This document shows positions 1-64,000 of a stretch of DNA of 64,000 bases, piece after piece; positions within the stretch are counted from its first letter, which is position 1; each line of letters opens with the position of its first letter. Source of the DNA: a virus; IMG/VR virus record IMGVR_UViG_3300021964_000018, positions 1 through 64,000 of that record; one strand, 5' to 3'. Under the pieces are notes generated by a model. That model did not search any database. It saw nothing but the letters and a program-made list of their open reading frames with translations, and was not told the origin of the DNA. The translations under genes and the position numbers were made by a program.

Positions 1-2286
1 CCTGAAACAAGATTTATATCATCTTCGGTAGGGTTAGGTGTAACAGGATCTGAATACGTTTCTCCTATACGTTCAAAATGTATTAAAACGATTATTGATC
101 CGGGAAATACAGCACCTGAAAAAGGTGTTTTTGATTTAGTAGATTATCAAGTTGTTAATTTATTAGACGATGTAAGTAGTTTAGTGAATCAGTATAATGT
201 TAATGATACATCAACTAGTGTTAATGGCGTTATGTCTAGATACCTTGAAGCTGTTAATGACGCACCTACCGGAATTAAATTTTCAAAAACAATTGATATG
301 TTTCGTTTTGATACACCATTAAGTTATAATCAAAACTTTAATATTAAAAATAATGTAAGAAAAAATCTTATACCGTATCATCAACATAGATATCCTGATG
401 CAGGTTTTCATTATACAAATTACAATACGTTAAATTTTTACACAGGATCTAATAGTCCTGAACATTCTTGTTTGATATATCCTAATTTAAATGATGCATA
501 TACACCTTCATCAGGATTTTGTTTGGACTTTTGGATTAATCCAAGATACACAAATGAAACAGAAAGTTCTCACTATCATGCAGGTACAATATTCCACATG
601 TCTTCATCAATGTGTGTATCATTGGTTTCCGGATCTGGAAGAGATCAAAATAATTTAGTTGACACTTTTAAGATATTAGTACAATTAAGTCAAAGTGCAG
701 ATCTAAAACCAACAAGTGTTAGTCTTTCCTCTCCAGCAGGATCTTATCCTAGTGATTTAATATTTACTTCATCTTACTCATTAAAAAAGAATCATTGGCA
801 CCATGTTTTACTTCAATGGGATTCAAACAACGAAACCGGTGATGTTAATTTATATGTAGATTCCGGGAAAACAACATTTAATATACCGTCAAGCAGTTTA
901 ACAACATCAAACGAAATTATAGTTTTAGGAAACTACCTAAATACAGGATCACTTGCTGCAGCAAAACTTTTCAACACAACAACTGCAAACAATGAAGGCT
1001 TGACAGTTTTGGCTGCTGGATTGGAAGATGCACAAAATCATGATCAAATATTTACAAATCCTTTAAATGCAGAAATACACAATATTAGATTGTTTGATCG
1101 ATATTTAAGCGAAGTTGAAATATCAAAGTTTAAAAATAGTGGAATTACTAACGAAAAGGTTAGAAGTGTCAATGTTTATGATAGTTTGTTGTTTTATGTC
1201 CCACCTTTCTTTTATCCTATTACAAGAGAAAGAGAAGTAATCGTAACACCATTTCAAACAATTACATCAACAACTAACGATCCTTTTAATGTACAGTTTT
1301 CCTTTGGTGTATCTGGCAAAATGATAAATTTGGAAAACTTTACAAGAGAATTTATTCAAGGCGAATTTCCTCGCCTAATGTCTTTAAGCGGATCTACATT
1401 TACAGAAACCATTGAAAATATCACAGCAGACTCTTACGTATATAATACCGGGTCTATAGTTAAGAGAAATACAACAGTATTACCCTGCGATAACGGATTA
1501 TTTACACCTGATTTCTATCCAATTGCAATATCACCTGCATCAAGTAGTGCAACATATAACAATAACAATGGGACGTACGATTATTCTAAGATTAATTTAA
1601 AAGAATTAATTCCAACATCTTCGTTGTTTCCGGGTTTAGTATATCAGGCTGGGTCAATATTTGATGATATTGTTGGTGCAAGTCCGGAAAACCCAGGTGT
1701 AGCACCAGGTTCTGTATTGACAATTGCTCAAAGAACTAAAGACGTGTCTTCAAATGAGATTGTTTTATTTGATATATCAAATCTTTATTATGGTAATAGA
1801 ATCCACCCAGGTTCATTTGAAATAGTAGATTCGAATTTGACCGGATCAAATGGTAGATTATCAATTAAACTTAAGGATAATGAAAGGGGAAGCCTTTATC
1901 GCGCTGATGCATTAACAACACATGCAACATGGAATAATGTAGGCGATATACTTTATGATGAAGGTATGGTTTTGATTAAATCACCTCATTTATTTTATTA
2001 TTGCAAAGACAAAACTGACATTACTTTTAGGGGTGAGCAAAATATTCATACAATGATATTAAATGTGCCTTTTGAGAAAGATTCTTTTAACTCATCATCC
2101 AATGAAACGTTTAAATCGATTGCACCTAGCTATAGTACTTTTGATAAAAGTTTAGATTCTTTATACATCACTGCAGTTAACATTCATGACGATAACTTTA
2201 ATATTATTATGAAAGCTCATTTTGCACAGCCCATTTTAAAAACTGAGGCTGATGAGTTTGTTGTACGTCTTAAAATGGATTTTTAA
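1..2286 (+). CDS. Large virion protein with LamG/concanavalin-like domain (5' partial)
   Basis: The frame is open from base 1, so the GTG at 184 is an internal codon and the real start lies to the left. About 760 codons are visible. A beta-rich stretch near bases 510-960 has the look of a LamG/concanavalin-A-like fold: a FCLDFWI strand, a WHHVLLQW strand near base 796, then LYVD and a closing strand IIVLGNY. Such domains on phage virions usually bind glycans or act as structural modules of fibres or baseplate-peripheral proteins. The rest is rich in Ser, Thr and Asn, as in adhesins. The stop is followed two bases later by the resolvase start, so the two are probably co-transcribed. The exact virion location is inference. 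Confidence 0.6.
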   Translation, partial: PETRFISSSVGLGVTGSEYVSPIRSKCIKTIIDPGNTAPEKGVFDLVDYQVVNLLDDVSSLVNQYNVNDTSTSVNGVMSRYLEAVNDAPTGIKFSKTIDMFRFDTPLSYNQNFNIKNNVRKNLIPYHQHRYPDAGFHYTNYNTLNFYTGSNSPEHSCLIYPNLNDAYTPSSGFCLDFWINPRYTNETESSHYHAGTIFHMSSSMCVSLVSGSGRDQNNLVDTFKILVQLSQSADLKPTSVSLSSPAGSYPSDLIFTSSYSLKKNHWHHVLLQWDSNNETGDVNLYVDSGKTTFNIPSSSLTTSNEIIVLGNYLNTGSLAAAKLFNTTTANNEGLTVLAAGLEDAQNHDQIFTNPLNAEIHNIRLFDRYLSEVEISKFKNSGITNEKVRSVNVYDSLLFYVPPFFYPITREREVIVTPFQTITSTTNDPFNVQFSFGVSGKMINLENFTREFIQGEFPRLMSLSGSTFTETIENITADSYVYNTGSIVKRNTTVLPCDNGLFTPDFYPIAISPASSSATYNNNNGTYDYSKINLKELIPTSSLFPGLVYQAGSIFDDIVGASPENPGVAPGSVLTIAQRTKDVSSNEIVLFDISNLYYGNRIHPGSFEIVDSNLTGSNGRLSIKLKDNERGSLYRADALTTHATWNNVGDILYDEGMVLIKSPHLFYYCKDKTDITFRGEQNIHTMILNVPFEKDSFNSSSNETFKSIAPSYSTFDKSLDSLYITAVNIHDDNFNIIMKAHFAQPILKTEADEFVVRLKMDF

Positions 2287-2288
2287 TA

Positions 2289-2840
2289 GTGATATTAGCA
2301 TTAGATATATCTACCTCGATAACTGGGTTCTGCGTTTTTAACGAATTTGATAACATTCATATTGGTCATATTGATTTAAGAAAAGAAAAAGATTTTTTTA
2401 AAAAAATTGATTTAGTAAAAGAAAAAATAGAAGAACTACACAAACAATACAATTTTAAAGAAGTTGCGATTGAAGAAGCTTTTCAGTCGTTTGGCCGCGG
2501 GTTATCATCTGCTAAGACTCTGTTTACACTGGCGAAATTTAACGGAATCATCCAATATATTGTATTCTCATTAGGAATAAAGGCCACAGTGATTAATGTG
2601 AATAATGCTAGAAAACTTGTAGGTATTAAGGTTAATAAAAAAGATAAAACAAAAAATACAAAAGAGCAAGTATTGGAACAAGTTAAAGCTTTAGATTCTA
2701 GAATAATATGGCCAACTCGAGTTTTAAAATCAGGTCCTAGGAAAGGAATGAGAATCCAAGACGACTGTTGTTATGATATGGCTGATGCATATGTGATAGG
2801 TAAAGCATTTTTAATTGAAAATAAAGGTATTGCTAAGTAA
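2289..2840 (+). CDS. RuvC-like Holliday junction resolvase
   Basis: A 183-residue protein with the RNase H-fold layout of RuvC-type resolvases. D6 lies in the first strand (LALDIS), E62 in VAIEEAF, and a C-terminal acidic pair D163/D166 in YDMADAY. This Asp-Glu-Asp set binds the two metals that cut four-way junctions. In a phage it would resolve recombination and replication branches before packaging, the job of gp49 in T4, which belongs to a different fold. The start is GTG two bases after the previous stop and has no clear Shine-Dalgarno, so translational coupling is likely. Primase follows within 15 bases. Confidence 0.8.
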   Translation: MILALDISTSITGFCVFNEFDNIHIGHIDLRKEKDFFKKIDLVKEKIEELHKQYNFKEVAIEEAFQSFGRGLSSAKTLFTLAKFNGIIQYIVFSLGIKATVINVNNARKLVGIKVNKKDKTKNTKEQVLEQVKALDSRIIWPTRVLKSGPRKGMRIQDDCCYDMADAYVIGKAFLIENKGIAK

Positions 2841-2852
2841 AATAACAGTATT

Positions 2853-3812
2853 ATGATTACTGTTAAAGAAAAAATTAGGCTTATTGAGTCATGTTTTGGC
2901 GATGCAAAAATAACTGCCGACAATAAAAATGCTGTTGTTTTTTGCCCAATGTGTAAAGCAAAAGGTAAAGATAAAAGAAAACTTGCAATTGGTATTGATA
3001 ATGGTGTATACCATTGTTGGGTCTGCGAATCAAAAGGCAGGAATATAGGAAGAATTGCTTTAAAATATTCTATTCAAAAGAAGGCTGCAACTGATCTTTA
3101 TACTTATTTTAAAAAGGATACTAAAGATGATGACCAAATTGCAGAGGAAGAGAAAAAAGCTATTAGTCTACCTGAAGATTTTAGACTTGTTGCAAAAGAT
3201 CGATCAGCTCGAACAAGACATGCAGCAGTTTACCTTAAAGATCGAGGCTTTAAAGAAGAAGATTTATGGCGATTCAGAGTCGGAATAAGTGAAGAATATA
3301 GTTTTAGAAATCGTGTAATATTTCCTTCTTATGATGCAGAACAAAATTTAAACTTTTTTACTGCTCGAGCAACATTAAAAGACATAAAGCGAAGATATCA
3401 TAATTGTACAGCAAGTAGAAAAGAAGTAATATTTAGAGAATTTGATATTGACTTTTCAAAAGAATTAATATTGACAGAAGGTGTTTTTGATTTATTGCAT
3501 ACACCTGAAAATTCTACGTGTTTATTAGGTAGTTGGATGGATGAAAAATATGCTTTATTTAAAAAGATAGTTAAAAACAATACACCTGTTATATTATGTT
3601 TAGATGAAGATGCAATGTCAAAAACACAAAAAATAGCTAGTAAATTATATTCTTATAATATTGACGTAAAAATATCCCAGCACACAGGTAAAGATTTTGG
3701 TGATATGGAAAAATCTGAAGTTGAATATTATATTAATAACGCAAAACCTTATGATAATGTTGATCGTGTGTCATATTTAATAAATACAATAAGATCCGGA
3801 TCTATGTTTTAG
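2853..3812 (+). CDS. DNA primase (zinc ribbon plus TOPRIM)
   Basis: A 319-residue primase of the DnaG/T4 gp61 type. The N-terminal zinc ribbon has C31-x2-C34 and C55-x2-C58, with H54 next to C55. A TOPRIM core follows: the acidic strand LILTEGVFDLL near residue 210 and ILCLDEDA near residue 250 supply the metal-binding Glu and Asp residues. It should make RNA primers for lagging-strand synthesis and act with the DnaB-like helicase encoded at 57587. It is short compared with bacterial DnaG and has no room for a large C-terminal helicase-binding domain. It sits in a tight plus-strand run between the resolvase and a zinc-ribbon protein. Confidence 0.85.
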   Translation: MITVKEKIRLIESCFGDAKITADNKNAVVFCPMCKAKGKDKRKLAIGIDNGVYHCWVCESKGRNIGRIALKYSIQKKAATDLYTYFKKDTKDDDQIAEEEKKAISLPEDFRLVAKDRSARTRHAAVYLKDRGFKEEDLWRFRVGISEEYSFRNRVIFPSYDAEQNLNFFTARATLKDIKRRYHNCTASRKEVIFREFDIDFSKELILTEGVFDLLHTPENSTCLLGSWMDEKYALFKKIVKNNTPVILCLDEDAMSKTQKIASKLYSYNIDVKISQHTGKDFGDMEKSEVEYYINNAKPYDNVDRVSYLINTIRSGSMF

Positions 3813-3824
3813 GAGAGAATTAAT

Positions 3825-4427
3825 ATGACTAAGTTAAACAGATCAGCACTTAAACAACTGATTGTTAAAGAAATGAAAAAAATAATGGATGAAGAAATAA
3901 TTTTTTCAAAAAATGCAGCATTAAATAGAGGAATGTTAGGCAGGCATGACGATCCAAGTCGTCAAGCTATGTATACATCATGTTCAGAATGTGGAAGCAA
4001 AATGTATGAAGGTGAGTCTGTATGTGAACAATGTGGTTCAATGTATGAAGCCGAGTTAAATGAAGGTGATTGCGGTTGTGGAACATGTTCAACATGCGCG
4101 CCGAATAATGCAGACCTAGACTATAATTTTATCCCAGATCACATGCAACATGATCTATTGAACCAATTTCCACAAATGAAGAATATTGAAGTTGAAGTTG
4201 AATATGATGACGATGTCAAGATAGGTAATCATAAAATTTTTAAAGGGTCATACATGGCAAAAAGTCATCTTTATAAAGTACACAAATATGCAGAAAAGCT
4301 TTATCATATGATACCTGATGGGCACAATCTTGAAGATTGGATGAGAACAAAATTAGCACAAATTGCTGATGATATTGGTGAAGTTTATCATGCATTAGAT
4401 CATGACATATTTGAAGGTGATGTATAA
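3825..4427 (+). CDS. Zinc-ribbon protein with the shared N-terminal module
   Basis: A 200-residue protein of unknown function. It begins with the basic amphipathic segment seen on many proteins here (K-L-N-R-x2-L-K-x-L-I-x-K-E). Next comes a probable zinc ribbon, CSECGSKMYEG followed by CEQCGS, and then a second Cys cluster, CGCGTCSTC, around residue 85. The C-terminal 90 residues are acidic and probably helical, with no recognised motif. A good GGAGA Shine-Dalgarno precedes the ATG. It ends two bases before the preferred start of the PAP2-Fic gene. The N-terminal module may be a head-targeting tag, but the (L/I)-x-E site is only approximate here (V-K-E). Confidence 0.7.
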   Translation: MTKLNRSALKQLIVKEMKKIMDEEIIFSKNAALNRGMLGRHDDPSRQAMYTSCSECGSKMYEGESVCEQCGSMYEAELNEGDCGCGTCSTCAPNNADLDYNFIPDHMQHDLLNQFPQMKNIEVEVEYDDDVKIGNHKIFKGSYMAKSHLYKVHKYAEKLYHMIPDGHNLEDWMRTKLAQIADDIGEVYHALDHDIFEGDV

Positions 4428-4428
4428 C

Positions 4429-5721
4429 ATGTTATCTTTGACGTCTCTTTTTAAAGAAACAAAAGAAACGCTGACTGAAGAACAAAAAAAGCACAGGGGT
4501 AGAGCTAACAAGTATATAAAGGATACGTCAGTTTTACCTGAACTTAAATGTCCTGAGGTGGGTAGTATTATTCATGATAGAGACGTCGAGATGATTAAAC
4601 ATTATTTTTATAACAAGTCTCTCTCTGATGATTTTTTAGAGGCAGCTCATGATTCTTGTAAGAAAGTTTTTAAAAAGTTTTGCAAACAAAATAATTATAA
4701 GATCAACTGGGAATTAATAGAAGACGGTCTTAAAGATTCCCATGCTATTATTTTTTCTCTTAAAAATAAGTTTAAAAGACCTAGACCTAAAGAATTATTA
4801 AAAATTGAAGATCCTGAATTTGACAATATTGTTGATATGGATTCTTATTCTTTTCCAAGCGGACACACAACAACAGCATTTTTTATAGCAACAGTATTAT
4901 CTGATGTTTTACCTGAAGAAAAAAATCATTTCAAAACAATGGCAGAATTAATAGGTCAATCTAGGATTGAAAATTGTGTCCATTATCCGACTGACGTCAT
5001 ACACGGTCAATTGTTAGGTGAATTATTAGGTCAGCTATTTTTAAATGAAATTAGTAATAAAAAACATGATATAACTGAAATTAAGCTTAAAAGAAAAGAT
5101 GAAAAAGTTTTATCACAAAAATTAAGAGAAAAAGCGTCAGAATTATATGATGAAAACTTTATCGAAAATTATTGTCATGACATGGCAGAATTTATTCAAA
5201 TCTCTTGTAAAATTGAGCAAATAGATTTGCCTTATAATAAATGTTATGAGGCATGTCATGATTTTATAAGCGGATATCCTTTAAAAGATATCGATAATGA
5301 TCACATCAGATCACATTTACAAATGATGTGCATGGCAAACAAATTAGATGATTTAGATAGCGTATTTTCAATTATTAATCTTCATAAACAACTTGATGAT
5401 AAAATTGTTGACAAAGGAAAACCTGGAATGCTGAGGTATTTTAATCGTGCCTCATCGTATGGAAATGAATATAGCTATCCTAATAATATTTTAGTCGATA
5501 TTCAGAAACTAAAAAAGATTGATAATCCTTATATTAAACATATAGTATATGAATGGATTCATCCATTTTGTGATGGAAATGGAAGGTCTGGTCGAATCAA
5601 GTTATTATTTGATTTAGGAATAGACTTTAGAGCAGTTAATCATTTTTGCGGCAAGGATTATTTAAATATCATACAAAAATTTGTTGACAAATATGAAACA
5701 ATTGATAATGTTTTAAATTAG
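4429..5721 (+). CDS. PAP2-superfamily phosphatase fused to a Fic domain
   Basis: I start at ATG 4429 because GAAGGTGA lies about ten bases upstream; an in-frame ATG at 4402 would overlap the previous gene. Numbering is for the 430-residue form. All three PAP2 motifs are intact: K-x6-RP (K112 to P120), PSGH (143-146) and S-R-x5-H-x3-D (S178 to D189). No transmembrane helices flank them, so this is a soluble PAP2 domain. The C-terminus carries HPFCDGNGRSGR at 378-389, matching the catalytic motif HPFx(D/E)GNGRxxR of AMP-transferring Fic enzymes rather than the kinase-type Doc variant. About 100 helical residues link them. A phosphohydrolase joined to a nucleotide-transferring domain suggests modification of a host target. 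The substrate is unknown. I see no obvious inhibitory (S/T)xxxE(G/N) helix. Confidence 0.85.
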   Translation: MLSLTSLFKETKETLTEEQKKHRGRANKYIKDTSVLPELKCPEVGSIIHDRDVEMIKHYFYNKSLSDDFLEAAHDSCKKVFKKFCKQNNYKINWELIEDGLKDSHAIIFSLKNKFKRPRPKELLKIEDPEFDNIVDMDSYSFPSGHTTTAFFIATVLSDVLPEEKNHFKTMAELIGQSRIENCVHYPTDVIHGQLLGELLGQLFLNEISNKKHDITEIKLKRKDEKVLSQKLREKASELYDENFIENYCHDMAEFIQISCKIEQIDLPYNKCYEACHDFISGYPLKDIDNDHIRSHLQMMCMANKLDDLDSVFSIINLHKQLDDKIVDKGKPGMLRYFNRASSYGNEYSYPNNILVDIQKLKKIDNPYIKHIVYEWIHPFCDGNGRSGRIKLLFDLGIDFRAVNHFCGKDYLNIIQKFVDKYETIDNVLN

Positions 5722-5751
5722 TATATGCGTGTAAATTTTATTAATTTTAGT

Positions 5752-5757
5752 TATAAT
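5752..5757 (+). promoter_or_regulatory. Probable promoter -10 (TATAAT)
   Basis: The 60-base gap between the PAP2-Fic gene and the next gene holds AGTTATAATAT. The same 11 bases occur at 32631, upstream of the first sheath gene. No convincing -35 box is visible 16-18 bases upstream, so an activator or a phage sigma factor may be needed. Confidence 0.4.
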
Positions 5758-5781
5758 ATAAGCATAACCAAGGTGTAATTT

Positions 5782-6174
5782 ATGGCTAAAATTAAAAGAA
5801 GTATTCTTAAAGATATTAAAAAGGCTGCTCGAGAAATTAAAAAACAAGAAAATAATTCACGAAGCAAACCTCAATATCAGACACAGTTATCTTACGATCA
5901 AAGGCGTCAAATAAGGCAAGAAGCTTTTAATGACCATAAAATTAAAGTAACTTGGAACATACATCCTGGTGATTTGGTTAAAATTAAATCAAATCATTCA
6001 CCGACAGGTAATGTAATATACGGTTTAGTAACGTGGGGTGTGCAAGAAACATTCCAAAGAGCGCCTAGCTTAGGTCATAAGAAGAATTTATCTTGGTATG
6101 ATAATAAAATTAGAGTAATGTCATCCGCTGGTTATCTTTTCTTTCCAGCTAGCGGAATGACTGTAATTAGTTAA
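5782..6174 (+). CDS. Small basic protein of unknown function
   Basis: A 130-residue protein I do not recognise. The first 25 residues are a basic amphipathic helix (K-I-K-R-x2-L-K-x-I) resembling the module shared by other proteins here, but it lacks the (L/I)-x-E site. The C-terminal 75 residues are beta-rich (HPGDLVKI, VIYGLVTWG) and read like a small SH3-like barrel. It lies alone between a probable promoter and the SbcD-SbcC gene, eight bases upstream of it. A role in DNA or RNA binding is possible from the charge but unproven. Confidence 0.6.
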   Translation: MAKIKRSILKDIKKAAREIKKQENNSRSKPQYQTQLSYDQRRQIRQEAFNDHKIKVTWNIHPGDLVKIKSNHSPTGNVIYGLVTWGVQETFQRAPSLGHKKNLSWYDNKIRVMSSAGYLFFPASGMTVIS

Positions 6175-6182
6175 GGAGAAAC

Positions 6183-9100
6183 ATGAGAATTATTCATATC
6201 GCTGATGTTCATTGGCGCGGATTATCACGCCACGAAGAATATATTTTAGCATTTAAAGACTTTTTTAAAAAAGCAAAAGCACTCAACCCGGATATTATTT
6301 ATATTGGTGGTGATATTGTTCATTCTAAAACACAAGGAATATCTCCAGAATTAATTCAGTGTTTAGCGTGGTGGTTTAATGAAATGGCTAAAGTTGCACC
6401 TACTCACGTCATCCTAGGAAATCACGATGGGCTCATTTTAAACAAAGATAGGCAAGATGCAGTTTCTCCAATCATTAAAGCTCTAAATAATCCAAATATT
6501 TATCTCTATAAAAATAGTGGAAATTATGAAATCCCAGGACACCCTGGTTTTTACTGGAATGTTTTTTCTTGTTTTGACGAAGAAGGCTGGAATAAAGTCT
6601 CTCCAATTCCTGACAATGTTAATATTGCCTTATATCATGGTGCAGCATATGGTTCATTAACAGATACAGATTGGCAACTTGAAGGTGAAATTTCAAAAGG
6701 TATATTTAAGGGATTTGATTTTGCGCTATTAGGTGATATCCATAAACGACAATTTCTTAATGAAGAAAAAACTGTCGCCTATTGTGGATCTACAATACAA
6801 CAGAATTATGGAGAAACCATCGATAAAGGGTTTTTATGCTGGGACATTAGAGGTAAAGGAGACTTCGATGTAGAGTTTCACAGTGTTCAACCAGTACATC
6901 CTTTCTATACAGTTGAATGGTTAGGTAGCGTAGAAGAAACACTTGATTATTGTGAAAATCTTCCTAGACAGTCAAAGATAAGAGTTAGAGCAGATAATTT
7001 TATTTCACAATCTGATACACGTAGATTAAGAAAACTGTTTAAGAAATCTTTAAATGCCGCAGAAGTAGTTTATAAAATCGATTCTAAGTTTGATGCTGAG
7101 CATGTTGTTGACGAAACAAATAAAAATGCAATTAATCTTCGCAATCCGGACACACATAAAGATTTGCTTAGAAATTATTATTCTTCTCAAAAATTTACTA
7201 AAGACGAATGGCAAAAAATAGATAATCTAGTTGATAAGTATATTGATCAAATAGGTGGAGCTGAAGACGGTAGAAATATAAAGTGGACAATTGATAATAT
7301 AGGATTTGATAATGCATTTTCATATGGAAAAGATAACTACATTAATTTTAAATCTTTACCAGGAATTACAGGTATTTTTGGTAGAAACGCAAGAGGAAAA
7401 TCATCTATTATTGGAACAATTGCCTATGCTTTGTTTAATACTTCTGATAGAGGTTCAATAAAAAATCTGCACTTAATTAATACAAGATATAATAATTGCA
7501 AAGCTGAAATTGACATTACTATTAATGGTATACCACATCGAATAATTCGACAAACTGTTAAAAAGGTAACGAAGAAAAACGTGTGGGCTCCTACAACACT
7601 TAAATTTTACCGTTTAGATAAATATGGTGAAATAGTAGAGGACCTTACTGATGAACAACGTCGTGAAACAGAGAAAATAGTCAGATCTAAAATAGGCACT
7701 GCAGAAGAATTTATGATGACTTCTTTGGCTTCTCAAGGTGAAATGAACACTTTTGTCAAAGAAAAAGCAGCTGCCAGAAAGCTACATTTATCAAATTTTC
7801 TTGATTTAGGTGTATTTGATAAACTTTATGATTTGGTTAAAAAAGATTCGAATGAAACACGAGCTAGGGCAAATGCATTATCAGGCGAAAATTGGCAACA
7901 AAAAATAGATAAAAGTCAAGCAAGAATTGATGATTATTTAAAGAAGAAAGCTTTTAAAGAATTAGATGTTTCAGAAAACAAAAAGAGAATTAAAGAGTTA
8001 AATAAAGCATATCATAAAAAAGATACAGCTGAGCTAATTGATGCTAAGACTATTAAGGAAATGCAAAATCAATTGATACAAATTGATAATCAATCAAGAA
8101 AATTATCTCAATTAAAAGGTGAAGCTGAAGACAGTATATCAGAAAAAGAAGAAAAAATTAAAAAAATTAAAGACTTTTTAGCAACTATTGACATTGATGA
8201 AATTAATAAAAAACGAGAAGCTAAAATCAAAATAGAGAAAAATCTAGCAGAGCTACAAGGTCTTTACAATTTAGAAAAAAGAGAATTAGAGATAATTGAA
8301 AAGTCTGTTAAAAAGTTATCTGAAGTACCTTGTGGTGATCGTTTTCCTTCTTGTAAGTTTATTAAAGAGTCTCATAAGAATAAGAAAAAATTAGATACGC
8401 AAGAAAAAAAGGTAACGTTATTGAGTGTAAAAATTGATGATATTTCTGAAACTTTTAAAGTGTATAGCAATGATAATTTGGATGAAAAGATTAGTAAATA
8501 TAATAAGTTATTAAGAAGAAAATCAGAGTTAATAACAGATGTTTCTGATGTTCGTATTAAAATTAGTCAATATACACAAAATATTGAAAGGTTAGCAGAT
8601 CAGTATGAGGATAAACATTCTGAATTTATAAAACTTAGAGAAAAATTTGAGCTTCAAGAAGTTGATGATGAAGTTGCTGAATTATTAAAACTCATTAAAA
8701 AAGAAGAAAGAAGTCTAAAAGAAAATGAAAATAATTTGACTTCAATAATACAACAATTGGCAAATCACAAGGCAAATGTTAAGCTTTTTCAAAAGCAAAA
8801 AGATGAATATGACAAAGCGAATGGTGAACTTAAAATGTATGATGTGTTTGCTCAGGCAGTATCTCGAAGAGGTATACCCGTACAGATAATTCATTCGTTA
8901 TTGCCAAAAATTAATGCTGAAATTGCTAAAATTCTTAATGGGGTTGTTGGGTTTGTAGTTGAGTTAGAGGCAGATTTGGACTCTAATGCAATGGATATAT
9001 ACATCAATTATGGAGATTCACGTCGTATAATAGAATTAGGCTCTGGAATGGAAAAAATGATGGCGTCTTTAGCAATACGTGTGGCATTAATAAATTGTTC

Positions 9101-9314
9101 AACTCTTCCGAAAACAAACATGTTAATGATTGATGAAGGATTTGGTGCTCTAGATGAAACAAACTTAGAAGCTTGTGGTAAACTTCTTCAATCATTAAAA
9201 AAATGGTTTAAAAATATTCTTATAATTTCTCATATTGATGCAATTAAAGATGTTGTTGATAATACAATTGAAATTATGAAAAATGGAGTTGATTCACGTG
9301 TATATCAAGAATAA
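6183..9314 (+). CDS. SbcD-SbcC (gp47-gp46) single-chain recombination nuclease-ATPase
   Basis: One 1043-residue chain holds both halves of the Mre11/Rad50-type complex that T4 encodes as separate gp47 and gp46. The N-terminal calcineurin-like nuclease has D8-x-H10, GGD44, G-N80-H81-D82 and a later GDIHK motif. The ATPase follows: a Walker A GRNARGKSS near residues 399-407, a long coiled coil, a hook-like C717-x6-C724 at the apex, a second coiled coil, an LGSGMEKMM signature, and Walker B MLMIDEGFGALDE near the end. The hook spacing is wider than the usual C-x2-C. It would resect broken ends for recombination-driven replication with RecA (55485). A good AAGGAG precedes the ATG. No stop or frameshift separates the halves. 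Confidence 0.9.
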   Translation: MRIIHIADVHWRGLSRHEEYILAFKDFFKKAKALNPDIIYIGGDIVHSKTQGISPELIQCLAWWFNEMAKVAPTHVILGNHDGLILNKDRQDAVSPIIKALNNPNIYLYKNSGNYEIPGHPGFYWNVFSCFDEEGWNKVSPIPDNVNIALYHGAAYGSLTDTDWQLEGEISKGIFKGFDFALLGDIHKRQFLNEEKTVAYCGSTIQQNYGETIDKGFLCWDIRGKGDFDVEFHSVQPVHPFYTVEWLGSVEETLDYCENLPRQSKIRVRADNFISQSDTRRLRKLFKKSLNAAEVVYKIDSKFDAEHVVDETNKNAINLRNPDTHKDLLRNYYSSQKFTKDEWQKIDNLVDKYIDQIGGAEDGRNIKWTIDNIGFDNAFSYGKDNYINFKSLPGITGIFGRNARGKSSIIGTIAYALFNTSDRGSIKNLHLINTRYNNCKAEIDITINGIPHRIIRQTVKKVTKKNVWAPTTLKFYRLDKYGEIVEDLTDEQRRETEKIVRSKIGTAEEFMMTSLASQGEMNTFVKEKAAARKLHLSNFLDLGVFDKLYDLVKKDSNETRARANALSGENWQQKIDKSQARIDDYLKKKAFKELDVSENKKRIKELNKAYHKKDTAELIDAKTIKEMQNQLIQIDNQSRKLSQLKGEAEDSISEKEEKIKKIKDFLATIDIDEINKKREAKIKIEKNLAELQGLYNLEKRELEIIEKSVKKLSEVPCGDRFPSCKFIKESHKNKKKLDTQEKKVTLLSVKIDDISETFKVYSNDNLDEKISKYNKLLRRKSELITDVSDVRIKISQYTQNIERLADQYEDKHSEFIKLREKFELQEVDDEVAELLKLIKKEERSLKENENNLTSIIQQLANHKANVKLFQKQKDEYDKANGELKMYDVFAQAVSRRGIPVQIIHSLLPKINAEIAKILNGVVGFVVELEADLDSNAMDIYINYGDSRRIIELGSGMEKMMASLAIRVALINCSTLPKTNMLMIDEGFGALDETNLEACGKLLQSLKKWFKNILIISHIDAIKDVVDNTIEIMKNGVDSRVYQE

Positions 9315-9567
9315 AATTAAATTCGTAAATGAAGATACTACAAGTAAAAAAGAGTCTTTTTATTGTCAATTATGTAATTATCCTTTGATCACAATGTTAG
9401 ATTTTGAAAAAAGTAATGAATATAATGCATGTAACGAATGTTATCTTGAATTTATAGAGTCTAGAAGAAAAGATTGGAAAGAAGGTTGGCGTCCAGATAA
9501 ATCAGCATTGCATGAGTATATTTATTTACGTAAACAACTTGACAAAAGAATAAATAATAATAAATAG
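9298..9567 (+). CDS. Small zinc-finger-like protein
   Basis: An 89-residue protein of unknown function that overlaps the end of the SbcD-SbcC gene. GTG 9298 is chosen because GGAG lies nine bases upstream inside the previous gene; an in-frame ATG at 9283 is possible but has a poor Shine-Dalgarno. Two Cys pairs, CQLC and CNEC about 25 residues apart, suggest a four-Cys zinc site. The C-terminal half is charged and helical. Translational coupling with the nuclease gene suggests shared timing, not necessarily shared function. Confidence 0.65.
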   Translation: MYIKNKIKFVNEDTTSKKESFYCQLCNYPLITMLDFEKSNEYNACNECYLEFIESRRKDWKEGWRPDKSALHEYIYLRKQLDKRINNNK

Positions 9568-9577
9568 GAGTATAATT

Positions 9578-10009
9578 ATGCCACTTAATTTTGAAGAAGT
9601 CAACGTTTTAGGAAATATCATTAATGATACGTACGGAAAAGGATCAACAAATTACGGGGAGGGAGGAAGTAGATATACACTAGGAGGACCTGGAAGTCAT
9701 TCTTCAGTCGTTACTAAATCCTCTTTGCAAGGAAACACACTTTCTGTTACGTCTTTGGCGGTTATTAATTTAACTCATCATAGCATGCAACACCAAGAAA
9801 TTGCTAAATGTGAAAATGAGCTAAATCAACATATTAAAAAATATATTGCTGATATTAAGAAAGAATTTAAAAAGAAAGAAAATGCAGGAAGAGTTTTAAA
9901 GTGCAAGCAAGTTAAAAACTCAGAAAGAAATTCTGTTGAAATGATTAATCATTATAATGTTAATAGACCTGCAATAGTGAGAAGAACAATTGACTTTGAG
10001 GTGGATTAA
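9578..10009 (+). CDS. Hypothetical protein upstream of terminase
   Basis: A 143-residue protein that starts at an ATG with a good GGAG and ends directly before the terminase start. The first half is rich in Gly, Ser and Thr and probably extended. The second half is a charged, probably coiled-coil helix (residues 75-105). Its position immediately before the large terminase fits a small terminase or packaging adaptor, but I see no helix-turn-helix and no resemblance to T4 gp16 beyond helicity. The functional call is therefore left open. Confidence 0.6.
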   Translation: MPLNFEEVNVLGNIINDTYGKGSTNYGEGGSRYTLGGPGSHSSVVTKSSLQGNTLSVTSLAVINLTHHSMQHQEIAKCENELNQHIKKYIADIKKEFKKKENAGRVLKCKQVKNSERNSVEMINHYNVNRPAIVRRTIDFEVD

Positions 10010-11635
10010 TTGGCAAAAGGAACCAAAAGATCGCAAGTTCAAGAAATTATTAAATGTGGAAAAGATCCAAACTATTTTTTTAAGCATTACTTAAAAATTC
10101 AGCACCCAGTAAAAGGTCTTATCCCGTTTGATACATTTCCTTTTCAAGATGATTGTGTTGATCAATTTAATGATCATCGTTTTAATATTGTTTTAAAGTC
10201 TAGACAGTTAGGTTTGTCAACTTTAGTAGCAGCATATTCTGTATGGATGGCAATATTTCAGCGTGAAAAGAATATCCTTATTATTGCGACAAAACTAGCT
10301 GTTGCACAAAACTTTATTATAAAAGTAAAGACAATGATCAGGTCATTACCAAAGTGGTTGTTAATACCTGAGATTATTGCGAATAACAAACAAGTAATTC
10401 AGTTTAATCACGGATCTCAAATAAAGGCAATACCAACCTCAGAAGATGCAGGTCGTTCAGAAGCATTGTCATTACTTATTGTTGATGAGGCAGCTTTCGT
10501 AAGAAACTTTGATACTATTTGGACAGGTATTTATCCGACAATCTCCACCGGTGGGCGTGTTATTATTCTTTCAACTCCAAATGGTGCAGGAGGACAATAT
10601 TATCAATTGTATTCCAAGGCTGAAGCGGGTTTAAATGAATTTAATGCTATAAAACTACCTTGGGAATGTCATCCAGAACGAGATGACGAATGGTTTGAAA
10701 AAACTACTGCAAACATGTCAAAAAAGCAAATTGCGCAAGAGTACCTTTGTGATTTTGCAGCATCAGGCGAAACGTTTTTAGATAATCAGTCTATTGAATG
10801 GTTAAGAACATGTGTACAACCTCCAATAATGAGAGACGGATTTGATAAAAATGTATGGATATGGAAACAACCACTTTCAGAACATGATTATATACTTTCA
10901 GCTGACGTCGCTAGAGGTGATTCAAAAGACTATTCTACATTTCATATAATAGATAATGCAACTAATGAAGTTGTTGCAGAATATAAAGGAAAAATTAGAC
11001 CTGATAACTTTGCTGATTTAATTAATGAATTCGGACTTCGTTATAATAAAGCATTAGTTTGTCCGGAAAATAATAGCTACGGTTTTGCCACAATTCTTAA
11101 ACTATTAGAAATGAATTACCCAAGAATGTATTACAGAAAAAAGAAAAATTCTGTTTATTTAGGTTCTTATGTTCCCAAGTCTTCTGCAGACTCTGCAGGT
11201 TTCAATACTAACGGAAAGACAAGAGGCACTATTTTAGCTAAACTTGAAGAGGTTATAAGAAACAAACAATTAATATGTTATTCTTCACGCTTTTATGAAG
11301 AACTTAAAGTTTTTACATGGCAAAGTGGTAGAGCGCAAGCAAAGAGAGGTTTTAATGATGACCTGGTAATGAGCCTTGCAATTGGTTCATGGTTATTTGA
11401 TGCATCTACTGATTATAGCAAATCTTCTCGTGCAATTAATGATGCGATGTTAAGTGCATTTAGTGTAAGAAAAAACGAATACAATGATACGCCAAATGCA
11501 GTCTTAGAAGATGTTTCTTCACTTCCACCTTTTATGCCATCTGGGCGTGGTGATAGAAATAATATAAAACAAAATATTAAAGATACATTAAAACGCAGTA
11601 ATATACCTAAAGATATGCTATGGGTAATTAAATAA
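10010..11635 (+). CDS. Terminase large subunit (gp17-like packaging ATPase-nuclease)
   Basis: A 541-residue packaging motor. The P-loop reads SRQLGLST at 64-71, aligned with the T4 gp17 SRQLGKTT but with Leu where the Walker Lys usually sits. Walker B is LLIVDEAA near residue 160, followed by the coupling motif STPNG. The RNase H-like nuclease half has SADVARGDSKD, an acidic PENNSYG and a final NDD in RGFNDDLVM. The start is TTG, supported by GAGGTGG six bases upstream, and it abuts the previous stop. The portal follows ten bases downstream, the usual packaging order. Residue positions after 100 are approximate. Confidence 0.93.
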   Translation: MAKGTKRSQVQEIIKCGKDPNYFFKHYLKIQHPVKGLIPFDTFPFQDDCVDQFNDHRFNIVLKSRQLGLSTLVAAYSVWMAIFQREKNILIIATKLAVAQNFIIKVKTMIRSLPKWLLIPEIIANNKQVIQFNHGSQIKAIPTSEDAGRSEALSLLIVDEAAFVRNFDTIWTGIYPTISTGGRVIILSTPNGAGGQYYQLYSKAEAGLNEFNAIKLPWECHPERDDEWFEKTTANMSKKQIAQEYLCDFAASGETFLDNQSIEWLRTCVQPPIMRDGFDKNVWIWKQPLSEHDYILSADVARGDSKDYSTFHIIDNATNEVVAEYKGKIRPDNFADLINEFGLRYNKALVCPENNSYGFATILKLLEMNYPRMYYRKKKNSVYLGSYVPKSSADSAGFNTNGKTRGTILAKLEEVIRNKQLICYSSRFYEELKVFTWQSGRAQAKRGFNDDLVMSLAIGSWLFDASTDYSKSSRAINDAMLSAFSVRKNEYNDTPNAVLEDVSSLPPFMPSGRGDRNNIKQNIKDTLKRSNIPKDMLWVIK

Positions 11636-11645
11636 AGAGTAAATT

Positions 11646-13739
11646 ATGGCGAATGAGAAAAAAGGAAATCTTTTTAAACAATTAACACGTCTTTTTAGAA
11701 GCGGACCGGTTGTTAAAAGAAATATAATAAAAAGTAAAGCAGATACGAGAACTAGTTCTGCTTTTGAGCAATTTAGAAAAAATCAATCACAAGTGTATTC
11801 AGCAGCTATGTCAGCATACGGTGCATATGACAGAATGGCAAGATATTCAGACTTTAGTGAAATGGAATATACACCTGAGATTGCTTCTGCTTTGGACATA
11901 TACTCTGAAGAATCAGTTGCTGCTGATGAAAACGGAAAGACATTACATATATACTCTGAAAATTCTAAAATAAGACAAATATTAACAGAATTATTCTATG
12001 ATACACTTAATGTAGAATTTAATATGTCGCCATGGATAAGAAACTTAGTTAAATACGGTGATTTCTTTTTATTCAATGATGTACATCCAGAGCAAGGTGT
12101 AATTAATGCATATCCTCTTCCAATATCTGAAATAGAAAGAGAAGAAGGATTCGATCCTAATGATCCAATGGCAGTTCGTTTTAGATGGGTGACGCAAGGT
12201 AATCAAATTCTAGAAAACTGGCAAGTTTCACATATGAGACTGTTAGGTAATGATGCATTTTTGCCGTACGGTTCATCAGTATTAGAGCCGGCTCGTCGAA
12301 TATGGCGACAATTAATACTCTTAGAAGACGCAATGATGGTAATGCGTGTTGTAAGAGCTCCTGATAGAAGAGTTTTTTATATTGACGTAGGCAATGTACC
12401 ACCTGAAGACATACCAAACTATATGGAACAAGCGCAATCTTCTCTTAAAAGATCTGGCGTTGTTGATAAAAGTACAGGACGTGTAGATTTACGTTATAAT
12501 CCACTTTCTATTGATGAAGATTATTTTATTCCAGTGCGAGGATCTGATAGCGGTACAAAAATTGATCAGGTAGGCGGGCAAGGAATTACAGGCGACACAA
12601 ATGATGTTGAATATATTCAGAAGAAACTTTTTGCTGCTCTTAAAATACCTAAGGCTTATCTAGGTTATGATGAAGGTTTAGGTGCAAAAGCAACGCTTTC
12701 TCAAGAAGATATACGTTTTAGTAGAACTATTGCAAGAATTCAAAGAACAATATTATCTGAGATGAATAAAATAGCAATTGTACATTTATATTGCCACGGT
12801 TTCACAGATGAAGATCTTGTCGATTTTACGCTTAAATTATCAAATCCGTCTACTATAGCACAACAACAAAAGCTAGAATTATTTAAAGGTAGATTTGAAG
12901 CTGCGAGCAGCGCATTAAGTACGCCTGGATTGATTGACAGAGCATGGGTACAGAAAAATATTTTAAGATTAAATGACGAAGAAATAAAAGCTGTCAAAAA
13001 AGGATTACTTGAAGATAAATTAACAGATTTAGAAATTGAATCTACGCAGCTTGTTGCTCCTGAAGGTCCAGAAGGAGCTCCTCCACCATTAGACTTAAAC
13101 ATGGGCGGCGGAATGCCTATGCCACCCGATATGGGTGGAGGAATGGAATCAATGCCATCACCTGACACACCTCCTGTTCCAATGCCTGGCCTAGACTTAG
13201 GTGGAGGTCCAGCACTTTCAGAAAAAAATATGTTATCAATACAAGATGATGATATGCCAATAAAGATTCAAAATAAAATCAATGCAAGTTTAAATTTAAT
13301 TAACGAAGATGATAAAAAAAATGAAAATGAAGACGATACTTTAACAGAGTTTGAAAAATGGCAAAAAGATCAAGTAGCGTCAAAAGAAGTTAGTCGTAAA
13401 AAGAAAGAAAAATATGCTCGAAAAAATCATTTATTCTCTGATAATCATTTTAGTGAGTACCAGAGAAATAGAAGACGTGAAAAAGATGTCTTTTATGATG
13501 TACATCATGATTTAAAATCTCCTGCTAAATATAAGGCAGAAAAATTAGATGAGCTAAGTGGTGATAATATTAACATTGACGAATATTTAGATAACAAGAT
13601 TATAAAAAATGCTGAATTAACAAATAGCATTAAATCAACCTTAAAAAGATTTGACAACAATTTTGGAGTTTCGCCAAAAAATAAAATTATAATTTCTGAG
13701 ACAAAAAATTCATCAGGAGAAGAAGGAAGCAATGAGTAA
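11646..13739 (+). CDS. Portal protein (gp20-like) with long C-terminal extension
   Basis: A 697-residue portal identified by position after TerL and by a gp20-like core of about 440 residues. The core includes DRRVFYIDVGNVP, a YIQKKLFAALKIPKAYLGYDEG segment and the following SRTIARIQRTI helix. It forms the dodecameric channel at the head vertex. The last 230 residues are unlike T4 gp20: a Gly-Pro-Met-rich linker (about 475-520) and then a highly charged tail, perhaps held inside the head or bound by scaffold. The gene overlaps the next one by eight bases. Confidence 0.85.
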   Translation: MANEKKGNLFKQLTRLFRSGPVVKRNIIKSKADTRTSSAFEQFRKNQSQVYSAAMSAYGAYDRMARYSDFSEMEYTPEIASALDIYSEESVAADENGKTLHIYSENSKIRQILTELFYDTLNVEFNMSPWIRNLVKYGDFFLFNDVHPEQGVINAYPLPISEIEREEGFDPNDPMAVRFRWVTQGNQILENWQVSHMRLLGNDAFLPYGSSVLEPARRIWRQLILLEDAMMVMRVVRAPDRRVFYIDVGNVPPEDIPNYMEQAQSSLKRSGVVDKSTGRVDLRYNPLSIDEDYFIPVRGSDSGTKIDQVGGQGITGDTNDVEYIQKKLFAALKIPKAYLGYDEGLGAKATLSQEDIRFSRTIARIQRTILSEMNKIAIVHLYCHGFTDEDLVDFTLKLSNPSTIAQQQKLELFKGRFEAASSALSTPGLIDRAWVQKNILRLNDEEIKAVKKGLLEDKLTDLEIESTQLVAPEGPEGAPPPLDLNMGGGMPMPPDMGGGMESMPSPDTPPVPMPGLDLGGGPALSEKNMLSIQDDDMPIKIQNKINASLNLINEDDKKNENEDDTLTEFEKWQKDQVASKEVSRKKKEKYARKNHLFSDNHFSEYQRNRRREKDVFYDVHHDLKSPAKYKAEKLDELSGDNINIDEYLDNKIIKNAELTNSIKSTLKRFDNNFGVSPKNKIIISETKNSSGEEGSNE

Positions 13740-14592
13740 AATTAAGCACAATAAAAAAAGAAACGTAGGTATTATTTACGAGCTATTAGTAAGAAATATG
13801 ACCCGCGCTTTAGTGTCAGAAAACATTTCCAAAGTTAATAAAATCAAAGCATTAATCGAAAAACACTTTAATAAAAGTACTGAACTATACCAAGAATATA
13901 GAATTTTTAATGCGCTCTCTAATGGACTTAAAAATTCCGAATACAGCAGAGAAACTGCAACTGCTTTGTTAAATGAATCTAAAAAAGTTTGCAATAAAAT
14001 TAATTCAAAAAAATTAGAAAGAGAAAAATCTTTTTTAATCAAAGAGATAAATTATTCTTTTGGAAAAAAGTTTTATTTTGAACATATTCCTAACTACGTT
14101 GATTTGGCAACAATTCAAATCGTAATGAATGAATGGAAAAAAGATAATTTTAATATTAAAGATGCAGTTATGTTAGAAGAAAAAGTAATTAGCTCATTAG
14201 TTAATGCAAAAAAAGAAGATCAATATACTAATTTGACAGAATCAATTAATAATACTCAGTCTGATAAGATTGTTATGAATATCATGACGAAAAAGATTAA
14301 TGAAAAATATAATCATATGTCTAATGATCAAAAAAACTTAATTAAAAGCTATGCCTTCTTTTTCGAAAAAGATAAAGATAGATTAATATCTTATTTGAGT
14401 GAACAAAAAAATAAATCTGTTAAGTTGCTAGAAGGGTTTAAAGAAAAAAATGAAAGTGCTTACTTGGATAACAAAATTAATACTGTGATTAGTAATGTCA
14501 AATCAATTAATGAAAATAACTTATCTGATGACACAATAATCAAATTTTTAACTGTATCACAGTTAATATCAGAACTTAGTTCGGAGGAATAA
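13732..14592 (+). CDS. Conserved-position head-assembly protein, unknown
   Basis: A 286-residue, Lys- and Asn-rich, almost entirely helical protein with no motif I recognise. It overlaps the portal gene by eight bases and ends two bases before the prohead protease start, with the Shine-Dalgarno CGGAGG in its last codons, so it is translationally locked into the portal-protease unit. By position it could be a portal-associated factor, a core protein or an assembly chaperone. T4 places small gp67/gp68 core proteins here, but the length and sequence do not match them. Confidence 0.6.
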   Translation: MSKIKHNKKRNVGIIYELLVRNMTRALVSENISKVNKIKALIEKHFNKSTELYQEYRIFNALSNGLKNSEYSRETATALLNESKKVCNKINSKKLEREKSFLIKEINYSFGKKFYFEHIPNYVDLATIQIVMNEWKKDNFNIKDAVMLEEKVISSLVNAKKEDQYTNLTESINNTQSDKIVMNIMTKKINEKYNHMSNDQKNLIKSYAFFFEKDKDRLISYLSEQKNKSVKLLEGFKEKNESAYLDNKINTVISNVKSINENNLSDDTIIKFLTVSQLISELSSEE

Positions 14593-14594
14593 AA

Positions 14595-15194
14595 ATGCAA
14601 TTACTCAGAGAATGGTGTGCTTTTAACATTACCAAAGAAATGATCAACGAGTCCAGAGATCGAAATGGTGGAAAGTTAATACTAAAAGGTCCGATCCAAA
14701 AGTCAAATACTCTTAATCAAAATGGAAGAATATATCCTAAAAACATTTTAGAAAGAGAGATTATGAATTATCAAAAGCTAATTCAAGAAAATAGAGCAAT
14801 GGGTGAATGTGATCATCCAGATTCTTCTGTTGTTGAGCTTAAAAATGTTTCTCACGTTGTGAAGGAAGCCTATATGCAAGGTGATATAGTTTATGGAGCA
14901 ATAGAGATATTAGATACACCATCAGGTAAAATTATTCAATCATTAATTGAAAGTGGTGTGACGCTAGGAATATCTTCTCGTGGAGTAGGATCAACACAAA
15001 AACAAGGAAATACACAAATCGTCCAAGATGATTTTCAATTAATTTGTTTTGATATGGTATCAGAACCTTCTACGCCAGGTGCTTTTGTTATGAAAGAAGG
15101 TAAAGAAATTTCTAAAAAAGAGCTTAATAAATTCTTTAACAAAACAGACAGAATTGATAGAATTTTTAATGATATTATTCGGTGGGATAAATGA
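14595..15194 (+). CDS. Prohead maturation protease (gp21-like, peptidase S77)
   Basis: A 199-residue serine protease between portal and scaffold. The expected catalytic His is H74 in GECDHPDSS and the nucleophile is in GISSRG (S127 or S128), the arrangement of T4 gp21. After assembly it degrades the scaffold and trims the capsid protein and internal proteins after (L/I)-x-E motifs. That specificity matters here because such motifs occur in the capsid protein and in the N-terminal module of many small proteins. The N-terminus (LLREW) itself holds a candidate self-cleavage site. The stop overlaps the next start. Confidence 0.88.
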   Translation: MQLLREWCAFNITKEMINESRDRNGGKLILKGPIQKSNTLNQNGRIYPKNILEREIMNYQKLIQENRAMGECDHPDSSVVELKNVSHVVKEAYMQGDIVYGAIEILDTPSGKIIQSLIESGVTLGISSRGVGSTQKQGNTQIVQDDFQLICFDMVSEPSTPGAFVMKEGKEISKKELNKFFNKTDRIDRIFNDIIRWDK

Positions 15195-15652
15195 GCAAAA
15201 TAACAAAAAACGATCTTAAAGGCATTGTAAAAGAATGTTTAATAGAAATTCTTGCAGAAGGATTAATATCAAGCAATTCAAGATTATCAGAAGGCAGTCA
15301 AAAAAGAAACTCAAGAAAACAAGAACTTAAGTCTGAAATTATGAGAAGGCCTGCTTTAGATACTATATCATATGCTAAAAATCAACAACCTGCAGCAATA
15401 GAAAAAAGGCCTGCTCCAAGAATTAATACAAGTATTTCAGATGACCCAATCTTAAATGAAATATTCGCAGATACAGCTGCTTCTACACTTCAAGAACAAT
15501 TAGCAGCAGAAAATAGAAAAGGACACACTGCAGCGAATGTGTCTGTTCAAGGCGATCAGGCAGCAAAAATAGTGGCAGCAAGTAACCCAGAAGATCTTTT
15601 TGGTGAATCCGCATCCAGGTGGTCAAGATTGGCATTTTCTGATCAAAAATAA
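15191..15652 (+). CDS. Putative internal head protein with N-terminal module
   Basis: A 153-residue protein whose start overlaps the protease stop as ATGA. It opens with the shared module (K-I-T-K-x2-L-K-x-I-V-K-E) and has two downstream (L/I)-x-E sites, LIE and LAE, within 25 residues. The rest is Ala-, Gln- and Ser-rich with no recognised domain and ends in ASRWSRLAF. Co-translation with the prohead protease fits a protein made to enter and be processed in the prohead. Function after that is unknown. Confidence 0.65.
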   Translation: MSKITKNDLKGIVKECLIEILAEGLISSNSRLSEGSQKRNSRKQELKSEIMRRPALDTISYAKNQQPAAIEKRPAPRINTSISDDPILNEIFADTAASTLQEQLAAENRKGHTAANVSVQGDQAAKIVAASNPEDLFGESASRWSRLAFSDQK

Positions 15653-15678
15653 AAAAGAACCAAAATTAAAACTTTCGT

Positions 15679-15725
15679 CAAAACATGTTTTTGTGTATAA
15701 TTATTTAATGCAAAAACATGTTTTG
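15679..15725 (+). promoter_or_regulatory. Promoter -10 flanked by two mirrored palindromes
   Basis: CAAAACATGTTTTTG (15679-15693) and its exact reverse complement CAAAAACATGTTTTG (15711-15725) flank TATAAT at 15696-15701. Each arm also contains the 12-bp palindrome AAAACATGTTTT. This can be two operator half-sites for a dimeric regulator around a promoter, or one long hairpin. No T-run follows, so it is not a standard terminator. The start of the next gene lies 27 bases downstream. Confidence 0.5.
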
Positions 15726-15751
15726 AATTGTATTTAAAAGGAGTTATAAAA

Positions 15752-16012
15752 ATGTCAAATAGAAGAATTAGAAAACTAACACCTCAGCTGATTAAACGAT
15801 TAATTGCTGAAGAAAAGCAAAAGATTGCCGATTCTAAAAAGAGACAAGCTCGTAAAAAGAAAAATTTAAGTGAAGCAAAAGTTAAAAAAATTAAAAAGCA
15901 AATCAAAGTATTAAATGAAACAAAAGAAATGCAGAAAGAGTTGGTTTTAAAATTTAAGAAGTTGTATCAGTTGAGACAAAAAATCAAAAATAATCTTATT
16001 AAGAGGGTATAA
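15752..16012 (+). CDS. Small Lys-rich protein with N-terminal module
   Basis: An 86-residue, extremely basic helical protein. I use ATG 15752, preceded by AAGGAG, rather than the TTG at 15728. It opens with a variant of the shared module (L-T-P-x-L-I-K-R-L-I-A-E-E) that carries an I-A-E site. The remainder is Lys-, Gln- and Leu-rich coiled coil. Charge and location among head genes suggest a DNA-contacting internal head protein or a scaffold helper. It has its own promoter-like element upstream. Confidence 0.6.
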   Translation: MSNRRIRKLTPQLIKRLIAEEKQKIADSKKRQARKKKNLSEAKVKKIKKQIKVLNETKEMQKELVLKFKKLYQLRQKIKNNLIKRV

Positions 16013-16016
16013 ATAA

Positions 16017-16526
16017 ATGGCTGAACAAAAAAGTATTTTAGTAGAACCACTAATCGTTAATGAGCAACCTAAAGGCACAAGAAATGATGCAAATCTTAAA
16101 TCTGCATTTTACGCTTCCCCTATTCATAATAATGAATTGTCTGACGCTGAAAGATTTGAAACTTTTATAAAATTAACAAAAGGTGTAATTGTTAATGGTA
16201 ATGGAATTAATTCTTTTGACACAAGATATCTTGGTAATGATCAAAATCCATTACCAAATTTAGCAGACGTTGAAACTGGAGGTGGAGGTTTACCTTCAAC
16301 ACCTTATACGCCTAATATTACTGCACCTGGACCAGGATCTTTAAACGCTGCAAATCAACCTGCATATGAAGGTGAATTTAAAGATCCTAATAATGTTTCA
16401 AACTTCGGATCCGGTCTTAATAGTTTAACATCTCCTAGCGAAACAGCTTCAAAAATAGCTGAGCAAACTACATTAGGTAATTATATCATGGGAAGATCTT
16501 ATCAAGGTTCCGACGGAAAAGCATAA
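16017..16526 (+). CDS. Hypothetical head-region protein
   Basis: A 169-residue protein of unknown function, Asn-, Gly- and Pro-rich, with a low-complexity centre (GGGGLPSTPYTP) and no motifs. The sequence looks extended, like linker-type structural or assembly proteins. Its stop TAA overlaps the next ATG by one base (TAATG), so the two are translationally coupled. Position between protease and scaffold suggests a virion or core component. Confidence 0.55.
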   Translation: MAEQKSILVEPLIVNEQPKGTRNDANLKSAFYASPIHNNELSDAERFETFIKLTKGVIVNGNGINSFDTRYLGNDQNPLPNLADVETGGGGLPSTPYTPNITAPGPGSLNAANQPAYEGEFKDPNNVSNFGSGLNSLTSPSETASKIAEQTTLGNYIMGRSYQGSDGKA

Positions 16527-17140
16527 TGTATTTAGGCGGCGGTTATAAATTTGGCAATCTAGATTATTACGGGAAGGGCAGATATAGCCCTTCTTTAGGG
16601 AAACAAACTACCGGAAGAGAAAGAATCATCCATACAGTCAATGTTGATGATATAGAAGAATATGATGAAGAAGAAGATGAAATAGACCAATTTGTTAATG
16701 ATCTGAATGATGAGGTTGGTTCACAGATTAAATCAAAGATTACAAATGGTTTACCTATGACGATCACTGATCCTTATGCTCCTCGTTCAACAGACAGAGC
16801 TGCAGGACAATTAAAAAATACTGGCGGGTCAAATATATTTGAGTTTGCTGGATATCACAGGAATCCGATAAGGAAAGGAATATCACCTTATAGACAACCA
16901 AAACATTCCGGACCTCCATTAGGGACGGGAGGTTCAGGTCAGGCTTTTAGGACAACTGGTAATTTTATAGGTATTGGTACACAATATGGATCTTCAAGAC
17001 CTCACAAGTTATTAACAAGTATAGAAGATAATAATATATTTAATCTTTCTGATATAGATGCTCCAATGTTTAGGGCATTTAAACGTCAACAAAATAAGAT
17101 AAAAAAGGTATTATCTATAATTAAAGAATATTTATTGTAG
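16526..17140 (+). CDS. Hypothetical head-region protein with acidic patch
   Basis: A 204-residue protein I do not recognise. Residues 40-60 form a strongly acidic patch (EEYDEEEDEID), followed by a Gly-, Pro- and Arg-rich middle and a short basic C-terminal helix (FKRQQNKIKK). It is coupled to the upstream gene by a one-base overlap and lies 28 bases before the scaffold start. A core or packaging accessory role is plausible from position only. Confidence 0.55.
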   Translation: MYLGGGYKFGNLDYYGKGRYSPSLGKQTTGRERIIHTVNVDDIEEYDEEEDEIDQFVNDLNDEVGSQIKSKITNGLPMTITDPYAPRSTDRAAGQLKNTGGSNIFEFAGYHRNPIRKGISPYRQPKHSGPPLGTGGSGQAFRTTGNFIGIGTQYGSSRPHKLLTSIEDNNIFNLSDIDAPMFRAFKRQQNKIKKVLSIIKEYLL

Positions 17141-17168
17141 AAATTAAATTTTGCACGAGGAACAATAT

Positions 17169-18632
17169 ATGTCAAAATTATTTGAAGAAGCTTTAGCAGA
17201 CGCCAAAAGATTAAAGGAAGTCGCTGAAGAAAATGCAAAGAAAGCAATTTTAGAATCGATTACACCTAAAATTAAAAGTTTTATTGATCAGCAGATCATT
17301 GAACAAACTGAGCCTGAAATTGAAGAGGTTGAAGCTGAAGAGGAAGAAGAGGCAAACGAATATGCTAATTTGGACGAAGATTCAATTACATCTTTAATGG
17401 AAATGTTAGGTGTCAAAAAGAATATTGCAGAATCTAATATTAAATCTGCAGTTAATAAAATGAGTCATCAACAACGTAAAAACCTTAGTGAGGCAGCAAA
17501 AAAAGCTAACTCTGATGATAAATTGACACGTAATGAAATAAATAATCAATATAGAAATTTACTTGAGGAGATATCAATGAATAAAGAACGTTATTACGAA
17601 GTTGACTTAAAGGCACTTCGTGAAGCTGTTGAAAAAGAAGCAGATGACATTGCTGCTAAAGAAGAATTAAAACACGAAATGAGTGATCTTTACGAAGAGG
17701 AAGAAGGATCCCATGAAGAAGGTTATGGTCTTGATGAAGAAGAAATCGACAAAGAAGCCATGGATCATCTTATAAATGAAATCAAGCTTGCTCTTGACTT
17801 AGGCGAAGATATCGAAGAAGATATGATTCCTGAGGAACTTAGAGGAATGATCATAGATGACGAAGATGAATCTGACGAAGAACTTGACATGGAAGATTCT
17901 GAAGAAGAGAGTGAAGAAGAAGGAGAGGAGGGCATTGAAGACATGCTTCCACCCCTTGAAGGCGAAGAAGGTGAAGATGCTGAGCCTGCACCTCTTGAAG
18001 AAGTTTTTGAAGTAGATCCTAATATGCTTCGTCAAGAATTAAGAAATATTAGAAATATGTTAAGTGAAGGAAAAGTTGATCATCATTTTGGTGGAAAAGG
18101 TGAATCTAATGCAGGTCATGCTAATGCATTTGGTGGAAAAGGTGCTAAAAAACTTGGACATCAAAAATCATTTGGTGGCGGAGCTCCTGGAAAGGATGTA
18201 TTTGTTAATCCACCCGCTTCACTTAAGAAATTAAACGAAAATATTCGCAATCTGAGACGTCAAAATCGAGCTCAGCAAGAGAAACTGAATAAATACAGAG
18301 GTGCAGTTCAAACACTTCGTGAGCAGTTGGAAGATCTCAACCTATTTAATGCAAAGTTGCTCTACGTAAATAAACTTTTACAGAACAATACTTTGTCTGA
18401 ATCTCAAAAGAAATCAGTTATCAAAGCATTGGACGAAGCAAAAAGTTTGAGTGAAACTAAGTCATTATACACATCACTTACTGAATCTCTATCAGTTTCA
18501 GCATCAAAGAAAACTTTGAGTGAATCAACTAGATTCGGTAGTTCTTCAAGAACAACAACTTCAGCTTCTACACATTCAGATAAAACCGTTGGTGAGTCTG
18601 ATCGTTGGGCAAAGTTGGCTGGTCTTAAATAA
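17169..18632 (+). CDS. Prohead core scaffold (gp22-like)
   Basis: A 487-residue, highly acidic, mainly helical protein directly before the capsid gene, the gp22 position. I use ATG 17169 with GAGGAA upstream; a TTG at 17151 is in frame but less likely. Residues 50-290 contain long Glu/Asp runs. A short repeat block around 305-345 has several FGGKG-type units (HHFGGKG, NAFGGKG, KSFGGG). A Gln- and Leu-rich coiled coil follows. The C-terminus has a Ser/Thr stretch and ends DRWAKLAGLK. It should form the prohead core and be digested by the S77 protease. It is nearly twice the length of T4 gp22. Confidence 0.75.
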   Translation: MSKLFEEALADAKRLKEVAEENAKKAILESITPKIKSFIDQQIIEQTEPEIEEVEAEEEEEANEYANLDEDSITSLMEMLGVKKNIAESNIKSAVNKMSHQQRKNLSEAAKKANSDDKLTRNEINNQYRNLLEEISMNKERYYEVDLKALREAVEKEADDIAAKEELKHEMSDLYEEEEGSHEEGYGLDEEEIDKEAMDHLINEIKLALDLGEDIEEDMIPEELRGMIIDDEDESDEELDMEDSEEESEEEGEEGIEDMLPPLEGEEGEDAEPAPLEEVFEVDPNMLRQELRNIRNMLSEGKVDHHFGGKGESNAGHANAFGGKGAKKLGHQKSFGGGAPGKDVFVNPPASLKKLNENIRNLRRQNRAQQEKLNKYRGAVQTLREQLEDLNLFNAKLLYVNKLLQNNTLSESQKKSVIKALDEAKSLSETKSLYTSLTESLSVSASKKTLSESTRFGSSSRTTTSASTHSDKTVGESDRWAKLAGLK

Positions 18633-18673
18633 ACTGTTCAAACAATTAATTAATTTTATAGGAGATAAAACAA

Positions 18674-20590
18674 ATGTCTAGATCATTTAGTTTAAATCAA
18701 CTGACAGAAGGAATTAGAGAACGCCACTTAGGCGCTGATTCTTCTCGTCTTGTGTCCAAGTGGACACGTACAGGTCTTCTTCGAGGACTTCAAGAAAACA
18801 ACCGCGAAAACATGGCTCGCATGCTTGAAAACCAAGCGTCTCAGCTCCTTCGCGAAGCAAACACTTTAGGTAGCGGTGGATCTGCTGGAAACATTGATGG
18901 TTTTACCAATATCGCTTTTCCAATCGTTCGTCGAGTATTCGGTGGATTGGTAGCAAACGAATTAGTTTCTATTCAACCTATGTCTTTACCTTCCGGACTT
19001 CTTTTCTATCTTGATTATTCATATGGAGCAGATGTTGGTGGTGATGGAACTGGTGATGGAAACACAGATGCTACTTATGCTTCAACTTACAATAGAGGTG
19101 ATTCTCTTTATGGAAATCCTGGTGGTTCTAGTATCCGTACTGGTGCATCTGCAGTTGGTGGTCAATATGATCTTGCAGGTTCAGGATATTCAAAAGTTCA
19201 CGGAACTTATAAATTGAATGAAGGTTTGGCTCATATTGGTAAATTTGGAACCGGTGCTTCTCAATCAGGTGCAAATGGTGTAGCTGGTGTAGAAGGTGCT
19301 GACGGTAAATTACTACAATTTGACCCACAGATCATCAAAAGAATTAATGATGGCGACGCAGAATATGCATTCTTGGTTGCTTCAGCTTCAGTTCTTGTTG
19401 AAGATGCTGCAACTGGACGTTCATTAGACCCAACACAAGTTAAGCAAATTGCTTTATTTAGTGCTCTTGGCACTACAAATGGATTTACAGTACCTCCTGC
19501 TACTGTTCAAGGTGGAAGCAATGTATTGAACGTTCGTCGCCTTAATCAGTTAGGTACTATGGCAGGTGCACAGGACGCAATTACATTCACTCCTGATCCT
19601 CTTAAAGCACTTACTGATCTTGACGCAGGTATTCTTTTTGTAATGGAACTTGCTGATGGCGCAACTCCTGACGCGGATGCCGCTGGATTGGCAGCTGTAA
19701 CTAATCTTACTGCTTCTTTCCCAGTTGCTGATTCAGTATCAGCTGAAGGTGGAACTGGTGGAACTCTTGTTATTCCAAGCTTTGAGTCAGATTTTGCAGC
19801 TTCTCCAAGCCCAGTTATTCCTGAGATTGATATTAAGATTGAGTCTATCGCGGTAACAGCGACCACACGTAAGTTAAGAGCTCGTTGGTCTCCAGAACTT
19901 GCGCAAGATCTTAATGCTTATCACTCAATGGATGCTGAAGTTGAATTGACTCAGATTCTTTCTGAGCAGATTGCACTTGAGATCGATCGTGAGATTCTTA
20001 ATGATCTTCTTACAGAAGCAAAAGCAGCTAACTACTACTGGTCACGTGCTCCTGGTAAATTCGTTAAGAAGGATACTGGTGTCGTTGCATCTAGCACTAT
20101 TGGACCTAATTTCACGGGTACAGTTCGCGAATGGTACGAAACTCTTGTTGAAACCATTATCGACGTTGCTAACGAAATTCACAGAAAGACTCTTCGTGGA
20201 GCAGCTAACTTTATCGTGGTTTCACCTGAAGTAGCTACTATCTTCGAAGCTTCAGTTCTTTACAAGCCTTCTATCAAGATTGATGGACAAGGACAAGTTG
20301 GAACTCCTTTCTCTATCGGTGCAGAAGCTATTGGATCTCTTTCAAATCGCTTTACGGTTTACAAAGATCCTTACTTCCCACGCAACAAGATCCTTGTAGG
20401 ATACAAAGGTGGATCATATCTTGAGTCTGGATACGTCTATGCTCCTTATGTACCACTCATCGTTACTCCTACAATCTTCGCTCCTGAAGATTTCACACCA
20501 AGAAAAGGTGTAATGACTCGTTACGGTAAGAAAATGGTACGTGCCGATTTCTACGGAACAGTTACATGCCTTGACATGGACGTGATCTAA
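18674..20590 (+). CDS. Major capsid protein (gp23-like)
   Basis: A 638-residue HK97-fold capsid protein, assigned by position, length and strong expression signals. A helical propeptide ends in LLRE61 followed by A62-NTLGSGG, very like the T4 gp23 cleavage site FLAE followed by Ala, so processing after E61 is predicted. The middle (about 110-380) holds Gly-, Ser- and Asp-rich insertions not needed for the T4 fold. The C-terminal half (KIESIAVTATTRKLRARWSP onward) matches the conserved gp23 core. Codons are richer in C and G at third positions than in the neighbours, as expected for a very highly expressed gene. GGAGA precedes the ATG and a strong terminator follows. Confidence 0.93.
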   Translation: MSRSFSLNQLTEGIRERHLGADSSRLVSKWTRTGLLRGLQENNRENMARMLENQASQLLREANTLGSGGSAGNIDGFTNIAFPIVRRVFGGLVANELVSIQPMSLPSGLLFYLDYSYGADVGGDGTGDGNTDATYASTYNRGDSLYGNPGGSSIRTGASAVGGQYDLAGSGYSKVHGTYKLNEGLAHIGKFGTGASQSGANGVAGVEGADGKLLQFDPQIIKRINDGDAEYAFLVASASVLVEDAATGRSLDPTQVKQIALFSALGTTNGFTVPPATVQGGSNVLNVRRLNQLGTMAGAQDAITFTPDPLKALTDLDAGILFVMELADGATPDADAAGLAAVTNLTASFPVADSVSAEGGTGGTLVIPSFESDFAASPSPVIPEIDIKIESIAVTATTRKLRARWSPELAQDLNAYHSMDAEVELTQILSEQIALEIDREILNDLLTEAKAANYYWSRAPGKFVKKDTGVVASSTIGPNFTGTVREWYETLVETIIDVANEIHRKTLRGAANFIVVSPEVATIFEASVLYKPSIKIDGQGQVGTPFSIGAEAIGSLSNRFTVYKDPYFPRNKILVGYKGGSYLESGYVYAPYVPLIVTPTIFAPEDFTPRKGVMTRYGKKMVRADFYGTVTCLDMDVI

Positions 20591-20613
20591 TCTTTAGGTA
20601 GATTCTGTTAACT

Positions 20614-20640
20614 AAGGCGACCTTTTGGTCGCCTTTTTTA
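20614..20640 (+). terminator. Rho-independent terminator after the capsid gene
   Basis: AAGGCGACC, loop TTTT, GGTCGCCTT and then a T run. The stem is perfect and GC-rich in a very AT-rich genome. It ends the head operon 24 bases after the capsid stop. Confidence 0.92.
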
Positions 20641-20674
20641 TTATACACTTATTAAAAATTTTGTATGATTATTT

Positions 20675-20691
20675 TGTATCATTTAGATACA
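20675..20691 (+). promoter_or_regulatory. Inverted repeat TGTATC-N5-GATACA
   Basis: A perfect 6-bp inverted repeat with a 5-base spacer lies between the capsid terminator and the next gene, 31 bases before its ATG. It could be an operator or part of a short leader hairpin. No convincing promoter boxes were found with it. Confidence 0.35.
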
Positions 20692-20721
20692 TTCACACAC
20701 AATACACACACGGAGAATATC

Positions 20722-20913
20722 ATGGCTAGTAATCCATATGAACTGCGCCAAGGTCTTTTAGGCCAAGCCCAACAAATTTTAGTAGAAGCATACCATAGTG
20801 AAGTGCAACGATGTCGAGATCAAGGTGTTGCTGCTCATAATGTAAAATTTCCTTCAACAGAAGATATTATTGCTGAAGCTGAAAAACTTTATGCTTTTGT
20901 TCAGAAAAAATAA
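20722..20913 (+). CDS. Small conserved T4-like protein
   Basis: A 63-residue protein. The start is ATG 20722, with CGGAG seven bases upstream; an in-frame ATG at 20665 would place the start inside the promoter region. The sequence (SNPYELRQGLLGQAQQIL ... PSTEDIIAEAEKLYAFV) resembles small proteins found near capsid genes in other T4-like aquatic phages, from memory. It is helical, neutral and of unknown function. It is the first gene after the capsid terminator, so it needs its own promoter. Confidence 0.7.
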   Translation: MASNPYELRQGLLGQAQQILVEAYHSEVQRCRDQGVAAHNVKFPSTEDIIAEAEKLYAFVQKK

Positions 20914-20971
20914 GAATAAATAAAGTTTATTAAAGCATACTTATTTTTAACAAGTTAAGTTAGGAGTAAGT

Positions 20972-21571
20972 ATGTTTTTTTTATTATTTTTGTTAAGTTT
21001 TTTGTCAATTGCAGGTGAACCCAAACCTGATATGTCGATTACAATAACTGCAGTCAAAGGCATCACAATATTTATTGACAAGCCAGTAGTAATAGGTGGT
21101 GGTAAAACATATCAGTCTTCAGAGATTGAATCTTTAATTACAGGTTTTGCAACTATTCATAAAGCAACATTTGTTAAAGACCCAAGAATGATTAATAGCA
21201 TTTATAATGCATCATCAGCAACGTTTGTTAATGAAGATTGCAATTGGTTATCAAGGGCTGTGAAATGCGCAACTTCAGAATACATGTATGTGCTAAAAAC
21301 ACAGGTAGTTATTAATCCTGTTAGAGCATATGTTACGATTACGCTGCATGATCATGAAATGAATGCTGTTTCATCAGCTACAGTATCTAATAAACACCAA
21401 AGAAGTGTAATACAGTTAACAAAACAGAAACAATCACAAGGTCTTTTAGGTAATACAACAACTACAACCGAGGAACAAATGCCTGAAATATTTAGTATTG
21501 AACCTTATCTTTATGAAAAAGATTTTCGCCAGGCTGTTATTTTAATGTATAGTTCATTTCGATTAGAATAA
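20972..21571 (+). CDS. Exported protein with signal peptide, unknown
   Basis: A 199-residue protein with a strongly hydrophobic N-terminus (FFLLFLLSFLSIAG) that reads as a Sec signal peptide, with cleavage likely near residue 15. There is no lipobox Cys. The mature part is beta-rich with two Cys (DCNWLSRAVKCA, about ten residues apart) that could form a periplasmic disulfide, and no second membrane helix. Phage proteins exported this way can act in superinfection exclusion, lysis control or envelope remodelling. No family is recognised. GGAG precedes the ATG. Confidence 0.65.
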   Translation: MFFLLFLLSFLSIAGEPKPDMSITITAVKGITIFIDKPVVIGGGKTYQSSEIESLITGFATIHKATFVKDPRMINSIYNASSATFVNEDCNWLSRAVKCATSEYMYVLKTQVVINPVRAYVTITLHDHEMNAVSSATVSNKHQRSVIQLTKQKQSQGLLGNTTTTTEEQMPEIFSIEPYLYEKDFRQAVILMYSSFRLE

Positions 21572-21604
21572 TTAATATTGTCCAAATTTTTAAAAGGAGA
21601 AAAA

Positions 21605-22051
21605 ATGAAATTAAATAGGAATTCACTAAGAAAAATGATTTTAAACGAAATTAGGAACTTACAAGAAGGTAGGTATACTAGCTCTGGACCTAATCTTAGC
21701 CAACTTTTTGGCCATCTGTGGGGCAGAAGATTCGATTGGAATTTTGTTACAAATGCTTCAATCCAAAGTGCTATGAAAATGTCCGGGATGGATGCTATGA
21801 CATTTTTTGAAACTGTTAAAGCTGTTGGTCATGAATGGCAATTGAAAAAAGTTGCTGAAGCATTATCAGAAGTTGATACAAACTTTTATGATTATGCAAA
21901 AAGAGAATTAGGAACACAACTTTTCCATGATACGCCAGGAAGCAAGATAAGATTACCAAAACTTACAAAAAGCACATCACCCTTAGCAGATGATGAATTT
22001 GACTTTGATGACGACGATGATGATGTTTATCCAGGTCCTTTAGTACCTTAG
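21605..22051 (+). CDS. Putative internal head protein with N-terminal module and acidic tail
   Basis: A 148-residue protein. I use ATG 21605 with AAAAGGAG upstream rather than the TTG at 21578. It opens with the shared module (K-L-N-R-x2-L-R-x-M-I-L-N-E) containing LNE and then LQE sites. A helical middle follows and a very acidic C-terminus (FDFDDDDDD). No catalytic motif is visible. Its stop overlaps the stop of the convergent minus-strand gene by three bases with no terminator between them. Confidence 0.65.
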   Translation: MKLNRNSLRKMILNEIRNLQEGRYTSSGPNLSQLFGHLWGRRFDWNFVTNASIQSAMKMSGMDAMTFFETVKAVGHEWQLKKVAEALSEVDTNFYDYAKRELGTQLFHDTPGSKIRLPKLTKSTSPLADDEFDFDDDDDDVYPGPLVP

Positions 22052-22386
22052 GAAAAATCACGCCATGCATGTGGTTTTCTTGTTTTAAGATAACCTAAAT
22101 TTTTTTGATGCGTATATGCTTCTTTCTCAAATGGAATGGCATAATACGCATCAGCTCCGTTCAAACCTTTAAATCTTGCTTTAAGCCAATACCATATATA
22201 AAGAAGGTAAAAACCAACCACCCAGAGTTCTCTCTGTTGAACGAGGTGAATCTTTTCGTGGTTATATATAGTAATATCAAGCTGTTCTTTTGCAATAATA
22301 AACGGGTATAACGTAATCGCATAAACATCAATAAAAAGGCTCATTGCTTTGCAAAAACGTGGGCTAATAATTACTTTAGGTTTCAT
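22048..22386 (-). CDS. Small HEKIH metallopeptidase-like protein
   Basis: A 112-residue minus-strand protein with H43-E-K-I-H47, a downstream acidic FEKEAY (E87/E89) and a hydrophobic aromatic segment between them (WVVGFYLLYIWYWL). This is the layout of small zinc-peptidase-like, membrane-associated proteins found in bacteria and phages. Activity is not established. Its ATG overlaps the stop of the upstream exonuclease (TAATG), so the two form one operon, the only one on this strand in the window. Confidence 0.6.
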   Translation of the reverse strand: MKPKVIISPRFCKAMSLFIDVYAITLYPFIIAKEQLDITIYNHEKIHLVQQRELWVVGFYLLYIWYWLKARFKGLNGADAYYAIPFEKEAYTHQKNLGYLKTRKPHAWRDFS

Positions 22387-23315
22387 TACATTCTCCTTTT
22401 ATATGGGTATTTAGGTCTAAGTGTATCAACCGCAAATCGACCACCCCTATTTGGGTCTTGAAGATATTGCAATGTTTTATAAAGGACTTCCATTGTCATT
22501 CCAATATCAGCAGTTGCTTCATGCCATGACTCATTATCAATTTCAAATGCTGTCGCCATCATACCAAGCCGGCTAGCAAGATAAGGTTTCCCTTTATAAG
22601 ATAGTGCCGTAATGCTGTCAATGATGTGTTTATCTTCAGCATTCATTTCAGCTTCATTTTTTTGTACATATTGCAGTACAGCTTTTAGATAATTATCAAT
22701 AATTGCAATTGAATCCATCACAGCAATATCTGGTGCGTTTAAACCACCTCTTTGATAAAAAAGATTTGTCATTTTTGCATCAAATGGAGAATTGTGGGCC
22801 CAAAAGACCAGCTTACCTGTTGGGCTGGCAGTTTTTTGTGCTTGTATATATTGATTAAACATTTCAGCACCATCTGCTTGATTAACGCGCGGTACATCTT
22901 CTCCGCCATAATAATCATTCATGTCTAAAAGACCTGGAATCGAGTATTTAGGATCGCCTTTATAAGTTCCTGCGTCTAGCTGTGCTTGTTGATTTTTTAT
23001 TTCAGCTTCTGTGTCTGGTGTTAAGACTATTTTAACATTGAACATTCCGTCGTTTACAGGAGAAGGTATTTGGTCGAGATTATTTGTTTTGTATGCTATG
23101 GCTGCCAGTTGAGTTATTTGAACAAAATTTGGAACTGATCCGTCTTTATTTGGTAGACCTGTTGTTTCTGTGTCGAAGAAAACCCAGTTATGTTGTGCAA
23201 GTTCTTTAAGCTTTTTAATCATTTCAGAGAACTGAGGAGGATAAAAACTAGGATCGACTGATCTTTCGTTTAGGAATTTGCGCCATTCTGTCAAGATTTG
23301 TTTCATGTTATTCAT
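22386..23315 (-). CDS. DnaQ-like 3'-5' exonuclease (DEDD superfamily)
   Basis: A 309-residue minus-strand exonuclease. Motif I is FFDTETTGLP (D48, E50), motif II lies around AHNSPFDAKM, and motif III is HEATADIG, giving the DEDDh set used for two-metal 3'-5' hydrolysis. The N-terminus (MKQILTEWRKFLNE) is an amphipathic helix with LTE and LNE sites, similar in spirit to the module on plus-strand genes. It could be a proofreading subunit for the mini polymerase at 50755, which lacks an exonuclease domain, or a DNA- or RNA-degrading enzyme. AAGGAG lies before the first ATG. The promoter is shared with the divergent gene at 23393. Confidence 0.85.
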   Translation of the reverse strand: MNNMKQILTEWRKFLNERSVDPSFYPPQFSEMIKKLKELAQHNWVFFDTETTGLPNKDGSVPNFVQITQLAAIAYKTNNLDQIPSPVNDGMFNVKIVLTPDTEAEIKNQQAQLDAGTYKGDPKYSIPGLLDMNDYYGGEDVPRVNQADGAEMFNQYIQAQKTASPTGKLVFWAHNSPFDAKMTNLFYQRGGLNAPDIAVMDSIAIIDNYLKAVLQYVQKNEAEMNAEDKHIIDSITALSYKGKPYLASRLGMMATAFEIDNESWHEATADIGMTMEVLYKTLQYLQDPNRGGRFAVDTLRPKYPYKRRM

Positions 23316-23347
23316 ATACTCTCCTTTATAACTTTCTTTATTTATGA

Positions 23348-23357
23348 TATAATTATA
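23348..23357. promoter_or_regulatory. Bidirectional -10 element (TATAATTATA)
   Basis: The 77-base gap between the divergent genes contains the palindrome TATAATTATA, which reads as TATAAT on both strands. It is the only candidate -10 for both the minus-strand exonuclease operon and the plus-strand gene at 23393. No clear -35 boxes are visible. Confidence 0.45.
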
Positions 23358-23392
23358 TTTATTAACGGCTATTTTAACATAAGGAGAATATT

Positions 23393-23611
23393 ATGCCTAC
23401 AAAAAAAGAAGAAGCAGCACACGATTGTAAAAAAGATTGTGAATTATTGCATAAAGAAATCGCAGCATTGAAAAAAGAAGTCGCAGCACTTAAAGCAGAA
23501 CTTAAAAAAGCACCAAAAGGTGGTGGTGGAGCAGATCCAAGAGTTGACAAATTAATAGAAGCATTAAAAGACAATCCTAAATTTTTTCTTTCAAAAGTAT
23601 TTTTAAGTTAA
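23393..23611 (+). CDS. Small coiled-coil protein
   Basis: A 72-residue protein with an ideal heptad coiled coil at residues 18-42 (EIAALKKEVAALKAELKK), a Gly-rich hinge (GGGG) and a short basic C-terminal helix. It has a strong AAGGAG. It is first in the plus-strand unit transcribed away from the exonuclease operon. It probably oligomerises. The function is unknown. Confidence 0.6.
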   Translation: MPTKKEEAAHDCKKDCELLHKEIAALKKEVAALKAELKKAPKGGGGADPRVDKLIEALKDNPKFFLSKVFLS

Positions 23612-23626
23612 TAATTAATATTAGGC

Positions 23627-23665
23627 CCAACACACAGCATAAAGCTGATATCGCCAGCGTGTTGG
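23627..23665 (+). other. Structured leader hairpin before the decoration-like gene
   Basis: CCAACAC (23627-23633) pairs with GTGTTGG (23659-23665). Inside, GCTG (23644-23647) pairs with CAGC (23655-23658), directly stacked on the outer stem. No T run follows, so this looks like a stable 5' leader or processing structure and not a terminator. Confidence 0.45.
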
Positions 23666-23704
23666 AATCTTGCGAACACATAATCTCATTTTAAGGAGGA
23701 AATT

Positions 23705-24172
23705 ATGCCAACAATTATAGTAGATAATAAAAAAGGTCTATTTCAAAAAGCAGCTACCACAGCAAATCCAGCAGGAACATTAGCAGGTCATAAATCAGTT
23801 GTTAAAACTGTTAACGGTGGCTTAGCTAATCAAACATTGTCTCAAGAAGACAGTGGAAAAATCTTTCTTGTCGGAGGAGACGCAGGACCTATTACATTTC
23901 CAGTAGGCGAAGCCGGATGGGAAGGAACTTTTGTTGCAACAGGATCATTTCATGCAGCATTGGTAATATCAGGAGCAGCAGCTGCTACAACATCTGGTGT
24001 TACAGTCGTAGGACAAGAATTAGGTGCAGATGCAAGTACTGATGCCATTGCAATTACTGCAGGTGTTGGTGCAACTTTTGGAACATCAGCTGTAACTGCA
24101 GGTGACACATTAAAGGTAAAAGTTTTAAAAGCTAATTCTTTAATTTTAATGGAATCAAGAACTGCAACTTAA
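23705..24172 (+). CDS. Putative capsid decoration or small surface protein
   Basis: A 155-residue Ala-, Gly-, Thr- and Val-rich protein with no Cys and a predicted all-beta fold (ITFPVGEAGWEGTFVATGSF and similar strands). It has one of the strongest Shine-Dalgarno sites here (AAGGAGGAAATT), a structured leader and its own terminator, all typical of an abundant virion protein. A head decoration or small fibre protein is the best guess. No family motif proves this. Confidence 0.55.
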   Translation: MPTIIVDNKKGLFQKAATTANPAGTLAGHKSVVKTVNGGLANQTLSQEDSGKIFLVGGDAGPITFPVGEAGWEGTFVATGSFHAALVISGAAAATTSGVTVVGQELGADASTDAIAITAGVGATFGTSAVTAGDTLKVKVLKANSLILMESRTAT

Positions 24173-24195
24173 TCGGCTTGAAATGACTTGAAATT

Positions 24196-24223
24196 AAGGC
24201 ATCCATCTCGGGTGTCTTTTTTT
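24196..24223 (+). terminator. Rho-independent terminator
   Basis: AAGGCATCC, loop ATCTC, GGGTGTCTT and then T5. The nine-pair stem has two G-U pairs. It closes the decoration-like gene. Confidence 0.8.
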
Positions 24224-24313
24224 ATGTTTGCAAGAAGCTACTGCTTAGTTTATGTGATACTTTAAGGCATTAGGTGATAATTATTAAGGACATATATTTT
24301 GGAGGTTACAGAG

Positions 24314-24655
24314 ATGTCTCAGTTAAACAGAAAGCAGTTAAAAAGAATGCTCTTAAAAGAATTTAAAATGATGGGAATGGCACCTATGGGTGCAGCAATG
24401 ATAGGACATTCTCCATATCAAAACCCGCATGGGTGTGATGCATGTGGCAAGTCTCCTTGTGAGTGTGATGAATACGAAGATCATGGTGATCATAGCATGC
24501 AATCATCACATGTTGATTATGTAGGTGGTCATAAAGGACAAGTTTCAAAAGAAGATTGCTGCAAGGCTGTTCTTTGCCTCATTGAATGTTGTGATTGTCC
24601 GGAAACTAAGGCATTGATTCGAGAATGCTGTGAAGATATTCTTTCTCGTTGTTAA
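24314..24655 (+). CDS. Cys-rich protein with N-terminal module
   Basis: A 113-residue protein starting at ATG 24314, with GGAGG eight bases upstream; a TTG at 24299 is less likely. It opens with the shared module (Q-L-N-R-x2-L-K-R-M-L-L-K-E), including an L-K-E site. It holds 13 Cys: an N-terminal CDACGKSPCEC cluster and a helical C-terminus with CC, C, CC, C, CC and C at helix-like spacing. The arrangement recalls Cys-lined helical metal-storage bundles, but this is inference. His residues (DHGDHS) add possible metal ligands. It heads the run of module-bearing genes up to 29483. Confidence 0.65.
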   Translation: MSQLNRKQLKRMLLKEFKMMGMAPMGAAMIGHSPYQNPHGCDACGKSPCECDEYEDHGDHSMQSSHVDYVGGHKGQVSKEDCCKAVLCLIECCDCPETKALIRECCEDILSRC

Positions 24656-24663
24656 TTTTATAA

Positions 24664-25887
24664 ATGGAATTAACCGAGGCACAACTTCGTTTTTTAATTC
24701 GTGAGGTTATACGCAAAGTAAAGGGTGGGTGGAAAGTTTACCCTAAAAAACCTCGCAAGGGAGAGAAGCGTCGTCGTGCTTTGTCAAAAAAACCTTTAAG
24801 TTATAAACGTGCATTGGCACAACTTCGTGCAATTGAAAGAGGAAAAAGTTTAAAGGAAGGTCGTGAACATACAATAGTATCCGGCGATTATCTTGGTAAG
24901 ATAGCGAAAAAATATGGCGTAACAACTAGTCAGATTCAAAAAGCAAATCCTGATTTAAATCCTAATTCATTACAGCTAGGTCAAAAAATAATAATTCCTG
25001 ATGCTTTAAAGCGATTAAATAAAGATTTAAAACCTAGTAAAAAATTAATTGACTGGATGAAATACGAAGAAGGAAAAGTTAATAGATTAGGAGTGGCCAC
25101 GGGAGAACCTTATCTTGAATCTTATGATGACGGTGTAGGAAACTTGACAATAGGTTACGGTCGCAATCAAAAAAGTCAAAGAAAACAAACAATAGATACG
25201 GGTTATGCAGAAAATTTACTTAAATCTGATTTGAGCGATGCTGCTTCCTTATTGCAACAGTCAACTAAAGATTCTGTTAGCGAAAAAATAACAATTCCTT
25301 TTAAGTTAGATCAAAATCAATTTGATGCATTAACTAGTATAATTTTTAATGCAGGTAGAGGCGGATATATTAAGACGGGTTTACATCAAAAATTTATTAG
25401 TAAAGGAATAACATCAGGCAGTGAGTTTGAAAAAGCCTTTTTAGAAGCTAGAACTAGTAAAAAACTAGGTGGTTTAAAAGGAAGAAGAAAAAGAGAATTA
25501 GAAATATTTAAAAACAATAATTATCTTAACAAAAAAGATGATGAAAAAAGTGTTTTAAAAGAAGGTGATCCAAAAGTAGGAACAGGTAAAAAACCAAAAG
25601 GATCAGGTCGAAGGTTGTATACAGACGAAAATCCTAAAGATACAGTTCCAGTAAAGTTTAGAACGGCTTCAGATATTAGAAAGACATTTTCGCAAAAAAG
25701 TTTTAAATCAAAATCACATAATAGGCAGTCTCAAATAATTAATTTGGTGCATCAAAGGGTTCGAGCAGCATATCAAAATGCTAAAGATCCGGATACAAAA
25801 AAGAGATTGAAAAAAGCATATGATTATGCAAAAAAACGAAAAGCAGCTAGCAAAAAGAAAACTCAAAGAATGAGAAAGAAAAAATGA
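24664..25887 (+). CDS. Module-bearing LysM plus GH24 lysozyme with basic DUF5872-like tail
   Basis: A 407-residue multidomain protein. Residues 1-20 are the shared module with LIRE. A basic region (21-65) precedes a LysM domain (about 67-113). A T4-type lysozyme follows: E135/E136, D155/D156 and T162 in a GVGNLTIGYG context, then QFDALTSIIFNAG and the closing GLKGRRKRELEIF. A 105-residue Lys/Arg-rich tail (from about 302, GSGRRLYTDENPKDT) resembles DUF5872 from memory. There is no signal peptide. A free endolysin is encoded elsewhere (62656), so this is probably a virion-carried muralytic enzyme, perhaps ejected with the DNA. The stop overlaps the next ATG by four bases. Confidence 0.8.
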   Translation: MELTEAQLRFLIREVIRKVKGGWKVYPKKPRKGEKRRRALSKKPLSYKRALAQLRAIERGKSLKEGREHTIVSGDYLGKIAKKYGVTTSQIQKANPDLNPNSLQLGQKIIIPDALKRLNKDLKPSKKLIDWMKYEEGKVNRLGVATGEPYLESYDDGVGNLTIGYGRNQKSQRKQTIDTGYAENLLKSDLSDAASLLQQSTKDSVSEKITIPFKLDQNQFDALTSIIFNAGRGGYIKTGLHQKFISKGITSGSEFEKAFLEARTSKKLGGLKGRRKRELEIFKNNNYLNKKDDEKSVLKEGDPKVGTGKKPKGSGRRLYTDENPKDTVPVKFRTASDIRKTFSQKSFKSKSHNRQSQIINLVHQRVRAAYQNAKDPDTKKRLKKAYDYAKKRKAASKKKTQRMRKKK

Positions 25888-27017
25888 AAATTACAAAAAA
25901 ACAATTAAATTTACTTGCTGAGTCTGTTATTCTTGACTCAAAAAAAGAAGATACGATAGAAGATCTGGTTGAAAAAAGATTATCAATACAAGAAAAAAGA
26001 ATCCAGTTGTTAAAAGAAGGATATAATCTAGAATTGATAAAAGAGTTTAACGTTCAAGTGTCCGGTCCTAGAATCGAAACAGATGATATAACAGTTGAAG
26101 CTGGCAATGTGTCGATAGAGACAAATTTTGGAAAATGGGCAACTTACCTAGGCATAACAAAAGCAGTTTGTGCAACTGCAGTTCATATTGCATTGATATC
26201 TGCAGGCTGGGAAGGCGTATTAGCAATATTAATACCTGTTGCAATTCCTGTTTTAACTAGCCCAGTTATTATGGGTTCAATTGCATTGTTTTTATCTCGT
26301 TATTCGTTTTTTAGAAAAATAGCAGGATTTTTATTTAAAATGCTAATAGGAAAAAAGAATTATCAAAGAATTAACAATATGATAGATAACATAACTAATA
26401 TTATGATGAGTTCAACTGATAATGCAATTGAAAAGAAAGATGCATTAACTTTGTTTGTACAATCAGCCGGTTATGTTTTAGGACAACCAGAATTTAGAAA
26501 AAAATTAAAAGAATTGGCATATGCTTACATGTCAAGAAATAAAGAAAAAGTTAAACAAATCATGTCTGAATTAGATGTGATGGTTAGAAGTTTTGCACCA
26601 AGCCAATCTTCTTTAACTTTAGATGTTAAAGAAGACGAATTAACATTACCAGATAATTCACCTAAGCATGATGATATTGAAAATTTAGAAGCTGAATTAG
26701 ATAAGTCTGAACTAATACAAGAAAAAAGAAAGAGTAAAAAGAAAAAGGTTGATTATAAAAAATCCTATAAGAAATATCATAGTTCAAAAAAAGCTAAGCG
26801 AGAACGTGCACAAAGAAACGCAGCTGGACGAAAGATTAAAAATGAATTAGGGATAGAAATACCAAAGGGATATGAAATTGATCATAAAACAGCTATAGCG
26901 CACGGCGGATCTAACGATTTATCAAACTTAAGAATTATTCCTCGCAGCAAAAATAGGGCATTAGGCCAAAAAATAACAACTCGAAAAAGAAAAAAGAACG
27001 GGAGCTATAAAAAGTGA
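25884..27017 (+). CDS. Module-bearing membrane protein with C-terminal HNH nuclease
   Basis: A 377-residue protein. The N-terminal module (K-I-T-K-x2-L-N-L-L-A-E) has an L-A-E site. Two adjacent hydrophobic segments (about 87-108 and 111-138) could form a membrane hairpin. A helical region, an acidic linker and a very basic stretch (about 280-315) lead to an HNH domain: Y330-E-I-D333-H334, then N348 and N357. The order of tag, membrane segment and nuclease resembles DNA-cutting toxins that cross membranes. An HNH that works near the terminase is the usual alternative, but those proteins have no membrane segment. The ATG overlaps the preceding stop (ATGA), and the next gene overlaps this one the same way. 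Confidence 0.78.
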   Translation: MKITKKQLNLLAESVILDSKKEDTIEDLVEKRLSIQEKRIQLLKEGYNLELIKEFNVQVSGPRIETDDITVEAGNVSIETNFGKWATYLGITKAVCATAVHIALISAGWEGVLAILIPVAIPVLTSPVIMGSIALFLSRYSFFRKIAGFLFKMLIGKKNYQRINNMIDNITNIMMSSTDNAIEKKDALTLFVQSAGYVLGQPEFRKKLKELAYAYMSRNKEKVKQIMSELDVMVRSFAPSQSSLTLDVKEDELTLPDNSPKHDDIENLEAELDKSELIQEKRKSKKKKVDYKKSYKKYHSSKKAKRERAQRNAAGRKIKNELGIEIPKGYEIDHKTAIAHGGSNDLSNLRIIPRSKNRALGQKITTRKRKKNGSYKK

Positions 27018-28153
27018 AATTATCTATAAGTAAATTAAGGCAATTAATTCGAGAAAGTTTGGAAAAAAGAATCGCTTTTGCTAACGATATGATTAAATTA
27101 GGATTAACTCCGGAAGAAGCAGAAAAAAAAGGTGTTTTTAACATAAATCAGTTCGGAATGCCAGGGAAAAAAGAATTATCACCTTCAGGAAAATCTTTAT
27201 TTGATGATAAAAAAGCAATATATGCAACTAAAGATGTTGAAAAAGAAACAACTTATATGGGAAAACCTTATAAATACATTGAATCTGAAGAAGCGTTATT
27301 TATGGGTGCGATGGAAGCAATTAGAGCTGCGACTAAAAGAGGTAAAATGATGAAGCAGCTTTTTAGAAAATATGTTGATCCCAACTTTATGAATCAATTA
27401 ATTTTAATTCATTATGCTTCACCTGACCAGGTTTTAAAAAATATTAAGGCACAAAAAGGTAATTATGAATTAAGTTCTGTTGCATTAGCCCCTGAAGATT
27501 TTACCAAAAATAAAATCCAAGTGTTAAAAACAGCAATGATTTTAGATGGACATATAACTTATTTTGCAAACAATCAAGATGACGTATATTCTGGAAAAGG
27601 TTCTGACTATGTTCAGGCATTTTCTTCTCAAAAGGGATATGAACCATGGATCGAAGGTAATCCTGATCTGCTAGACTGGGAAGATGAAGTGATAGAACGT
27701 GGAAGAGCTGAAAGGCCCTACGCAGGAACAGATAGAACTAAATCATCGGGTGTTAATAAAACAGTTGTTAATATTAGAGGTGTAGAGAGATTTAAATCTC
27801 CTGCAATGTCCAGGTCAAATTATTTGCAAGATCCGGGTTTCGAACATTTTAAACAAGCTCCTGATGCACCTCGAGGTGTACCTCAAACTTCACGTGGCGA
27901 ACCACCTGTTGTTTTAGACAAAGAAGACTATTTGCCTAGATTTGATCAAGCAGCCGGCTCAGATTCAGCAATACCTGGAAATGAAGCGTTAGTTGATAAT
28001 TGGTCTGTGAAAGCAATTATTTTAAATCATGGTAAAGAAAACGAAAAATATGAAAAAATGTTTCGTGATGCAGGATATCAAGGACAGATAATGACATTTG
28101 ACGAAGCAGTTGCACAAAAATCATTATTAATAAATAAAGGACATAAAAGATGA
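27014..28153 (+). CDS. Module-bearing protein of unknown function
   Basis: A 379-residue protein coupled at both ends by four-base overlaps. It begins with the shared module (K-L-S-I-x2-L-R-Q-L-I-R-E-S). Residues about 130-200 (LILIHYASPDQVL ... VLKTAMILDGHITYFANN) and the C-terminal VKAIILNHG ... IMTFDEA give the impression of a compact alpha/beta enzyme like those in ejected phage ADP-ribosyltransferases. I cannot place a catalytic triad, so the function stays open. The stretch from 230 to 330 is Pro- and Arg-rich and probably disordered. Confidence 0.6.
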   Translation: MKLSISKLRQLIRESLEKRIAFANDMIKLGLTPEEAEKKGVFNINQFGMPGKKELSPSGKSLFDDKKAIYATKDVEKETTYMGKPYKYIESEEALFMGAMEAIRAATKRGKMMKQLFRKYVDPNFMNQLILIHYASPDQVLKNIKAQKGNYELSSVALAPEDFTKNKIQVLKTAMILDGHITYFANNQDDVYSGKGSDYVQAFSSQKGYEPWIEGNPDLLDWEDEVIERGRAERPYAGTDRTKSSGVNKTVVNIRGVERFKSPAMSRSNYLQDPGFEHFKQAPDAPRGVPQTSRGEPPVVLDKEDYLPRFDQAAGSDSAIPGNEALVDNWSVKAIILNHGKENEKYEKMFRDAGYQGQIMTFDEAVAQKSLLINKGHKR

Positions 28154-28824
28154 AAATAACAAGAAGTGCATTAAGAAAAATAATTTTAGAAGTTGTTGTT
28201 GCAAGTAATGATACTAAAGAAAAAGTAGAAGATTTAGAAAAAAGTATTAAACAGGACAACCCAGAAGCGTCTGACGAAGATATTGATGATGCAATTAATA
28301 AATTAACAAAAAAACAAATGCAGGAAGAGCTTAAGCGTTTGTCTTATGTAAGCAAAGAACAAGGCCATACATACGGACTAGAACATCTACCTGATCAATA
28401 TGACCAAAAGAAAGCAGATGATATCATAGGACACACCTGACTGACTCATGTTCGGAAGAAGGGTTCTTCTTTAAATGAAGTTGGTTATGTTCTTTGGCAC
28501 TCTTTAAATGAAAGCGGTCACGTTGCTGTTTACGATGTTGAATGGCCTGATGGGACGATTGAAAGAAATATACCTGCACGTCTTTTAGAAAAAGTAAAAG
28601 ACAGCAATGATAATGTTGACGAACATGATGAACATGGTGTCGTTGGTCATGAAGAAGAATCGTTATTAGGTGAAAGAAAATACAAGAAAAGAAAAGGTAA
28701 AAAGAAAAAGAAAGCATCAAAGAAAAAGCCTAAGTATTGGTATTTAGGTGGTTATGGGATAGACCATGATCATGATTTTGCCGATTTTGGCGGCGACTTT
28801 GGTGGTGATGGAGGCGGAGAATGA
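28150..28824 (+). CDS. Module-bearing protein interrupted by an in-frame UGA (readthrough candidate)
   Basis: A single frame runs from ATG 28150 to TGA 28822-28824, broken only by TGA at 28438-28440 (codon 97). The second part is clearly protein-coding (VGYVLWHSLNESGHVAVYDVEW, then a Lys-rich and a Gly/Asp-rich tail). It contains no ATG, GTG or TTG in frame, so it cannot start on its own. It ends in an ATGA overlap with the next gene, as all its neighbours do. The stop context is UGA-C, which terminates poorly in bacteria. The N-terminus carries the shared module (K-I-T-R-x2-L-R-K-I-I-L-E). Readthrough, reinitiation at CTG 28441, or a recent nonsense mutation would each explain it. Confidence 0.7.
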
Positions 28825-29483
28825 AAATAAAAAGAAAAGATCTCAACATGTTAATTGAAAGATTCCTAAATGAAGAAGGAACAGATCCTAAAGGTGAAAC
28901 AGTTGATGATGTATTGTCTGATGAGTTGGAGCAAACAGAAGTTGGTGATACTTTTATGGCTAATCAAATGAGACAACATGGCGGTAGGCAGCCAATGAGT
29001 CCTGAGAAAAGAGCACAAGCAATCACAGATTTTAGGAAAGGCAGTGATCGAGGACAATTTCCTCCTTTAACATTTGGGCCAGGCGTTGACGAAGAAGGAA
29101 ATTTGGAAGGTGATAAATTTACAACTGTTCATGATTACCATGATCCGGATCCTTATGATCAAGCTGCTGTTAGAAGATATAAAAAACAACATTATTTAGG
29201 ACCGAATGAAAAGTCTGTTGATGACCCTGAAATTACAATGCAAGGTCTAGGCGACTTTGATTTTGATGATGAAGATACTGAAGAAGATTTAAGATATCAG
29301 GAACAAGAATTTTTTCAAGACGATGAAGATACAGAAGATTCGTATGAAGTTGAAGGCCCTAGTGTAATTACTTATGAAGACGAAGAAGGCGGAGAAAGAA
29401 CGTTTATAGACGATGAAGAAGTAACGCCTGGTTATAATAAAGGAATAATTAGCAGGTTGCGAGATTATTTTTCAAAAAAATAG
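28821..29483 (+). CDS. Module-bearing acidic protein
   Basis: A 220-residue protein whose ATG overlaps the stop of the readthrough gene. The module (K-I-K-R-x2-L-N-M-L-I-E) is followed by FLNEE, giving LIE and LNE sites. The rest is very acidic: Asp- and Glu-rich runs at about 145-185, probably disordered, then a short basic C-terminal amphipathic helix (IISRLRDYFSKK). No enzyme motif is visible. It ends the run of module-bearing genes. The next genes are neck proteins behind a new promoter. Confidence 0.62.
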   Translation: MKIKRKDLNMLIERFLNEEGTDPKGETVDDVLSDELEQTEVGDTFMANQMRQHGGRQPMSPEKRAQAITDFRKGSDRGQFPPLTFGPGVDEEGNLEGDKFTTVHDYHDPDPYDQAAVRRYKKQHYLGPNEKSVDDPEITMQGLGDFDFDDEDTEEDLRYQEQEFFQDDEDTEDSYEVEGPSVITYEDEEGGERTFIDDEEVTPGYNKGIISRLRDYFSKK

Positions 29484-29538
29484 AAATAAATCTGTTTTTC
29501 GTTAATATATGTTAATGAGCTAAGTTGGTTGTGAAGTC

Positions 29539-29566
29539 TTGTTGTATGTGTCATATATAGTATTAT
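29539..29566 (+). promoter_or_regulatory. Probable sigma70-type promoter of the neck/tail operon
   Basis: TTGTTG (29539-29544), a 16-base spacer and TATTAT (29561-29566) lie in the 98-base gap before the first neck gene. The gap otherwise holds only the Shine-Dalgarno CGAGG. Confidence 0.45.
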
Positions 29567-29581
29567 ATCAACGAGGTTTAA

Positions 29582-30739
29582 ATGGCTACATTTTCACAAA
29601 TATCAAATCCAACTCCTTTTGGAGTCTACGATAACGAATCAGACTTTCAAGGTGATGCTGATAACATGTATACCTTTGTCAAAAGAAGGTTAGGTGATGA
29701 CATATTATCAGTAGAATTAACAAAAAAACAAATATTTGCAAATTTTGAAGAAGCTGTATTAGAATACAGTTCTATATTGAATCAGTATCAGGCCAAATCT
29801 CAACTGGTTAATTATTTAGGTTTTCCCACAGGGAGTGCATTAAGTGGAAGTGAAAATAAATTTCCACGAGAAAACTTAGAATATTTAACACGGTTCGCCG
29901 AACCTTACGCAATGGAGGCTGGTATCGGAGGATCTTACAATTTTTCGAGTGGATCCATCACCCTCGAGAGCGGCCGACAGGACTATGATCTTTACACAGA
30001 ACTAAAAGATGCCTCAGGTACTGCTTTGTTTGACAACACAAAAGGAAAACTTAGGGTTGTTGAAGTATTTCATTATAATCCTCAAGCTGCATATAGATTT
30101 TTTGACACTACATCAGCAATAAACTATCTAAACAATGAATTCAGTTTTGAATCATTTACTCCTGAAACTATATTTTATGTACTCCCTGTCTTTGAAGATA
30201 TTTTACGTGCAGGTCAGCTAGACCTTTCAAATAGAGTAAGAAGATCAAATTATAGTTATAAGGTGTCAGGAACTAAAATTAGAATATTTCCAATTCCCAC
30301 AACAGATACAAAACAATTATGGGTAAATGTTAGACAATATCCAGATCCTAATTCCCCTGCATATTCAGACCCATCAATTTATGGTGTGTCAAATATGAGC
30401 AATATTCCGTTTGGCAATATTCCTTATTCTAATATTAATTCAATAGGACGTCAATGGATTAGACAATATACATTAGCAATATCAATGGAACTATTAGGAT
30501 ATATTAGAGGTAAATTTGGAAGCATCCCGGTTCCTGGTGATTCTGTTACGTTAAATAGCAGTGATATGATATCTAACGGTAGGTCAGATAAGGAAAAATT
30601 AGTAACGACTTTAAAAGAAATGTTAGATACAATGACTTATGATAAGTTAGCTGAGTTGCAAGCAACTAGAGCAGAAAACGTTCAAAAACAGTTGAGATAT
30701 GTTCCTGTTCCAAATGGTTATGCAATCACAATTAAATAA
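29582..30739 (+). CDS. Neck protein (gp13-like)
   Basis: A 385-residue head-completion protein. The N-terminal helix bundle (YTFVKRRLGDDILSVEL ... FEEAVLEYSSIL) followed by a beta-rich centre and a terminal helical region is the layout of the T4 gp13 group. It would seal the portal after packaging and connect it to gp14. It is larger than T4 gp13. It starts the neck-to-tail operon and is followed twelve bases later by the gp14-like gene, in T4 order. Confidence 0.75.
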   Translation: MATFSQISNPTPFGVYDNESDFQGDADNMYTFVKRRLGDDILSVELTKKQIFANFEEAVLEYSSILNQYQAKSQLVNYLGFPTGSALSGSENKFPRENLEYLTRFAEPYAMEAGIGGSYNFSSGSITLESGRQDYDLYTELKDASGTALFDNTKGKLRVVEVFHYNPQAAYRFFDTTSAINYLNNEFSFESFTPETIFYVLPVFEDILRAGQLDLSNRVRRSNYSYKVSGTKIRIFPIPTTDTKQLWVNVRQYPDPNSPAYSDPSIYGVSNMSNIPFGNIPYSNINSIGRQWIRQYTLAISMELLGYIRGKFGSIPVPGDSVTLNSSDMISNGRSDKEKLVTTLKEMLDTMTYDKLAELQATRAENVQKQLRYVPVPNGYAITIK

Positions 30740-30750
30740 AGGAAATAAAA

Positions 30751-31419
30751 ATGGGAAGACTTTTTATTACACAAAGAGAAATAAATTTTATCAATGATGT
30801 TGCGAAAGAAGTCGTTAAAGATGTTATTGGCCAAAAAATATATTATTTCCCAATTAGTGAAATCAAATCAAATGTTCATGACATTTATGAAGAATCACCA
30901 GAAAAAATATTTGACAGCCCAATAGAAATAGAATGCCTAGTAAAATACACAGCTCCTGAAATTAGAGCAAATCAATTCGGTTTTGAAAAATACTTCACGG
31001 TAGAAGCATATATTCAGTCCAAAGATTTATTAGATAAAAATATTGAAATATTAGAAGGAGACTTTTTCTCATATGGGTCAGTATTTTTCGAAGTAATTCA
31101 AGCACCGGCATCTGAAGTTATTATGGGGCAAATAGAACACGGTAGATTTATTACAATAACAGGAAAACAGTCAAGAAAAGGACAATTCTTATCAAAGGTA
31201 TTTGGACCTACATCAGATACTTACTCAGATGATGATGCTATTCAAGATACATTTGTCCAACAAAGAGGATTTGAAAATAATAGATTAGGTGAAACAGCAG
31301 ATGTTAGAGATTTACAAAAGAATGGTGTTTTAGAAGCTCCAATATCAGGACCAAAAGAAGTTTCTGAGAAAGGTGATGATACTTCAAGAGGCGCTTCTTC
31401 TTTTTATGGAGATGAATAA
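30751..31419 (+). CDS. Neck / head-closure protein (gp14-like)
   Basis: A 222-residue protein directly after the gp13-like gene. It starts with an amphipathic helix (EINFINDVAKEVVKDVIG) followed by YYFPI. A beta-rich core follows with FGFEKYFTVEAYI and SYGSVFFEVIQA, and then a charged, probably disordered tail of 60 residues. Position, length and the early beta core fit gp14, which forms the second ring of the neck. The stop overlaps the next start by one base. Confidence 0.7.
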   Translation: MGRLFITQREINFINDVAKEVVKDVIGQKIYYFPISEIKSNVHDIYEESPEKIFDSPIEIECLVKYTAPEIRANQFGFEKYFTVEAYIQSKDLLDKNIEILEGDFFSYGSVFFEVIQAPASEVIMGQIEHGRFITITGKQSRKGQFLSKVFGPTSDTYSDDDAIQDTFVQQRGFENNRLGETADVRDLQKNGVLEAPISGPKEVSEKGDDTSRGASSFYGDE

Positions 31420-32609
31420 TGACAAAAAAAGGTGAACAAACGTTTACTAACTTTGATGGAACTAACACACCTGACGGTTTTGATTTTCCATCAATTGAAA
31501 TCGAAGATATTGATCGCGCTGTTTTTAATTTATTCGACAAGCAACTTAGATTTGAAGTAGAACAAAGTGGAAAATCAAAAAAGATACCTGTTATTTTTTC
31601 ATCTGGTGAAAGATTTGCATTAACAAGAAGAAAAGATCCGATTAGAGATAGAAATGATGCAATTATTCTTCCTATTATTGCTGTTGAAAGAGGTACGATT
31701 GATACTTCACATAATCAGCACGGAAAAGGAACAGCAATTGCATTCGGTGATCAGCCAGGTTATTATATTAAAAGAAAATTGGCAAAAAGCGATAGAAATT
31801 ATCAAAATATTATTAATAAAGCAGGATTAAAAAATCAAGATAATGTGTCTGCAAAGAAAAATTTTGGAGGCAGTTTAATTTATCCTGGATTTACAGCAAA
31901 ACCTGGTACAGTGGCGTCTAGAAGAAATAAAGCAAATGGTTATATACAAAAGAATATAAATTTAGAAGATAATCTTGGTGATAACATATTTGAAATTATT
32001 GAAATACCTTATCCTAAATTTGTAGCAATTCAATATGACGTTACTTTTTGGTGTCAATATATGACTCAAATGAATCAAGTTATTCAAAATATTTTTATTA
32101 ACTATCGCGGGCAAGGACATGAGATACCTATTAAAACTGATGATGGTTTTGAAATGGTTGCTTTCTTTTCCGATAATATTGTTTTAGACTCTAATTTTAG
32201 TTCTTTTACAGGTGAAGAAAGAATAATCAAGTATAAAACTCAAATAACAGTTAATGGTTATATGCTAAATCCTAAATCTATAAAAGGAGTACCAAATAAT
32301 CTTAGGTCTTATTTTTCAGCTCCTAAGATAGATTTTGGTTATAAAGAGTTTTCAAAAGAAAGCAATATTGTTAATGTTCAAAATAGAGAAGATAAAAATA
32401 AATTTATTTTAAGCGACATCAAAAATATTAATGAGTTAAAAGGGCCAGTTAAAGGAGAATCATCGGAATCTGTTGAATATTTTGTTGAAAATCCTTTTAC
32501 TGGAGACAAGGAAAGAAAATTATCAAAAGTTATATCTAACAATAGGAGAACAGGTGAGTCTGTTATTTCCCCTTTAGTAATAAAGGAAATAGATAGACAA
32601 TATGAATAG
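31419..32609 (+). CDS. Tail terminator / sheath stabiliser (gp15-like)
   Basis: A 396-residue protein. It shows the pattern of T4 gp15: IPVIFSSGERFAL, then an ILPII strand, then PYPKFVAIQYDVTFWCQYMTQM, then GEERIIKYKTQITVNGYML. It would cap the completed tail and bind the neck. It is longer than gp15 because of inserted loops and a 110-residue charged C-terminal extension (EYFVENPFTGDKERKLS). It keeps the 13-14-15 order of T4 and directly precedes the sheath genes. Confidence 0.8.
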   Translation: MTKKGEQTFTNFDGTNTPDGFDFPSIEIEDIDRAVFNLFDKQLRFEVEQSGKSKKIPVIFSSGERFALTRRKDPIRDRNDAIILPIIAVERGTIDTSHNQHGKGTAIAFGDQPGYYIKRKLAKSDRNYQNIINKAGLKNQDNVSAKKNFGGSLIYPGFTAKPGTVASRRNKANGYIQKNINLEDNLGDNIFEIIEIPYPKFVAIQYDVTFWCQYMTQMNQVIQNIFINYRGQGHEIPIKTDDGFEMVAFFSDNIVLDSNFSSFTGEERIIKYKTQITVNGYMLNPKSIKGVPNNLRSYFSAPKIDFGYKEFSKESNIVNVQNREDKNKFILSDIKNINELKGPVKGESSESVEYFVENPFTGDKERKLSKVISNNRRTGESVISPLVIKEIDRQYE

Positions 32610-32633
32610 TCTTTTCGTTTTTTAGTTGATAGT

Positions 32634-32639
32634 TATAAT
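32634..32639 (+). promoter_or_regulatory. Probable promoter -10 before the sheath genes
   Basis: AGTTATAATAT at 32631-32641 repeats exactly the element at 5749-5759. It lies 23 bases before the sheath ATG, in the only real gap of this part of the operon. There is no clear -35. Confidence 0.4.
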
Positions 32640-32661
32640 ATGAATTTTAGGAGTTTTTAAT

Positions 32662-35600
32662 ATGGCAGAGAGAACCTTTAGATCCCCCGGAGTATTTGAA
32701 AGAGAAATAGACTTAACTGAGAGAACAACTAGTGTTTCTGGGACTCCAGCTGGTGTTGTAGGAACCGCTGAGAAAGGACCAGCATTTGTTCCAAAAACAG
32801 TTGGGTCTATAAATGAGTTTAAAAATAAGTTCGGAAAATTATCAGCAGAAAGATTTGGTCCTTATGCTGCAGAAGCATTCTTAAAAAACCAAAGTGCACT
32901 GACTTATGTTAGAGTATTAGGTGCAGGTGCAAATTTAACAATTACAGATATACAAAATACAGCGGCAAAAGGAACAGTAAAAAATGCAGGTTTTCGATTA
33001 AGCGGGTCATTACCTACAGTTGCTCCAAGCGGAGAAGTAAGAGATGTTGGTGCTGTACAATTTCTTGCTGGTATTCATCAAGTTGATTCAGCTGAAGCAG
33101 CTGGTTATCCTATCTTTACTGATAATCAATCAAAAAGTCAAACTGACGTTCAATTAATTCGTTCGATGTTTTTATTAGCATCCGGTGCTAGATTAGAAGT
33201 AATGGATGAAAATGAGTTTTATCCTGCGGGAGGAAAAACTGCAAATGATTCCGCACATATTAGATCTTATGACGGGACCCCTGAAGAAGGTATGTTCAAA
33301 TTAGTTCTTTCATCTGCATTAGGGACTACATTTGGTAACGATGAAGGTAAAGCTGGTATTCGAATTTATACTGCTTCTTTAGATCCTAACAGTGTACATT
33401 ATGTTGGTAAAATATTTAACAAGAATCCAGACCGTTTTCAAGACGAACAACATCTTCTTTATGCAGATTTCCCAATGGAATCTGAAATTGCTAAAATTAA
33501 AAAAGACAGCACAAATGATGTTGTTGCTGTGGTATCCGGATCTCAAAATACATCATCAACTTCTGGAGATACGTCATTATACTTTAGAGAAATATTTGGT
33601 TCCTTTAATACAAGATATCAAACTGCTAAGTCGACATATTTTATATCTCAACCTTATGGTGATAAAGAATATGATTTATTTTATTTCGAAGCTTTAGACG
33701 ATGGCGAAGCAGGAAATCAAAGAGTTAAAATATCGATATCAAATATAAAAAGATCAACAGACTCAAATGATCCATACGGAAGCTTTACAGTTGAAGTAAG
33801 AGATTATTATGATTCAGATTTAGATCCTGTTGTATTAGAAAGATATCCTCAATGTACCTTAAATCCTGGTGATGAAAACTATATTGCTAACAAAATTGGT
33901 GATCTTAAAGAATACTACAATTTTGATGCTGAGTCTGAGTCTGAGCAAAGAATTAATGTATCAGGAAAAAGACGCAATCAATCAAATTATGTAAGAATTA
34001 TCATGTCAGCTGATGTTGAAGATGCAAAAATTCCTCAAGATGCAATACCTTTCGGATTCAGAGGATTGCCTGCATTAAAAACGTCTGATACATTAACTGA
34101 TTCTACAACAACTTTAGCTTTAGGCGCAGATCAAAAAAGATTAAGTTTTGCAGCTGGAACAATGAGTAATAACTTTTTAGAATATGCAATTGTACCTCCA
34201 GTTCCATTTACATTTAAAGCAACAAGAAATAAAGCTAATTCTACATCTACATTTACAGGTTTCCCTGGCGACTTGGAATTAGCTGATTCCAGAATTTATT
34301 GGGGTATTAAAAATTCGCGAGTTCCTGTATTAAGCAAAACGACAGATCCTTTATTAAGATCAAATGCGGCATCAGATTTAAGAAACGAACTGATCGATTC
34401 CTATAGTAAAATGTTAGGGATTGCAAAACTAGATGCTTTAGTCACTGGTTCGGCAGCAGATGAATTTCACAATAATAAGTTTACATTAGCAAAAGTTGCT
34501 TTAAATAATCAAAGCGATGCAACCGATACTCTTGAAACTGCTATTTCAACTGAAATTACAGGAACTATAGACTCACACATCAGAGAGGCTGCTTACATCA
34601 GAAATGCGTCTATTGTATCTCCTAATTATACCATTAATGATAAAGGAACATACACACGTCGTTTAACTCTCGCATCTCTAGCAGCTAGTAATTCAGCTAC
34701 TAAGTTTAATCAATTCACTAATTACCTTAAGTTTACAAATATTCTTTTTGGTGGTTTTGATGGTGTGAATATTCTTGATAAAGACCAACGTTATATCAAT
34801 GATAAAGCAAGTTCACAAGATGCAGGAGGAAAAGCAGCTGGAGACGCATTAGGTTATCAAAATTTAAAGTCTGTTTCTTCACCTGGTGCTGGTACTGAGA
34901 ATAACGCAGTTAACTCGTATCGTGCAGGTATTAAAATAATAACTGATGAATTAGAATCAAGAGTTAATATTGTATCTGTTCCAGGTATTAGAGACTCAAA
35001 CGTAACAGATTATGCAATTGACAAAGTTAAAGAGTATAGCAAAGCAATTTATTTAATGGATATTGCAAACTATGATTCTAGTACTAGTCGTCTTTATGAT
35101 GATTCTACAAATAGACCTAGCGTTAGAAAGACGATTGAGCAATTTGAAGGAAGAAATATTGATAACAACTATGTTGCAACATATTTTCCTGATATTATTA
35201 AACTATATGCACAAGAAGATGGAGGTACAGTTAATTTACCTGCTTCTATTGCGGCGTTAGGTGCTTTAGGATATAATGATGCAGTTTCATTTCCTTGGTT
35301 TGCACCAGCTGGTTTTAATCGAGGTGGTTTAGAAAACGTTATTAATACAAAAGTAAGATTAAATACTGAGGATCGTAATTTACTTTATGAATCTAGAATT
35401 AATCCAATTGCTAATTTCAATATTAATGACTTTGTAATTTTTGGACAAAAAACACTACAAAAAAGCAGATCAGCATTAGATCGAGTTAATGTAAGAAGAA
35501 TGTTATTGGAAGTCAAGAGAATTGTTTCAAATGCAGCAAACAATATTATTTTCGAACAAAATGTAAAAGCTACTAGAGATGGCTTTGTATCGGTGGTGAC

Positions 35601-35793
35601 ACCACAACTTGCATTAATTCAGTCCCAGCAAGGAATTGAACAATTTAGAGTTATAATGAATGATACAAATAATACTCAGGCTGATATTGAGCAAAATAAA
35701 CTAAACGGAAGAATTGTTTTGGTTCCAACAAGAGCGGTTGAGTTCATTGCACTAGACTTTATTATAACAAATTCAGGTGTAAGTTTTGAATAG
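32662..35793 (+). CDS. Contractile tail sheath protein, copy 1 (gp18-like)
   Basis: A 1043-residue sheath protein. The N-terminus (SPGVFEREIDLTER ... GTPAGVVGTAEKGPAFVP) and the C-terminal core (INPIANFNINDFVIFGQKTL ... LDRVNVRRMLLEVKRIV ... GRIVLVPTRAVEFIALDFIIT) are standard features of phage contractile sheaths. The C-terminal core makes the inter-subunit strand exchange that drives contraction. It is much longer than T4 gp18 (659) through surface domains in the middle. A paralogue follows 34 bases downstream, with the same start and end motifs but a different centre. GGAG precedes the ATG. Confidence 0.93.
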   Translation: MAERTFRSPGVFEREIDLTERTTSVSGTPAGVVGTAEKGPAFVPKTVGSINEFKNKFGKLSAERFGPYAAEAFLKNQSALTYVRVLGAGANLTITDIQNTAAKGTVKNAGFRLSGSLPTVAPSGEVRDVGAVQFLAGIHQVDSAEAAGYPIFTDNQSKSQTDVQLIRSMFLLASGARLEVMDENEFYPAGGKTANDSAHIRSYDGTPEEGMFKLVLSSALGTTFGNDEGKAGIRIYTASLDPNSVHYVGKIFNKNPDRFQDEQHLLYADFPMESEIAKIKKDSTNDVVAVVSGSQNTSSTSGDTSLYFREIFGSFNTRYQTAKSTYFISQPYGDKEYDLFYFEALDDGEAGNQRVKISISNIKRSTDSNDPYGSFTVEVRDYYDSDLDPVVLERYPQCTLNPGDENYIANKIGDLKEYYNFDAESESEQRINVSGKRRNQSNYVRIIMSADVEDAKIPQDAIPFGFRGLPALKTSDTLTDSTTTLALGADQKRLSFAAGTMSNNFLEYAIVPPVPFTFKATRNKANSTSTFTGFPGDLELADSRIYWGIKNSRVPVLSKTTDPLLRSNAASDLRNELIDSYSKMLGIAKLDALVTGSAADEFHNNKFTLAKVALNNQSDATDTLETAISTEITGTIDSHIREAAYIRNASIVSPNYTINDKGTYTRRLTLASLAASNSATKFNQFTNYLKFTNILFGGFDGVNILDKDQRYINDKASSQDAGGKAAGDALGYQNLKSVSSPGAGTENNAVNSYRAGIKIITDELESRVNIVSVPGIRDSNVTDYAIDKVKEYSKAIYLMDIANYDSSTSRLYDDSTNRPSVRKTIEQFEGRNIDNNYVATYFPDIIKLYAQEDGGTVNLPASIAALGALGYNDAVSFPWFAPAGFNRGGLENVINTKVRLNTEDRNLLYESRINPIANFNINDFVIFGQKTLQKSRSALDRVNVRRMLLEVKRIVSNAANNIIFEQNVKATRDGFVSVVTPQLALIQSQQGIEQFRVIMNDTNNTQADIEQNKLNGRIVLVPTRAVEFIALDFIITNSGVSFE

Positions 35794-35827
35794 ATATAAT
35801 TATGAATATGAATCATGGAGACAATAA

Positions 35828-38800
35828 ATGGCAGAGTTAACATTTAAATCAGCTGGCGTTAGCACAAGAGAAATAGATTTATCCCAACCTTCTGTTTCCT
35901 CACCTTCTGGAGTACCTGCAGGGGTAATTGGAACAGCTAATCAAGGACCTGCTTTTGTACCCATAACTGTTGGAAACTTTAATGATTTTACAACTCTTTT
36001 TGGTGCAACTGACGGTGCTAAATTTGGCCCTTTAGCAGTTAATGAATGGCTTAAAAATGCAGGTTCTGCCACTTTCGTTAGAGTTTTAGGCGCAGGAAAT
36101 GGTCAACAAAGAAATACCACAACAGGTATCGTAACAAATGCAGGTTATTTTGTAGGTGATAGAAATCTTCAATTAAACGGTACAATTGGAAACAACCCTT
36201 ATGCAAATTCAGGTGCAGGAGCAGTAAAAGGAAGAACTTACTTCTTAGGCTGCTTTATGTCAGAATCAAATGGTTCAACAATATTTTCAGATGCTGGAAT
36301 ACAAGTTAATAATGCGTTTGCATCTACAACATTAACAATTGGAAATGATACAACTTCGACTAATCTTCTTGCTGAAAATGATACATTAACATTAATAGAT
36401 GCAACAGGAACATCAAAAACTTTTGAGTTTCTTGACAATGGAAGCTCTGCAACTGGCGATAATATTGCAGTCGAATCAGCTGCTGCAGTTACAGCTGATA
36501 CTGGTGTAACGCTGGCTACAACTTTAAGTACAGTAATTTCATCAAACTTATCAATATCAGTTGATCGTACAGATAATGTATTAACGCTTACACAAAATAT
36601 CTTTGGTCCAATTGGCAATACCTCATATTCAGATAGTGTTGCAGGCGAAGATAATCTAACAGGGTCTAATTTTTCTGGTGGCGCTGGAGGCGCTGCTCCT
36701 ATTCTTCGTGGTGTTCTTCTTGCACCAAGTGGAGTTATTCTTCATCTTAGCGGAAACTCAGCAGCAAATGGTTCTGATGCACCAGGTACTTCAGATACAG
36801 CAGCATCTGCGGCTGGCGTCATCATGGGAAGAGAAGGTTCTTTAACCGGGTCTATTGATTTAAGATCTGGAAAAGAAGAATTTGTCATGCTTTTAAATGG
36901 TCATAAAAATACGTCAGCATATCCTAATGTTTTGACTGCATCTTTTGACCCTATTGCACCTAACTACCTAACACGTGTTTTAAATACTGATCCTTTAAAA
37001 CTTGAAAAAGCAGGGCATTTACTTTATAATCACTATCCACTTCATGGTAATGTTGCAACGATTACAGGATCAGGAGTCGTTTCTGCAGGGCATTTTTCAA
37101 AAGGTTCAGCACTTGGTAATCATGAAGATATCGCATTTTTGTTGTCATCTTCTTTAGGGAGAGCTGCAGCAACAGATGGAAGCATACCTGATTATGAAGA
37201 TTTTCAAGATAGATTCTCTCATGCTGAAACTCCATATGTAATATCACAGAAATTTGGTAATCGTCCTTATAATCTATTTAAAATTGTTGCTTTAAGTGCA
37301 GGTGCAGGATTTGCTGATGATTTTAAATTTTCAATTACAAATATTGTTAGATCAACTTCAAATGTTAATAAATTTGGTAAATTTGATCTCTTGGTCAGAA
37401 AAGGCGGAGATAATGATGACGAACAAGTAGTTTTAGAATCATTTAGAGGATTAGATCTAGATCCGGATTCAGTTAATTATATCGGTAGAAGAATTGGTGA
37501 TCAATACGCAAAATTTGATTTTGATACTTCTTTAGATTCTCAAAAAATCGTTGTTGAAGGAACACATCCAGTTCTTTCTAGATACATAAGAGTGCAAATT
37601 CACCCAGATGTTGCTAATAGAAATATTCCTGATGAATCTTTACCTGTTGGTTATCGAGGACCAAAACACTTAGTAACGTCAGGTTCTTTATTATCTGGTG
37701 AATCTGATGGTCTTTATTCTTCAACTGATCTATTACAAAGAATTATTGAGCCTCCTGTACCTTATCGAGAAAATATAACTTTAGGTACCGGAATCAACAA
37801 AAAGGTTAATTCAAATCTTTTCTGGGGTGCTCAATCAACATTAAAAATTAATGCAACACAACCTAACTTAATTACAACTAATGACGCATTAGCTTCTTTA
37901 ACTCCTGTCACACAAAATTATCAGGTACATTTTCCAACGCATCGAAAAGATACAACTGCAGTTTTTGTAGGTGATAATGAAGGCGCTGCTAATGTTAACG
38001 GTTCTGTTTTAGACGCAGATTTGTTTAACTATAATAAGTTTAGTTTGGAAAATATTCAAGTTAGAACCGGTTCCAATTCAGATGCAACGCAAACAGCAGC
38101 GGATTCTGAATATTGGGTTAGTGCTTCTTATGTAAGAGATGGTGTGATCGCTGTCAATGCTACTAATAAAACTCGTGCATTCAAGGTAGAAGATTTAGAC
38201 GTAGTAGCAAATAGAAAGTTTGCTAAGTTTACATTCTTTGCACAAGGTGGTTTTGATGGAGTTAATATATTCAATCAAGAAAAAGCTAACTTATCAAATA
38301 ACGCTGCCAAATATGAAATTGATGATTCGACAAATCAAGGTGGAACTTCAGGACCTACAATTGCAGCATATAGAAAAGCAGTTGATATTATGGGTTCAAC
38401 TTCAGATACAAATATTCAATTATTAGCAATACCAGGAATTAGAAACTCTGTTATTACAGATTATGCAATTTCAGCAGTTGAAAATAGATTTGATTGTTTA
38501 TACTTAATGGACATTGAAGAAAGAGATCAGGTTAACTCTGTGATTACATCTTCAGTTCAAACACCTCACGTTAAAAATACAATTAACAGCTTTAAAGATA
38601 GAAACCTTAATACATCTTTTGCAGCTGCATATTTCCCTGACGTTACCATAACAGATCCTGGTACAAATACATTTGTAAGTGTTCCTCCGTCAGTCGCAGT
38701 ATTAGGAGGTTATTCATTCAATGACAAAGTATCAGCGCCATGGAACGCCCCCGCTGGAAAAAGTAGAGGCGCTTTAAATGCTGTGGAAACAACATCGGTT

Positions 38801-39235
38801 AAATTAAATCGATCAAACCTTGATGATTTGTATGATGCAGATATTAATCCGATCACTTCTTTTCCTGGTACTAATGTTATTATATGGGGACAAAAAACAT
38901 TACTCTCGAATGATTCTGCATTGGACAGAGTTAATGTTAGAAGATTACTTATAAGTGTTAGAAGATCAATTAGAACTATTGCTAATTCTCTCTTGTTTGA
39001 ACCAAATAGAGAATCAACATTGAGTAAATTTAGTGCTTTAGTTGAGCCGGTTCTTCAAAATGTTCAAGAAAGAAATGGTGTTTCAAGATATAAGGTGGTA
39101 ATTGATTCTACTACTACAACACAAGCTGATATTGAAAATAATACAATAAGAGGCAAAATATATCTTCAACCTACAAGAACAGTTGAGTTTGTTGCTTTAG
39201 ATTTTGTTGTTACAAATTCTGGTGCAGAAATTTAA
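35828..39235 (+). CDS. Contractile tail sheath protein, copy 2 (gp18-like paralogue)
   Basis: An 1135-residue paralogue of the preceding sheath. It has the same N-terminal (AGVSTREIDLSQ ... GVPAGVIGTANQGPAFVP) and C-terminal (INPITSFPGTNVIIWGQKTL ... LDRVNVRRLLISVRRSI ... GKIYLQPTRTVEFVALDFVVT) cores. It carries an extra beta-rich insertion at about residues 160-290, with a TLTLIDATGTSKTFEF motif that occurs as a module in other phage structural proteins, from memory. Tail tube follows 40 bases downstream. Both frames are intact with good Shine-Dalgarno sites, so both are probably made. They may build a mixed sheath or serve different tail regions. Confidence 0.92.
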   Translation: MAELTFKSAGVSTREIDLSQPSVSSPSGVPAGVIGTANQGPAFVPITVGNFNDFTTLFGATDGAKFGPLAVNEWLKNAGSATFVRVLGAGNGQQRNTTTGIVTNAGYFVGDRNLQLNGTIGNNPYANSGAGAVKGRTYFLGCFMSESNGSTIFSDAGIQVNNAFASTTLTIGNDTTSTNLLAENDTLTLIDATGTSKTFEFLDNGSSATGDNIAVESAAAVTADTGVTLATTLSTVISSNLSISVDRTDNVLTLTQNIFGPIGNTSYSDSVAGEDNLTGSNFSGGAGGAAPILRGVLLAPSGVILHLSGNSAANGSDAPGTSDTAASAAGVIMGREGSLTGSIDLRSGKEEFVMLLNGHKNTSAYPNVLTASFDPIAPNYLTRVLNTDPLKLEKAGHLLYNHYPLHGNVATITGSGVVSAGHFSKGSALGNHEDIAFLLSSSLGRAAATDGSIPDYEDFQDRFSHAETPYVISQKFGNRPYNLFKIVALSAGAGFADDFKFSITNIVRSTSNVNKFGKFDLLVRKGGDNDDEQVVLESFRGLDLDPDSVNYIGRRIGDQYAKFDFDTSLDSQKIVVEGTHPVLSRYIRVQIHPDVANRNIPDESLPVGYRGPKHLVTSGSLLSGESDGLYSSTDLLQRIIEPPVPYRENITLGTGINKKVNSNLFWGAQSTLKINATQPNLITTNDALASLTPVTQNYQVHFPTHRKDTTAVFVGDNEGAANVNGSVLDADLFNYNKFSLENIQVRTGSNSDATQTAADSEYWVSASYVRDGVIAVNATNKTRAFKVEDLDVVANRKFAKFTFFAQGGFDGVNIFNQEKANLSNNAAKYEIDDSTNQGGTSGPTIAAYRKAVDIMGSTSDTNIQLLAIPGIRNSVITDYAISAVENRFDCLYLMDIEERDQVNSVITSSVQTPHVKNTINSFKDRNLNTSFAAAYFPDVTITDPGTNTFVSVPPSVAVLGGYSFNDKVSAPWNAPAGKSRGALNAVETTSVKLNRSNLDDLYDADINPITSFPGTNVIIWGQKTLLSNDSALDRVNVRRLLISVRRSIRTIANSLLFEPNRESTLSKFSALVEPVLQNVQERNGVSRYKVVIDSTTTTQADIENNTIRGKIYLQPTRTVEFVALDFVVTNSGAEI

Positions 39236-39275
39236 AATAAGATATATATATTTATAAACTGATAAGGAGATAGAA

Positions 39276-39767
39276 ATGGCAGAAACGCTTTCAGTAACAG
39301 ACTTACTTCCCAATAAATTCGAACCAAAAAGACAGTATCGATGGGTTCTTGCAATTGAAGGAATTGACAGCTTTTTAATTAAATCAGCAGCTAGACCTAG
39401 TATTACTTTAGCTCAAGAAGAAATTAAGTATATTAACAGCTATAGAAAAATTGGCGGAAGAGTAACGTTTGGTAATATGTCTGTTACACTTCATGATCCA
39501 ATTGCTCCATCTGGGGCACAGCAAGTAATGGAATGGGTAAGAACTCATTACGAATCTGTTTCAGGACGTGCAGGTTATGTTGACTTTTACAAAAGAGATA
39601 TACAGATAAAAATGCTTGATCCAGTAGGAACTGTTATAGAATTATGGGATATTAAAGGTGCATTCTTGTCTAATGCTAATTTTAATCAACTCACCTATAC
39701 GGGTGGTGAAACTCCAATGGAGATATCTTTGACAATTGAATTTGACAATTGTGTATTGCAATTCTAA
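39276..39767 (+). CDS. Tail tube protein (gp19-like)
   Basis: A 163-residue tube protein, the same length as T4 gp19. It begins with the basic, aromatic YRWVLAIEGIDSFLIKSAARPS strand region typical of the family and has DPVGTVIELWDIKGAFLS and a closing beta strand SLTIEFDNCVLQF. Hexamers stack to form the inner tube inside the sheath. It directly follows the sheath genes as in T4 and precedes a strong terminator and the tail chaperone. GGAGA is upstream. Confidence 0.92.
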   Translation: MAETLSVTDLLPNKFEPKRQYRWVLAIEGIDSFLIKSAARPSITLAQEEIKYINSYRKIGGRVTFGNMSVTLHDPIAPSGAQQVMEWVRTHYESVSGRAGYVDFYKRDIQIKMLDPVGTVIELWDIKGAFLSNANFNQLTYTGGETPMEISLTIEFDNCVLQF

Positions 39768-39800
39768 AATAATTTTTAAAATATTTTACAGACAATATGT

Positions 39801-39832
39801 AATTCCATACAATTAGTATGGAATTTTTTTTA
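39801..39832 (+). terminator. Rho-independent terminator after tail tube
   Basis: AATTCCATAC, loop AATTA, GTATGGAATT, with the 3' arm running into a T-rich tract. The Shine-Dalgarno of the next gene starts a few bases later, so some readthrough must supply the chaperone. This resembles the drop in expression after tail tube genes in other phages. Confidence 0.85.
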
Positions 39833-39842
39833 TGGAGAATTA

Positions 39843-40670
39843 ATGTCGTCAGATGTTCTAAACACAGAAGTAGCACAGCATGTAATGAAAAACAATATCA
39901 TGAAAGATGATTTTGGATGGGAAGTACCTGTTGAATCTGTTCCTTTACCTTCAAAGGGAGTTATATATTCACCTAATTCTATTTTGCATGGTAAAGAAAC
40001 TCTTCAAATAAAAGCAATGACTGCGCAAGAAGAAGATATTCTTATGTCTCCTGCTTTAGCTAAGGATGGGAGTACAATTATTCATTTAATTAAGTCATGT
40101 TTAATTGATAAATCAATTGATGTAAATGAATTAATAGCAGGTGATAGAAATGCTTTAATGATATCAATACGCGTAACAGGATATGGTACACATTATCCGA
40201 TCAATATTAATTGTGAAAACTGCAGTAAATTAAATGAAGTTGATGTTGATTTATCTACATTGGAAATTAAAAGACTTAATATTTCACCTATTGAAATAGG
40301 GAAAAATGAGTTTAGTTTCGATTTGCCTGTGATGAAAAAGCAAGTTATTTTTAAGTATTTAAACGCAAATGATGATAAAAATAGGCAGGCAAAAGTTGAT
40401 TTTATTGAAAAGCACTCACAAGGTTTAAGAACCAATAACGTAACTTCATTTTTAGAAGAATCAATTGTATCTATTGATGGTATTAAAGACAAAAACAAAA
40501 TTGTTCATTTTGTTAAAAACATGCCAGCATTTGATTCAAAGTCTTTGAGAAAATATATCAATGAAAATGCGCCAGGCATTAACATGAAGCAAGAGTGCAC
40601 TTGTAGTTATTGCGGTCATAAAAACGAATTTAATCTTCCAATTAATTCTAATTTTTTTTGGCCTAGATAG
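39843..40670 (+). CDS. Tail/baseplate assembly chaperone (gp26-like, PF12322 type)
   Basis: A 275-residue protein. The N-terminal PLPSKGVIYSP followed by ALQIKAMTAQEEDILMSP-type sequence (here ETLQIKAMTAQEEDILMSP) and a helical region matches the T4 gp26 group. Two Cys pairs, CENC near residue 122 and CSYC near residue 259, probably bind one zinc. The C-terminus ends NSNFFWPR at a T8 run. It lies between tail tube and tape measure, the place of lambda G, and is followed by a start-less ORF reachable by a shift on that T8 run. It probably guards the tape measure during tail assembly. Confidence 0.8.
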   Translation: MSSDVLNTEVAQHVMKNNIMKDDFGWEVPVESVPLPSKGVIYSPNSILHGKETLQIKAMTAQEEDILMSPALAKDGSTIIHLIKSCLIDKSIDVNELIAGDRNALMISIRVTGYGTHYPININCENCSKLNEVDVDLSTLEIKRLNISPIEIGKNEFSFDLPVMKKQVIFKYLNANDDKNRQAKVDFIEKHSQGLRTNNVTSFLEESIVSIDGIKDKNKIVHFVKNMPAFDSKSLRKYINENAPGINMKQECTCSYCGHKNEFNLPINSNFFWPR

Positions 40671-40923
40671 TAGTTTTAAAGAATTACAACTTGAACAAAT
40701 TTATATTTTAGTTAAGCATCTTGGTTTTAATTATAGAGACGCAAGATGTTTAAACGTAGCATATCGGAAATGGTTTATTGATAGATATGTAAAAGAATTA
40801 AAAGAGATAAATGAAAAAAGATCCGGCGGCAGCGACGTTAATCAAGATGTAAATAATGACAATATAAGCAACTTGCGCCAATACGAATCATTATTAAATA
40901 AAAAATTCTCAAATGATATTTAG
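40660..40923 (+). CDS. Frameshift-expressed extension of the tail chaperone (T-like)
   Basis: This frame is open from a stop at 40585 to TAG 40921-40923 and contains no ATG, GTG or TTG before its last 25 codons, so it cannot start independently. It joins the upstream gene by a +1 or -2 slip on T8 (40652-40659), giving ...NFF-GLDSSFKELQLEQIY.... The product is plainly coding: LEQIYILVKHLGFNYRDARCLNVAYRKWF is a helix typical of C-terminal tail-chaperone partners, followed by a charged tail. Coordinates mark the first codon after the slip. The arrangement copies G/GT of lambda and the -2 shift known for Mu. Confidence 0.72.
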   Translation, partial: GLDSSFKELQLEQIYILVKHLGFNYRDARCLNVAYRKWFIDRYVKELKEINEKRSGGSDVNQDVNNDNISNLRQYESLLNKKFSNDI

Positions 40924-40960
40924 TAATATATTATTTGTATTTATCAAGAGGTTTTAAGAT

Positions 40961-43081
40961 ATGTCTCCACCTGACGTTAATTTATCATCTGAGTCAATTG
41001 ACAAATTAGTTACCGCGATGATGGGCAGGCAACAATCTTTCAATAACGTAAATACTTCAGACCCTTCTAGTGCTTTTACCGGTGGTAATGTTAGATCTGG
41101 AAGAACTGACCAAGAAAGTTTAGCATTAAGTGCAACTTATTTTTCAGGTCTTGCAGGTAAAATGGAAACAGCAACTGACACATATCTTAAGGGTATCAAT
41201 GATATGTTTATGGGTCACGCTAAAAACTATGAAATGATTAATGAATCAATTGGCGGGTACTTAGATCATTCAAAATTAGCAGAATCATCAGCAACAACAA
41301 TGAAACAGTATGTTGAAAGATATGATCAAATGATCGATGCATACGGTACTTCTACTGATGAATTTGTAAAATTGCAAAAAGATGCAGGTGTTGAAATAAC
41401 TGCTGAACAAGAAGCTCGTATGGGTGAAGTAGGAACCGATTTTATAACAAAATACTTTAAAAGTGGAGAAGCGGCCGCTAAAGTCCAGAACGAAGTATTG
41501 AATGAATTAGTAACGCAAAATGCGCAAGCCATTAATGATATGGATGAATTTTCAAGAATGGAGCTAGCTTTAATTAATAGAAATACAGGTATTGGCGCCA
41601 AGCGAATAGCTCAAATCATGGAAAACGAGTTAGTCAGAACAGGTGAGGCAACTAACAATGCAATGTTTAAGGTTGCTGGCTTTTCTAAAAAAATGTCAGA
41701 AGAAACTGGTTTGTCTCTAAAATTAATTCAGGACTCTACAACGCGTGTAATGGAAAATATTCAACAATTTGGCCATGTCACAGAAGAAGAAGCAACAAGA
41801 ATATCAGTTCAAATACAACAGTTAGGAATGAAATTCGAGACTTTTGAAGGTTTGACTCAAAAATTTCAAGATTTTGATACAGCTGCTAGTGCAATGGGAG
41901 ACATATCTCAATTGACAGGAGGCGCTGTACAATTTGATGCACAAGAAATGGCATATCTTGCTAGTGAAGATCAAGATGAATTTTTAAGAGTATTAAGGGG
42001 TAGCTTTCTCGAGTCTGGATTTGACAAAGATCAATTTCTTGATATGACTAATGCTGAGCAACGCGCAATTGCTGAATCTATGGGAATGCAAAGAAATGAA
42101 TTCGCGATGTTAATTGATCGTGAAAGAGATATATCTTCAAAAGAACAATTAGATCAGATTATGAAAGAAGCAACTGAAGAAGGTTTAACGACTGAAAAAG
42201 GTGCTATGGAGGTGATTAAAGAACAGAAAAAAGCACTGGATAATTCTATTAAATCCTCACAAGAGCTAATGGATGCTGCAAGAAAAAGAGAAATGGACAG
42301 AAATAGAAAATTTTCTACTGAAACTATAGAAAACATGGTTGATTTTAGAAAAAATGCTTTAATAGCTTTAGATGTTCCTGAAATAGCTGAGTCCATAAAT
42401 AAAAGTATTGCTGGTGCCATGAAAAGCTCGTCAACAGTTTTAAAAGACGTAACAGAAAAAATTATCGACAAAGGTGGAATTATTAAAGGAATTGAGTCCA
42501 TAGGTACAGATTTAATGCAGCCAATGTTCGACGTATTTAAAGGTGGAGGTGAATCAGCAGTTTCCGGCATGAAAGAAGGGTCAGTAGAATTACAGCCAAG
42601 TTCATTACCACCTTTATTTCAAAAAGTAGTAGATGAAACAGGAAAGTATTTAGGGCCTGGTTTTTATGACGTATTTAAAATAGCCGGCGAAATGTCAGCA
42701 AAAGGAATGACAGATGGTTTAGGTGATATGGGTATTGATCCATTAACAGTTTTAAAAGGTGTTAAGGCTATTAAAGACATAAAGACAAAACCAATGATGT
42801 TGCAAAATAATATTGATAGAGTTTTAACAGCTTTAGAAGAGGTTAAAAAACAAGATATAGAAAAGTATGGAGCTGCAATTGAACAATTGACAGAAAATAT
42901 AAAAATTATTAATGAAACCACAGGTAAGTTAAGTGATAATCAGACTAGTTTGTTGGAAATGTTAGGTAAGGGAAAAGAAATTGTATTAAATATTGATGGC
43001 AAAAAAGTAGGTGAAGCAATACTTGATCGGTCTCCTGATATAGAAAATATTGCTGGAATTAAATTTGTGACAGAGGGATAG
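40961..43081 (+). CDS. Tail tape measure protein
   Basis: A 706-residue, almost entirely helical protein after the tail chaperone. It shows long Gln-, Glu- and Met-rich amphipathic helices, a small hydrophobic region near residue 560 and a C-terminal short beta element (IVLNIDGKKVGEAIL) that recurs at the end of many tape measures. It would span the tail lumen and set tail length, comparable to T4 gp29 (590 residues). AGAGG precedes the ATG. The gap of 37 bases to the frameshift ORF holds only AT-rich sequence. Confidence 0.75.
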   Translation: MSPPDVNLSSESIDKLVTAMMGRQQSFNNVNTSDPSSAFTGGNVRSGRTDQESLALSATYFSGLAGKMETATDTYLKGINDMFMGHAKNYEMINESIGGYLDHSKLAESSATTMKQYVERYDQMIDAYGTSTDEFVKLQKDAGVEITAEQEARMGEVGTDFITKYFKSGEAAAKVQNEVLNELVTQNAQAINDMDEFSRMELALINRNTGIGAKRIAQIMENELVRTGEATNNAMFKVAGFSKKMSEETGLSLKLIQDSTTRVMENIQQFGHVTEEEATRISVQIQQLGMKFETFEGLTQKFQDFDTAASAMGDISQLTGGAVQFDAQEMAYLASEDQDEFLRVLRGSFLESGFDKDQFLDMTNAEQRAIAESMGMQRNEFAMLIDRERDISSKEQLDQIMKEATEEGLTTEKGAMEVIKEQKKALDNSIKSSQELMDAARKREMDRNRKFSTETIENMVDFRKNALIALDVPEIAESINKSIAGAMKSSSTVLKDVTEKIIDKGGIIKGIESIGTDLMQPMFDVFKGGGESAVSGMKEGSVELQPSSLPPLFQKVVDETGKYLGPGFYDVFKIAGEMSAKGMTDGLGDMGIDPLTVLKGVKAIKDIKTKPMMLQNNIDRVLTALEEVKKQDIEKYGAAIEQLTENIKIINETTGKLSDNQTSLLEMLGKGKEIVLNIDGKKVGEAILDRSPDIENIAGIKFVTEG

Positions 43082-43082
43082 A

Positions 43083-43298
43083 ATGAGTAAGTTATTAGAT
43101 GAATCTTATAAATCTTTAAAAAACTTTACAAAAAATAATGATATGACAGATTCTGAATTAAAAGAACTTGATGAATTTATCAAATTAATCGATCAAAAGC
43201 TAATAGAGATTAATTCTAAAAAAGATAAAAATTTTATTGTAAACTTAGGAAAAGCTTTTAAATATTTAATAGAGAGAGAGGATAAAGATGACAACTAG
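43083..43298 (+). CDS. Small helical tail-region protein
   Basis: A 71-residue charged, helical protein of unknown function between the tape measure and a large baseplate protein. It starts one base after the tape measure stop and overlaps the following gene by eleven bases, so translation is coupled on both sides. It has no recognisable motif. Position suggests a small tail or baseplate assembly factor. Confidence 0.55.
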   Translation: MSKLLDESYKSLKNFTKNNDMTDSELKELDEFIKLIDQKLIEINSKKDKNFIVNLGKAFKYLIEREDKDDN

Positions 43299-46200
43299 AG
43301 AAACATTAAAAAACTTTCTCAATAAACTAAATTTATCTTCTGATAAAATATCTTATCAAGTTAATCCTGCATCAGGAGACCCCAACGATACAGACTCATT
43401 ATTAGAAAGAGGATTATCTGACTTAGGCGCAGACCCAAATACTGGGAAAGAATTATTAAATTTTGAAAAAGAAGAAAGTTTACTTAACGATTATGTGAAT
43501 TTTATAACAGATAGAAATGAATATTCTATCAACAAAGGAATTACACAAGGAATTGCACAAAAAAGAGGCGATAGTTTATCATCAGATCATGGTGCAGAAA
43601 CTTTTACAGATAATAATAGCGTATTAGAAGAGAGGTTAAGTAGTTATTCTAATTCAAAGTATTTTCAAAATTTATCAGAGATTGTCGATAAAACATCAAA
43701 GGAAAAAACAAATCACAATTTACTTAAGAATATACCTGGGAGTGATTTAAATGACTCTGGTGAAACTTTAATTCCTAATAACAGTGATAATATAGTTTTA
43801 AATTCAGTTGATACTGTCTTGAAACAGAATAATCGTTTCGCTAGTGTTAAAACCGGTACTGCTTTTGCTCCTCGTGGTATAAATGAAGCAGATTTTGAAG
43901 GTGAATCTGAAAGTGGTAGTCATTTAATTCAAAATAAGTTTGGTACTTTTGATAAAAGAGAATTAAAATATGATATTGACATGCTTAAAAAAGTAGGATT
44001 AAGTATGTTATATAAATCTTCTGGTTATGATACAGGACAAATTCCTGGAGAAAGCATCGATCCTGAAAAACTGGAAGGTTCTGATGGTTATGGAGATATT
44101 GGAAATCAGACAGTTTTGCCAGACTTTATTTTAAATAATAGATTTGTCAAAAGAGACTTTAAAAGTGTAAGAGCTTTAAACTCAGAAAGTGCACCAAAAA
44201 ATAGTTCTGGTCGTCCTTTCAATGAAGATCCTGAAATTTTAGGTCAAGAAGAAGGAAACAATTCAAAAACTTTTGGTTCAGTTTACAATGATTCTGTACA
44301 TTTTGACGGCAAAAATAGAAAAATTCTTATGATTAAAGCTTCAATTGCATGCAAATCTGTGATTAATATTGCAAAAGAATTTTATGAAGAAATTAAAGCT
44401 TCAATAACAACAACGCCAGACGAAACTAATCCGAGTTTTGCCAATTTAACTCAATCAAAAACAACTACTGGACCTTATTTTTTAGGAAGTTCAAGAGGGG
44501 TTCTGTCAGCCAATTTAGATTTAATTAGAAAATCATTAATTACTGCAACAAAACATGATTATACAAATTGTATAGATGCAGGAATTGAAGTAATGTTTGG
44601 TAATCTAGAATCAGAAAATTTAGATAGTATCGTATTTAAACAGTCTCCAGGTCAGTTATTAGCAATTTGTTTATCAGCAATTAAGTCATATGAAAAAATG
44701 ATAGATTTAATTAATGAAAGAACTTTGAATCAACCTGAGAATATTGCATCATCTGTTATTGGAATTTTAAATACTTTAAAAGATAACAACCTTATTAAAT
44801 TTTTAAATGTACTTGCTACAATTGGTGATCGAGCACTAATGGCTTCTGGTGGTAATAAAGACTTAAGCGTCAAACAATCTATTAGAAATGTAGATAGTTT
44901 AAGTGATGCTGCCGGTAATCGCCCTGGAAAACATAGAAAACGTAACGGGAGAACAATAACACAGGTTGCATGGAATCAAAACGAAACAATTAATTCCTAT
45001 ATATTACCTTTGAATATAGTAAGAGCTAGTGCAAAGTTATCACAAGGAAATAATTCTCCTAATCCTGTTAAATCCATGTTAGGTTCTGGACTTTATGAAA
45101 ATACATATTTGTCTGTGAATAATGACGGAGCCGGCTCAAGAATACCAAATGAAGTAGTTAAAGAAATAGAAGATCGTCTAGACGCTGAATATGTTCCTTT
45201 TTATATACAAGATTTAAGAACTAATGAAATCATATCTTTTCATGCTTTTTTATCATCTTTATCTGATACTATTACACCAAACTTTAACTCTACTCAAGGT
45301 TATGGACGAATGGATCCAGTACAGATATACTCTGATACAAAAAGATCAATCACGGTTTCTTTTACTTTAATGGCGACTTCAAGAGAAGATTTTGATTTAA
45401 TGTGGTATAAAATTAATAAATTAACAACATTAGTATATCCGCAATGGACACAAGGTACAAAAGTTTCTAATGGTGGCGATAATGTTTTTATTCAACCATT
45501 TAGTCAAGTTATTGGAGCATCACCATTGGTAAGATTAAGAGTAGGTGATGTTGTTAAATCAAACTATTCTAGGTTTAATTTGTCAAGAATATTTGGCATT
45601 GGTGATTCAAATATTACAACAAAACCTCAAGGTCAATCTTTATTATCACAAGGATTAGATTTTGTTGAAGATAATACACCGATTAATTTTGATGCAATCC
45701 AAGAAGCTGCAATTAAAACCCTAACATTGGCTTTTGGTTCTCCAGCACAATATTTAAATATAGGAAATGTTCAAGACACTGCATTGGATCAATTATCAGT
45801 TTTAAATTTTAACCTTGGAGCAGCTGCTCAGAAAACATTGTCAGCTGCTCAGGAAACATTGTTAACATTATTACACAATGGATTTGTTAATCCACTTTTG
45901 ATGACAGCAGTGATTAATAAAATAAGTACACCTAATCTAAGTATTGACAATTTAAACGAGGTAAATTTATTGGGTATCGGTAATGCGGCTGATATTGTAA
46001 ATGCCGCTTTGGAATCGTCAGGAGTATCTGATGCTTTAGATTTAATTGGGTCGACTTTTCAAAAGCCAGTGGTGAAAGCAAATACAAATCAAGGATATAG
46101 GACACCAGATCAAAGAATAATTTATCTTTCAAAAAATACAACAATTAAAATTTTAGAAGATAGTAATACATCTGGAGAAAACCAAAAAATATTCAAAGCT

Positions 46201-46794
46201 CTAATATCAGATTCAAATTCTGATTTAGATGGAGAAGAAATATTTCTTCAATTTTCAGATTTATATTTTAGTCCTGATTATTTATTTAGAGCATCTGGTG
46301 TCGGTAATTTATTTTTTGCAGCAGAAGGAATAGAATCTTTTGCTGACGAAGGTGTTGACATACTTCAAGAAAACAATGCTAAATATGGTGCAACTCCAGG
46401 ATTAGCAGATTTAGCAAAAAATCTTTATAAGAAAGACGAAGTAATGTTTATGGAACCAAAAGAAAATCCATTTACACGTGCTTATGAAACAACAGCAGGA
46501 AGAGGTTTAGCAGGAACTTTAGGAGGATTAACATTTGACTGGGGGAATGGAGATACTTTTACATGGGAAATCGATCATAATGCACGTGCTCCAAAAGGTG
46601 TAAAGATTACTTTTAATCTGGCAGTCATACATGATATTCCACCTGGAATGGATCATAGCGGATATAATCGTGCACCTCTTTATAATGTTGGTGAAATAAT
46701 GAAACATGTCGCCGGCGATCCTTATTCAGATGGAGCTGCTATGAGCAGATTTAGGTACGAGTCGGCAAGAAAAGACAAAAAATCTGGAGAATAA
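43288..46794 (+). CDS. Large baseplate/tail-associated protein
   Basis: An 1168-residue protein. The N-terminal 330 residues are Asn-, Ser- and Asp-rich and probably disordered. A central region (about 620-740) has IQDLRTNEIISFHAFLSSLSDTITP, then SDTKRSITVSFTLMATSREDFDLMWYKINKLTTLVYPQW. This is the beta strand plus helix core found in baseplate proteins that contact the tail tube. A C-terminal beta part (FDWGNGDTFTWEIDHNARAPKGVKITFNL) follows. It is placed directly before the gp53/LysM-like wedge protein. I cannot match it to one named T4 gene. Confidence 0.65.
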   Translation: MTTRETLKNFLNKLNLSSDKISYQVNPASGDPNDTDSLLERGLSDLGADPNTGKELLNFEKEESLLNDYVNFITDRNEYSINKGITQGIAQKRGDSLSSDHGAETFTDNNSVLEERLSSYSNSKYFQNLSEIVDKTSKEKTNHNLLKNIPGSDLNDSGETLIPNNSDNIVLNSVDTVLKQNNRFASVKTGTAFAPRGINEADFEGESESGSHLIQNKFGTFDKRELKYDIDMLKKVGLSMLYKSSGYDTGQIPGESIDPEKLEGSDGYGDIGNQTVLPDFILNNRFVKRDFKSVRALNSESAPKNSSGRPFNEDPEILGQEEGNNSKTFGSVYNDSVHFDGKNRKILMIKASIACKSVINIAKEFYEEIKASITTTPDETNPSFANLTQSKTTTGPYFLGSSRGVLSANLDLIRKSLITATKHDYTNCIDAGIEVMFGNLESENLDSIVFKQSPGQLLAICLSAIKSYEKMIDLINERTLNQPENIASSVIGILNTLKDNNLIKFLNVLATIGDRALMASGGNKDLSVKQSIRNVDSLSDAAGNRPGKHRKRNGRTITQVAWNQNETINSYILPLNIVRASAKLSQGNNSPNPVKSMLGSGLYENTYLSVNNDGAGSRIPNEVVKEIEDRLDAEYVPFYIQDLRTNEIISFHAFLSSLSDTITPNFNSTQGYGRMDPVQIYSDTKRSITVSFTLMATSREDFDLMWYKINKLTTLVYPQWTQGTKVSNGGDNVFIQPFSQVIGASPLVRLRVGDVVKSNYSRFNLSRIFGIGDSNITTKPQGQSLLSQGLDFVEDNTPINFDAIQEAAIKTLTLAFGSPAQYLNIGNVQDTALDQLSVLNFNLGAAAQKTLSAAQETLLTLLHNGFVNPLLMTAVINKISTPNLSIDNLNEVNLLGIGNAADIVNAALESSGVSDALDLIGSTFQKPVVKANTNQGYRTPDQRIIYLSKNTTIKILEDSNTSGENQKIFKALISDSNSDLDGEEIFLQFSDLYFSPDYLFRASGVGNLFFAAEGIESFADEGVDILQENNAKYGATPGLADLAKNLYKKDEVMFMEPKENPFTRAYETTAGRGLAGTLGGLTFDWGNGDTFTWEIDHNARAPKGVKITFNLAVIHDIPPGMDHSGYNRAPLYNVGEIMKHVAGDPYSDGAAMSRFRYESARKDKKSGE

Positions 46795-46796
46795 AT

Positions 46797-47099
46797 ATGG
46801 GACTTTCAAGATACTCATTTTCAAAAAAAATTACCTTTAATGGTAAAACAATTTATGGAACAAACAGATTAAGTGCAAACATTTATAATGCTGTAGAAAA
46901 TAATTCAATTTCTTTTCAAACTTATACTTTAACTGAAGGTGAAAGATTAGATGTTATTGCTGGTAAGTTTTACGGAGATGCAAGTTATTGGTGGATAATT
47001 GCCGCGGCATCTGGTATCGGCTGGCCGCTTCAAGTTCCTCCCGGTACTTTTTTAAGAATTCCGCAAAATTTAAATGATGTATTTGGATTAATTTTATGA
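46797..47099 (+). CDS. LysM-like baseplate protein (gp53-like)
   Basis: A 100-residue protein built mostly of one LysM-type fold: TLTEGERLDVIAGKFYGDASYWWIIAAASGI, then PPGTFLRIP. This matches the small LysM domain of T4 baseplate gp53 and similar hub linkers. It starts two bases after the large baseplate gene and its stop overlaps the next ATG (ATGA). It would connect wedge and hub parts of the baseplate. Confidence 0.75.
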   Translation: MGLSRYSFSKKITFNGKTIYGTNRLSANIYNAVENNSISFQTYTLTEGERLDVIAGKFYGDASYWWIIAAASGIGWPLQVPPGTFLRIPQNLNDVFGLIL

Positions 47100-50000
47100 G
47101 CAGTGATTATATTTCAAACAACCCTAATGTAAGAATCAATATTCTTAGAAAAATAGCAAAAGAATATGAAGGTTATATAGCGGGAATTGGAGGAGATAAT
47201 ACTTTATACAAGTTTTCACCAGACTCAGAATTAAAAGCATTATTAAAACCAGGTGAAGAAAGCAGAACAAAAAACAACATGTCTGAAGAACAAAAGCAGA
47301 TACGCCTAATTGAACAAGCTTTAAATGCAATATTAGATACTGCAAATGGAGCATATCTAACTAAAGATTATTTATCAAAAAGTAAAATATATAATGGTAT
47401 TGATATATCAAAATTAGGTGATAATGCAACCTCATCAGAAGAAGCTTTATTATTAGGTAAAAGTTTAAAAATATTAACTCAAAAAAAGTTAATCAATAGT
47501 ATTATAGATGCTCCATTGAATTTAACGCCTAGTACAGGTATAATCACTACTAGTACATCTCCGTTTAATGATGTATCAGAAAGAGGATTAATATTTACAC
47601 CAACAGAAGCTTCAAAAAAAGAATCAGATTTAACTGAAGAAGAGAAAAAAGATAGAAAAAAACAATCAAAAATTGATAAGCTAAAAAGCAAATATAACAC
47701 TTTCGATAAATTTAATGAATTAAAGCCAGATCAAAAAGAAGCAATTGCAAAAGATTTAGATTTAAAAGTTTCTGAAATAGAGTCAGCACTTAAAAAAAGA
47801 GATGCAGAAAAAAACACATCTCAAAATGCAAAAGAAAAACTAATTCAAGCAAGAAAAGATGCTGTTGCAAAATCAAATAATGGTTCTTTAAGAACTGACA
47901 ATGTCAATATTGCAGACATTGATAATTTTATTTTAGAAAACCCAGGAAGACAAACAGAAGAAGTAAAAGACAACTCAGGAAAAGTAATCAGTTCAAATTC
48001 TGCAGTACTTGTTTCTTTACCGATTAATAATGATCAATCAGGAAATCAAAAAAATCCTAATTTTGCAATGAGTGCATATGTTTTTTGCAACCAAAGTATT
48101 CAAAGGTCTGGAAAATCAAAAGATTACTTGAGTCTTTTTCTAAATGGAATTCCTCCTATTGAAATGTCAAGATGTACTCCCTATCTAGATATTACTGTAT
48201 ATCATAAAAACAAGTCAAAAAACAAAAAAAGGTTTTTAAATCATGAATATCATATGCGATTTATTAAACAAGAAAACGGAGAATTTGTTTTATCTGAAGG
48301 TGCAATATCTAATGCAAAAAGATTAAATGGAGCTCCAAGAGAAAGTGGTCTAGATTCAAGTTTTATGTCGATTTTTACATCCCCACAGACCATGGCAAAT
48401 GGAAATATTAATAAAGGCGTAAATGCAGACAATATATTTAAAAACTACACAACTTCAGATAAAAATTCTATAGGGGACCAAAGATTTTTAGAACCTATTG
48501 TTCCTTTATTAACTTTAAACTCTTTTCAGGTCACGATTGCTGGCATGGGATATGGAATGGTTTCCTCCAGAAAAGGAAGTATGTCTTTGGTGTTGCATGA
48601 TAGAAGTCGATTGCAAGATTTTGCACCTTTGATTAGTTTAAATCAATTATCAGGTACTAGCATAAGGGTAGAATTTGGTTGGAGTCATCCAGATGGTAAT
48701 CCTTTGACTAGTAAAAACGAAATAGGTAAATTTTTAAATGCAATGAGAGATGTCCAGTTTTATAATTTGCTAGGGTCAAATCTTTCATTTCAAAATAATT
48801 CTGTAAATATTGAAGTTCAATTAGCTTCTGCTGGATTTGAGTTCATGTCAGACGTATCTGCTGCAGCAGGTTATTATTCTCCGCTCAATTTTATTAATAA
48901 AAAGCTTAATAAAATTATTAATGACATTATTGAAAAAGAATCAAATACCAATCAGCCAATAGAAAATTCTCCTCAAGAAAAAGTGCTTAAACAAATGAAG
49001 ATAATAAGGACAGCAATTACTTCACAAACAGCTGTAGTAAAGTCTGAAGATTATAAAAAAGTTTTGTCTGAGTTAGAATCAGATAAATCAAACATTAGCA
49101 AGTTAAATACAGTGTTGAAAACATTGGGATATGTCAATGATGAATCAAAAGAAGTTAAAAACGCAAGTGAATTAATTAGTTTAATTAATGAGGATGAACT
49201 TAAAAAATCTTCAAAAGAAAGATCTTTGTACACATCCAAGCTAATAAAAGATAAAATTGCAATTGCAAGATTGACCGAAGATTTTGACCTTTTAGAAACA
49301 ACAAACACAGCTTTTCAAAATAAAATAATGAATTCAGGAGATTTGACAAAAGCACCAGATGAAGCAAACGTATTAGATGATTTAGGTTTAAGATTTAGTG
49401 AAACAATAAGCTTTGGAAAATTAGTGCTAATGTATTGTGCATTACCAATGATGTCAACTTGTGAATTTGCTGATGTTCAAGTTTTCTTTTATCCGATTAA
49501 TAATAGAGCAGGTGGAGCTAGAAGATTTACAACTGCATCTTTACCTATTGAATATAGCATTGTTCGTAATGCTATTGATGAAAGATTTAAAAATGAAGGA
49601 AATATTTCTGTAAAAGGTATGTTTAATTTTTTAGCAAATCTTTTTGAAGACACAGGTTTAAAAACTTATGGCATCGGAGAAACTTTTGACTTTGACAAAG
49701 AAAACGAAAAGCTTTCAAAAGAAGATCAAGAAAAGAAAAAACAGGAAGCAATCGATGATTATTTAAAAGATAATCAAGAAAAATTAACTCCCGAAGAAGA
49801 AGCAAAAGGTAAAAACAAAGAATTGACTGAAGAGAAAAAAGAAGCAATTTATAAATTAAGTCTTAAAAAAGCTTTTAGAAATCGCTCAAAAGAAAAAATA
49901 GCACAATTTTATGAAAATGATAATTTGCCTGCTGAAAATTCTAATGAGTTAGTTTTACCTAATTTGCAAATGCATATGGAAGTCTTGCCTGCAATTGATC

Positions 50001-50758
50001 CGGAAATTTCAGCTAAAAGCGCGTCAACAATTGAAAATTTCTTTTTTGGTGCAATCAAAAAGCAAAATGAAGACGGATACTTGGATGATAAAAAAATATT
50101 AAGAATTCATGTTTATGATACTAGATCGAATGGAAATCCTCGTGGAGAGTTATTAAACAAAATATTAAATGATGATGTTGCAAATTTTTTAACAGGAAAC
50201 TTATCTCATGTTGCAAATGATACTGATAAAGTAAAAATAGTAAGAGAAGATACTAAGTCGTCAAAACTTGTTAGTAAGATACCTACAAGAGAACTTAAAT
50301 ATTATGTTAAAAGAAGCTATCCTAACGTTACATGGGGTGCATCAAGCTCTGTGATAAAATCATTATCAGTTTCAAGTAATACTAGCGATAAAGTTTCAAA
50401 ACTGATAATGATTAGAAGGCAAGCAGACGAGAGAGCCGCGGGCGGAGCAAAAAATAGAGTAGGTCCAGAAGAAGAAGTTTCAATTAACCCATCATCAATT
50501 AGTTTAGAAATATTAGGATGTCCTTTTATTGATAGAGGAACTCAGATATTTGTAGATACTGGAACCGGAACTGATTTAGATAATGTTTATACTGTAAATA
50601 ATATAACACACAGTGTAAACTCAGGTATGTTTATGACTAGTTTAAGTTTAACTTTAACTGCGCAAGGTGCAATATCTAGTACGAGGAAAAATCTTGCAAA
50701 TAAACTTAAAACTGCAGTCAAAGTAATAGAAGAAAACTCTGAAACAAAAACAACATGA
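47096..50758 (+). CDS. Baseplate hub protein (gp27/gpD-like core)
   Basis: A 1220-residue protein. A central beta-rich part (NSFQVTIAGMGYGMVSSRKGSMSLVLHDRSRL ... GTSIRVEFGWSHPDG) and a C-terminal one (SISLEILGCPFIDRGTQIFVDT ... VYTVNNITHSVNSGMFMTSLSLT) are typical of the tube-like hub domains of gp27/gpD proteins. They are separated by long Lys- and Glu-rich coiled-coil inserts (about 160-250 and 610-730 and 850-960). It would seat the tail tip on the tube. It overlaps both neighbours by four bases, the second of them a DNA polymerase gene. Confidence 0.7.
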   Translation: MSSDYISNNPNVRINILRKIAKEYEGYIAGIGGDNTLYKFSPDSELKALLKPGEESRTKNNMSEEQKQIRLIEQALNAILDTANGAYLTKDYLSKSKIYNGIDISKLGDNATSSEEALLLGKSLKILTQKKLINSIIDAPLNLTPSTGIITTSTSPFNDVSERGLIFTPTEASKKESDLTEEEKKDRKKQSKIDKLKSKYNTFDKFNELKPDQKEAIAKDLDLKVSEIESALKKRDAEKNTSQNAKEKLIQARKDAVAKSNNGSLRTDNVNIADIDNFILENPGRQTEEVKDNSGKVISSNSAVLVSLPINNDQSGNQKNPNFAMSAYVFCNQSIQRSGKSKDYLSLFLNGIPPIEMSRCTPYLDITVYHKNKSKNKKRFLNHEYHMRFIKQENGEFVLSEGAISNAKRLNGAPRESGLDSSFMSIFTSPQTMANGNINKGVNADNIFKNYTTSDKNSIGDQRFLEPIVPLLTLNSFQVTIAGMGYGMVSSRKGSMSLVLHDRSRLQDFAPLISLNQLSGTSIRVEFGWSHPDGNPLTSKNEIGKFLNAMRDVQFYNLLGSNLSFQNNSVNIEVQLASAGFEFMSDVSAAAGYYSPLNFINKKLNKIINDIIEKESNTNQPIENSPQEKVLKQMKIIRTAITSQTAVVKSEDYKKVLSELESDKSNISKLNTVLKTLGYVNDESKEVKNASELISLINEDELKKSSKERSLYTSKLIKDKIAIARLTEDFDLLETTNTAFQNKIMNSGDLTKAPDEANVLDDLGLRFSETISFGKLVLMYCALPMMSTCEFADVQVFFYPINNRAGGARRFTTASLPIEYSIVRNAIDERFKNEGNISVKGMFNFLANLFEDTGLKTYGIGETFDFDKENEKLSKEDQEKKKQEAIDDYLKDNQEKLTPEEEAKGKNKELTEEKKEAIYKLSLKKAFRNRSKEKIAQFYENDNLPAENSNELVLPNLQMHMEVLPAIDPEISAKSASTIENFFFGAIKKQNEDGYLDDKKILRIHVYDTRSNGNPRGELLNKILNDDVANFLTGNLSHVANDTDKVKIVREDTKSSKLVSKIPTRELKYYVKRSYPNVTWGASSSVIKSLSVSSNTSDKVSKLIMIRRQADERAAGGAKNRVGPEEEVSINPSSISLEILGCPFIDRGTQIFVDTGTGTDLDNVYTVNNITHSVNSGMFMTSLSLTLTAQGAISSTRKNLANKLKTAVKVIEENSETKTT

Positions 50759-51789
50759 CCTGGATAAAACCTATTATGAATATTGGTATAAAAATAACTA
50801 AAGGATACAATTTCTCAGATAACACACTAGTAATAGGAAACAAAAAAAATATATTATCCCTAAACGAAATAAACGAAATAAACAGATTGTTAAATCTGAA
50901 ACAAATTAAAAACAAAAAACAATATTTTGATAAATTATTAACTTCTTTGAATGCATCAAAACAGGATGTGAATCGTTTAATTAACGTAAAAAATAAAAAT
51001 ATTTATTTGAAATACCTAAAAGAAGAAATAGAAAAGTCTAAAAATTACATTACTAGATATTTTTTTGAAACTTTACCATTAAGACTAGAATTATTTGAAA
51101 AGATTATAACACTAGAAAATTGTAAACCAACTATTTATGATCACAATACAACGACAGGAAGACTAAAAGTAATTGGTGGTACTAATTTTTTAACAATGAA
51201 AAGTGAAGATAGAAATAGATTAAAACATAAAGATGATAAAAAGATCATTCAAGAAATAGACTTTAAATCTTGCGAACCTAATTTTTATTTAAAAAGTAAA
51301 GGAATAGAATTTAATGGATCAGATGTTTATAATTTTTTAATGAAAAAATTAAATATTGAGTGTGAAAGATCAAGCTTTAAAAGAGGCGTACTTTCAATAA
51401 TTTATGGTGCAAATGAAATAACAGTATCAAAAATATCTAAAATACCTGTTAAGAAAATAAAAGAAATAAAACAAATATTCGATATTGATAATTTTTCAAA
51501 TAGTCTAGAAAAAGAATATAAAGAAAAAGGTTATATTGAGAATTATTATGGACGTCCTTTATTCTCAAAAAACAATTTAGTAAATCACTGGATTCAATCT
51601 TCTGCAGCTGATTATTGTTGTTTAGCATTTAGAGAATATTTAAATAAAAATACATCAATCGAATTGCACGGAGTAATTCATGACGCGATTATTGTTTCTG
51701 ATTATCAAAAAATAGATATTAATACAATAAAAGAGTCAATATCAAATATAGAAATCCCAGTATCAATTAAGAGTTTAGGAGATAATTAA
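50755..51789 (+). CDS. Mini family-A DNA polymerase (palm and fingers only)
   Basis: A 344-residue protein with the family-A polymerase signatures in order: T134-G-R136 (T-x-GRL type), motif A EIDF with D169 and E174, motif B R205-x3-K209-x7-Y217-G218, GRP (266-268), QSSAAD (281-286) and motif C H309-D310. The Glu that normally follows the motif C Asp is Ala311. There is no exonuclease domain and at most a short thumb in the first 120 residues. It starts by an ATGA overlap with the baseplate hub gene, an odd place for a polymerase. It may be the replicative enzyme with proofreading supplied separately (22386), or a specialised repair polymerase. Confidence 0.82.
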   Translation: MTWIKPIMNIGIKITKGYNFSDNTLVIGNKKNILSLNEINEINRLLNLKQIKNKKQYFDKLLTSLNASKQDVNRLINVKNKNIYLKYLKEEIEKSKNYITRYFFETLPLRLELFEKIITLENCKPTIYDHNTTTGRLKVIGGTNFLTMKSEDRNRLKHKDDKKIIQEIDFKSCEPNFYLKSKGIEFNGSDVYNFLMKKLNIECERSSFKRGVLSIIYGANEITVSKISKIPVKKIKEIKQIFDIDNFSNSLEKEYKEKGYIENYYGRPLFSKNNLVNHWIQSSAADYCCLAFREYLNKNTSIELHGVIHDAIIVSDYQKIDINTIKESISNIEIPVSIKSLGDN

Positions 51790-51793
51790 TATT

Positions 51794-52288
51794 ATGAAAA
51801 AATTAAAAGAATTAAATTTAAACGTAGGCAGATCACCTGCAGAATACCCAGGAACGTCAACTAAATTTCCAATTGGTTATAATGGACAATTTATAGGAAA
51901 TGCTGATACTTCAAATAGTAGAAGAATGCAAGTTGTGGCTAATTCAAATGAAGAAGCCGGTTTAGAAGAAGAAGAATTATTAGAGCAAGAGGATGACATG
52001 ATAAAAGAAATTTTAAATGCTAGAGTTAAAAAAGAAAACAAATATTCATTATTAGAAACTTTAGAAAATATATCTGAAGTTGAGTCAGAAGAAGTTGAAG
52101 AAGAATCATATGAAGAAGTTAATTTAGAAGAGTTTTCAGGATCTGCGGCTGTTGTTGGTGCAACCGGTCCATTTGGTGACGAAAAAAGAAAAAATATATC
52201 ATCAGCAGAATATCTTCAAAAAGAACAAATTGAAAGAATGAGAATATTGGAAGCTTATCATCAAAAAACTTCAAATAGATTAAAATAA
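51794..52288 (+). CDS. Acidic hypothetical protein
   Basis: A 164-residue acidic protein of unknown function. The middle is Glu-rich (EEAGLEEEELLEQ and ESEEVEEESYEEV), then a short hydrophobic, Gly-rich stretch (FSGSAAVVGATGPFG) and a helical C-terminus. The start ATG has only a weak Shine-Dalgarno. The polymerase gene ends four bases before it. Acidity suggests a DNA mimic, a disordered linker or an assembly protein, and nothing decides between them. Confidence 0.55.
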   Translation: MKKLKELNLNVGRSPAEYPGTSTKFPIGYNGQFIGNADTSNSRRMQVVANSNEEAGLEEEELLEQEDDMIKEILNARVKKENKYSLLETLENISEVESEEVEEESYEEVNLEEFSGSAAVVGATGPFGDEKRKNISSAEYLQKEQIERMRILEAYHQKTSNRLK

Positions 52289-52290
52289 TT

Positions 52291-52319
52291 TTGTACCTTA
52301 CACACACACACTATATAAT
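52291..52319 (+). promoter_or_regulatory. Sigma70-type promoter of the SSB gene
   Basis: TTGTAC (52291-52296), a 17-base spacer rich in CA repeats and TATAAT (52314-52319) form the best-matched promoter of the window. It sits 71 bases before the SSB start and supplies the transcript of an abundantly needed protein. Confidence 0.75.
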
Positions 52320-52375
52320 TGCTAAGCAATTAAAAATTAAAAATTAAACATTAACAATTGCAAATTAAACATTAA
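52318..52375 (+). promoter_or_regulatory. SSB mRNA leader with hairpin and AT direct repeats (autogenous operator candidate)
   Basis: The hairpin ATTGC-TAA-GCAAT (52318-52330) is followed by unstructured A/T-rich sequence containing AAATTAAACATTAA twice (52341 and 52362), exactly 21 bases apart. AATTGC at 52356 can also pair with GCAATT at 52326. T4 gp32 represses its own translation by binding such an unstructured AU leader next to a folded 5' element, so the same logic is proposed here. Confidence 0.5.
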
Positions 52376-52389
52376 AACGGAGAAAAATC

Positions 52390-53175
52390 ATGGCTATTGA
52401 TTTTGAAGCTATCAAGCGCAAACTAGAACGACTCAGCGGAAACAATAAATCACAAAATGTAATGTGGAAACCACAACCAGATGAAGAATATAATGTTCGT
52501 CTTATGAGTTTTCCAGATAATGACGGTCAACCCTTTAAAGAGTTGATGTTTTATTACAATATTCCTGGGCAACGTGGTCTTTTGGCACCATCTCAATTTG
52601 GTGAAAGAGATCCAGTTCAAGAATTAATTAACAAACTTCGTGATGAAGGTACAAAAGAAAGCTATGAAATGGCAAAGAAATTGTATCCTAAAATGCGAGT
52701 TTATGCTGCAGTAGTTGTAAGAGGCGAAGAAGATAAAGGTGTACAGCTTTGGGGTTTTGGAAAGCTTGTTTATCAAAAACTTCTTGGTATTATGCTTGAC
52801 GAAGATTACGGAGATATCACTGACCCCAAATCAGGTCGTGATATTAAAGTAATTTGTTCTAAACCACCCGGTCAACAATGGGCAAAAACAGAAATTCTTC
52901 CTCGTGGACGATCAACAAAACTATCTGATGATACATCAAAAGCAAAGGAATGGATGACTAATATTCCTGACATTAAAGGTATATTTAAAACAAAGTCTTA
53001 CGATGAACTTAGTAAAATTGTAAATGACTGGCTCAATGGCGACAACGAAGATGATGAAGGTACTGAAAAGTTTGGAAGTAATACTTCTAACGATGATGAT
53101 ACACCTAAATCAGGCGGTGGAAGCGGAAAATCTTATAATGACTTAGACGATGCATTCGCAGACTTGATGTCATAA
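52390..53175 (+). CDS. Single-stranded DNA-binding protein (gp32-like)
   Basis: A 261-residue SSB of the gp32 type. A basic N-terminal segment (FEAIKRKLERL) serves cooperativity, a central beta-rich core includes YNVRLMSFPDN and the FYYNIPGQRG strand, and an acidic C-terminal tail ends DLDDAFADLMS, the interaction tip. The zinc-binding His/Cys cluster of T4 gp32 is absent, with only one Cys visible. It coats replication and recombination ssDNA and would recruit RecA, helicase and polymerase. A dedicated promoter precedes it and a strong terminator follows, as for T4 gene 32. Confidence 0.88.
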   Translation: MAIDFEAIKRKLERLSGNNKSQNVMWKPQPDEEYNVRLMSFPDNDGQPFKELMFYYNIPGQRGLLAPSQFGERDPVQELINKLRDEGTKESYEMAKKLYPKMRVYAAVVVRGEEDKGVQLWGFGKLVYQKLLGIMLDEDYGDITDPKSGRDIKVICSKPPGQQWAKTEILPRGRSTKLSDDTSKAKEWMTNIPDIKGIFKTKSYDELSKIVNDWLNGDNEDDEGTEKFGSNTSNDDDTPKSGGGSGKSYNDLDDAFADLMS

Positions 53176-53207
53176 ATAAGCAATCAATAAAAGATTAATC
53201 TTTTTTC

Positions 53208-53237
53208 GGGGAAGTATGAAAATACTTCCCCATTTTT
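53208..53237 (+). terminator. Rho-independent terminator after SSB
   Basis: GGGGAAGTAT, loop GAAA, ATACTTCCCC, then ATTTTTAT. It is a perfect ten-pair stem with a stable GNRA-type loop 33 bases after the SSB stop. Confidence 0.92.
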
Positions 53238-53276
53238 ATATTTATGTAGTGATAGATTACTAAAAAAGAGAAACAA

Positions 53277-55430
53277 ATGAATAATGTCACTGCAAATAGT
53301 ATCGATAGACGTTTATTAAGAGAACAAATAAAAAGAAAGATGTTGACTGAAGCAAGACACAATCTTGCGCAAAAAGTAATAGAAGAAAGATATGAAAAAG
53401 GAATAACTAGCCTGTCTATATTTGATTTTGCGCCAAAAGAAGATATAAAAGAAATTATTAATTTTGCGCAGGAAAACTTAAATGAAGTTAAATATGCTGC
53501 AAGAATATTAAGAGAGCAAGTATACTCAGGTCAGTTAACCAATTCTAAGCATAAAGTAAGTCAAGTATTAAGCAATGATATAGAGCTTAAAGGTCAAAAA
53601 ATTAGACTTCATGAGATATCAGACTTTGCATTAGATATGCTTTTTGGTTTCGGTCCAATGTTAGGATTAATTCCTTTGCCGGGTTTTGAAATAGCAGGTA
53701 GTGGTATTGCTATAGCAGGATTATTGTATTATGGATATAAGTTATATCAAGCAGTTAGAGCTGAAGATGGTTTGGAAATATTCATACAGGGAATATCAGT
53801 TTTATTTGCAGCTGCTGCTGTCTTTCCAAGAGTTGGAGCAGCTTTTGCTGCAGCAGCAAAAAAGGTATTTGATTTCTTTAAAGGCTTTAAAGGAGTCGCT
53901 TCAAAATCTTTATTGTCTGTTGCAACAGGAGGTGTTTCTAATGTGGTTGCAAAATTTGGTAAAGAAGCAGTAGAACAAGGGGCCAAGGAAGTAATTGAAC
54001 AAGGAACAGTAAACGCTATGAAAGAACTTGGGGAAGAAATTATCACAAATCAAGAAACCCTTAAAAAAGGTGCTGAAATTGCTTCTAGCGGCGCGAAATA
54101 TTTAGATTATGCCAAAGACTTATTAAAAGGAATGAAAGATGGTGCTGCAACAAAATATTTAGGAAAAATACCTGTTATTGGTCCTAAATTAAGTAGTATA
54201 GTTGATAATTTATTAGAAGTCTTCCTAGCGGGTGGGTCTAAATTAAAAGATATAATTATTAAGAATACAAAAACAATGGCAGAAGTTTCAGAAGTAGCTG
54301 TAAAAGAAGGTGTTGATAAAGTAGGTACTGGTGCATTGACAACAATTGCAGTTGCGACTACCCAAGCTGAAAAAAAGGCAGCACAAGAAACTTTAGAAGC
54401 TTTAGCAAAAGAAAGTGATGAGCTAGCGGCCGCAGCACGTCAATTAGGTTATTTAGATGAAGCTTTCGAAACAGCAGCAAAAGCCACAACAAAAGGAAAA
54501 TCTGGTGCCAAAGGAATTCACAAAGCTGGAGAAAAACTTCTTGGTGAGTTTGATGTAGTAATGTCAAAAATGAGTCAAGAAGCTGCCAGTATAGGAAAAA
54601 ACGCTAGTGGTGATGCAATTGAATTAGTACAAAGAGAAATATTTAAGGCAGGAGAAAAATTAGCAGGGGTTGGAATAAAAAATAAGTCAACATACGCATC
54701 TGTAACAAAAATATATAAAGGACTATTTCAAACAGCACAAGATATTGCTGTTATATCAAAAACAAGTATATCATCTGCAATTAAAGAGTTACCATCAGCG
54801 GCAAAAACTATAAATTTTGGGAATTTAAAGATAACTGGTCAAGCCGTTACGAAAGGCGGATCTAAAGTTGTAATTAAAGAAATAGTAGAAGAAGAAGGTA
54901 AAATTATGGTGAGGGCAGTAGCAAAAAATGGTAAAGTATATGCAAGAGAAATGACAGGAGATATTGCCAAACAATTGTCTGATAAAGGTATTTTTAAATC
55001 TATTTTTGGTAAAATGAATAATAATTTAGGCCGACAAGCAAAAGTTTTGGAAAGAAGAACTTTAAAAGCATCATTTTCAAGAACAGCTGCAAAAGAAGCA
55101 GAAGAAGCATCACTTAAACTTGCTGACGATATAACAACACAAACAGTAGGTGAAATAACTGAAGAAGTAGGTCAAGTAGCAGCAAAAGTTACTGCAGAAA
55201 ATGCAGACAGCGTTATTAAAACGCTTATATCTCCTGAAAAATTAATGAAGGCTGATTGGTGGGTAAAATTAACAGGAGGCCTCTGGAATACTTTCTTAAG
55301 CGGGCTAGATGTTTCTGGAAAAACTAAACTTTCTAGAGTTGTAGATTCACAATCTTCAGATTATTATAATGTGGATCGATCAGAACTTGATGAAACCCTT
55401 AGACGGAAAAGTTTAAAATTTTTATATTGA
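53277..55430 (+). CDS. Large membrane-active-looking protein with N-terminal module
   Basis: A 717-residue protein of unknown function. The N-terminus has a longer version of the shared module (R-R-L-L-R-E-Q-I-K-R-K-M-L-T-E-A) with LRE and LTE sites. Two hydrophobic stretches, about 118-155 (LGLIPLPGFEIAGSGIAIAGLLYY) and 170-200 (ISVLFAAAAVFPRVGAAFAAAA), could enter a membrane. The remaining 500 residues are Ala-, Lys- and Glu-rich helices. No nuclease or protease motif is visible. Size and composition fit an ejected pore, channel-forming or internal virion protein. It lies between the SSB terminator and the RecA promoter, alone in its transcription unit. Confidence 0.6.
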   Translation: MNNVTANSIDRRLLREQIKRKMLTEARHNLAQKVIEERYEKGITSLSIFDFAPKEDIKEIINFAQENLNEVKYAARILREQVYSGQLTNSKHKVSQVLSNDIELKGQKIRLHEISDFALDMLFGFGPMLGLIPLPGFEIAGSGIAIAGLLYYGYKLYQAVRAEDGLEIFIQGISVLFAAAAVFPRVGAAFAAAAKKVFDFFKGFKGVASKSLLSVATGGVSNVVAKFGKEAVEQGAKEVIEQGTVNAMKELGEEIITNQETLKKGAEIASSGAKYLDYAKDLLKGMKDGAATKYLGKIPVIGPKLSSIVDNLLEVFLAGGSKLKDIIIKNTKTMAEVSEVAVKEGVDKVGTGALTTIAVATTQAEKKAAQETLEALAKESDELAAAARQLGYLDEAFETAAKATTKGKSGAKGIHKAGEKLLGEFDVVMSKMSQEAASIGKNASGDAIELVQREIFKAGEKLAGVGIKNKSTYASVTKIYKGLFQTAQDIAVISKTSISSAIKELPSAAKTINFGNLKITGQAVTKGGSKVVIKEIVEEEGKIMVRAVAKNGKVYAREMTGDIAKQLSDKGIFKSIFGKMNNNLGRQAKVLERRTLKASFSRTAAKEAEEASLKLADDITTQTVGEITEEVGQVAAKVTAENADSVIKTLISPEKLMKADWWVKLTGGLWNTFLSGLDVSGKTKLSRVVDSQSSDYYNVDRSELDETLRRKSLKFLY

Positions 55431-55432
55431 AA

Positions 55433-55455
55433 ATTATTCCGGAATAATGTATAAT
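55433..55455 (+). promoter_or_regulatory. RecA promoter with abutting 16-bp palindrome
   Basis: The perfect palindrome ATTATTCCGGAATAAT (55433-55448) abuts TATAAT (55450-55455), 30 bases before the RecA ATG. It occupies the -35 to -10 spacer, so a bound regulator would block or replace normal promoter recognition. The -10 flank (TGTATAATTNTTTA) resembles that at 15694. Confidence 0.55.
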
Positions 55456-55484
55456 TCTTTATGTTAATAGATAAAGGAGAATAC

Positions 55485-56639
55485 ATGCCAAGTGATGATT
55501 TTACTAAAGACTTAATTAAGTCTCTCAATAAAGAAAAAGGAGCAAGAGTAGCTTATAATCTTGCAGTTGATGATAGCCCAACCCATGTTAAACGTTGGAT
55601 CAGTACTGGTAGTCAAATGTTAGATTATATTTGTGCCAATCAAAAAGATGGCGGTTTACCTGAAGGTCGTATTGTAGAAATATTTGGACCTCCCTCAATT
55701 GGTAAGTCCCATATAGCAACACAACTAGCTCGTTCGACCCAACAAATGGGAGGAATTGTTGTTTATATCGACACAGAAAATGCAACATCAGTTGATAATC
55801 TTCGTGCTTTAGGGGTAGATGTTTCTTCTCGTTTTGTTTATGTTGATACACATTGTACTGAAGAGGTGTTGTCAATAGCAGAAAAAACAATCTTAAAAGC
55901 AAAAGCTCTTGATAAAGACGTTCCCGTTACAATTATTTGGGATTCTGTTGCTGCAACTTCACCAAAAGCTGAATTGTTGGGTGATTATGACAAAGAATCA
56001 ATTGGACTTCAAGCCCGGGCAATTTCAAAAGGTATGCGGAAAATAACAGGTGTTATTGGGCAAACTAATTCACTTTTGATATGCCTTAATCAAATCCGAA
56101 CTAAAGTAGGTGTAATGTATGGTGATCCAACAACGACACCAGGTGGTAAGGCAATTCCATTTCATAGTTCGATCCGGATTAAATTAGGCGCAGGACAACC
56201 GATTAAAGATGGTGATGATGTAATTGGTATTAATGTATCAGCAAAAACAATAAAAAATAAGGTTGCACCACCTTTCCGGGTTGCAAAGTTTCAAATACAT
56301 TTTGGAAAAGGGATTGTTGAGCACGAAGAGCTTTTTGATTTGTTAAGAAAGCATGGCGAAGAGATAATTAATAATAAATCAATCAAGGTGTCAGGAAGTG
56401 GTCAATGGAAGAATTTTCAAGTTGTTTGTTGCGAGTCTGGTGAAGTTTTGATTGAGAAAAAATTTAGAAAAACAGCTTTTAATGAACTAATGAAAGATCC
56501 GGATTACAAACCTTATTTAGATCAGTTAGTAGAAAAAGCAATGGTAAAAGTTATGACAACAACTGACGGCGTTGATATCGATACAGAATCATTAGCAGAA
56601 TTAGAAGCATTACAACAGGAAATGTTTGATAATGAATAG
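55485..56639 (+). CDS. RecA-like recombinase
   Basis: A 384-residue strand-exchange protein starting at ATG 55485 with AAAGGAG upstream; an ATG at 55461 is less likely. Walker A is G68-P-P-S-I-G-K74-S75, and Walker B is VTIIWDSVAA. The L2 region NQIRTKVGVMYGDPTTTPGG is closer to bacterial RecA than to T4 UvsX. It has a long acidic C-terminal tail. It would drive recombination-dependent replication and repair with the SbcD-SbcC protein and gp32-like SSB. It is followed by exonuclease, helicase and ribonucleotide reductase in one run. A palindrome overlies its promoter. Confidence 0.92.
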   Translation: MPSDDFTKDLIKSLNKEKGARVAYNLAVDDSPTHVKRWISTGSQMLDYICANQKDGGLPEGRIVEIFGPPSIGKSHIATQLARSTQQMGGIVVYIDTENATSVDNLRALGVDVSSRFVYVDTHCTEEVLSIAEKTILKAKALDKDVPVTIIWDSVAATSPKAELLGDYDKESIGLQARAISKGMRKITGVIGQTNSLLICLNQIRTKVGVMYGDPTTTPGGKAIPFHSSIRIKLGAGQPIKDGDDVIGINVSAKTIKNKVAPPFRVAKFQIHFGKGIVEHEELFDLLRKHGEEIINNKSIKVSGSGQWKNFQVVCCESGEVLIEKKFRKTAFNELMKDPDYKPYLDQLVEKAMVKVMTTTDGVDIDTESLAELEALQQEMFDNE

Positions 56640-57582
56640 ATGTCTTATAATAGACGCATACAATCTTTTTATAAGACATTATGTTGCGAATCCTGCAATG
56701 TCAAAAAACGGCGAACAAGTCGGTGGCATTGTAGGATTTTACAATAACATGACAAAGTTAATTGACAAATGCAATCCCACAGATGTTTATGTTATTTGGG
56801 AAGGTGGCGGTTCTATTAGAAAAAAAGCAGTGTATAAAGATTATAAGCGTCAATCTCGTCCGGTTAAGTTGAATCGATATTATGATGATATACCCGATAC
56901 AATGGAAAATAGAAATTATCAAATTAAAACATTGATAAAACTTCTAGATAACTTTCCGATCACACAGTTGTATGTAGAGGGATCCGAAGCCGATGATGTT
57001 ATTGGATACCTATGTAAATATCGTTTTAAATCCAGGCCTAAGGTAATCCTTTCCTCTGATCATGATTATTATCAGCTGCTTGACAATTTGACGATAATTT
57101 ATTCACCTACACTCAAGACATTTGTTAATGAAAAGTTTGTAATTGATAAATTCGGAATACATCCACAAAATTTTGCATTGGCAAAGGCAATTGTTGGTGA
57201 TAATTCAGATAATATCCCAGGAGTTCCAGGTGCAGGATTTAAGACTTTAGTTAGAGAATACGGTCATCTATTTCAAAATCCTGAGTTTGATTCGAATCGA
57301 TTTGAACTTTTTATTGAGAATTCTGTTAAAATGGAAAAATCAAAAAAGAAAATATATAAATCAATTAAAGAAAATGAAGATATGATTGAAAGAAATTTTA
57401 AAGTTATTAATCTAGATGTTGACAATTTGGCACATTACCAAGTAAATAAGATTGAACAAAAACTTGAAAACCATCAAAAAACATATAATAATATAAACAT
57501 ACACAAACTACTAAATGAAAATGCAATTAATAGCATTGACGTCTACAACACAAAAATAATTTATAATAGATTATTGAGGTAA
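56632..57582 (+). CDS. 5'-3' exonuclease / RNase H (flap-nuclease family)
   Basis: A 316-residue nuclease starting at ATG 56632 inside the end of recA, with AGGA twelve bases upstream; a TTG at 56626 is also in frame. The PIN-type core has LIIDAYNLFIRHY, EGSEADDVIGYL, SSDHDYYQLL and GDNSDNIPGVPGAGFKT, with the acidic residues of T4 RNase H and the Pol I 5' nuclease. The last motif is the helix-hairpin-helix-like DNA-binding loop. It removes RNA primers and flaps on the lagging strand, the job of T4 rnh, and complements a polymerase that has no 5' nuclease of its own. Confidence 0.88.
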   Translation: MNRCLIIDAYNLFIRHYVANPAMSKNGEQVGGIVGFYNNMTKLIDKCNPTDVYVIWEGGGSIRKKAVYKDYKRQSRPVKLNRYYDDIPDTMENRNYQIKTLIKLLDNFPITQLYVEGSEADDVIGYLCKYRFKSRPKVILSSDHDYYQLLDNLTIIYSPTLKTFVNEKFVIDKFGIHPQNFALAKAIVGDNSDNIPGVPGAGFKTLVREYGHLFQNPEFDSNRFELFIENSVKMEKSKKKIYKSIKENEDMIERNFKVINLDVDNLAHYQVNKIEQKLENHQKTYNNINIHKLLNENAINSIDVYNTKIIYNRLLR

Positions 57583-57586
57583 AAAT

Positions 57587-58975
57587 ATGAATATGACCCC
57601 CGACCATGTGGAAAGTTATTTTTCCAAATATGGAAGAACGTTTCAAGAAAAAATCTTCCAAGCAATGTTAACAGATCACACATGGTCTGCGCAAATGATT
57701 GAAGTAATGACCCCTGAATACTTTGAATTAAAGTATCTATCTTATCTTTGTGATCGTCATTTTAATTTTTATCACAAATATAAGAATTTTCCAACAATGC
57801 AGCTTCTTGTTTCTATTATTAGAGATGAATTAACAACAGGAGATGACGTCGTTTTACGTGAGCAAGTAATTGAATATCTTTCACGTGTTAAAAATTCGCC
57901 AAATCAAGGTGATTTAGAATTTGTTAAAGAAAAAACTCTTGATTTTTGCAAAAAACAAGTATTACGTCAAGCTTTAGAAGACTGCGTACAAGCAATCACA
58001 GCAGAAAATTATGAGTCGGTTTTGAGTATCATGAAAGATGCTGTTTCTAAAGGTACACCTGCTACAATTGGTCATGATTTCTTTGAAGATTATGAAGCAC
58101 GTTTTACTCGTTTAACTCGTATTTGCTGCCCAACAGGACTTGATGCATTGGACAAAAAAGAAGTTTTAAATGGAGGTCTTGCACGTGGTGAAATTGGAGT
58201 TATAACAGCACCAACAGGAGTTGGAAAATCTCACTGGTTGGTTCACTGTGGTGCTGAAGCTCTGAAGCGAGGCAAAAATGTTTTGCATTATACATTCGAG
58301 CTAACTGAAACAGCTGTAGGTGTTCGATATGACTCTCACCTTTGTGGTATTAACTCAACTGATGTGATCGAGAAAAAAGATGAAATTTTGAGTAGGTATG
58401 AAGGTAATGATTACGGTCGATTGATAATTAAAGAATACCCAACTGGATCAGCAAGTATCGTGACTATTAAAAATCATTTAGAAAAATTGGCAATGAGAGA
58501 CTTTAAACCTGGATTAATTGTAATTGATTATGCGGATATTATGAGGTCAACACGTCAATATGATTCTTTGCGTCATGAACTTAAGTTGATTTATGAGGAA
58601 TTAAGAAACTTAGCGATGGAACTAAAAATACCAATTTGGACAGCATCGCAAGCAAATAGAGAAGCCTCTGATAAAGAAGTTGTAGGACTTGGCAATATGT
58701 CTGAAGCATATGGAAAAGCTATGGTTGCCGACGTTGTTCTTTCAATATCACGCAAACAATTAGAAAAAGCAACAGGAGCTGCACGCCTGTTCGTTGCAAA
58801 AAATCGTGCGGGACAAGACGGAATTCTATTCCCAATCAGGATTGATACGGCAAGAAGTCATTTTGAAATAATTGACGATCCTAATTCACTTTCTGTATTG
58901 GACATGGTAGAATCCGCGCATACAGGCACCAAAGACATGCTTAAGTCTAAATGGAAAGAAATAACAGGAAAATAA
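57587..58975 (+). CDS. Replicative DNA helicase (DnaB/gp41-like)
   Basis: A 462-residue hexameric helicase. The N-terminal helical domain (1-160) is followed by a RecA-fold motor with Walker A APTGVGKS (208-215), Walker B LIVIDYAD near 310, the Q-loop TASQANRE and C-terminal KNRAGQ. It unwinds the fork in the 5'-3' direction and binds the primase at 2853. It starts five bases after the exonuclease and precedes the ribonucleotide reductase by 18 bases, so replication and nucleotide supply are made together. Confidence 0.9.
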   Translation: MNMTPDHVESYFSKYGRTFQEKIFQAMLTDHTWSAQMIEVMTPEYFELKYLSYLCDRHFNFYHKYKNFPTMQLLVSIIRDELTTGDDVVLREQVIEYLSRVKNSPNQGDLEFVKEKTLDFCKKQVLRQALEDCVQAITAENYESVLSIMKDAVSKGTPATIGHDFFEDYEARFTRLTRICCPTGLDALDKKEVLNGGLARGEIGVITAPTGVGKSHWLVHCGAEALKRGKNVLHYTFELTETAVGVRYDSHLCGINSTDVIEKKDEILSRYEGNDYGRLIIKEYPTGSASIVTIKNHLEKLAMRDFKPGLIVIDYADIMRSTRQYDSLRHELKLIYEELRNLAMELKIPIWTASQANREASDKEVVGLGNMSEAYGKAMVADVVLSISRKQLEKATGAARLFVAKNRAGQDGILFPIRIDTARSHFEIIDDPNSLSVLDMVESAHTGTKDMLKSKWKEITGK

Positions 58976-58993
58976 CTTATCGGAGAAAAATAG

Positions 58994-61468
58994 ATGTACG
59001 ATTACAATCAAGTATATCAAGCCAGCCTTGAGTATTTCAAAGGCGATGAACTTGCAGCCAGCGTTTTTGCTGGCAAATATGCACTACAAGATGCAGAAGG
59101 AAATTATTTAGAATCAAACCCAGATGATATGCATAGAAGATTAGCTAGGGAATTTGCAAGGATTGAAAGAAAATATCCTAACGGTATGGATCTAGAAGAA
59201 ATTTATCAGTTACTTAAAGATTTTAAATATATTGTGCCTCAAGGCTCACCAATGAGCGGTATTGGTAACGAATCAAAAATACAATCTTTATCAAATTGTT
59301 TTGTAATTAAAGAACCTTACGACAGCTATGCAGGTATTTTAACAACAGATCAAGAGCAAGTTCAAATTATGAAACGACGAGGTGGTGTAGGGTTTGATGT
59401 TTCTACAATTCGACCAAAAGGCCTTAATACTTCTAACGCTGCAAAAACAACAGACGGTATTGAAGTCTTTATGGAAAGATTTTCTAATTCATGCCGCGAA
59501 GTTGCACAAGGCGGCCGGCGTGGTGCATTAATGCTGTCAATTTCAGTTCATCACCCTCAAGTTATGGATTTTATTAAGATTAAACGCGATCTTAAAAAAG
59601 TAACAGGTGCAAATATATCTGTCAGAGTTTCTGATGAATTTATGGACGCTGTTAAAGGCGATCACAAATACCAACAAAGATGGCCTGTTGAAAATAAAAT
59701 CGAACCTGAAGTTGAAAACTATGTAGAAGCTAAAGAAGTTTGGGATGCATTAATTGAGTCCGCACATGCATCAGCCGAACCCGGTGTTTTATTTTGGGAC
59801 ACTGCAAAGCGCAATACACCTTCTGACATTTATACAAAAGAAGGTTTTGGTTCTGTTTCTACCAACCCATGTGGTGAAATTATACTTTCTCCTTATGATT
59901 CATGTCGTTTAATGCTTGTTAATCTTACATCTTTTGTTCAAAATGCATGGACACAAGAAGCTTATTTCGAATGGGGTAAATTTGCCGACATTGTTCAAAA
60001 GGCTCAAAGGCTTATGGATGACATGATCGATCTTGAAATTGAACAAATTGACAAGATCATGGAAAAGATACGTAGGGATCCTGAACCTGATAATGTAAAA
60101 GAAGTAGAACTTTCTTTGTGGCACAAAATAAAACAAGCAGCCGGTATAGGTAGAAGAACCGGATTAGGAATTACCGGATTAGGTGATTGTATTGCAATGT
60201 TAAATCAACAATACGGAGATCCACTCTCAATTAAGACAACTGAAGAAATCTACAAATGGTTGGCTTTGAACTCATATGAAGCGTCAATCCAATTAGCAAA
60301 AGAACGTGGAGCATTTACTTGCTGGATGCACGAAAAAGAAAAAGATCATCCGTTTCTTCAAAGAATTATTTCAAATCTACTTCCTGAGCGTCAAGAAGAT
60401 TATAAAAAATATGGACGACGAAATATTGCAAATACAACAACAGCACCTGCCGGTTCTGTTTCATGTTTGACTCAAACAACAAGTGGTATTGAACCTGCTT
60501 TTATGCTTTATTATAAGCGTCGTAAGAAGGTTCAGAATAATGAAGAAGTAACTTTTGTTGATGACCTAGGTGATAAATGGACAGAGTTTTTAGTGTATCA
60601 TCATAAGTTCAAAGAGTGGATGGATCATGCAATGTATAATGATCTTGAAATAGATGCAGCTGTTCAGAATAGTCCCTATTATAAAGCAATTGCAAATGAG
60701 ATCGATTGGGTGTCCAAAGTAGATCTTCAAGCCGCAGCACAAAAATGGGTATGTCACGCCATTTCAAATACAACCAACCTTCCTAACGATATCGATGTAG
60801 AAACTGTTAAGCAAGTATATATGAAAGGTTGGGAAACTGGTTGTAAAGGCATAACAGTTTATCGTGACGGATCTCGCTCAGGTGTTCTTGTTTCAGCAGA
60901 CGAAAAGAAAGAAACAAAATTTGAACAACGACAAGCACCAAAACGACCTGAAATTTTAGATTGTGACATCTTTCATACAAGCGTTAAAGGTGAACGCTGG
61001 GTGGTTATGGTAGGACTTTTAGAAGGTAAGCCTTATGAGGTATTAGGCGGTGAAGCAAAGCTTATAGAAATACCACGGAAGCTATCTAAAGGAACGTTAA
61101 CAAAGCGTGTATTTAAAACTACAAATAGCAAATATGATCTAACAGTTGGAGAAGGAGACGAAGAACTTTCTATTAAAGATGTAGTTTCTGTATTTGACAA
61201 TCCCAATCATGCGGGTTATACACGTGTTATTTCAACATCTCTTCGCCATGGCGTTCCTGTTCAATTTCTTGTTGAGCAAATGCAAAAGGATAAAAATGCT
61301 GACTTGTTCTCTTTTAGCAAGGTAATATCTAGATGTTTAAAAACGTATATTCAGGACGGAACTAAATCAAGTAAAAAAGTTTGCCAAAATTGTGGGGCAG
61401 AAGATAGTATAGTTTATCAAGAAGGTTGTGAAATGTGCAAGGCATGTGGTAGTTCTAAATGCGGATAA
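58994..61468 (+). CDS. nrdJ: Adenosylcobalamin-dependent ribonucleotide reductase (class II)
   Basis: An 824-residue reductase. The large-subunit barrel has the conserved loop N291-P-C293-G-E295 and the partner redox C102. There is no R2-type small subunit gene nearby. The C-terminus has paired Cys (CQNCGAE ... EGCEMCKACGSSKCG), the tail found in NrdJ enzymes that pass electrons from thioredoxin. The sequence is full length for class II. It converts host ribonucleotides to deoxynucleotides during DNA synthesis and needs vitamin B12 coenzyme from the host. It ends the RecA-exonuclease-helicase operon and is followed by a terminator. Confidence 0.88.
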   Translation: MYDYNQVYQASLEYFKGDELAASVFAGKYALQDAEGNYLESNPDDMHRRLAREFARIERKYPNGMDLEEIYQLLKDFKYIVPQGSPMSGIGNESKIQSLSNCFVIKEPYDSYAGILTTDQEQVQIMKRRGGVGFDVSTIRPKGLNTSNAAKTTDGIEVFMERFSNSCREVAQGGRRGALMLSISVHHPQVMDFIKIKRDLKKVTGANISVRVSDEFMDAVKGDHKYQQRWPVENKIEPEVENYVEAKEVWDALIESAHASAEPGVLFWDTAKRNTPSDIYTKEGFGSVSTNPCGEIILSPYDSCRLMLVNLTSFVQNAWTQEAYFEWGKFADIVQKAQRLMDDMIDLEIEQIDKIMEKIRRDPEPDNVKEVELSLWHKIKQAAGIGRRTGLGITGLGDCIAMLNQQYGDPLSIKTTEEIYKWLALNSYEASIQLAKERGAFTCWMHEKEKDHPFLQRIISNLLPERQEDYKKYGRRNIANTTTAPAGSVSCLTQTTSGIEPAFMLYYKRRKKVQNNEEVTFVDDLGDKWTEFLVYHHKFKEWMDHAMYNDLEIDAAVQNSPYYKAIANEIDWVSKVDLQAAAQKWVCHAISNTTNLPNDIDVETVKQVYMKGWETGCKGITVYRDGSRSGVLVSADEKKETKFEQRQAPKRPEILDCDIFHTSVKGERWVVMVGLLEGKPYEVLGGEAKLIEIPRKLSKGTLTKRVFKTTNSKYDLTVGEGDEELSIKDVVSVFDNPNHAGYTRVISTSLRHGVPVQFLVEQMQKDKNADLFSFSKVISRCLKTYIQDGTKSSKKVCQNCGAEDSIVYQEGCEMCKACGSSKCG

Positions 61469-61490
61469 GGTAACAGCTAATAAAATTTTG

Positions 61491-61516
61491 AGGTACATGT
61501 AAATGTGCCTTTTTTT
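61491..61516 (+). terminator. Rho-independent terminator after the reductase
   Basis: AGGTACAT, loop GTAA, ATGTGCCT (one G-U pair) and then a T run. It closes the replication operon. Confidence 0.85.
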
Positions 61517-61519
61517 GTA

Positions 61520-61525
61520 TATAAT
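61520..61525 (+). promoter_or_regulatory. Probable -10 of the ClpP-like gene
   Basis: TATAAT lies directly behind the terminator, 24 bases before the ATG. The T-run and hairpin occupy the -35 region, so a -35 match is absent. Confidence 0.4.
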
Positions 61526-61548
61526 AAAATTATAATAAAGGAGTAAAA

Positions 61549-62151
61549 ATGCTTTGGACATTTAATACAGATCAAAGAATAAAAGAATGTGAATTAAGAG
61601 ATAACCCAATTATTATTCGGGTAAATAAATTTGATGAACAAAGTGCACAAGAGTTTTGCACTAATATGTCTCTTGCACACTGTACAGGACAAGAAATTAT
61701 ACCGATCGTAATTGACTCATACGGCGGCCAAGTATACAGTTTAATGAGAATGATTGGCGCAATTAAGGCTTCACGTCTTCCTGTTGCAACAATTGTTGAA
61801 GGTAAAGCAATGAGCTGCGGCGCCATCTTATTTTCTTTTGGTGAAGAAGGCAGAAGATACATGGATCCTCACGCAACTGTTATGATTCATGATGTTTCAT
61901 CTGGGGCAATTGGAAAAATTGAAGAAATTAAGGCAAATGCAAAAGAATCGGAAAGATTAAACGATCAGGTTTATGAAATGATGGCACGTAACTGTGGGCA
62001 ACCTGATGATTTCTTTAAAAATAAAGTACATGAAATAGGGCATGCAGATCTTTATGTTGCACCAAAAGATGCAAAAGAATGGAATTTAGCAAATCATCTT
62101 AGAATGCCAAAATTTGATATTAATATCAAAGTTGAAATGCAGTTTTCATAA
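61549..62151 (+). CDS. ClpP-like serine protease
   Basis: A 200-residue peptidase of the ClpP/crotonase fold. The nucleophile S89 is in EGKAMSCGA and H114 is in TVMIHD, with the Gly-rich oxyanion strand IDSYGGQVY at 55-63 before them. The third acid is not obvious: the usual Asp position near the C-terminal helix reads DAKEWNLANHL. There is no N-terminal membrane segment. It could process virion proteins, degrade host proteins or regulate the infection. It is not the prohead protease, which is the S77 enzyme at 14595. GGAG precedes the ATG. It has its own promoter. Confidence 0.8.
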   Translation: MLWTFNTDQRIKECELRDNPIIIRVNKFDEQSAQEFCTNMSLAHCTGQEIIPIVIDSYGGQVYSLMRMIGAIKASRLPVATIVEGKAMSCGAILFSFGEEGRRYMDPHATVMIHDVSSGAIGKIEEIKANAKESERLNDQVYEMMARNCGQPDDFFKNKVHEIGHADLYVAPKDAKEWNLANHLRMPKFDINIKVEMQFS

Positions 62152-62164
62152 TAAAATGATTAAA

Positions 62165-62191
62165 TCCTCCTAATTATATTAGAAAGGAGGA
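62165..62191 (+). promoter_or_regulatory. Hairpin sequestering the Shine-Dalgarno of the Dps-like gene
   Basis: TCCTCC (62165-62170) is exactly complementary to GGAGGA (62186-62191), the Shine-Dalgarno of the gene at 62195. Between them CTAAT-TAT-ATTAG forms an inner stem, leaving only AAA unpaired. Folding would hide the ribosome site, so translation should depend on melting or on a bound factor. Confidence 0.6.
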
Positions 62192-62194
62192 ATT

Positions 62195-62647
62195 ATGATT
62201 TCTGATTTATTATTAACTTACATTGCTTGTACAAAAGCAACTGAAATGTGGTTTCACGCTGCTCATCATGTCACTAAAGGCAAAGGGTTTGCGGGAGACC
62301 ACAATATTTTATATTCAAAAATATATGAATTACTTGGTGATGATTTAGACTCTTTAGTTGAAAAAGGCATTGGTCTTTATGATGAAGAACAATTAGCCTG
62401 TCCTATTATTATATCTAAACTAGCATCAAAGATGGTATGCAATTTTGACTCACCTGCAAATAGAAGCGATGATGAAATTGCTGGCATATCTTTACATGTC
62501 TTAGGTTTTCACTTAAGCCATTTAGAAGATTTCTACCACAGAATACAAAACAGTCATGATTTTTCTATCGGTTTTGACGATCTCTTGGCATCAATGGCAA
62601 ATCAATATGAGAGATATATATACATGTTAAAGCAAAGAATTAAATAG
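62195..62647 (+). CDS. Dps/ferritin-like protein
   Basis: A 150-residue helical protein. Residues 24-56 align with the Dps iron-site region: H24, G29, F32 and H36 (H-x11-H as in Dps) followed by D52-x3-E56 (LDSLVEK against LDTMAER). One inter-subunit ferroxidase Asp appears replaced by Tyr40. A second helical half includes a His-rich stretch (LHVLGFHLSHLEDFYH). Dps proteins form dodecamers that oxidise iron and shield DNA. It would protect phage or host DNA from oxidative damage. Expression is probably gated by the hairpin over its Shine-Dalgarno. It precedes the endolysin by eight bases. Confidence 0.68.
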   Translation: MISDLLLTYIACTKATEMWFHAAHHVTKGKGFAGDHNILYSKIYELLGDDLDSLVEKGIGLYDEEQLACPIIISKLASKMVCNFDSPANRSDDEIAGISLHVLGFHLSHLEDFYHRIQNSHDFSIGFDDLLASMANQYERYIYMLKQRIK

Positions 62648-62655
62648 GAGATAGC

Positions 62656-63555
62656 ATGGCAATAGATAAAGTATTTTATAATGAAGCATCAGCAGCCAAA
62701 TTAGGTTGGACACCTGAATGGTTTGGATGTAGTGATTTTGACAATAAACTTGTGAAGGCAATTAGAGACTGGCAGAAAAAATCAGGAATAACTGCAGATG
62801 GTTTATGTGGTCCCGGGACACATAGAAGGATTATGGCTGAAAGATTATCCAAGATAGATGATTATGAACCTGATTTAATTCCTGACAAAGAAGAAAATTT
62901 TATTGTCCATCAAGGTAATTTTATTCCTATTGAATGGCCTAAAGTTGTTTTATGGTCCGAGCCTAACGGGCTTAAAATTGAAAAGGCTTATACTCCATAT
63001 TTTGAAAAACGCAAAATTAACATGTTTGTCAATCACTGGGACGTCTGTTTAGACTCTAAATCATGCGCAAGAGTATTAAACAATAGGGGCGTCTCAGTCC
63101 ATTTTTGCATTGACAATGATGGAACGATATATCAATTGCTCGATACAAATCATGCAGCATGGCATGGCAGTACAAGAAAAGTAAATCATAGATCCATAGG
63201 GGTTGAAATTGCAAACGCCTATTATCCTAAATATCAGCCTTGGTATGAGAAAAAAGGATTTGGAAAGCGACCAATAATATCAGGAGCCAAAGTTCATGGG
63301 AAAACTTTGGAGCCATTTACTTGGTTTTACCCTAAACAAATTCAGGCTTTACAAGCTTTATGGAAGGCCGTACATGATGCAACAGGTATACCATATGAAT
63401 GTCCTACAGACAATTCTGGTAATACATCTTCTAACGTAGATAGAAAAGTTGCAGCAGGTACTTTTAAAGGATTTGTTAGTCATTACCACGTAACAAAAAA
63501 GAAAATTGATTGTGCTGGATTAGACATTAAAAAATTACTTAATGAAATTAAATAA
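62656..63555 (+). CDS. Endolysin: peptidoglycan-binding plus N-acetylmuramoyl-L-alanine amidase
   Basis: A 299-residue lysis enzyme. Residues 20-75 form a PG-binding-1 type helical domain (KAIRDWQKKSGITADGLCGPGTHRRI). The amidase_2 domain follows, with zinc ligands in VNHWD, a central VEIANAYYP core preceded by HRSIGVEI, and the closing YHVTKKKIDCAGLD with the third ligand as Cys or Asp. It cleaves the bond between MurNAc and the stem peptide. There is no signal peptide, so it would need a holin, and none was found in this window. GGAGAT precedes the ATG. It is distinct from the module-bearing lysozyme at 24664. Confidence 0.85.
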   Translation: MAIDKVFYNEASAAKLGWTPEWFGCSDFDNKLVKAIRDWQKKSGITADGLCGPGTHRRIMAERLSKIDDYEPDLIPDKEENFIVHQGNFIPIEWPKVVLWSEPNGLKIEKAYTPYFEKRKINMFVNHWDVCLDSKSCARVLNNRGVSVHFCIDNDGTIYQLLDTNHAAWHGSTRKVNHRSIGVEIANAYYPKYQPWYEKKGFGKRPIISGAKVHGKTLEPFTWFYPKQIQALQALWKAVHDATGIPYECPTDNSGNTSSNVDRKVAAGTFKGFVSHYHVTKKKIDCAGLDIKKLLNEIK

Positions 63556-63573
63556 TTAGCGTAATAATTAATA

Positions 63574-63593
63574 GATAAGTTTAGTAACTTATC
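63574..63593 (+). repeat. 8-bp hairpin in the gap before the fibre gene
   Basis: GATAAGTT, loop TAGT, AACTTATC, 19 bases after the endolysin stop. No T run follows, so it is at best a weak terminator or mRNA 3' stabiliser. The rest of the 144-base gap holds no clear promoter. Confidence 0.4.
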
Positions 63594-63699
63594 AAGTTAA
63601 AGTTTAAGTCTGTTGAGTCATTAATGTTAGCGTACAGTTCGTCGTGTATTAAAGTATCTTGTGTATTCCTTCAAAAATATTTTAGGCTAGGAGTGCGCA

Positions 63700-64000
63700 A
63701 TGCCTAAAGTTAGTAGAGAAAAATACTTTAAAAACGATAAAATTGTTGTAAAAAACAACAAAACAGGAAAAATAAGAAAACTAATTTTTCCACACGAAGT
63801 TGATTTTGGTCTTTCTGATTATCCTGAGTTTGCTGAAAAAGTTAGGTTTTACAATGGTTTGAGCGGTACCCTACAGCAATTACCCGATGGTACTTCTTAT
63901 TTGATTGCTGGTGGCGGAGTTGAAATTACAACCGGTTCAAATGGGGCAGTAACAATAGCCTTAGATGGTTCTGCTGGTGGCGGTACTATAACTAGTGTGA
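63700..64000 (+). CDS. Fibre-like structural protein (3' partial)
   Basis: ATG 63700 with AGGAG nine bases upstream opens a frame that runs off the right edge, about 100 codons visible. It begins basic (PKVSREKYFKNDK) and then has a Gly-, Ser- and Thr-rich beta pattern (LIAGGGVEITTGSNGAVTIALDGSAGGG) of the kind repeated in phage tail fibres and fibre-associated proteins. It is probably a long receptor-binding or fibre gene. The full domain content cannot be seen. Confidence 0.55.
   Translation, partial: MPKVSREKYFKNDKIVVKNNKTGKIRKLIFPHEVDFGLSDYPEFAEKVRFYNGLSGTLQQLPDGTSYLIAGGGVEITTGSNGAVTIALDGSAGGGTITSV

What the first reader, a model, noticed from the sequence alone, without database searches (positions are those of the whole stretch)
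4429..5721. Soluble PAP2 phosphatase fused to an AMP-transfer-type Fic domain
Seen: complete PAP2 motifs (K-x6-RP, PSGH, S-R-x5-H-x3-D) and, 190 residues later, HPFCDGNGRSGR. Known: Fic enzymes with this motif usually transfer AMP to hydroxyls of target proteins; PAP2 enzymes remove phosphate. I know of no described phage enzyme with this pair. Inference: one domain might prepare or remove a phosphorylated group and the other add AMP, or the phosphatase could clear pyrophosphate or nucleotide by-products. It sits beside primase, so early expression against host machinery is possible.
Basis: partly seen in the sequence, partly recalled or inferred. Interest (0 to 1): 0.82.

Follow-up and report, generated by a model that had tools for sequence, protein, structure and literature searches.

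The report
Phage phosphatase–AMPylator with packaging-like leader
Uncultured T4-like phages carry a single protein that joins a soluble phosphatase to an AMP-attaching (Fic) enzyme and starts with a short tag resembling the one T4 uses to load proteins into its head, so it may be an enzyme injected with the DNA to reprogramme the host.

Summary
Window 4429-5721 encodes one 430-aa protein with a complete PAP2 signature and a complete Fic motif. It is not a frame error: about 17 distinct phage relatives in IMG/VR (mostly 30-45% identical) have the same fusion, at the same gene position where context is available. AlphaFold2 on 69 rows gives pLDDT 94 and pTM 0.87, with matches to PhoN-type acid phosphatases and Fic proteins. 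None of the phage records, cellular loci or open papers searched has the fusion. New here: (1) residues 1-10 (M-x-S-[LI]-x-x-L-F-x-E) match T4's capsid-targeting signal at the residues known to matter (4, 7, 8, 10) and resemble the leader of T4 Alt, an injected enzyme; the phage encodes a gp21-type prohead protease. (2) The Fic domain carries a class II-type inhibitory motif, [ST]-x-x-I-E. (3) Its Fic clade also occurs alone, with Nudix and with LRV repeats, always with a leader of this general kind. (4) A sister lineage kept PAP2 and the leader but lost the Fic active site together with the inhibitory motif. Best reading: a head-packaged, injected, two-enzyme host-modifying effector, analogous to T4 Alt but using AMP transfer. 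Architecture is shown; packaging, catalysis and target are inferred.

The parts
4429..5721 (+). PAP2-Fic gene, 430 aa plus stop
   Evidence: ORF, Pfam hits, about 17 distinct homologues with the same architecture
4413..4419 (+). Shine-Dalgarno-like GAAGGTG
   Evidence: read from the sequence
4429..4458 (+). Leader, residues 1-10 MLSLTSLFKE; proposed capsid-targeting sequence
   Evidence: M-x-S-[LI]-x-x-L-F-x-E conserved, next stretch variable; low pLDDT; 15 of the top 48 of 2,116 viral ORFs by likeness to the T4 Alt leader are PAP2-Fic
4534..5067 (+). PAP2 domain, about residues 36-213
   Evidence: Pfam PF01569 1.3e-16; Foldseek to 7f17 and PhoN, prob 1.0
4762..4788 (+). PAP2 motif 1, K112-x6-R119-P120
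   Evidence: invariant in the family alignment
4855..4866 (+). PAP2 motif 2, PSGH 143-146
   Evidence: invariant in the family alignment
4960..4995 (+). PAP2 motif 3, S178-R179-x5-H185-x3-D189
   Evidence: R, H and D invariant; S or T at 178
5158..5694 (+). Fic domain with its N-terminal helix, about residues 244-422
   Evidence: Pfam PF02661 4e-6; Foldseek to 4rgl, 8cil, 3cuc, prob 1.0
5203..5217 (+). Class II-type inhibitory motif S259-x-x-I262-E263
   Evidence: conserved in all 22 catalytically intact clade rows and aligned with S-x-x-I-[ED] of 25 other phage Fic proteins; lost together with catalysis in L315, L318, L320, L322
5425..5436 (+). Conserved G333-x-x-R336 of the Fic flap region
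   Evidence: invariant in 14 fusions
5560..5595 (+). Fic catalytic motif H378-PFCDGNGRSG-R389
3825..4427 (+). Upstream 200-aa zinc-ribbon-like protein with the MTKLNRSALKQLIVKE leader, adjacent to PAP2-Fic
   Evidence: a leader-bearing gene in this place in every relative with that context
14595..15194 (+). gp21-type prohead (head maturation) protease
   Evidence: phrog_207 1.4e-52
17151..18632 (+). Probable head scaffold (gp22-like); by position and composition only
   Evidence: no PHROG hit; lies between protease and capsid genes
18674..20590 (+). Major capsid protein (gp23-type) with a possible QLLRE|A maturation site
   Evidence: phrog_138 8.1e-77; cleavage site inferred by eye

Best explanation
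PAP2-Fic is a two-enzyme effector of a clade of uncultured T4-like phages. During head assembly its first ten residues act as a capsid-targeting sequence: it is drawn into the scaffold core, and the gp21-type protease removes the leader. It is then injected with the DNA, as T4 Alt is. In the cell the Fic domain transfers AMP (or another NMP) from a nucleotide to a hydroxyl of a host target, held in check by the helix that carries S259-x-x-I-E263. The PAP2 domain, a soluble acid-phosphatase fold, independently removes phosphate from a nucleotide or other small phosphate ester. The target is unknown; host transcription or defence machinery is the most likely class, by analogy with Alt and IPI. 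Shown: the fusion, intact motifs, fold, conservation, leader pattern, prohead protease, separability of the two domains. Inferred: packaging, cleavage, injection, both catalytic activities, targets.
For: Intact motifs and confident model of both domains. Leader M-x-S-[LI]-x-x-L-F-x-E conserved in the fusions although the next ~25 residues vary; in T4 the first ten residues suffice, 4 and 7 for targeting, 8 and 10 for processing (PMC9026906). T4 Alt starts MELITELFDE and is cut after ITE-6 (PMC5694885); fusions hold 15 of the top 48 places among 2,116 viral ORFs by likeness to it. The related LRV-Fic (MLTLNNIFNE) lies between prohead protease and scaffold/capsid genes. Fic-only and Fic-Nudix relatives start with other leaders and sit among genes sharing such leaders. 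A leader of that second type heads 20 of 154 genes in this genome against 4 of 691 internal methionines. gp21-type protease and gp23-type capsid protein are present. [ST]-x-x-I-E is kept when Fic is intact and lost when Fic is dead.
Against: No virion proteomics. The fusions are homologous, so their leader similarity to Alt counts as one family. Predicted protease sites (L-F-x-E or L-F-E) are not the best (L/I)-x-E matches in every member, L260 has neither, and L302/L304 are shifted by one residue. An amphipathic N-terminal helix could bind something other than the head core. The dead-Fic lineage shows that AMP transfer is dispensable in some phages. The alignment used for the model was partly assembled from single-domain proteins.
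Confidence: 0.5

Rival explanations
1. Non-packaged takeover or counter-defence enzyme: PAP2-Fic is made in the infected cell and modifies host or defence proteins there, while PAP2 destroys a nucleotide signal or by-product. The N-terminal helix binds a partner such as the adjacent leader-bearing protein, not the head core.
For: Gene stands between primase and SbcCD-type recombination genes. It is adjacent to or overlaps the upstream gene in most relatives, TAATG or similar, which would fit co-expression with a partner. PADLOC lists Fic proteins such as SoFic among defence candidates, so Fic chemistry has roles in phage-host conflict.
Against: Leader positions match T4 capsid targeting; relatives of different architecture also carry leaders and one lies inside the head gene cluster.
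Confidence: 0.3
2. PAP2 is the main activity and Fic only regulates or positions it: the Fic domain modifies PAP2-Fic itself or serves as a binding platform.
For: PAP2 catalytic residues and leader are retained where the Fic active site is dead, and the dead Fic half is still constrained (dN/dS 0.089 against 0.086 for PAP2, L318-L320).
Against: In about 17 lineages the Fic active site and inhibitory motif are strictly kept, and the same Fic clade exists without PAP2.
Confidence: 0.1
3. Coupled chemistry: PAP2 clears pyrophosphate or nucleotide from the Fic reaction or prepares its substrate.
For: Another member joins the same Fic clade to a Nudix phosphohydrolase (NUDIX 1.7e-16), so phosphate-cleaving partners recur. 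Class A acid phosphatases act on many phosphate esters (own knowledge).
Against: Fic-only and LRV-Fic members lack such a partner and their partial records show no separate PAP2; a dead-Fic lineage retains PAP2.
Confidence: 0.08

Closest known systems
T4 Alt (head-packaged, injected ADP-ribosyltransferase)
   Same: Leader of the same pattern (MELITELFDE against M-x-S-[LI]-x-x-L-F-x-E; MRSIQELFDE shares 6 of 10 residues), T4-like phage with gp21-type protease, nucleotide-transfer enzyme
   Different: No ADP-ribosyltransferase domain; AMP-transfer Fic chemistry plus a phosphatase; packaging unproven
T4 internal proteins IPI-IPIII
   Same: Capsid-targeting positions 4, 7, 8, 10 (PMC9026906)
   Different: IPs are small non-enzymatic proteins; this is a 430-aa two-enzyme fusion
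Class II Fic adenylyltransferases (FICD, SoFic)
   Same: HPFxDGNGRxGR motif, Fic fold, N-terminal [ST]-x-x-x-E inhibitory motif
   Different: G/N after the inhibitory Glu mostly lost in fusions; PAP2 at the N-terminus; no TPR or winged-helix part
Class A non-specific acid phosphatases (PhoN, PhoC, P. aeruginosa 7f17)
   Same: K-x6-RP / PSGH / SR-x5-H-x3-D signature with standard spacing, soluble helical fold
   Different: No secretion signal by inspection; fused to Fic; about 20-25% identity
Other members of the same phage Fic clade: Fic alone (L240, L244, L245), Fic-Nudix (L243), LRV-Fic (L241)
   Same: Fic domain 30-38% identical to the window protein for the two compared; leader-like N-termini
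   Different: No PAP2; other partner or none; no description found in the papers searched

Membership tests
PAP2 superfamily (acid-phosphatase signature) | K-x6-RP-(x12-54)-PSGH-(x31-54)-SR-x5-H-x3-D | tested here: met
   Spacings 22 and 31; residues invariant in the family apart from S/T178
PAP2 superfamily (acid-phosphatase signature) | PAP2 fold | tested here: met
   Foldseek prob 1.0 to 7f17, PhoN, PhoC
Class A non-specific acid phosphatases (bacterial, secreted) | Secretion signal peptide | tested here: not met
   N-terminus MLSLTSLFKETKETLTEEQKK has no long hydrophobic core; by inspection only, no predictor run
Fic family | HPFx[DE]GNGRxxR motif | tested here: met
Fic family | Fic fold | tested here: met
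   Pfam above cut-off; Foldseek to 4rgl, 8cil, 3cuc, prob 1.0
Class II Fic | N-terminal inhibitory helix with [ST]-x-x-x-E-[GN] | tested here: inconclusive
   [ST]-x-x-I-E met in all 22 intact clade rows; G/N position not met in the window protein (Q264) or most fusions
Fic family | Transfers AMP to a protein hydroxyl | not testable with these tools
   needs enzyme assay
T4-type capsid-targeting-sequence cargo | About 10-residue N-terminal leader with the key residues at 4, 7, 8 and 10 | tested here: met
   L/I4, L7, F8 in nearly all members, E at 10 or 9; T4 data from PMC9026906
T4-type capsid-targeting-sequence cargo | Cognate prohead protease in the same genome | tested here: met
   phrog_207 1.4e-52 at 14595-15194
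T4-type capsid-targeting-sequence cargo | Found, leader-cleaved, in virions | not testable with these tools
   no isolate or proteome available
T4 Alt (ADP-ribosyltransferase) family | ADP-ribosyltransferase domain | tested here: not met
   Only PAP2 and Fic families above cut-off. It may work like Alt; it is not an Alt homologue

The most novel reading that the evidence does not exclude
A clade of uncultured T4-like phages packages and injects Fic AMP-transferases as modular effectors: a head-targeting leader plus one Fic clade, with the partner domain swapped between PAP2, Nudix, LRV repeats and none. This would be, to my knowledge, the first injected phage protein-AMPylator, and a parallel to T4 Alt with different chemistry.
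Probability: 0.42. Interest if true: 0.85.

Novelty: new variant of a known kind. Interest (0 to 1): 0.68.

Why it matters
If right, phages inject AMP-transferring enzymes, a host-takeover chemistry additional to the ADP-ribosylation of T4 Alt, with a phosphatase as second payload. The family supplies natural controls: Fic without PAP2, PAP2 with dead Fic, and Nudix in place of PAP2. The leaders also offer a sequence rule for predicting which of the many unknown proteins of these phages travel inside the head.

Tried and rejected
Frameshift or chimera: rejected by about 17 intact homologues. Bacterial origin or prophage: the 80 best of 312 cellular loci match the PAP2 part, and none of the 80 holds an ORF with both motifs. 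Known phage gene: no full-length match among 50,697 phage records; the Fic clade has no close hit there either. The first structure model with 3 rows was poor (pLDDT 46) and was superseded by the 69-row model. The T4 late-promoter octamer TATAAATA does not mark the gene (4 sites in the window, 10.9 expected), so expression timing is unresolved. A separate PAP2 in Fic-only phages was sought and not found, but those records are partial. Literature searches for PAP2-Fic, phage AMPylation and virion Fic found nothing on point; the library lacks most subscription papers. No virion proteome of the nearest isolate, Flavobacterium phage immuto, was found.

Full report
Observation. ORF 4429-5721 (+) encodes 430 aa with a full PAP2 signature and a full Fic motif. 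Artefact readings were tested and failed. The fusion is intact in about 17 other distinct IMG/VR contigs, mostly 30-45% identical to the window protein, and the neighbourhood is conserved in those with enough context: structural genes, RuvC, primase, a leader-bearing protein, PAP2-Fic, then (ATPase)/SbcCD, terminase and portal. Where dS is not saturated both halves are under purifying selection, dN/dS 0.05-0.19. The start codon is fixed by a ribosome-binding site here and by an immediately preceding stop in L024 and L302.

Structure. With three rows AlphaFold2 failed (pLDDT 46). With 69 rows (fusions, Fic-only relatives, cellular PAP2 proteins, other phage Fic proteins) it gave pLDDT 94.1 and pTM 0.87, with mainly the N-terminal residues uncertain. 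The PDB search returns class A acid phosphatases (7f17, PhoN) and Fic proteins (4rgl, 8cil, 3cuc), all probability 1.0. The viral library has no full-length match. Single-domain proteins in the alignment helped fold each half, so the model is not independent evidence of homology; the family HMM scores are.

Phage group. The window's record G000 is a 141-kb virus contig with T4-type portal, terminase, protease and capsid genes. Its capsid protein and terminase are nearest to those of Flavobacterium phage immuto and Microcystis phage Mel-JY01. The host is unknown. No phage record and none of the best cellular loci carries the fusion.

The Fic half. HPFCDGNGRSGR is intact. Upstream, [ST]259-x-x-I262-E263 is conserved in all 22 intact clade rows and aligns with S-x-x-I-[ED] of 25 other phage Fic proteins. 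This is the class II inhibitory position, as in FICD (own knowledge). The following G/N is kept in L240, L241 and L243 but lost in most fusions. In L315, L318, L320 and L322 the catalytic motif has become APF..GN..ITN and the inhibitory motif is gone as well, while PAP2 residues and leader remain. That joint loss is expected if the motif exists to restrain Fic catalysis. In the tree the fusions form one clade (86/98), the dead-Fic lineage is nested in it on a long branch, and Fic-only, Fic-Nudix and LRV-Fic lie outside. One fusion event is the simplest reading.

The leader. Residues 1-10 are conserved as M-x-S-[LI]-x-x-L-F-x-E (or L-F-E), followed by a variable stretch to about residue 36. In T4 the first ten residues of IPIII suffice for packaging; residues 4 and 7 govern targeting, 8 and 10 processing (PMC9026906). 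T4 Alt begins MELITELFDE, is cleaved after ITE-6 and is ejected (PMC5694885). Ranked by similarity to the Alt leader among 2,116 viral ORFs, PAP2-Fic proteins hold 15 of the top 48 places. They are homologous, so this counts as one family, whose best members score above all but a handful of unrelated genes; LRV-Fic (rank 20) and Fic-Nudix (rank 28) are further architectures. LRV-Fic lies between the prohead protease and the scaffold/capsid genes. Fic-only L233/L244 and L245 lie in runs of genes that share another leader, MKITRxxLRKIIxE. That second leader type heads 20 of 154 genes of the window's own genome, against 4 of 691 internal methionines and 3.3 on average in shuffles. One carrier is a LysM-lysozyme. 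The genome encodes a gp21-type protease. None of this shows packaging; it makes packaging the reading that explains most.

Function. Because Fic occurs without PAP2 and PAP2 with dead Fic, neither needs the other; they look like two payloads on one delivery tag. The Nudix member shows that a phosphate-cleaving partner recurs, which leaves room for a shared theme in nucleotide chemistry. Substrates and targets cannot be read from sequence.

Verdict.

Noticed in passing
window 3825, 15191, 21578, 24299, 24664, 27014, 28150; L015 and L017 (G000 about 82-128 kb): A shared N-terminal leader, about MK[LI][TN][RK]xxLRKLIxE, heads 20 of 154 genes with otherwise unrelated products (4 of 691 internal methionines, shuffle mean 3.3). 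It may mark many head-packaged proteins. One carrier is a LysM-lysozyme.
   Followed up: partly
L243:7938-8927: Fic-Nudix fusion from the same Fic clade, with leader MKLILESWRKFVKEE similar to MNNMKQILTEWRKFLNE of the window exonuclease-like gene at 22386-23315.
   Followed up: partly
L241:6114-9083: About 990-aa protein with LRV repeats and a Fic domain, between the prohead protease and scaffold/capsid genes.
   Followed up: partly
L315:5001, L318:5001, L320:4124, L322:3710: PAP2-Fic homologues with a dead Fic site and no inhibitory motif, still under purifying selection.
   Followed up: yes
L323:4833-5738: Stand-alone PAP2 phage protein with a C-terminal NNNNGWKWGDQGKCYTGPEGKKKA tail that looks like an appended module.
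   Followed up: no
window 1-64000: The T4 late-promoter octamer TATAAATA is rarer than expected (4 against 10.9 in shuffles); these phages may not use that late promoter.
   Followed up: no
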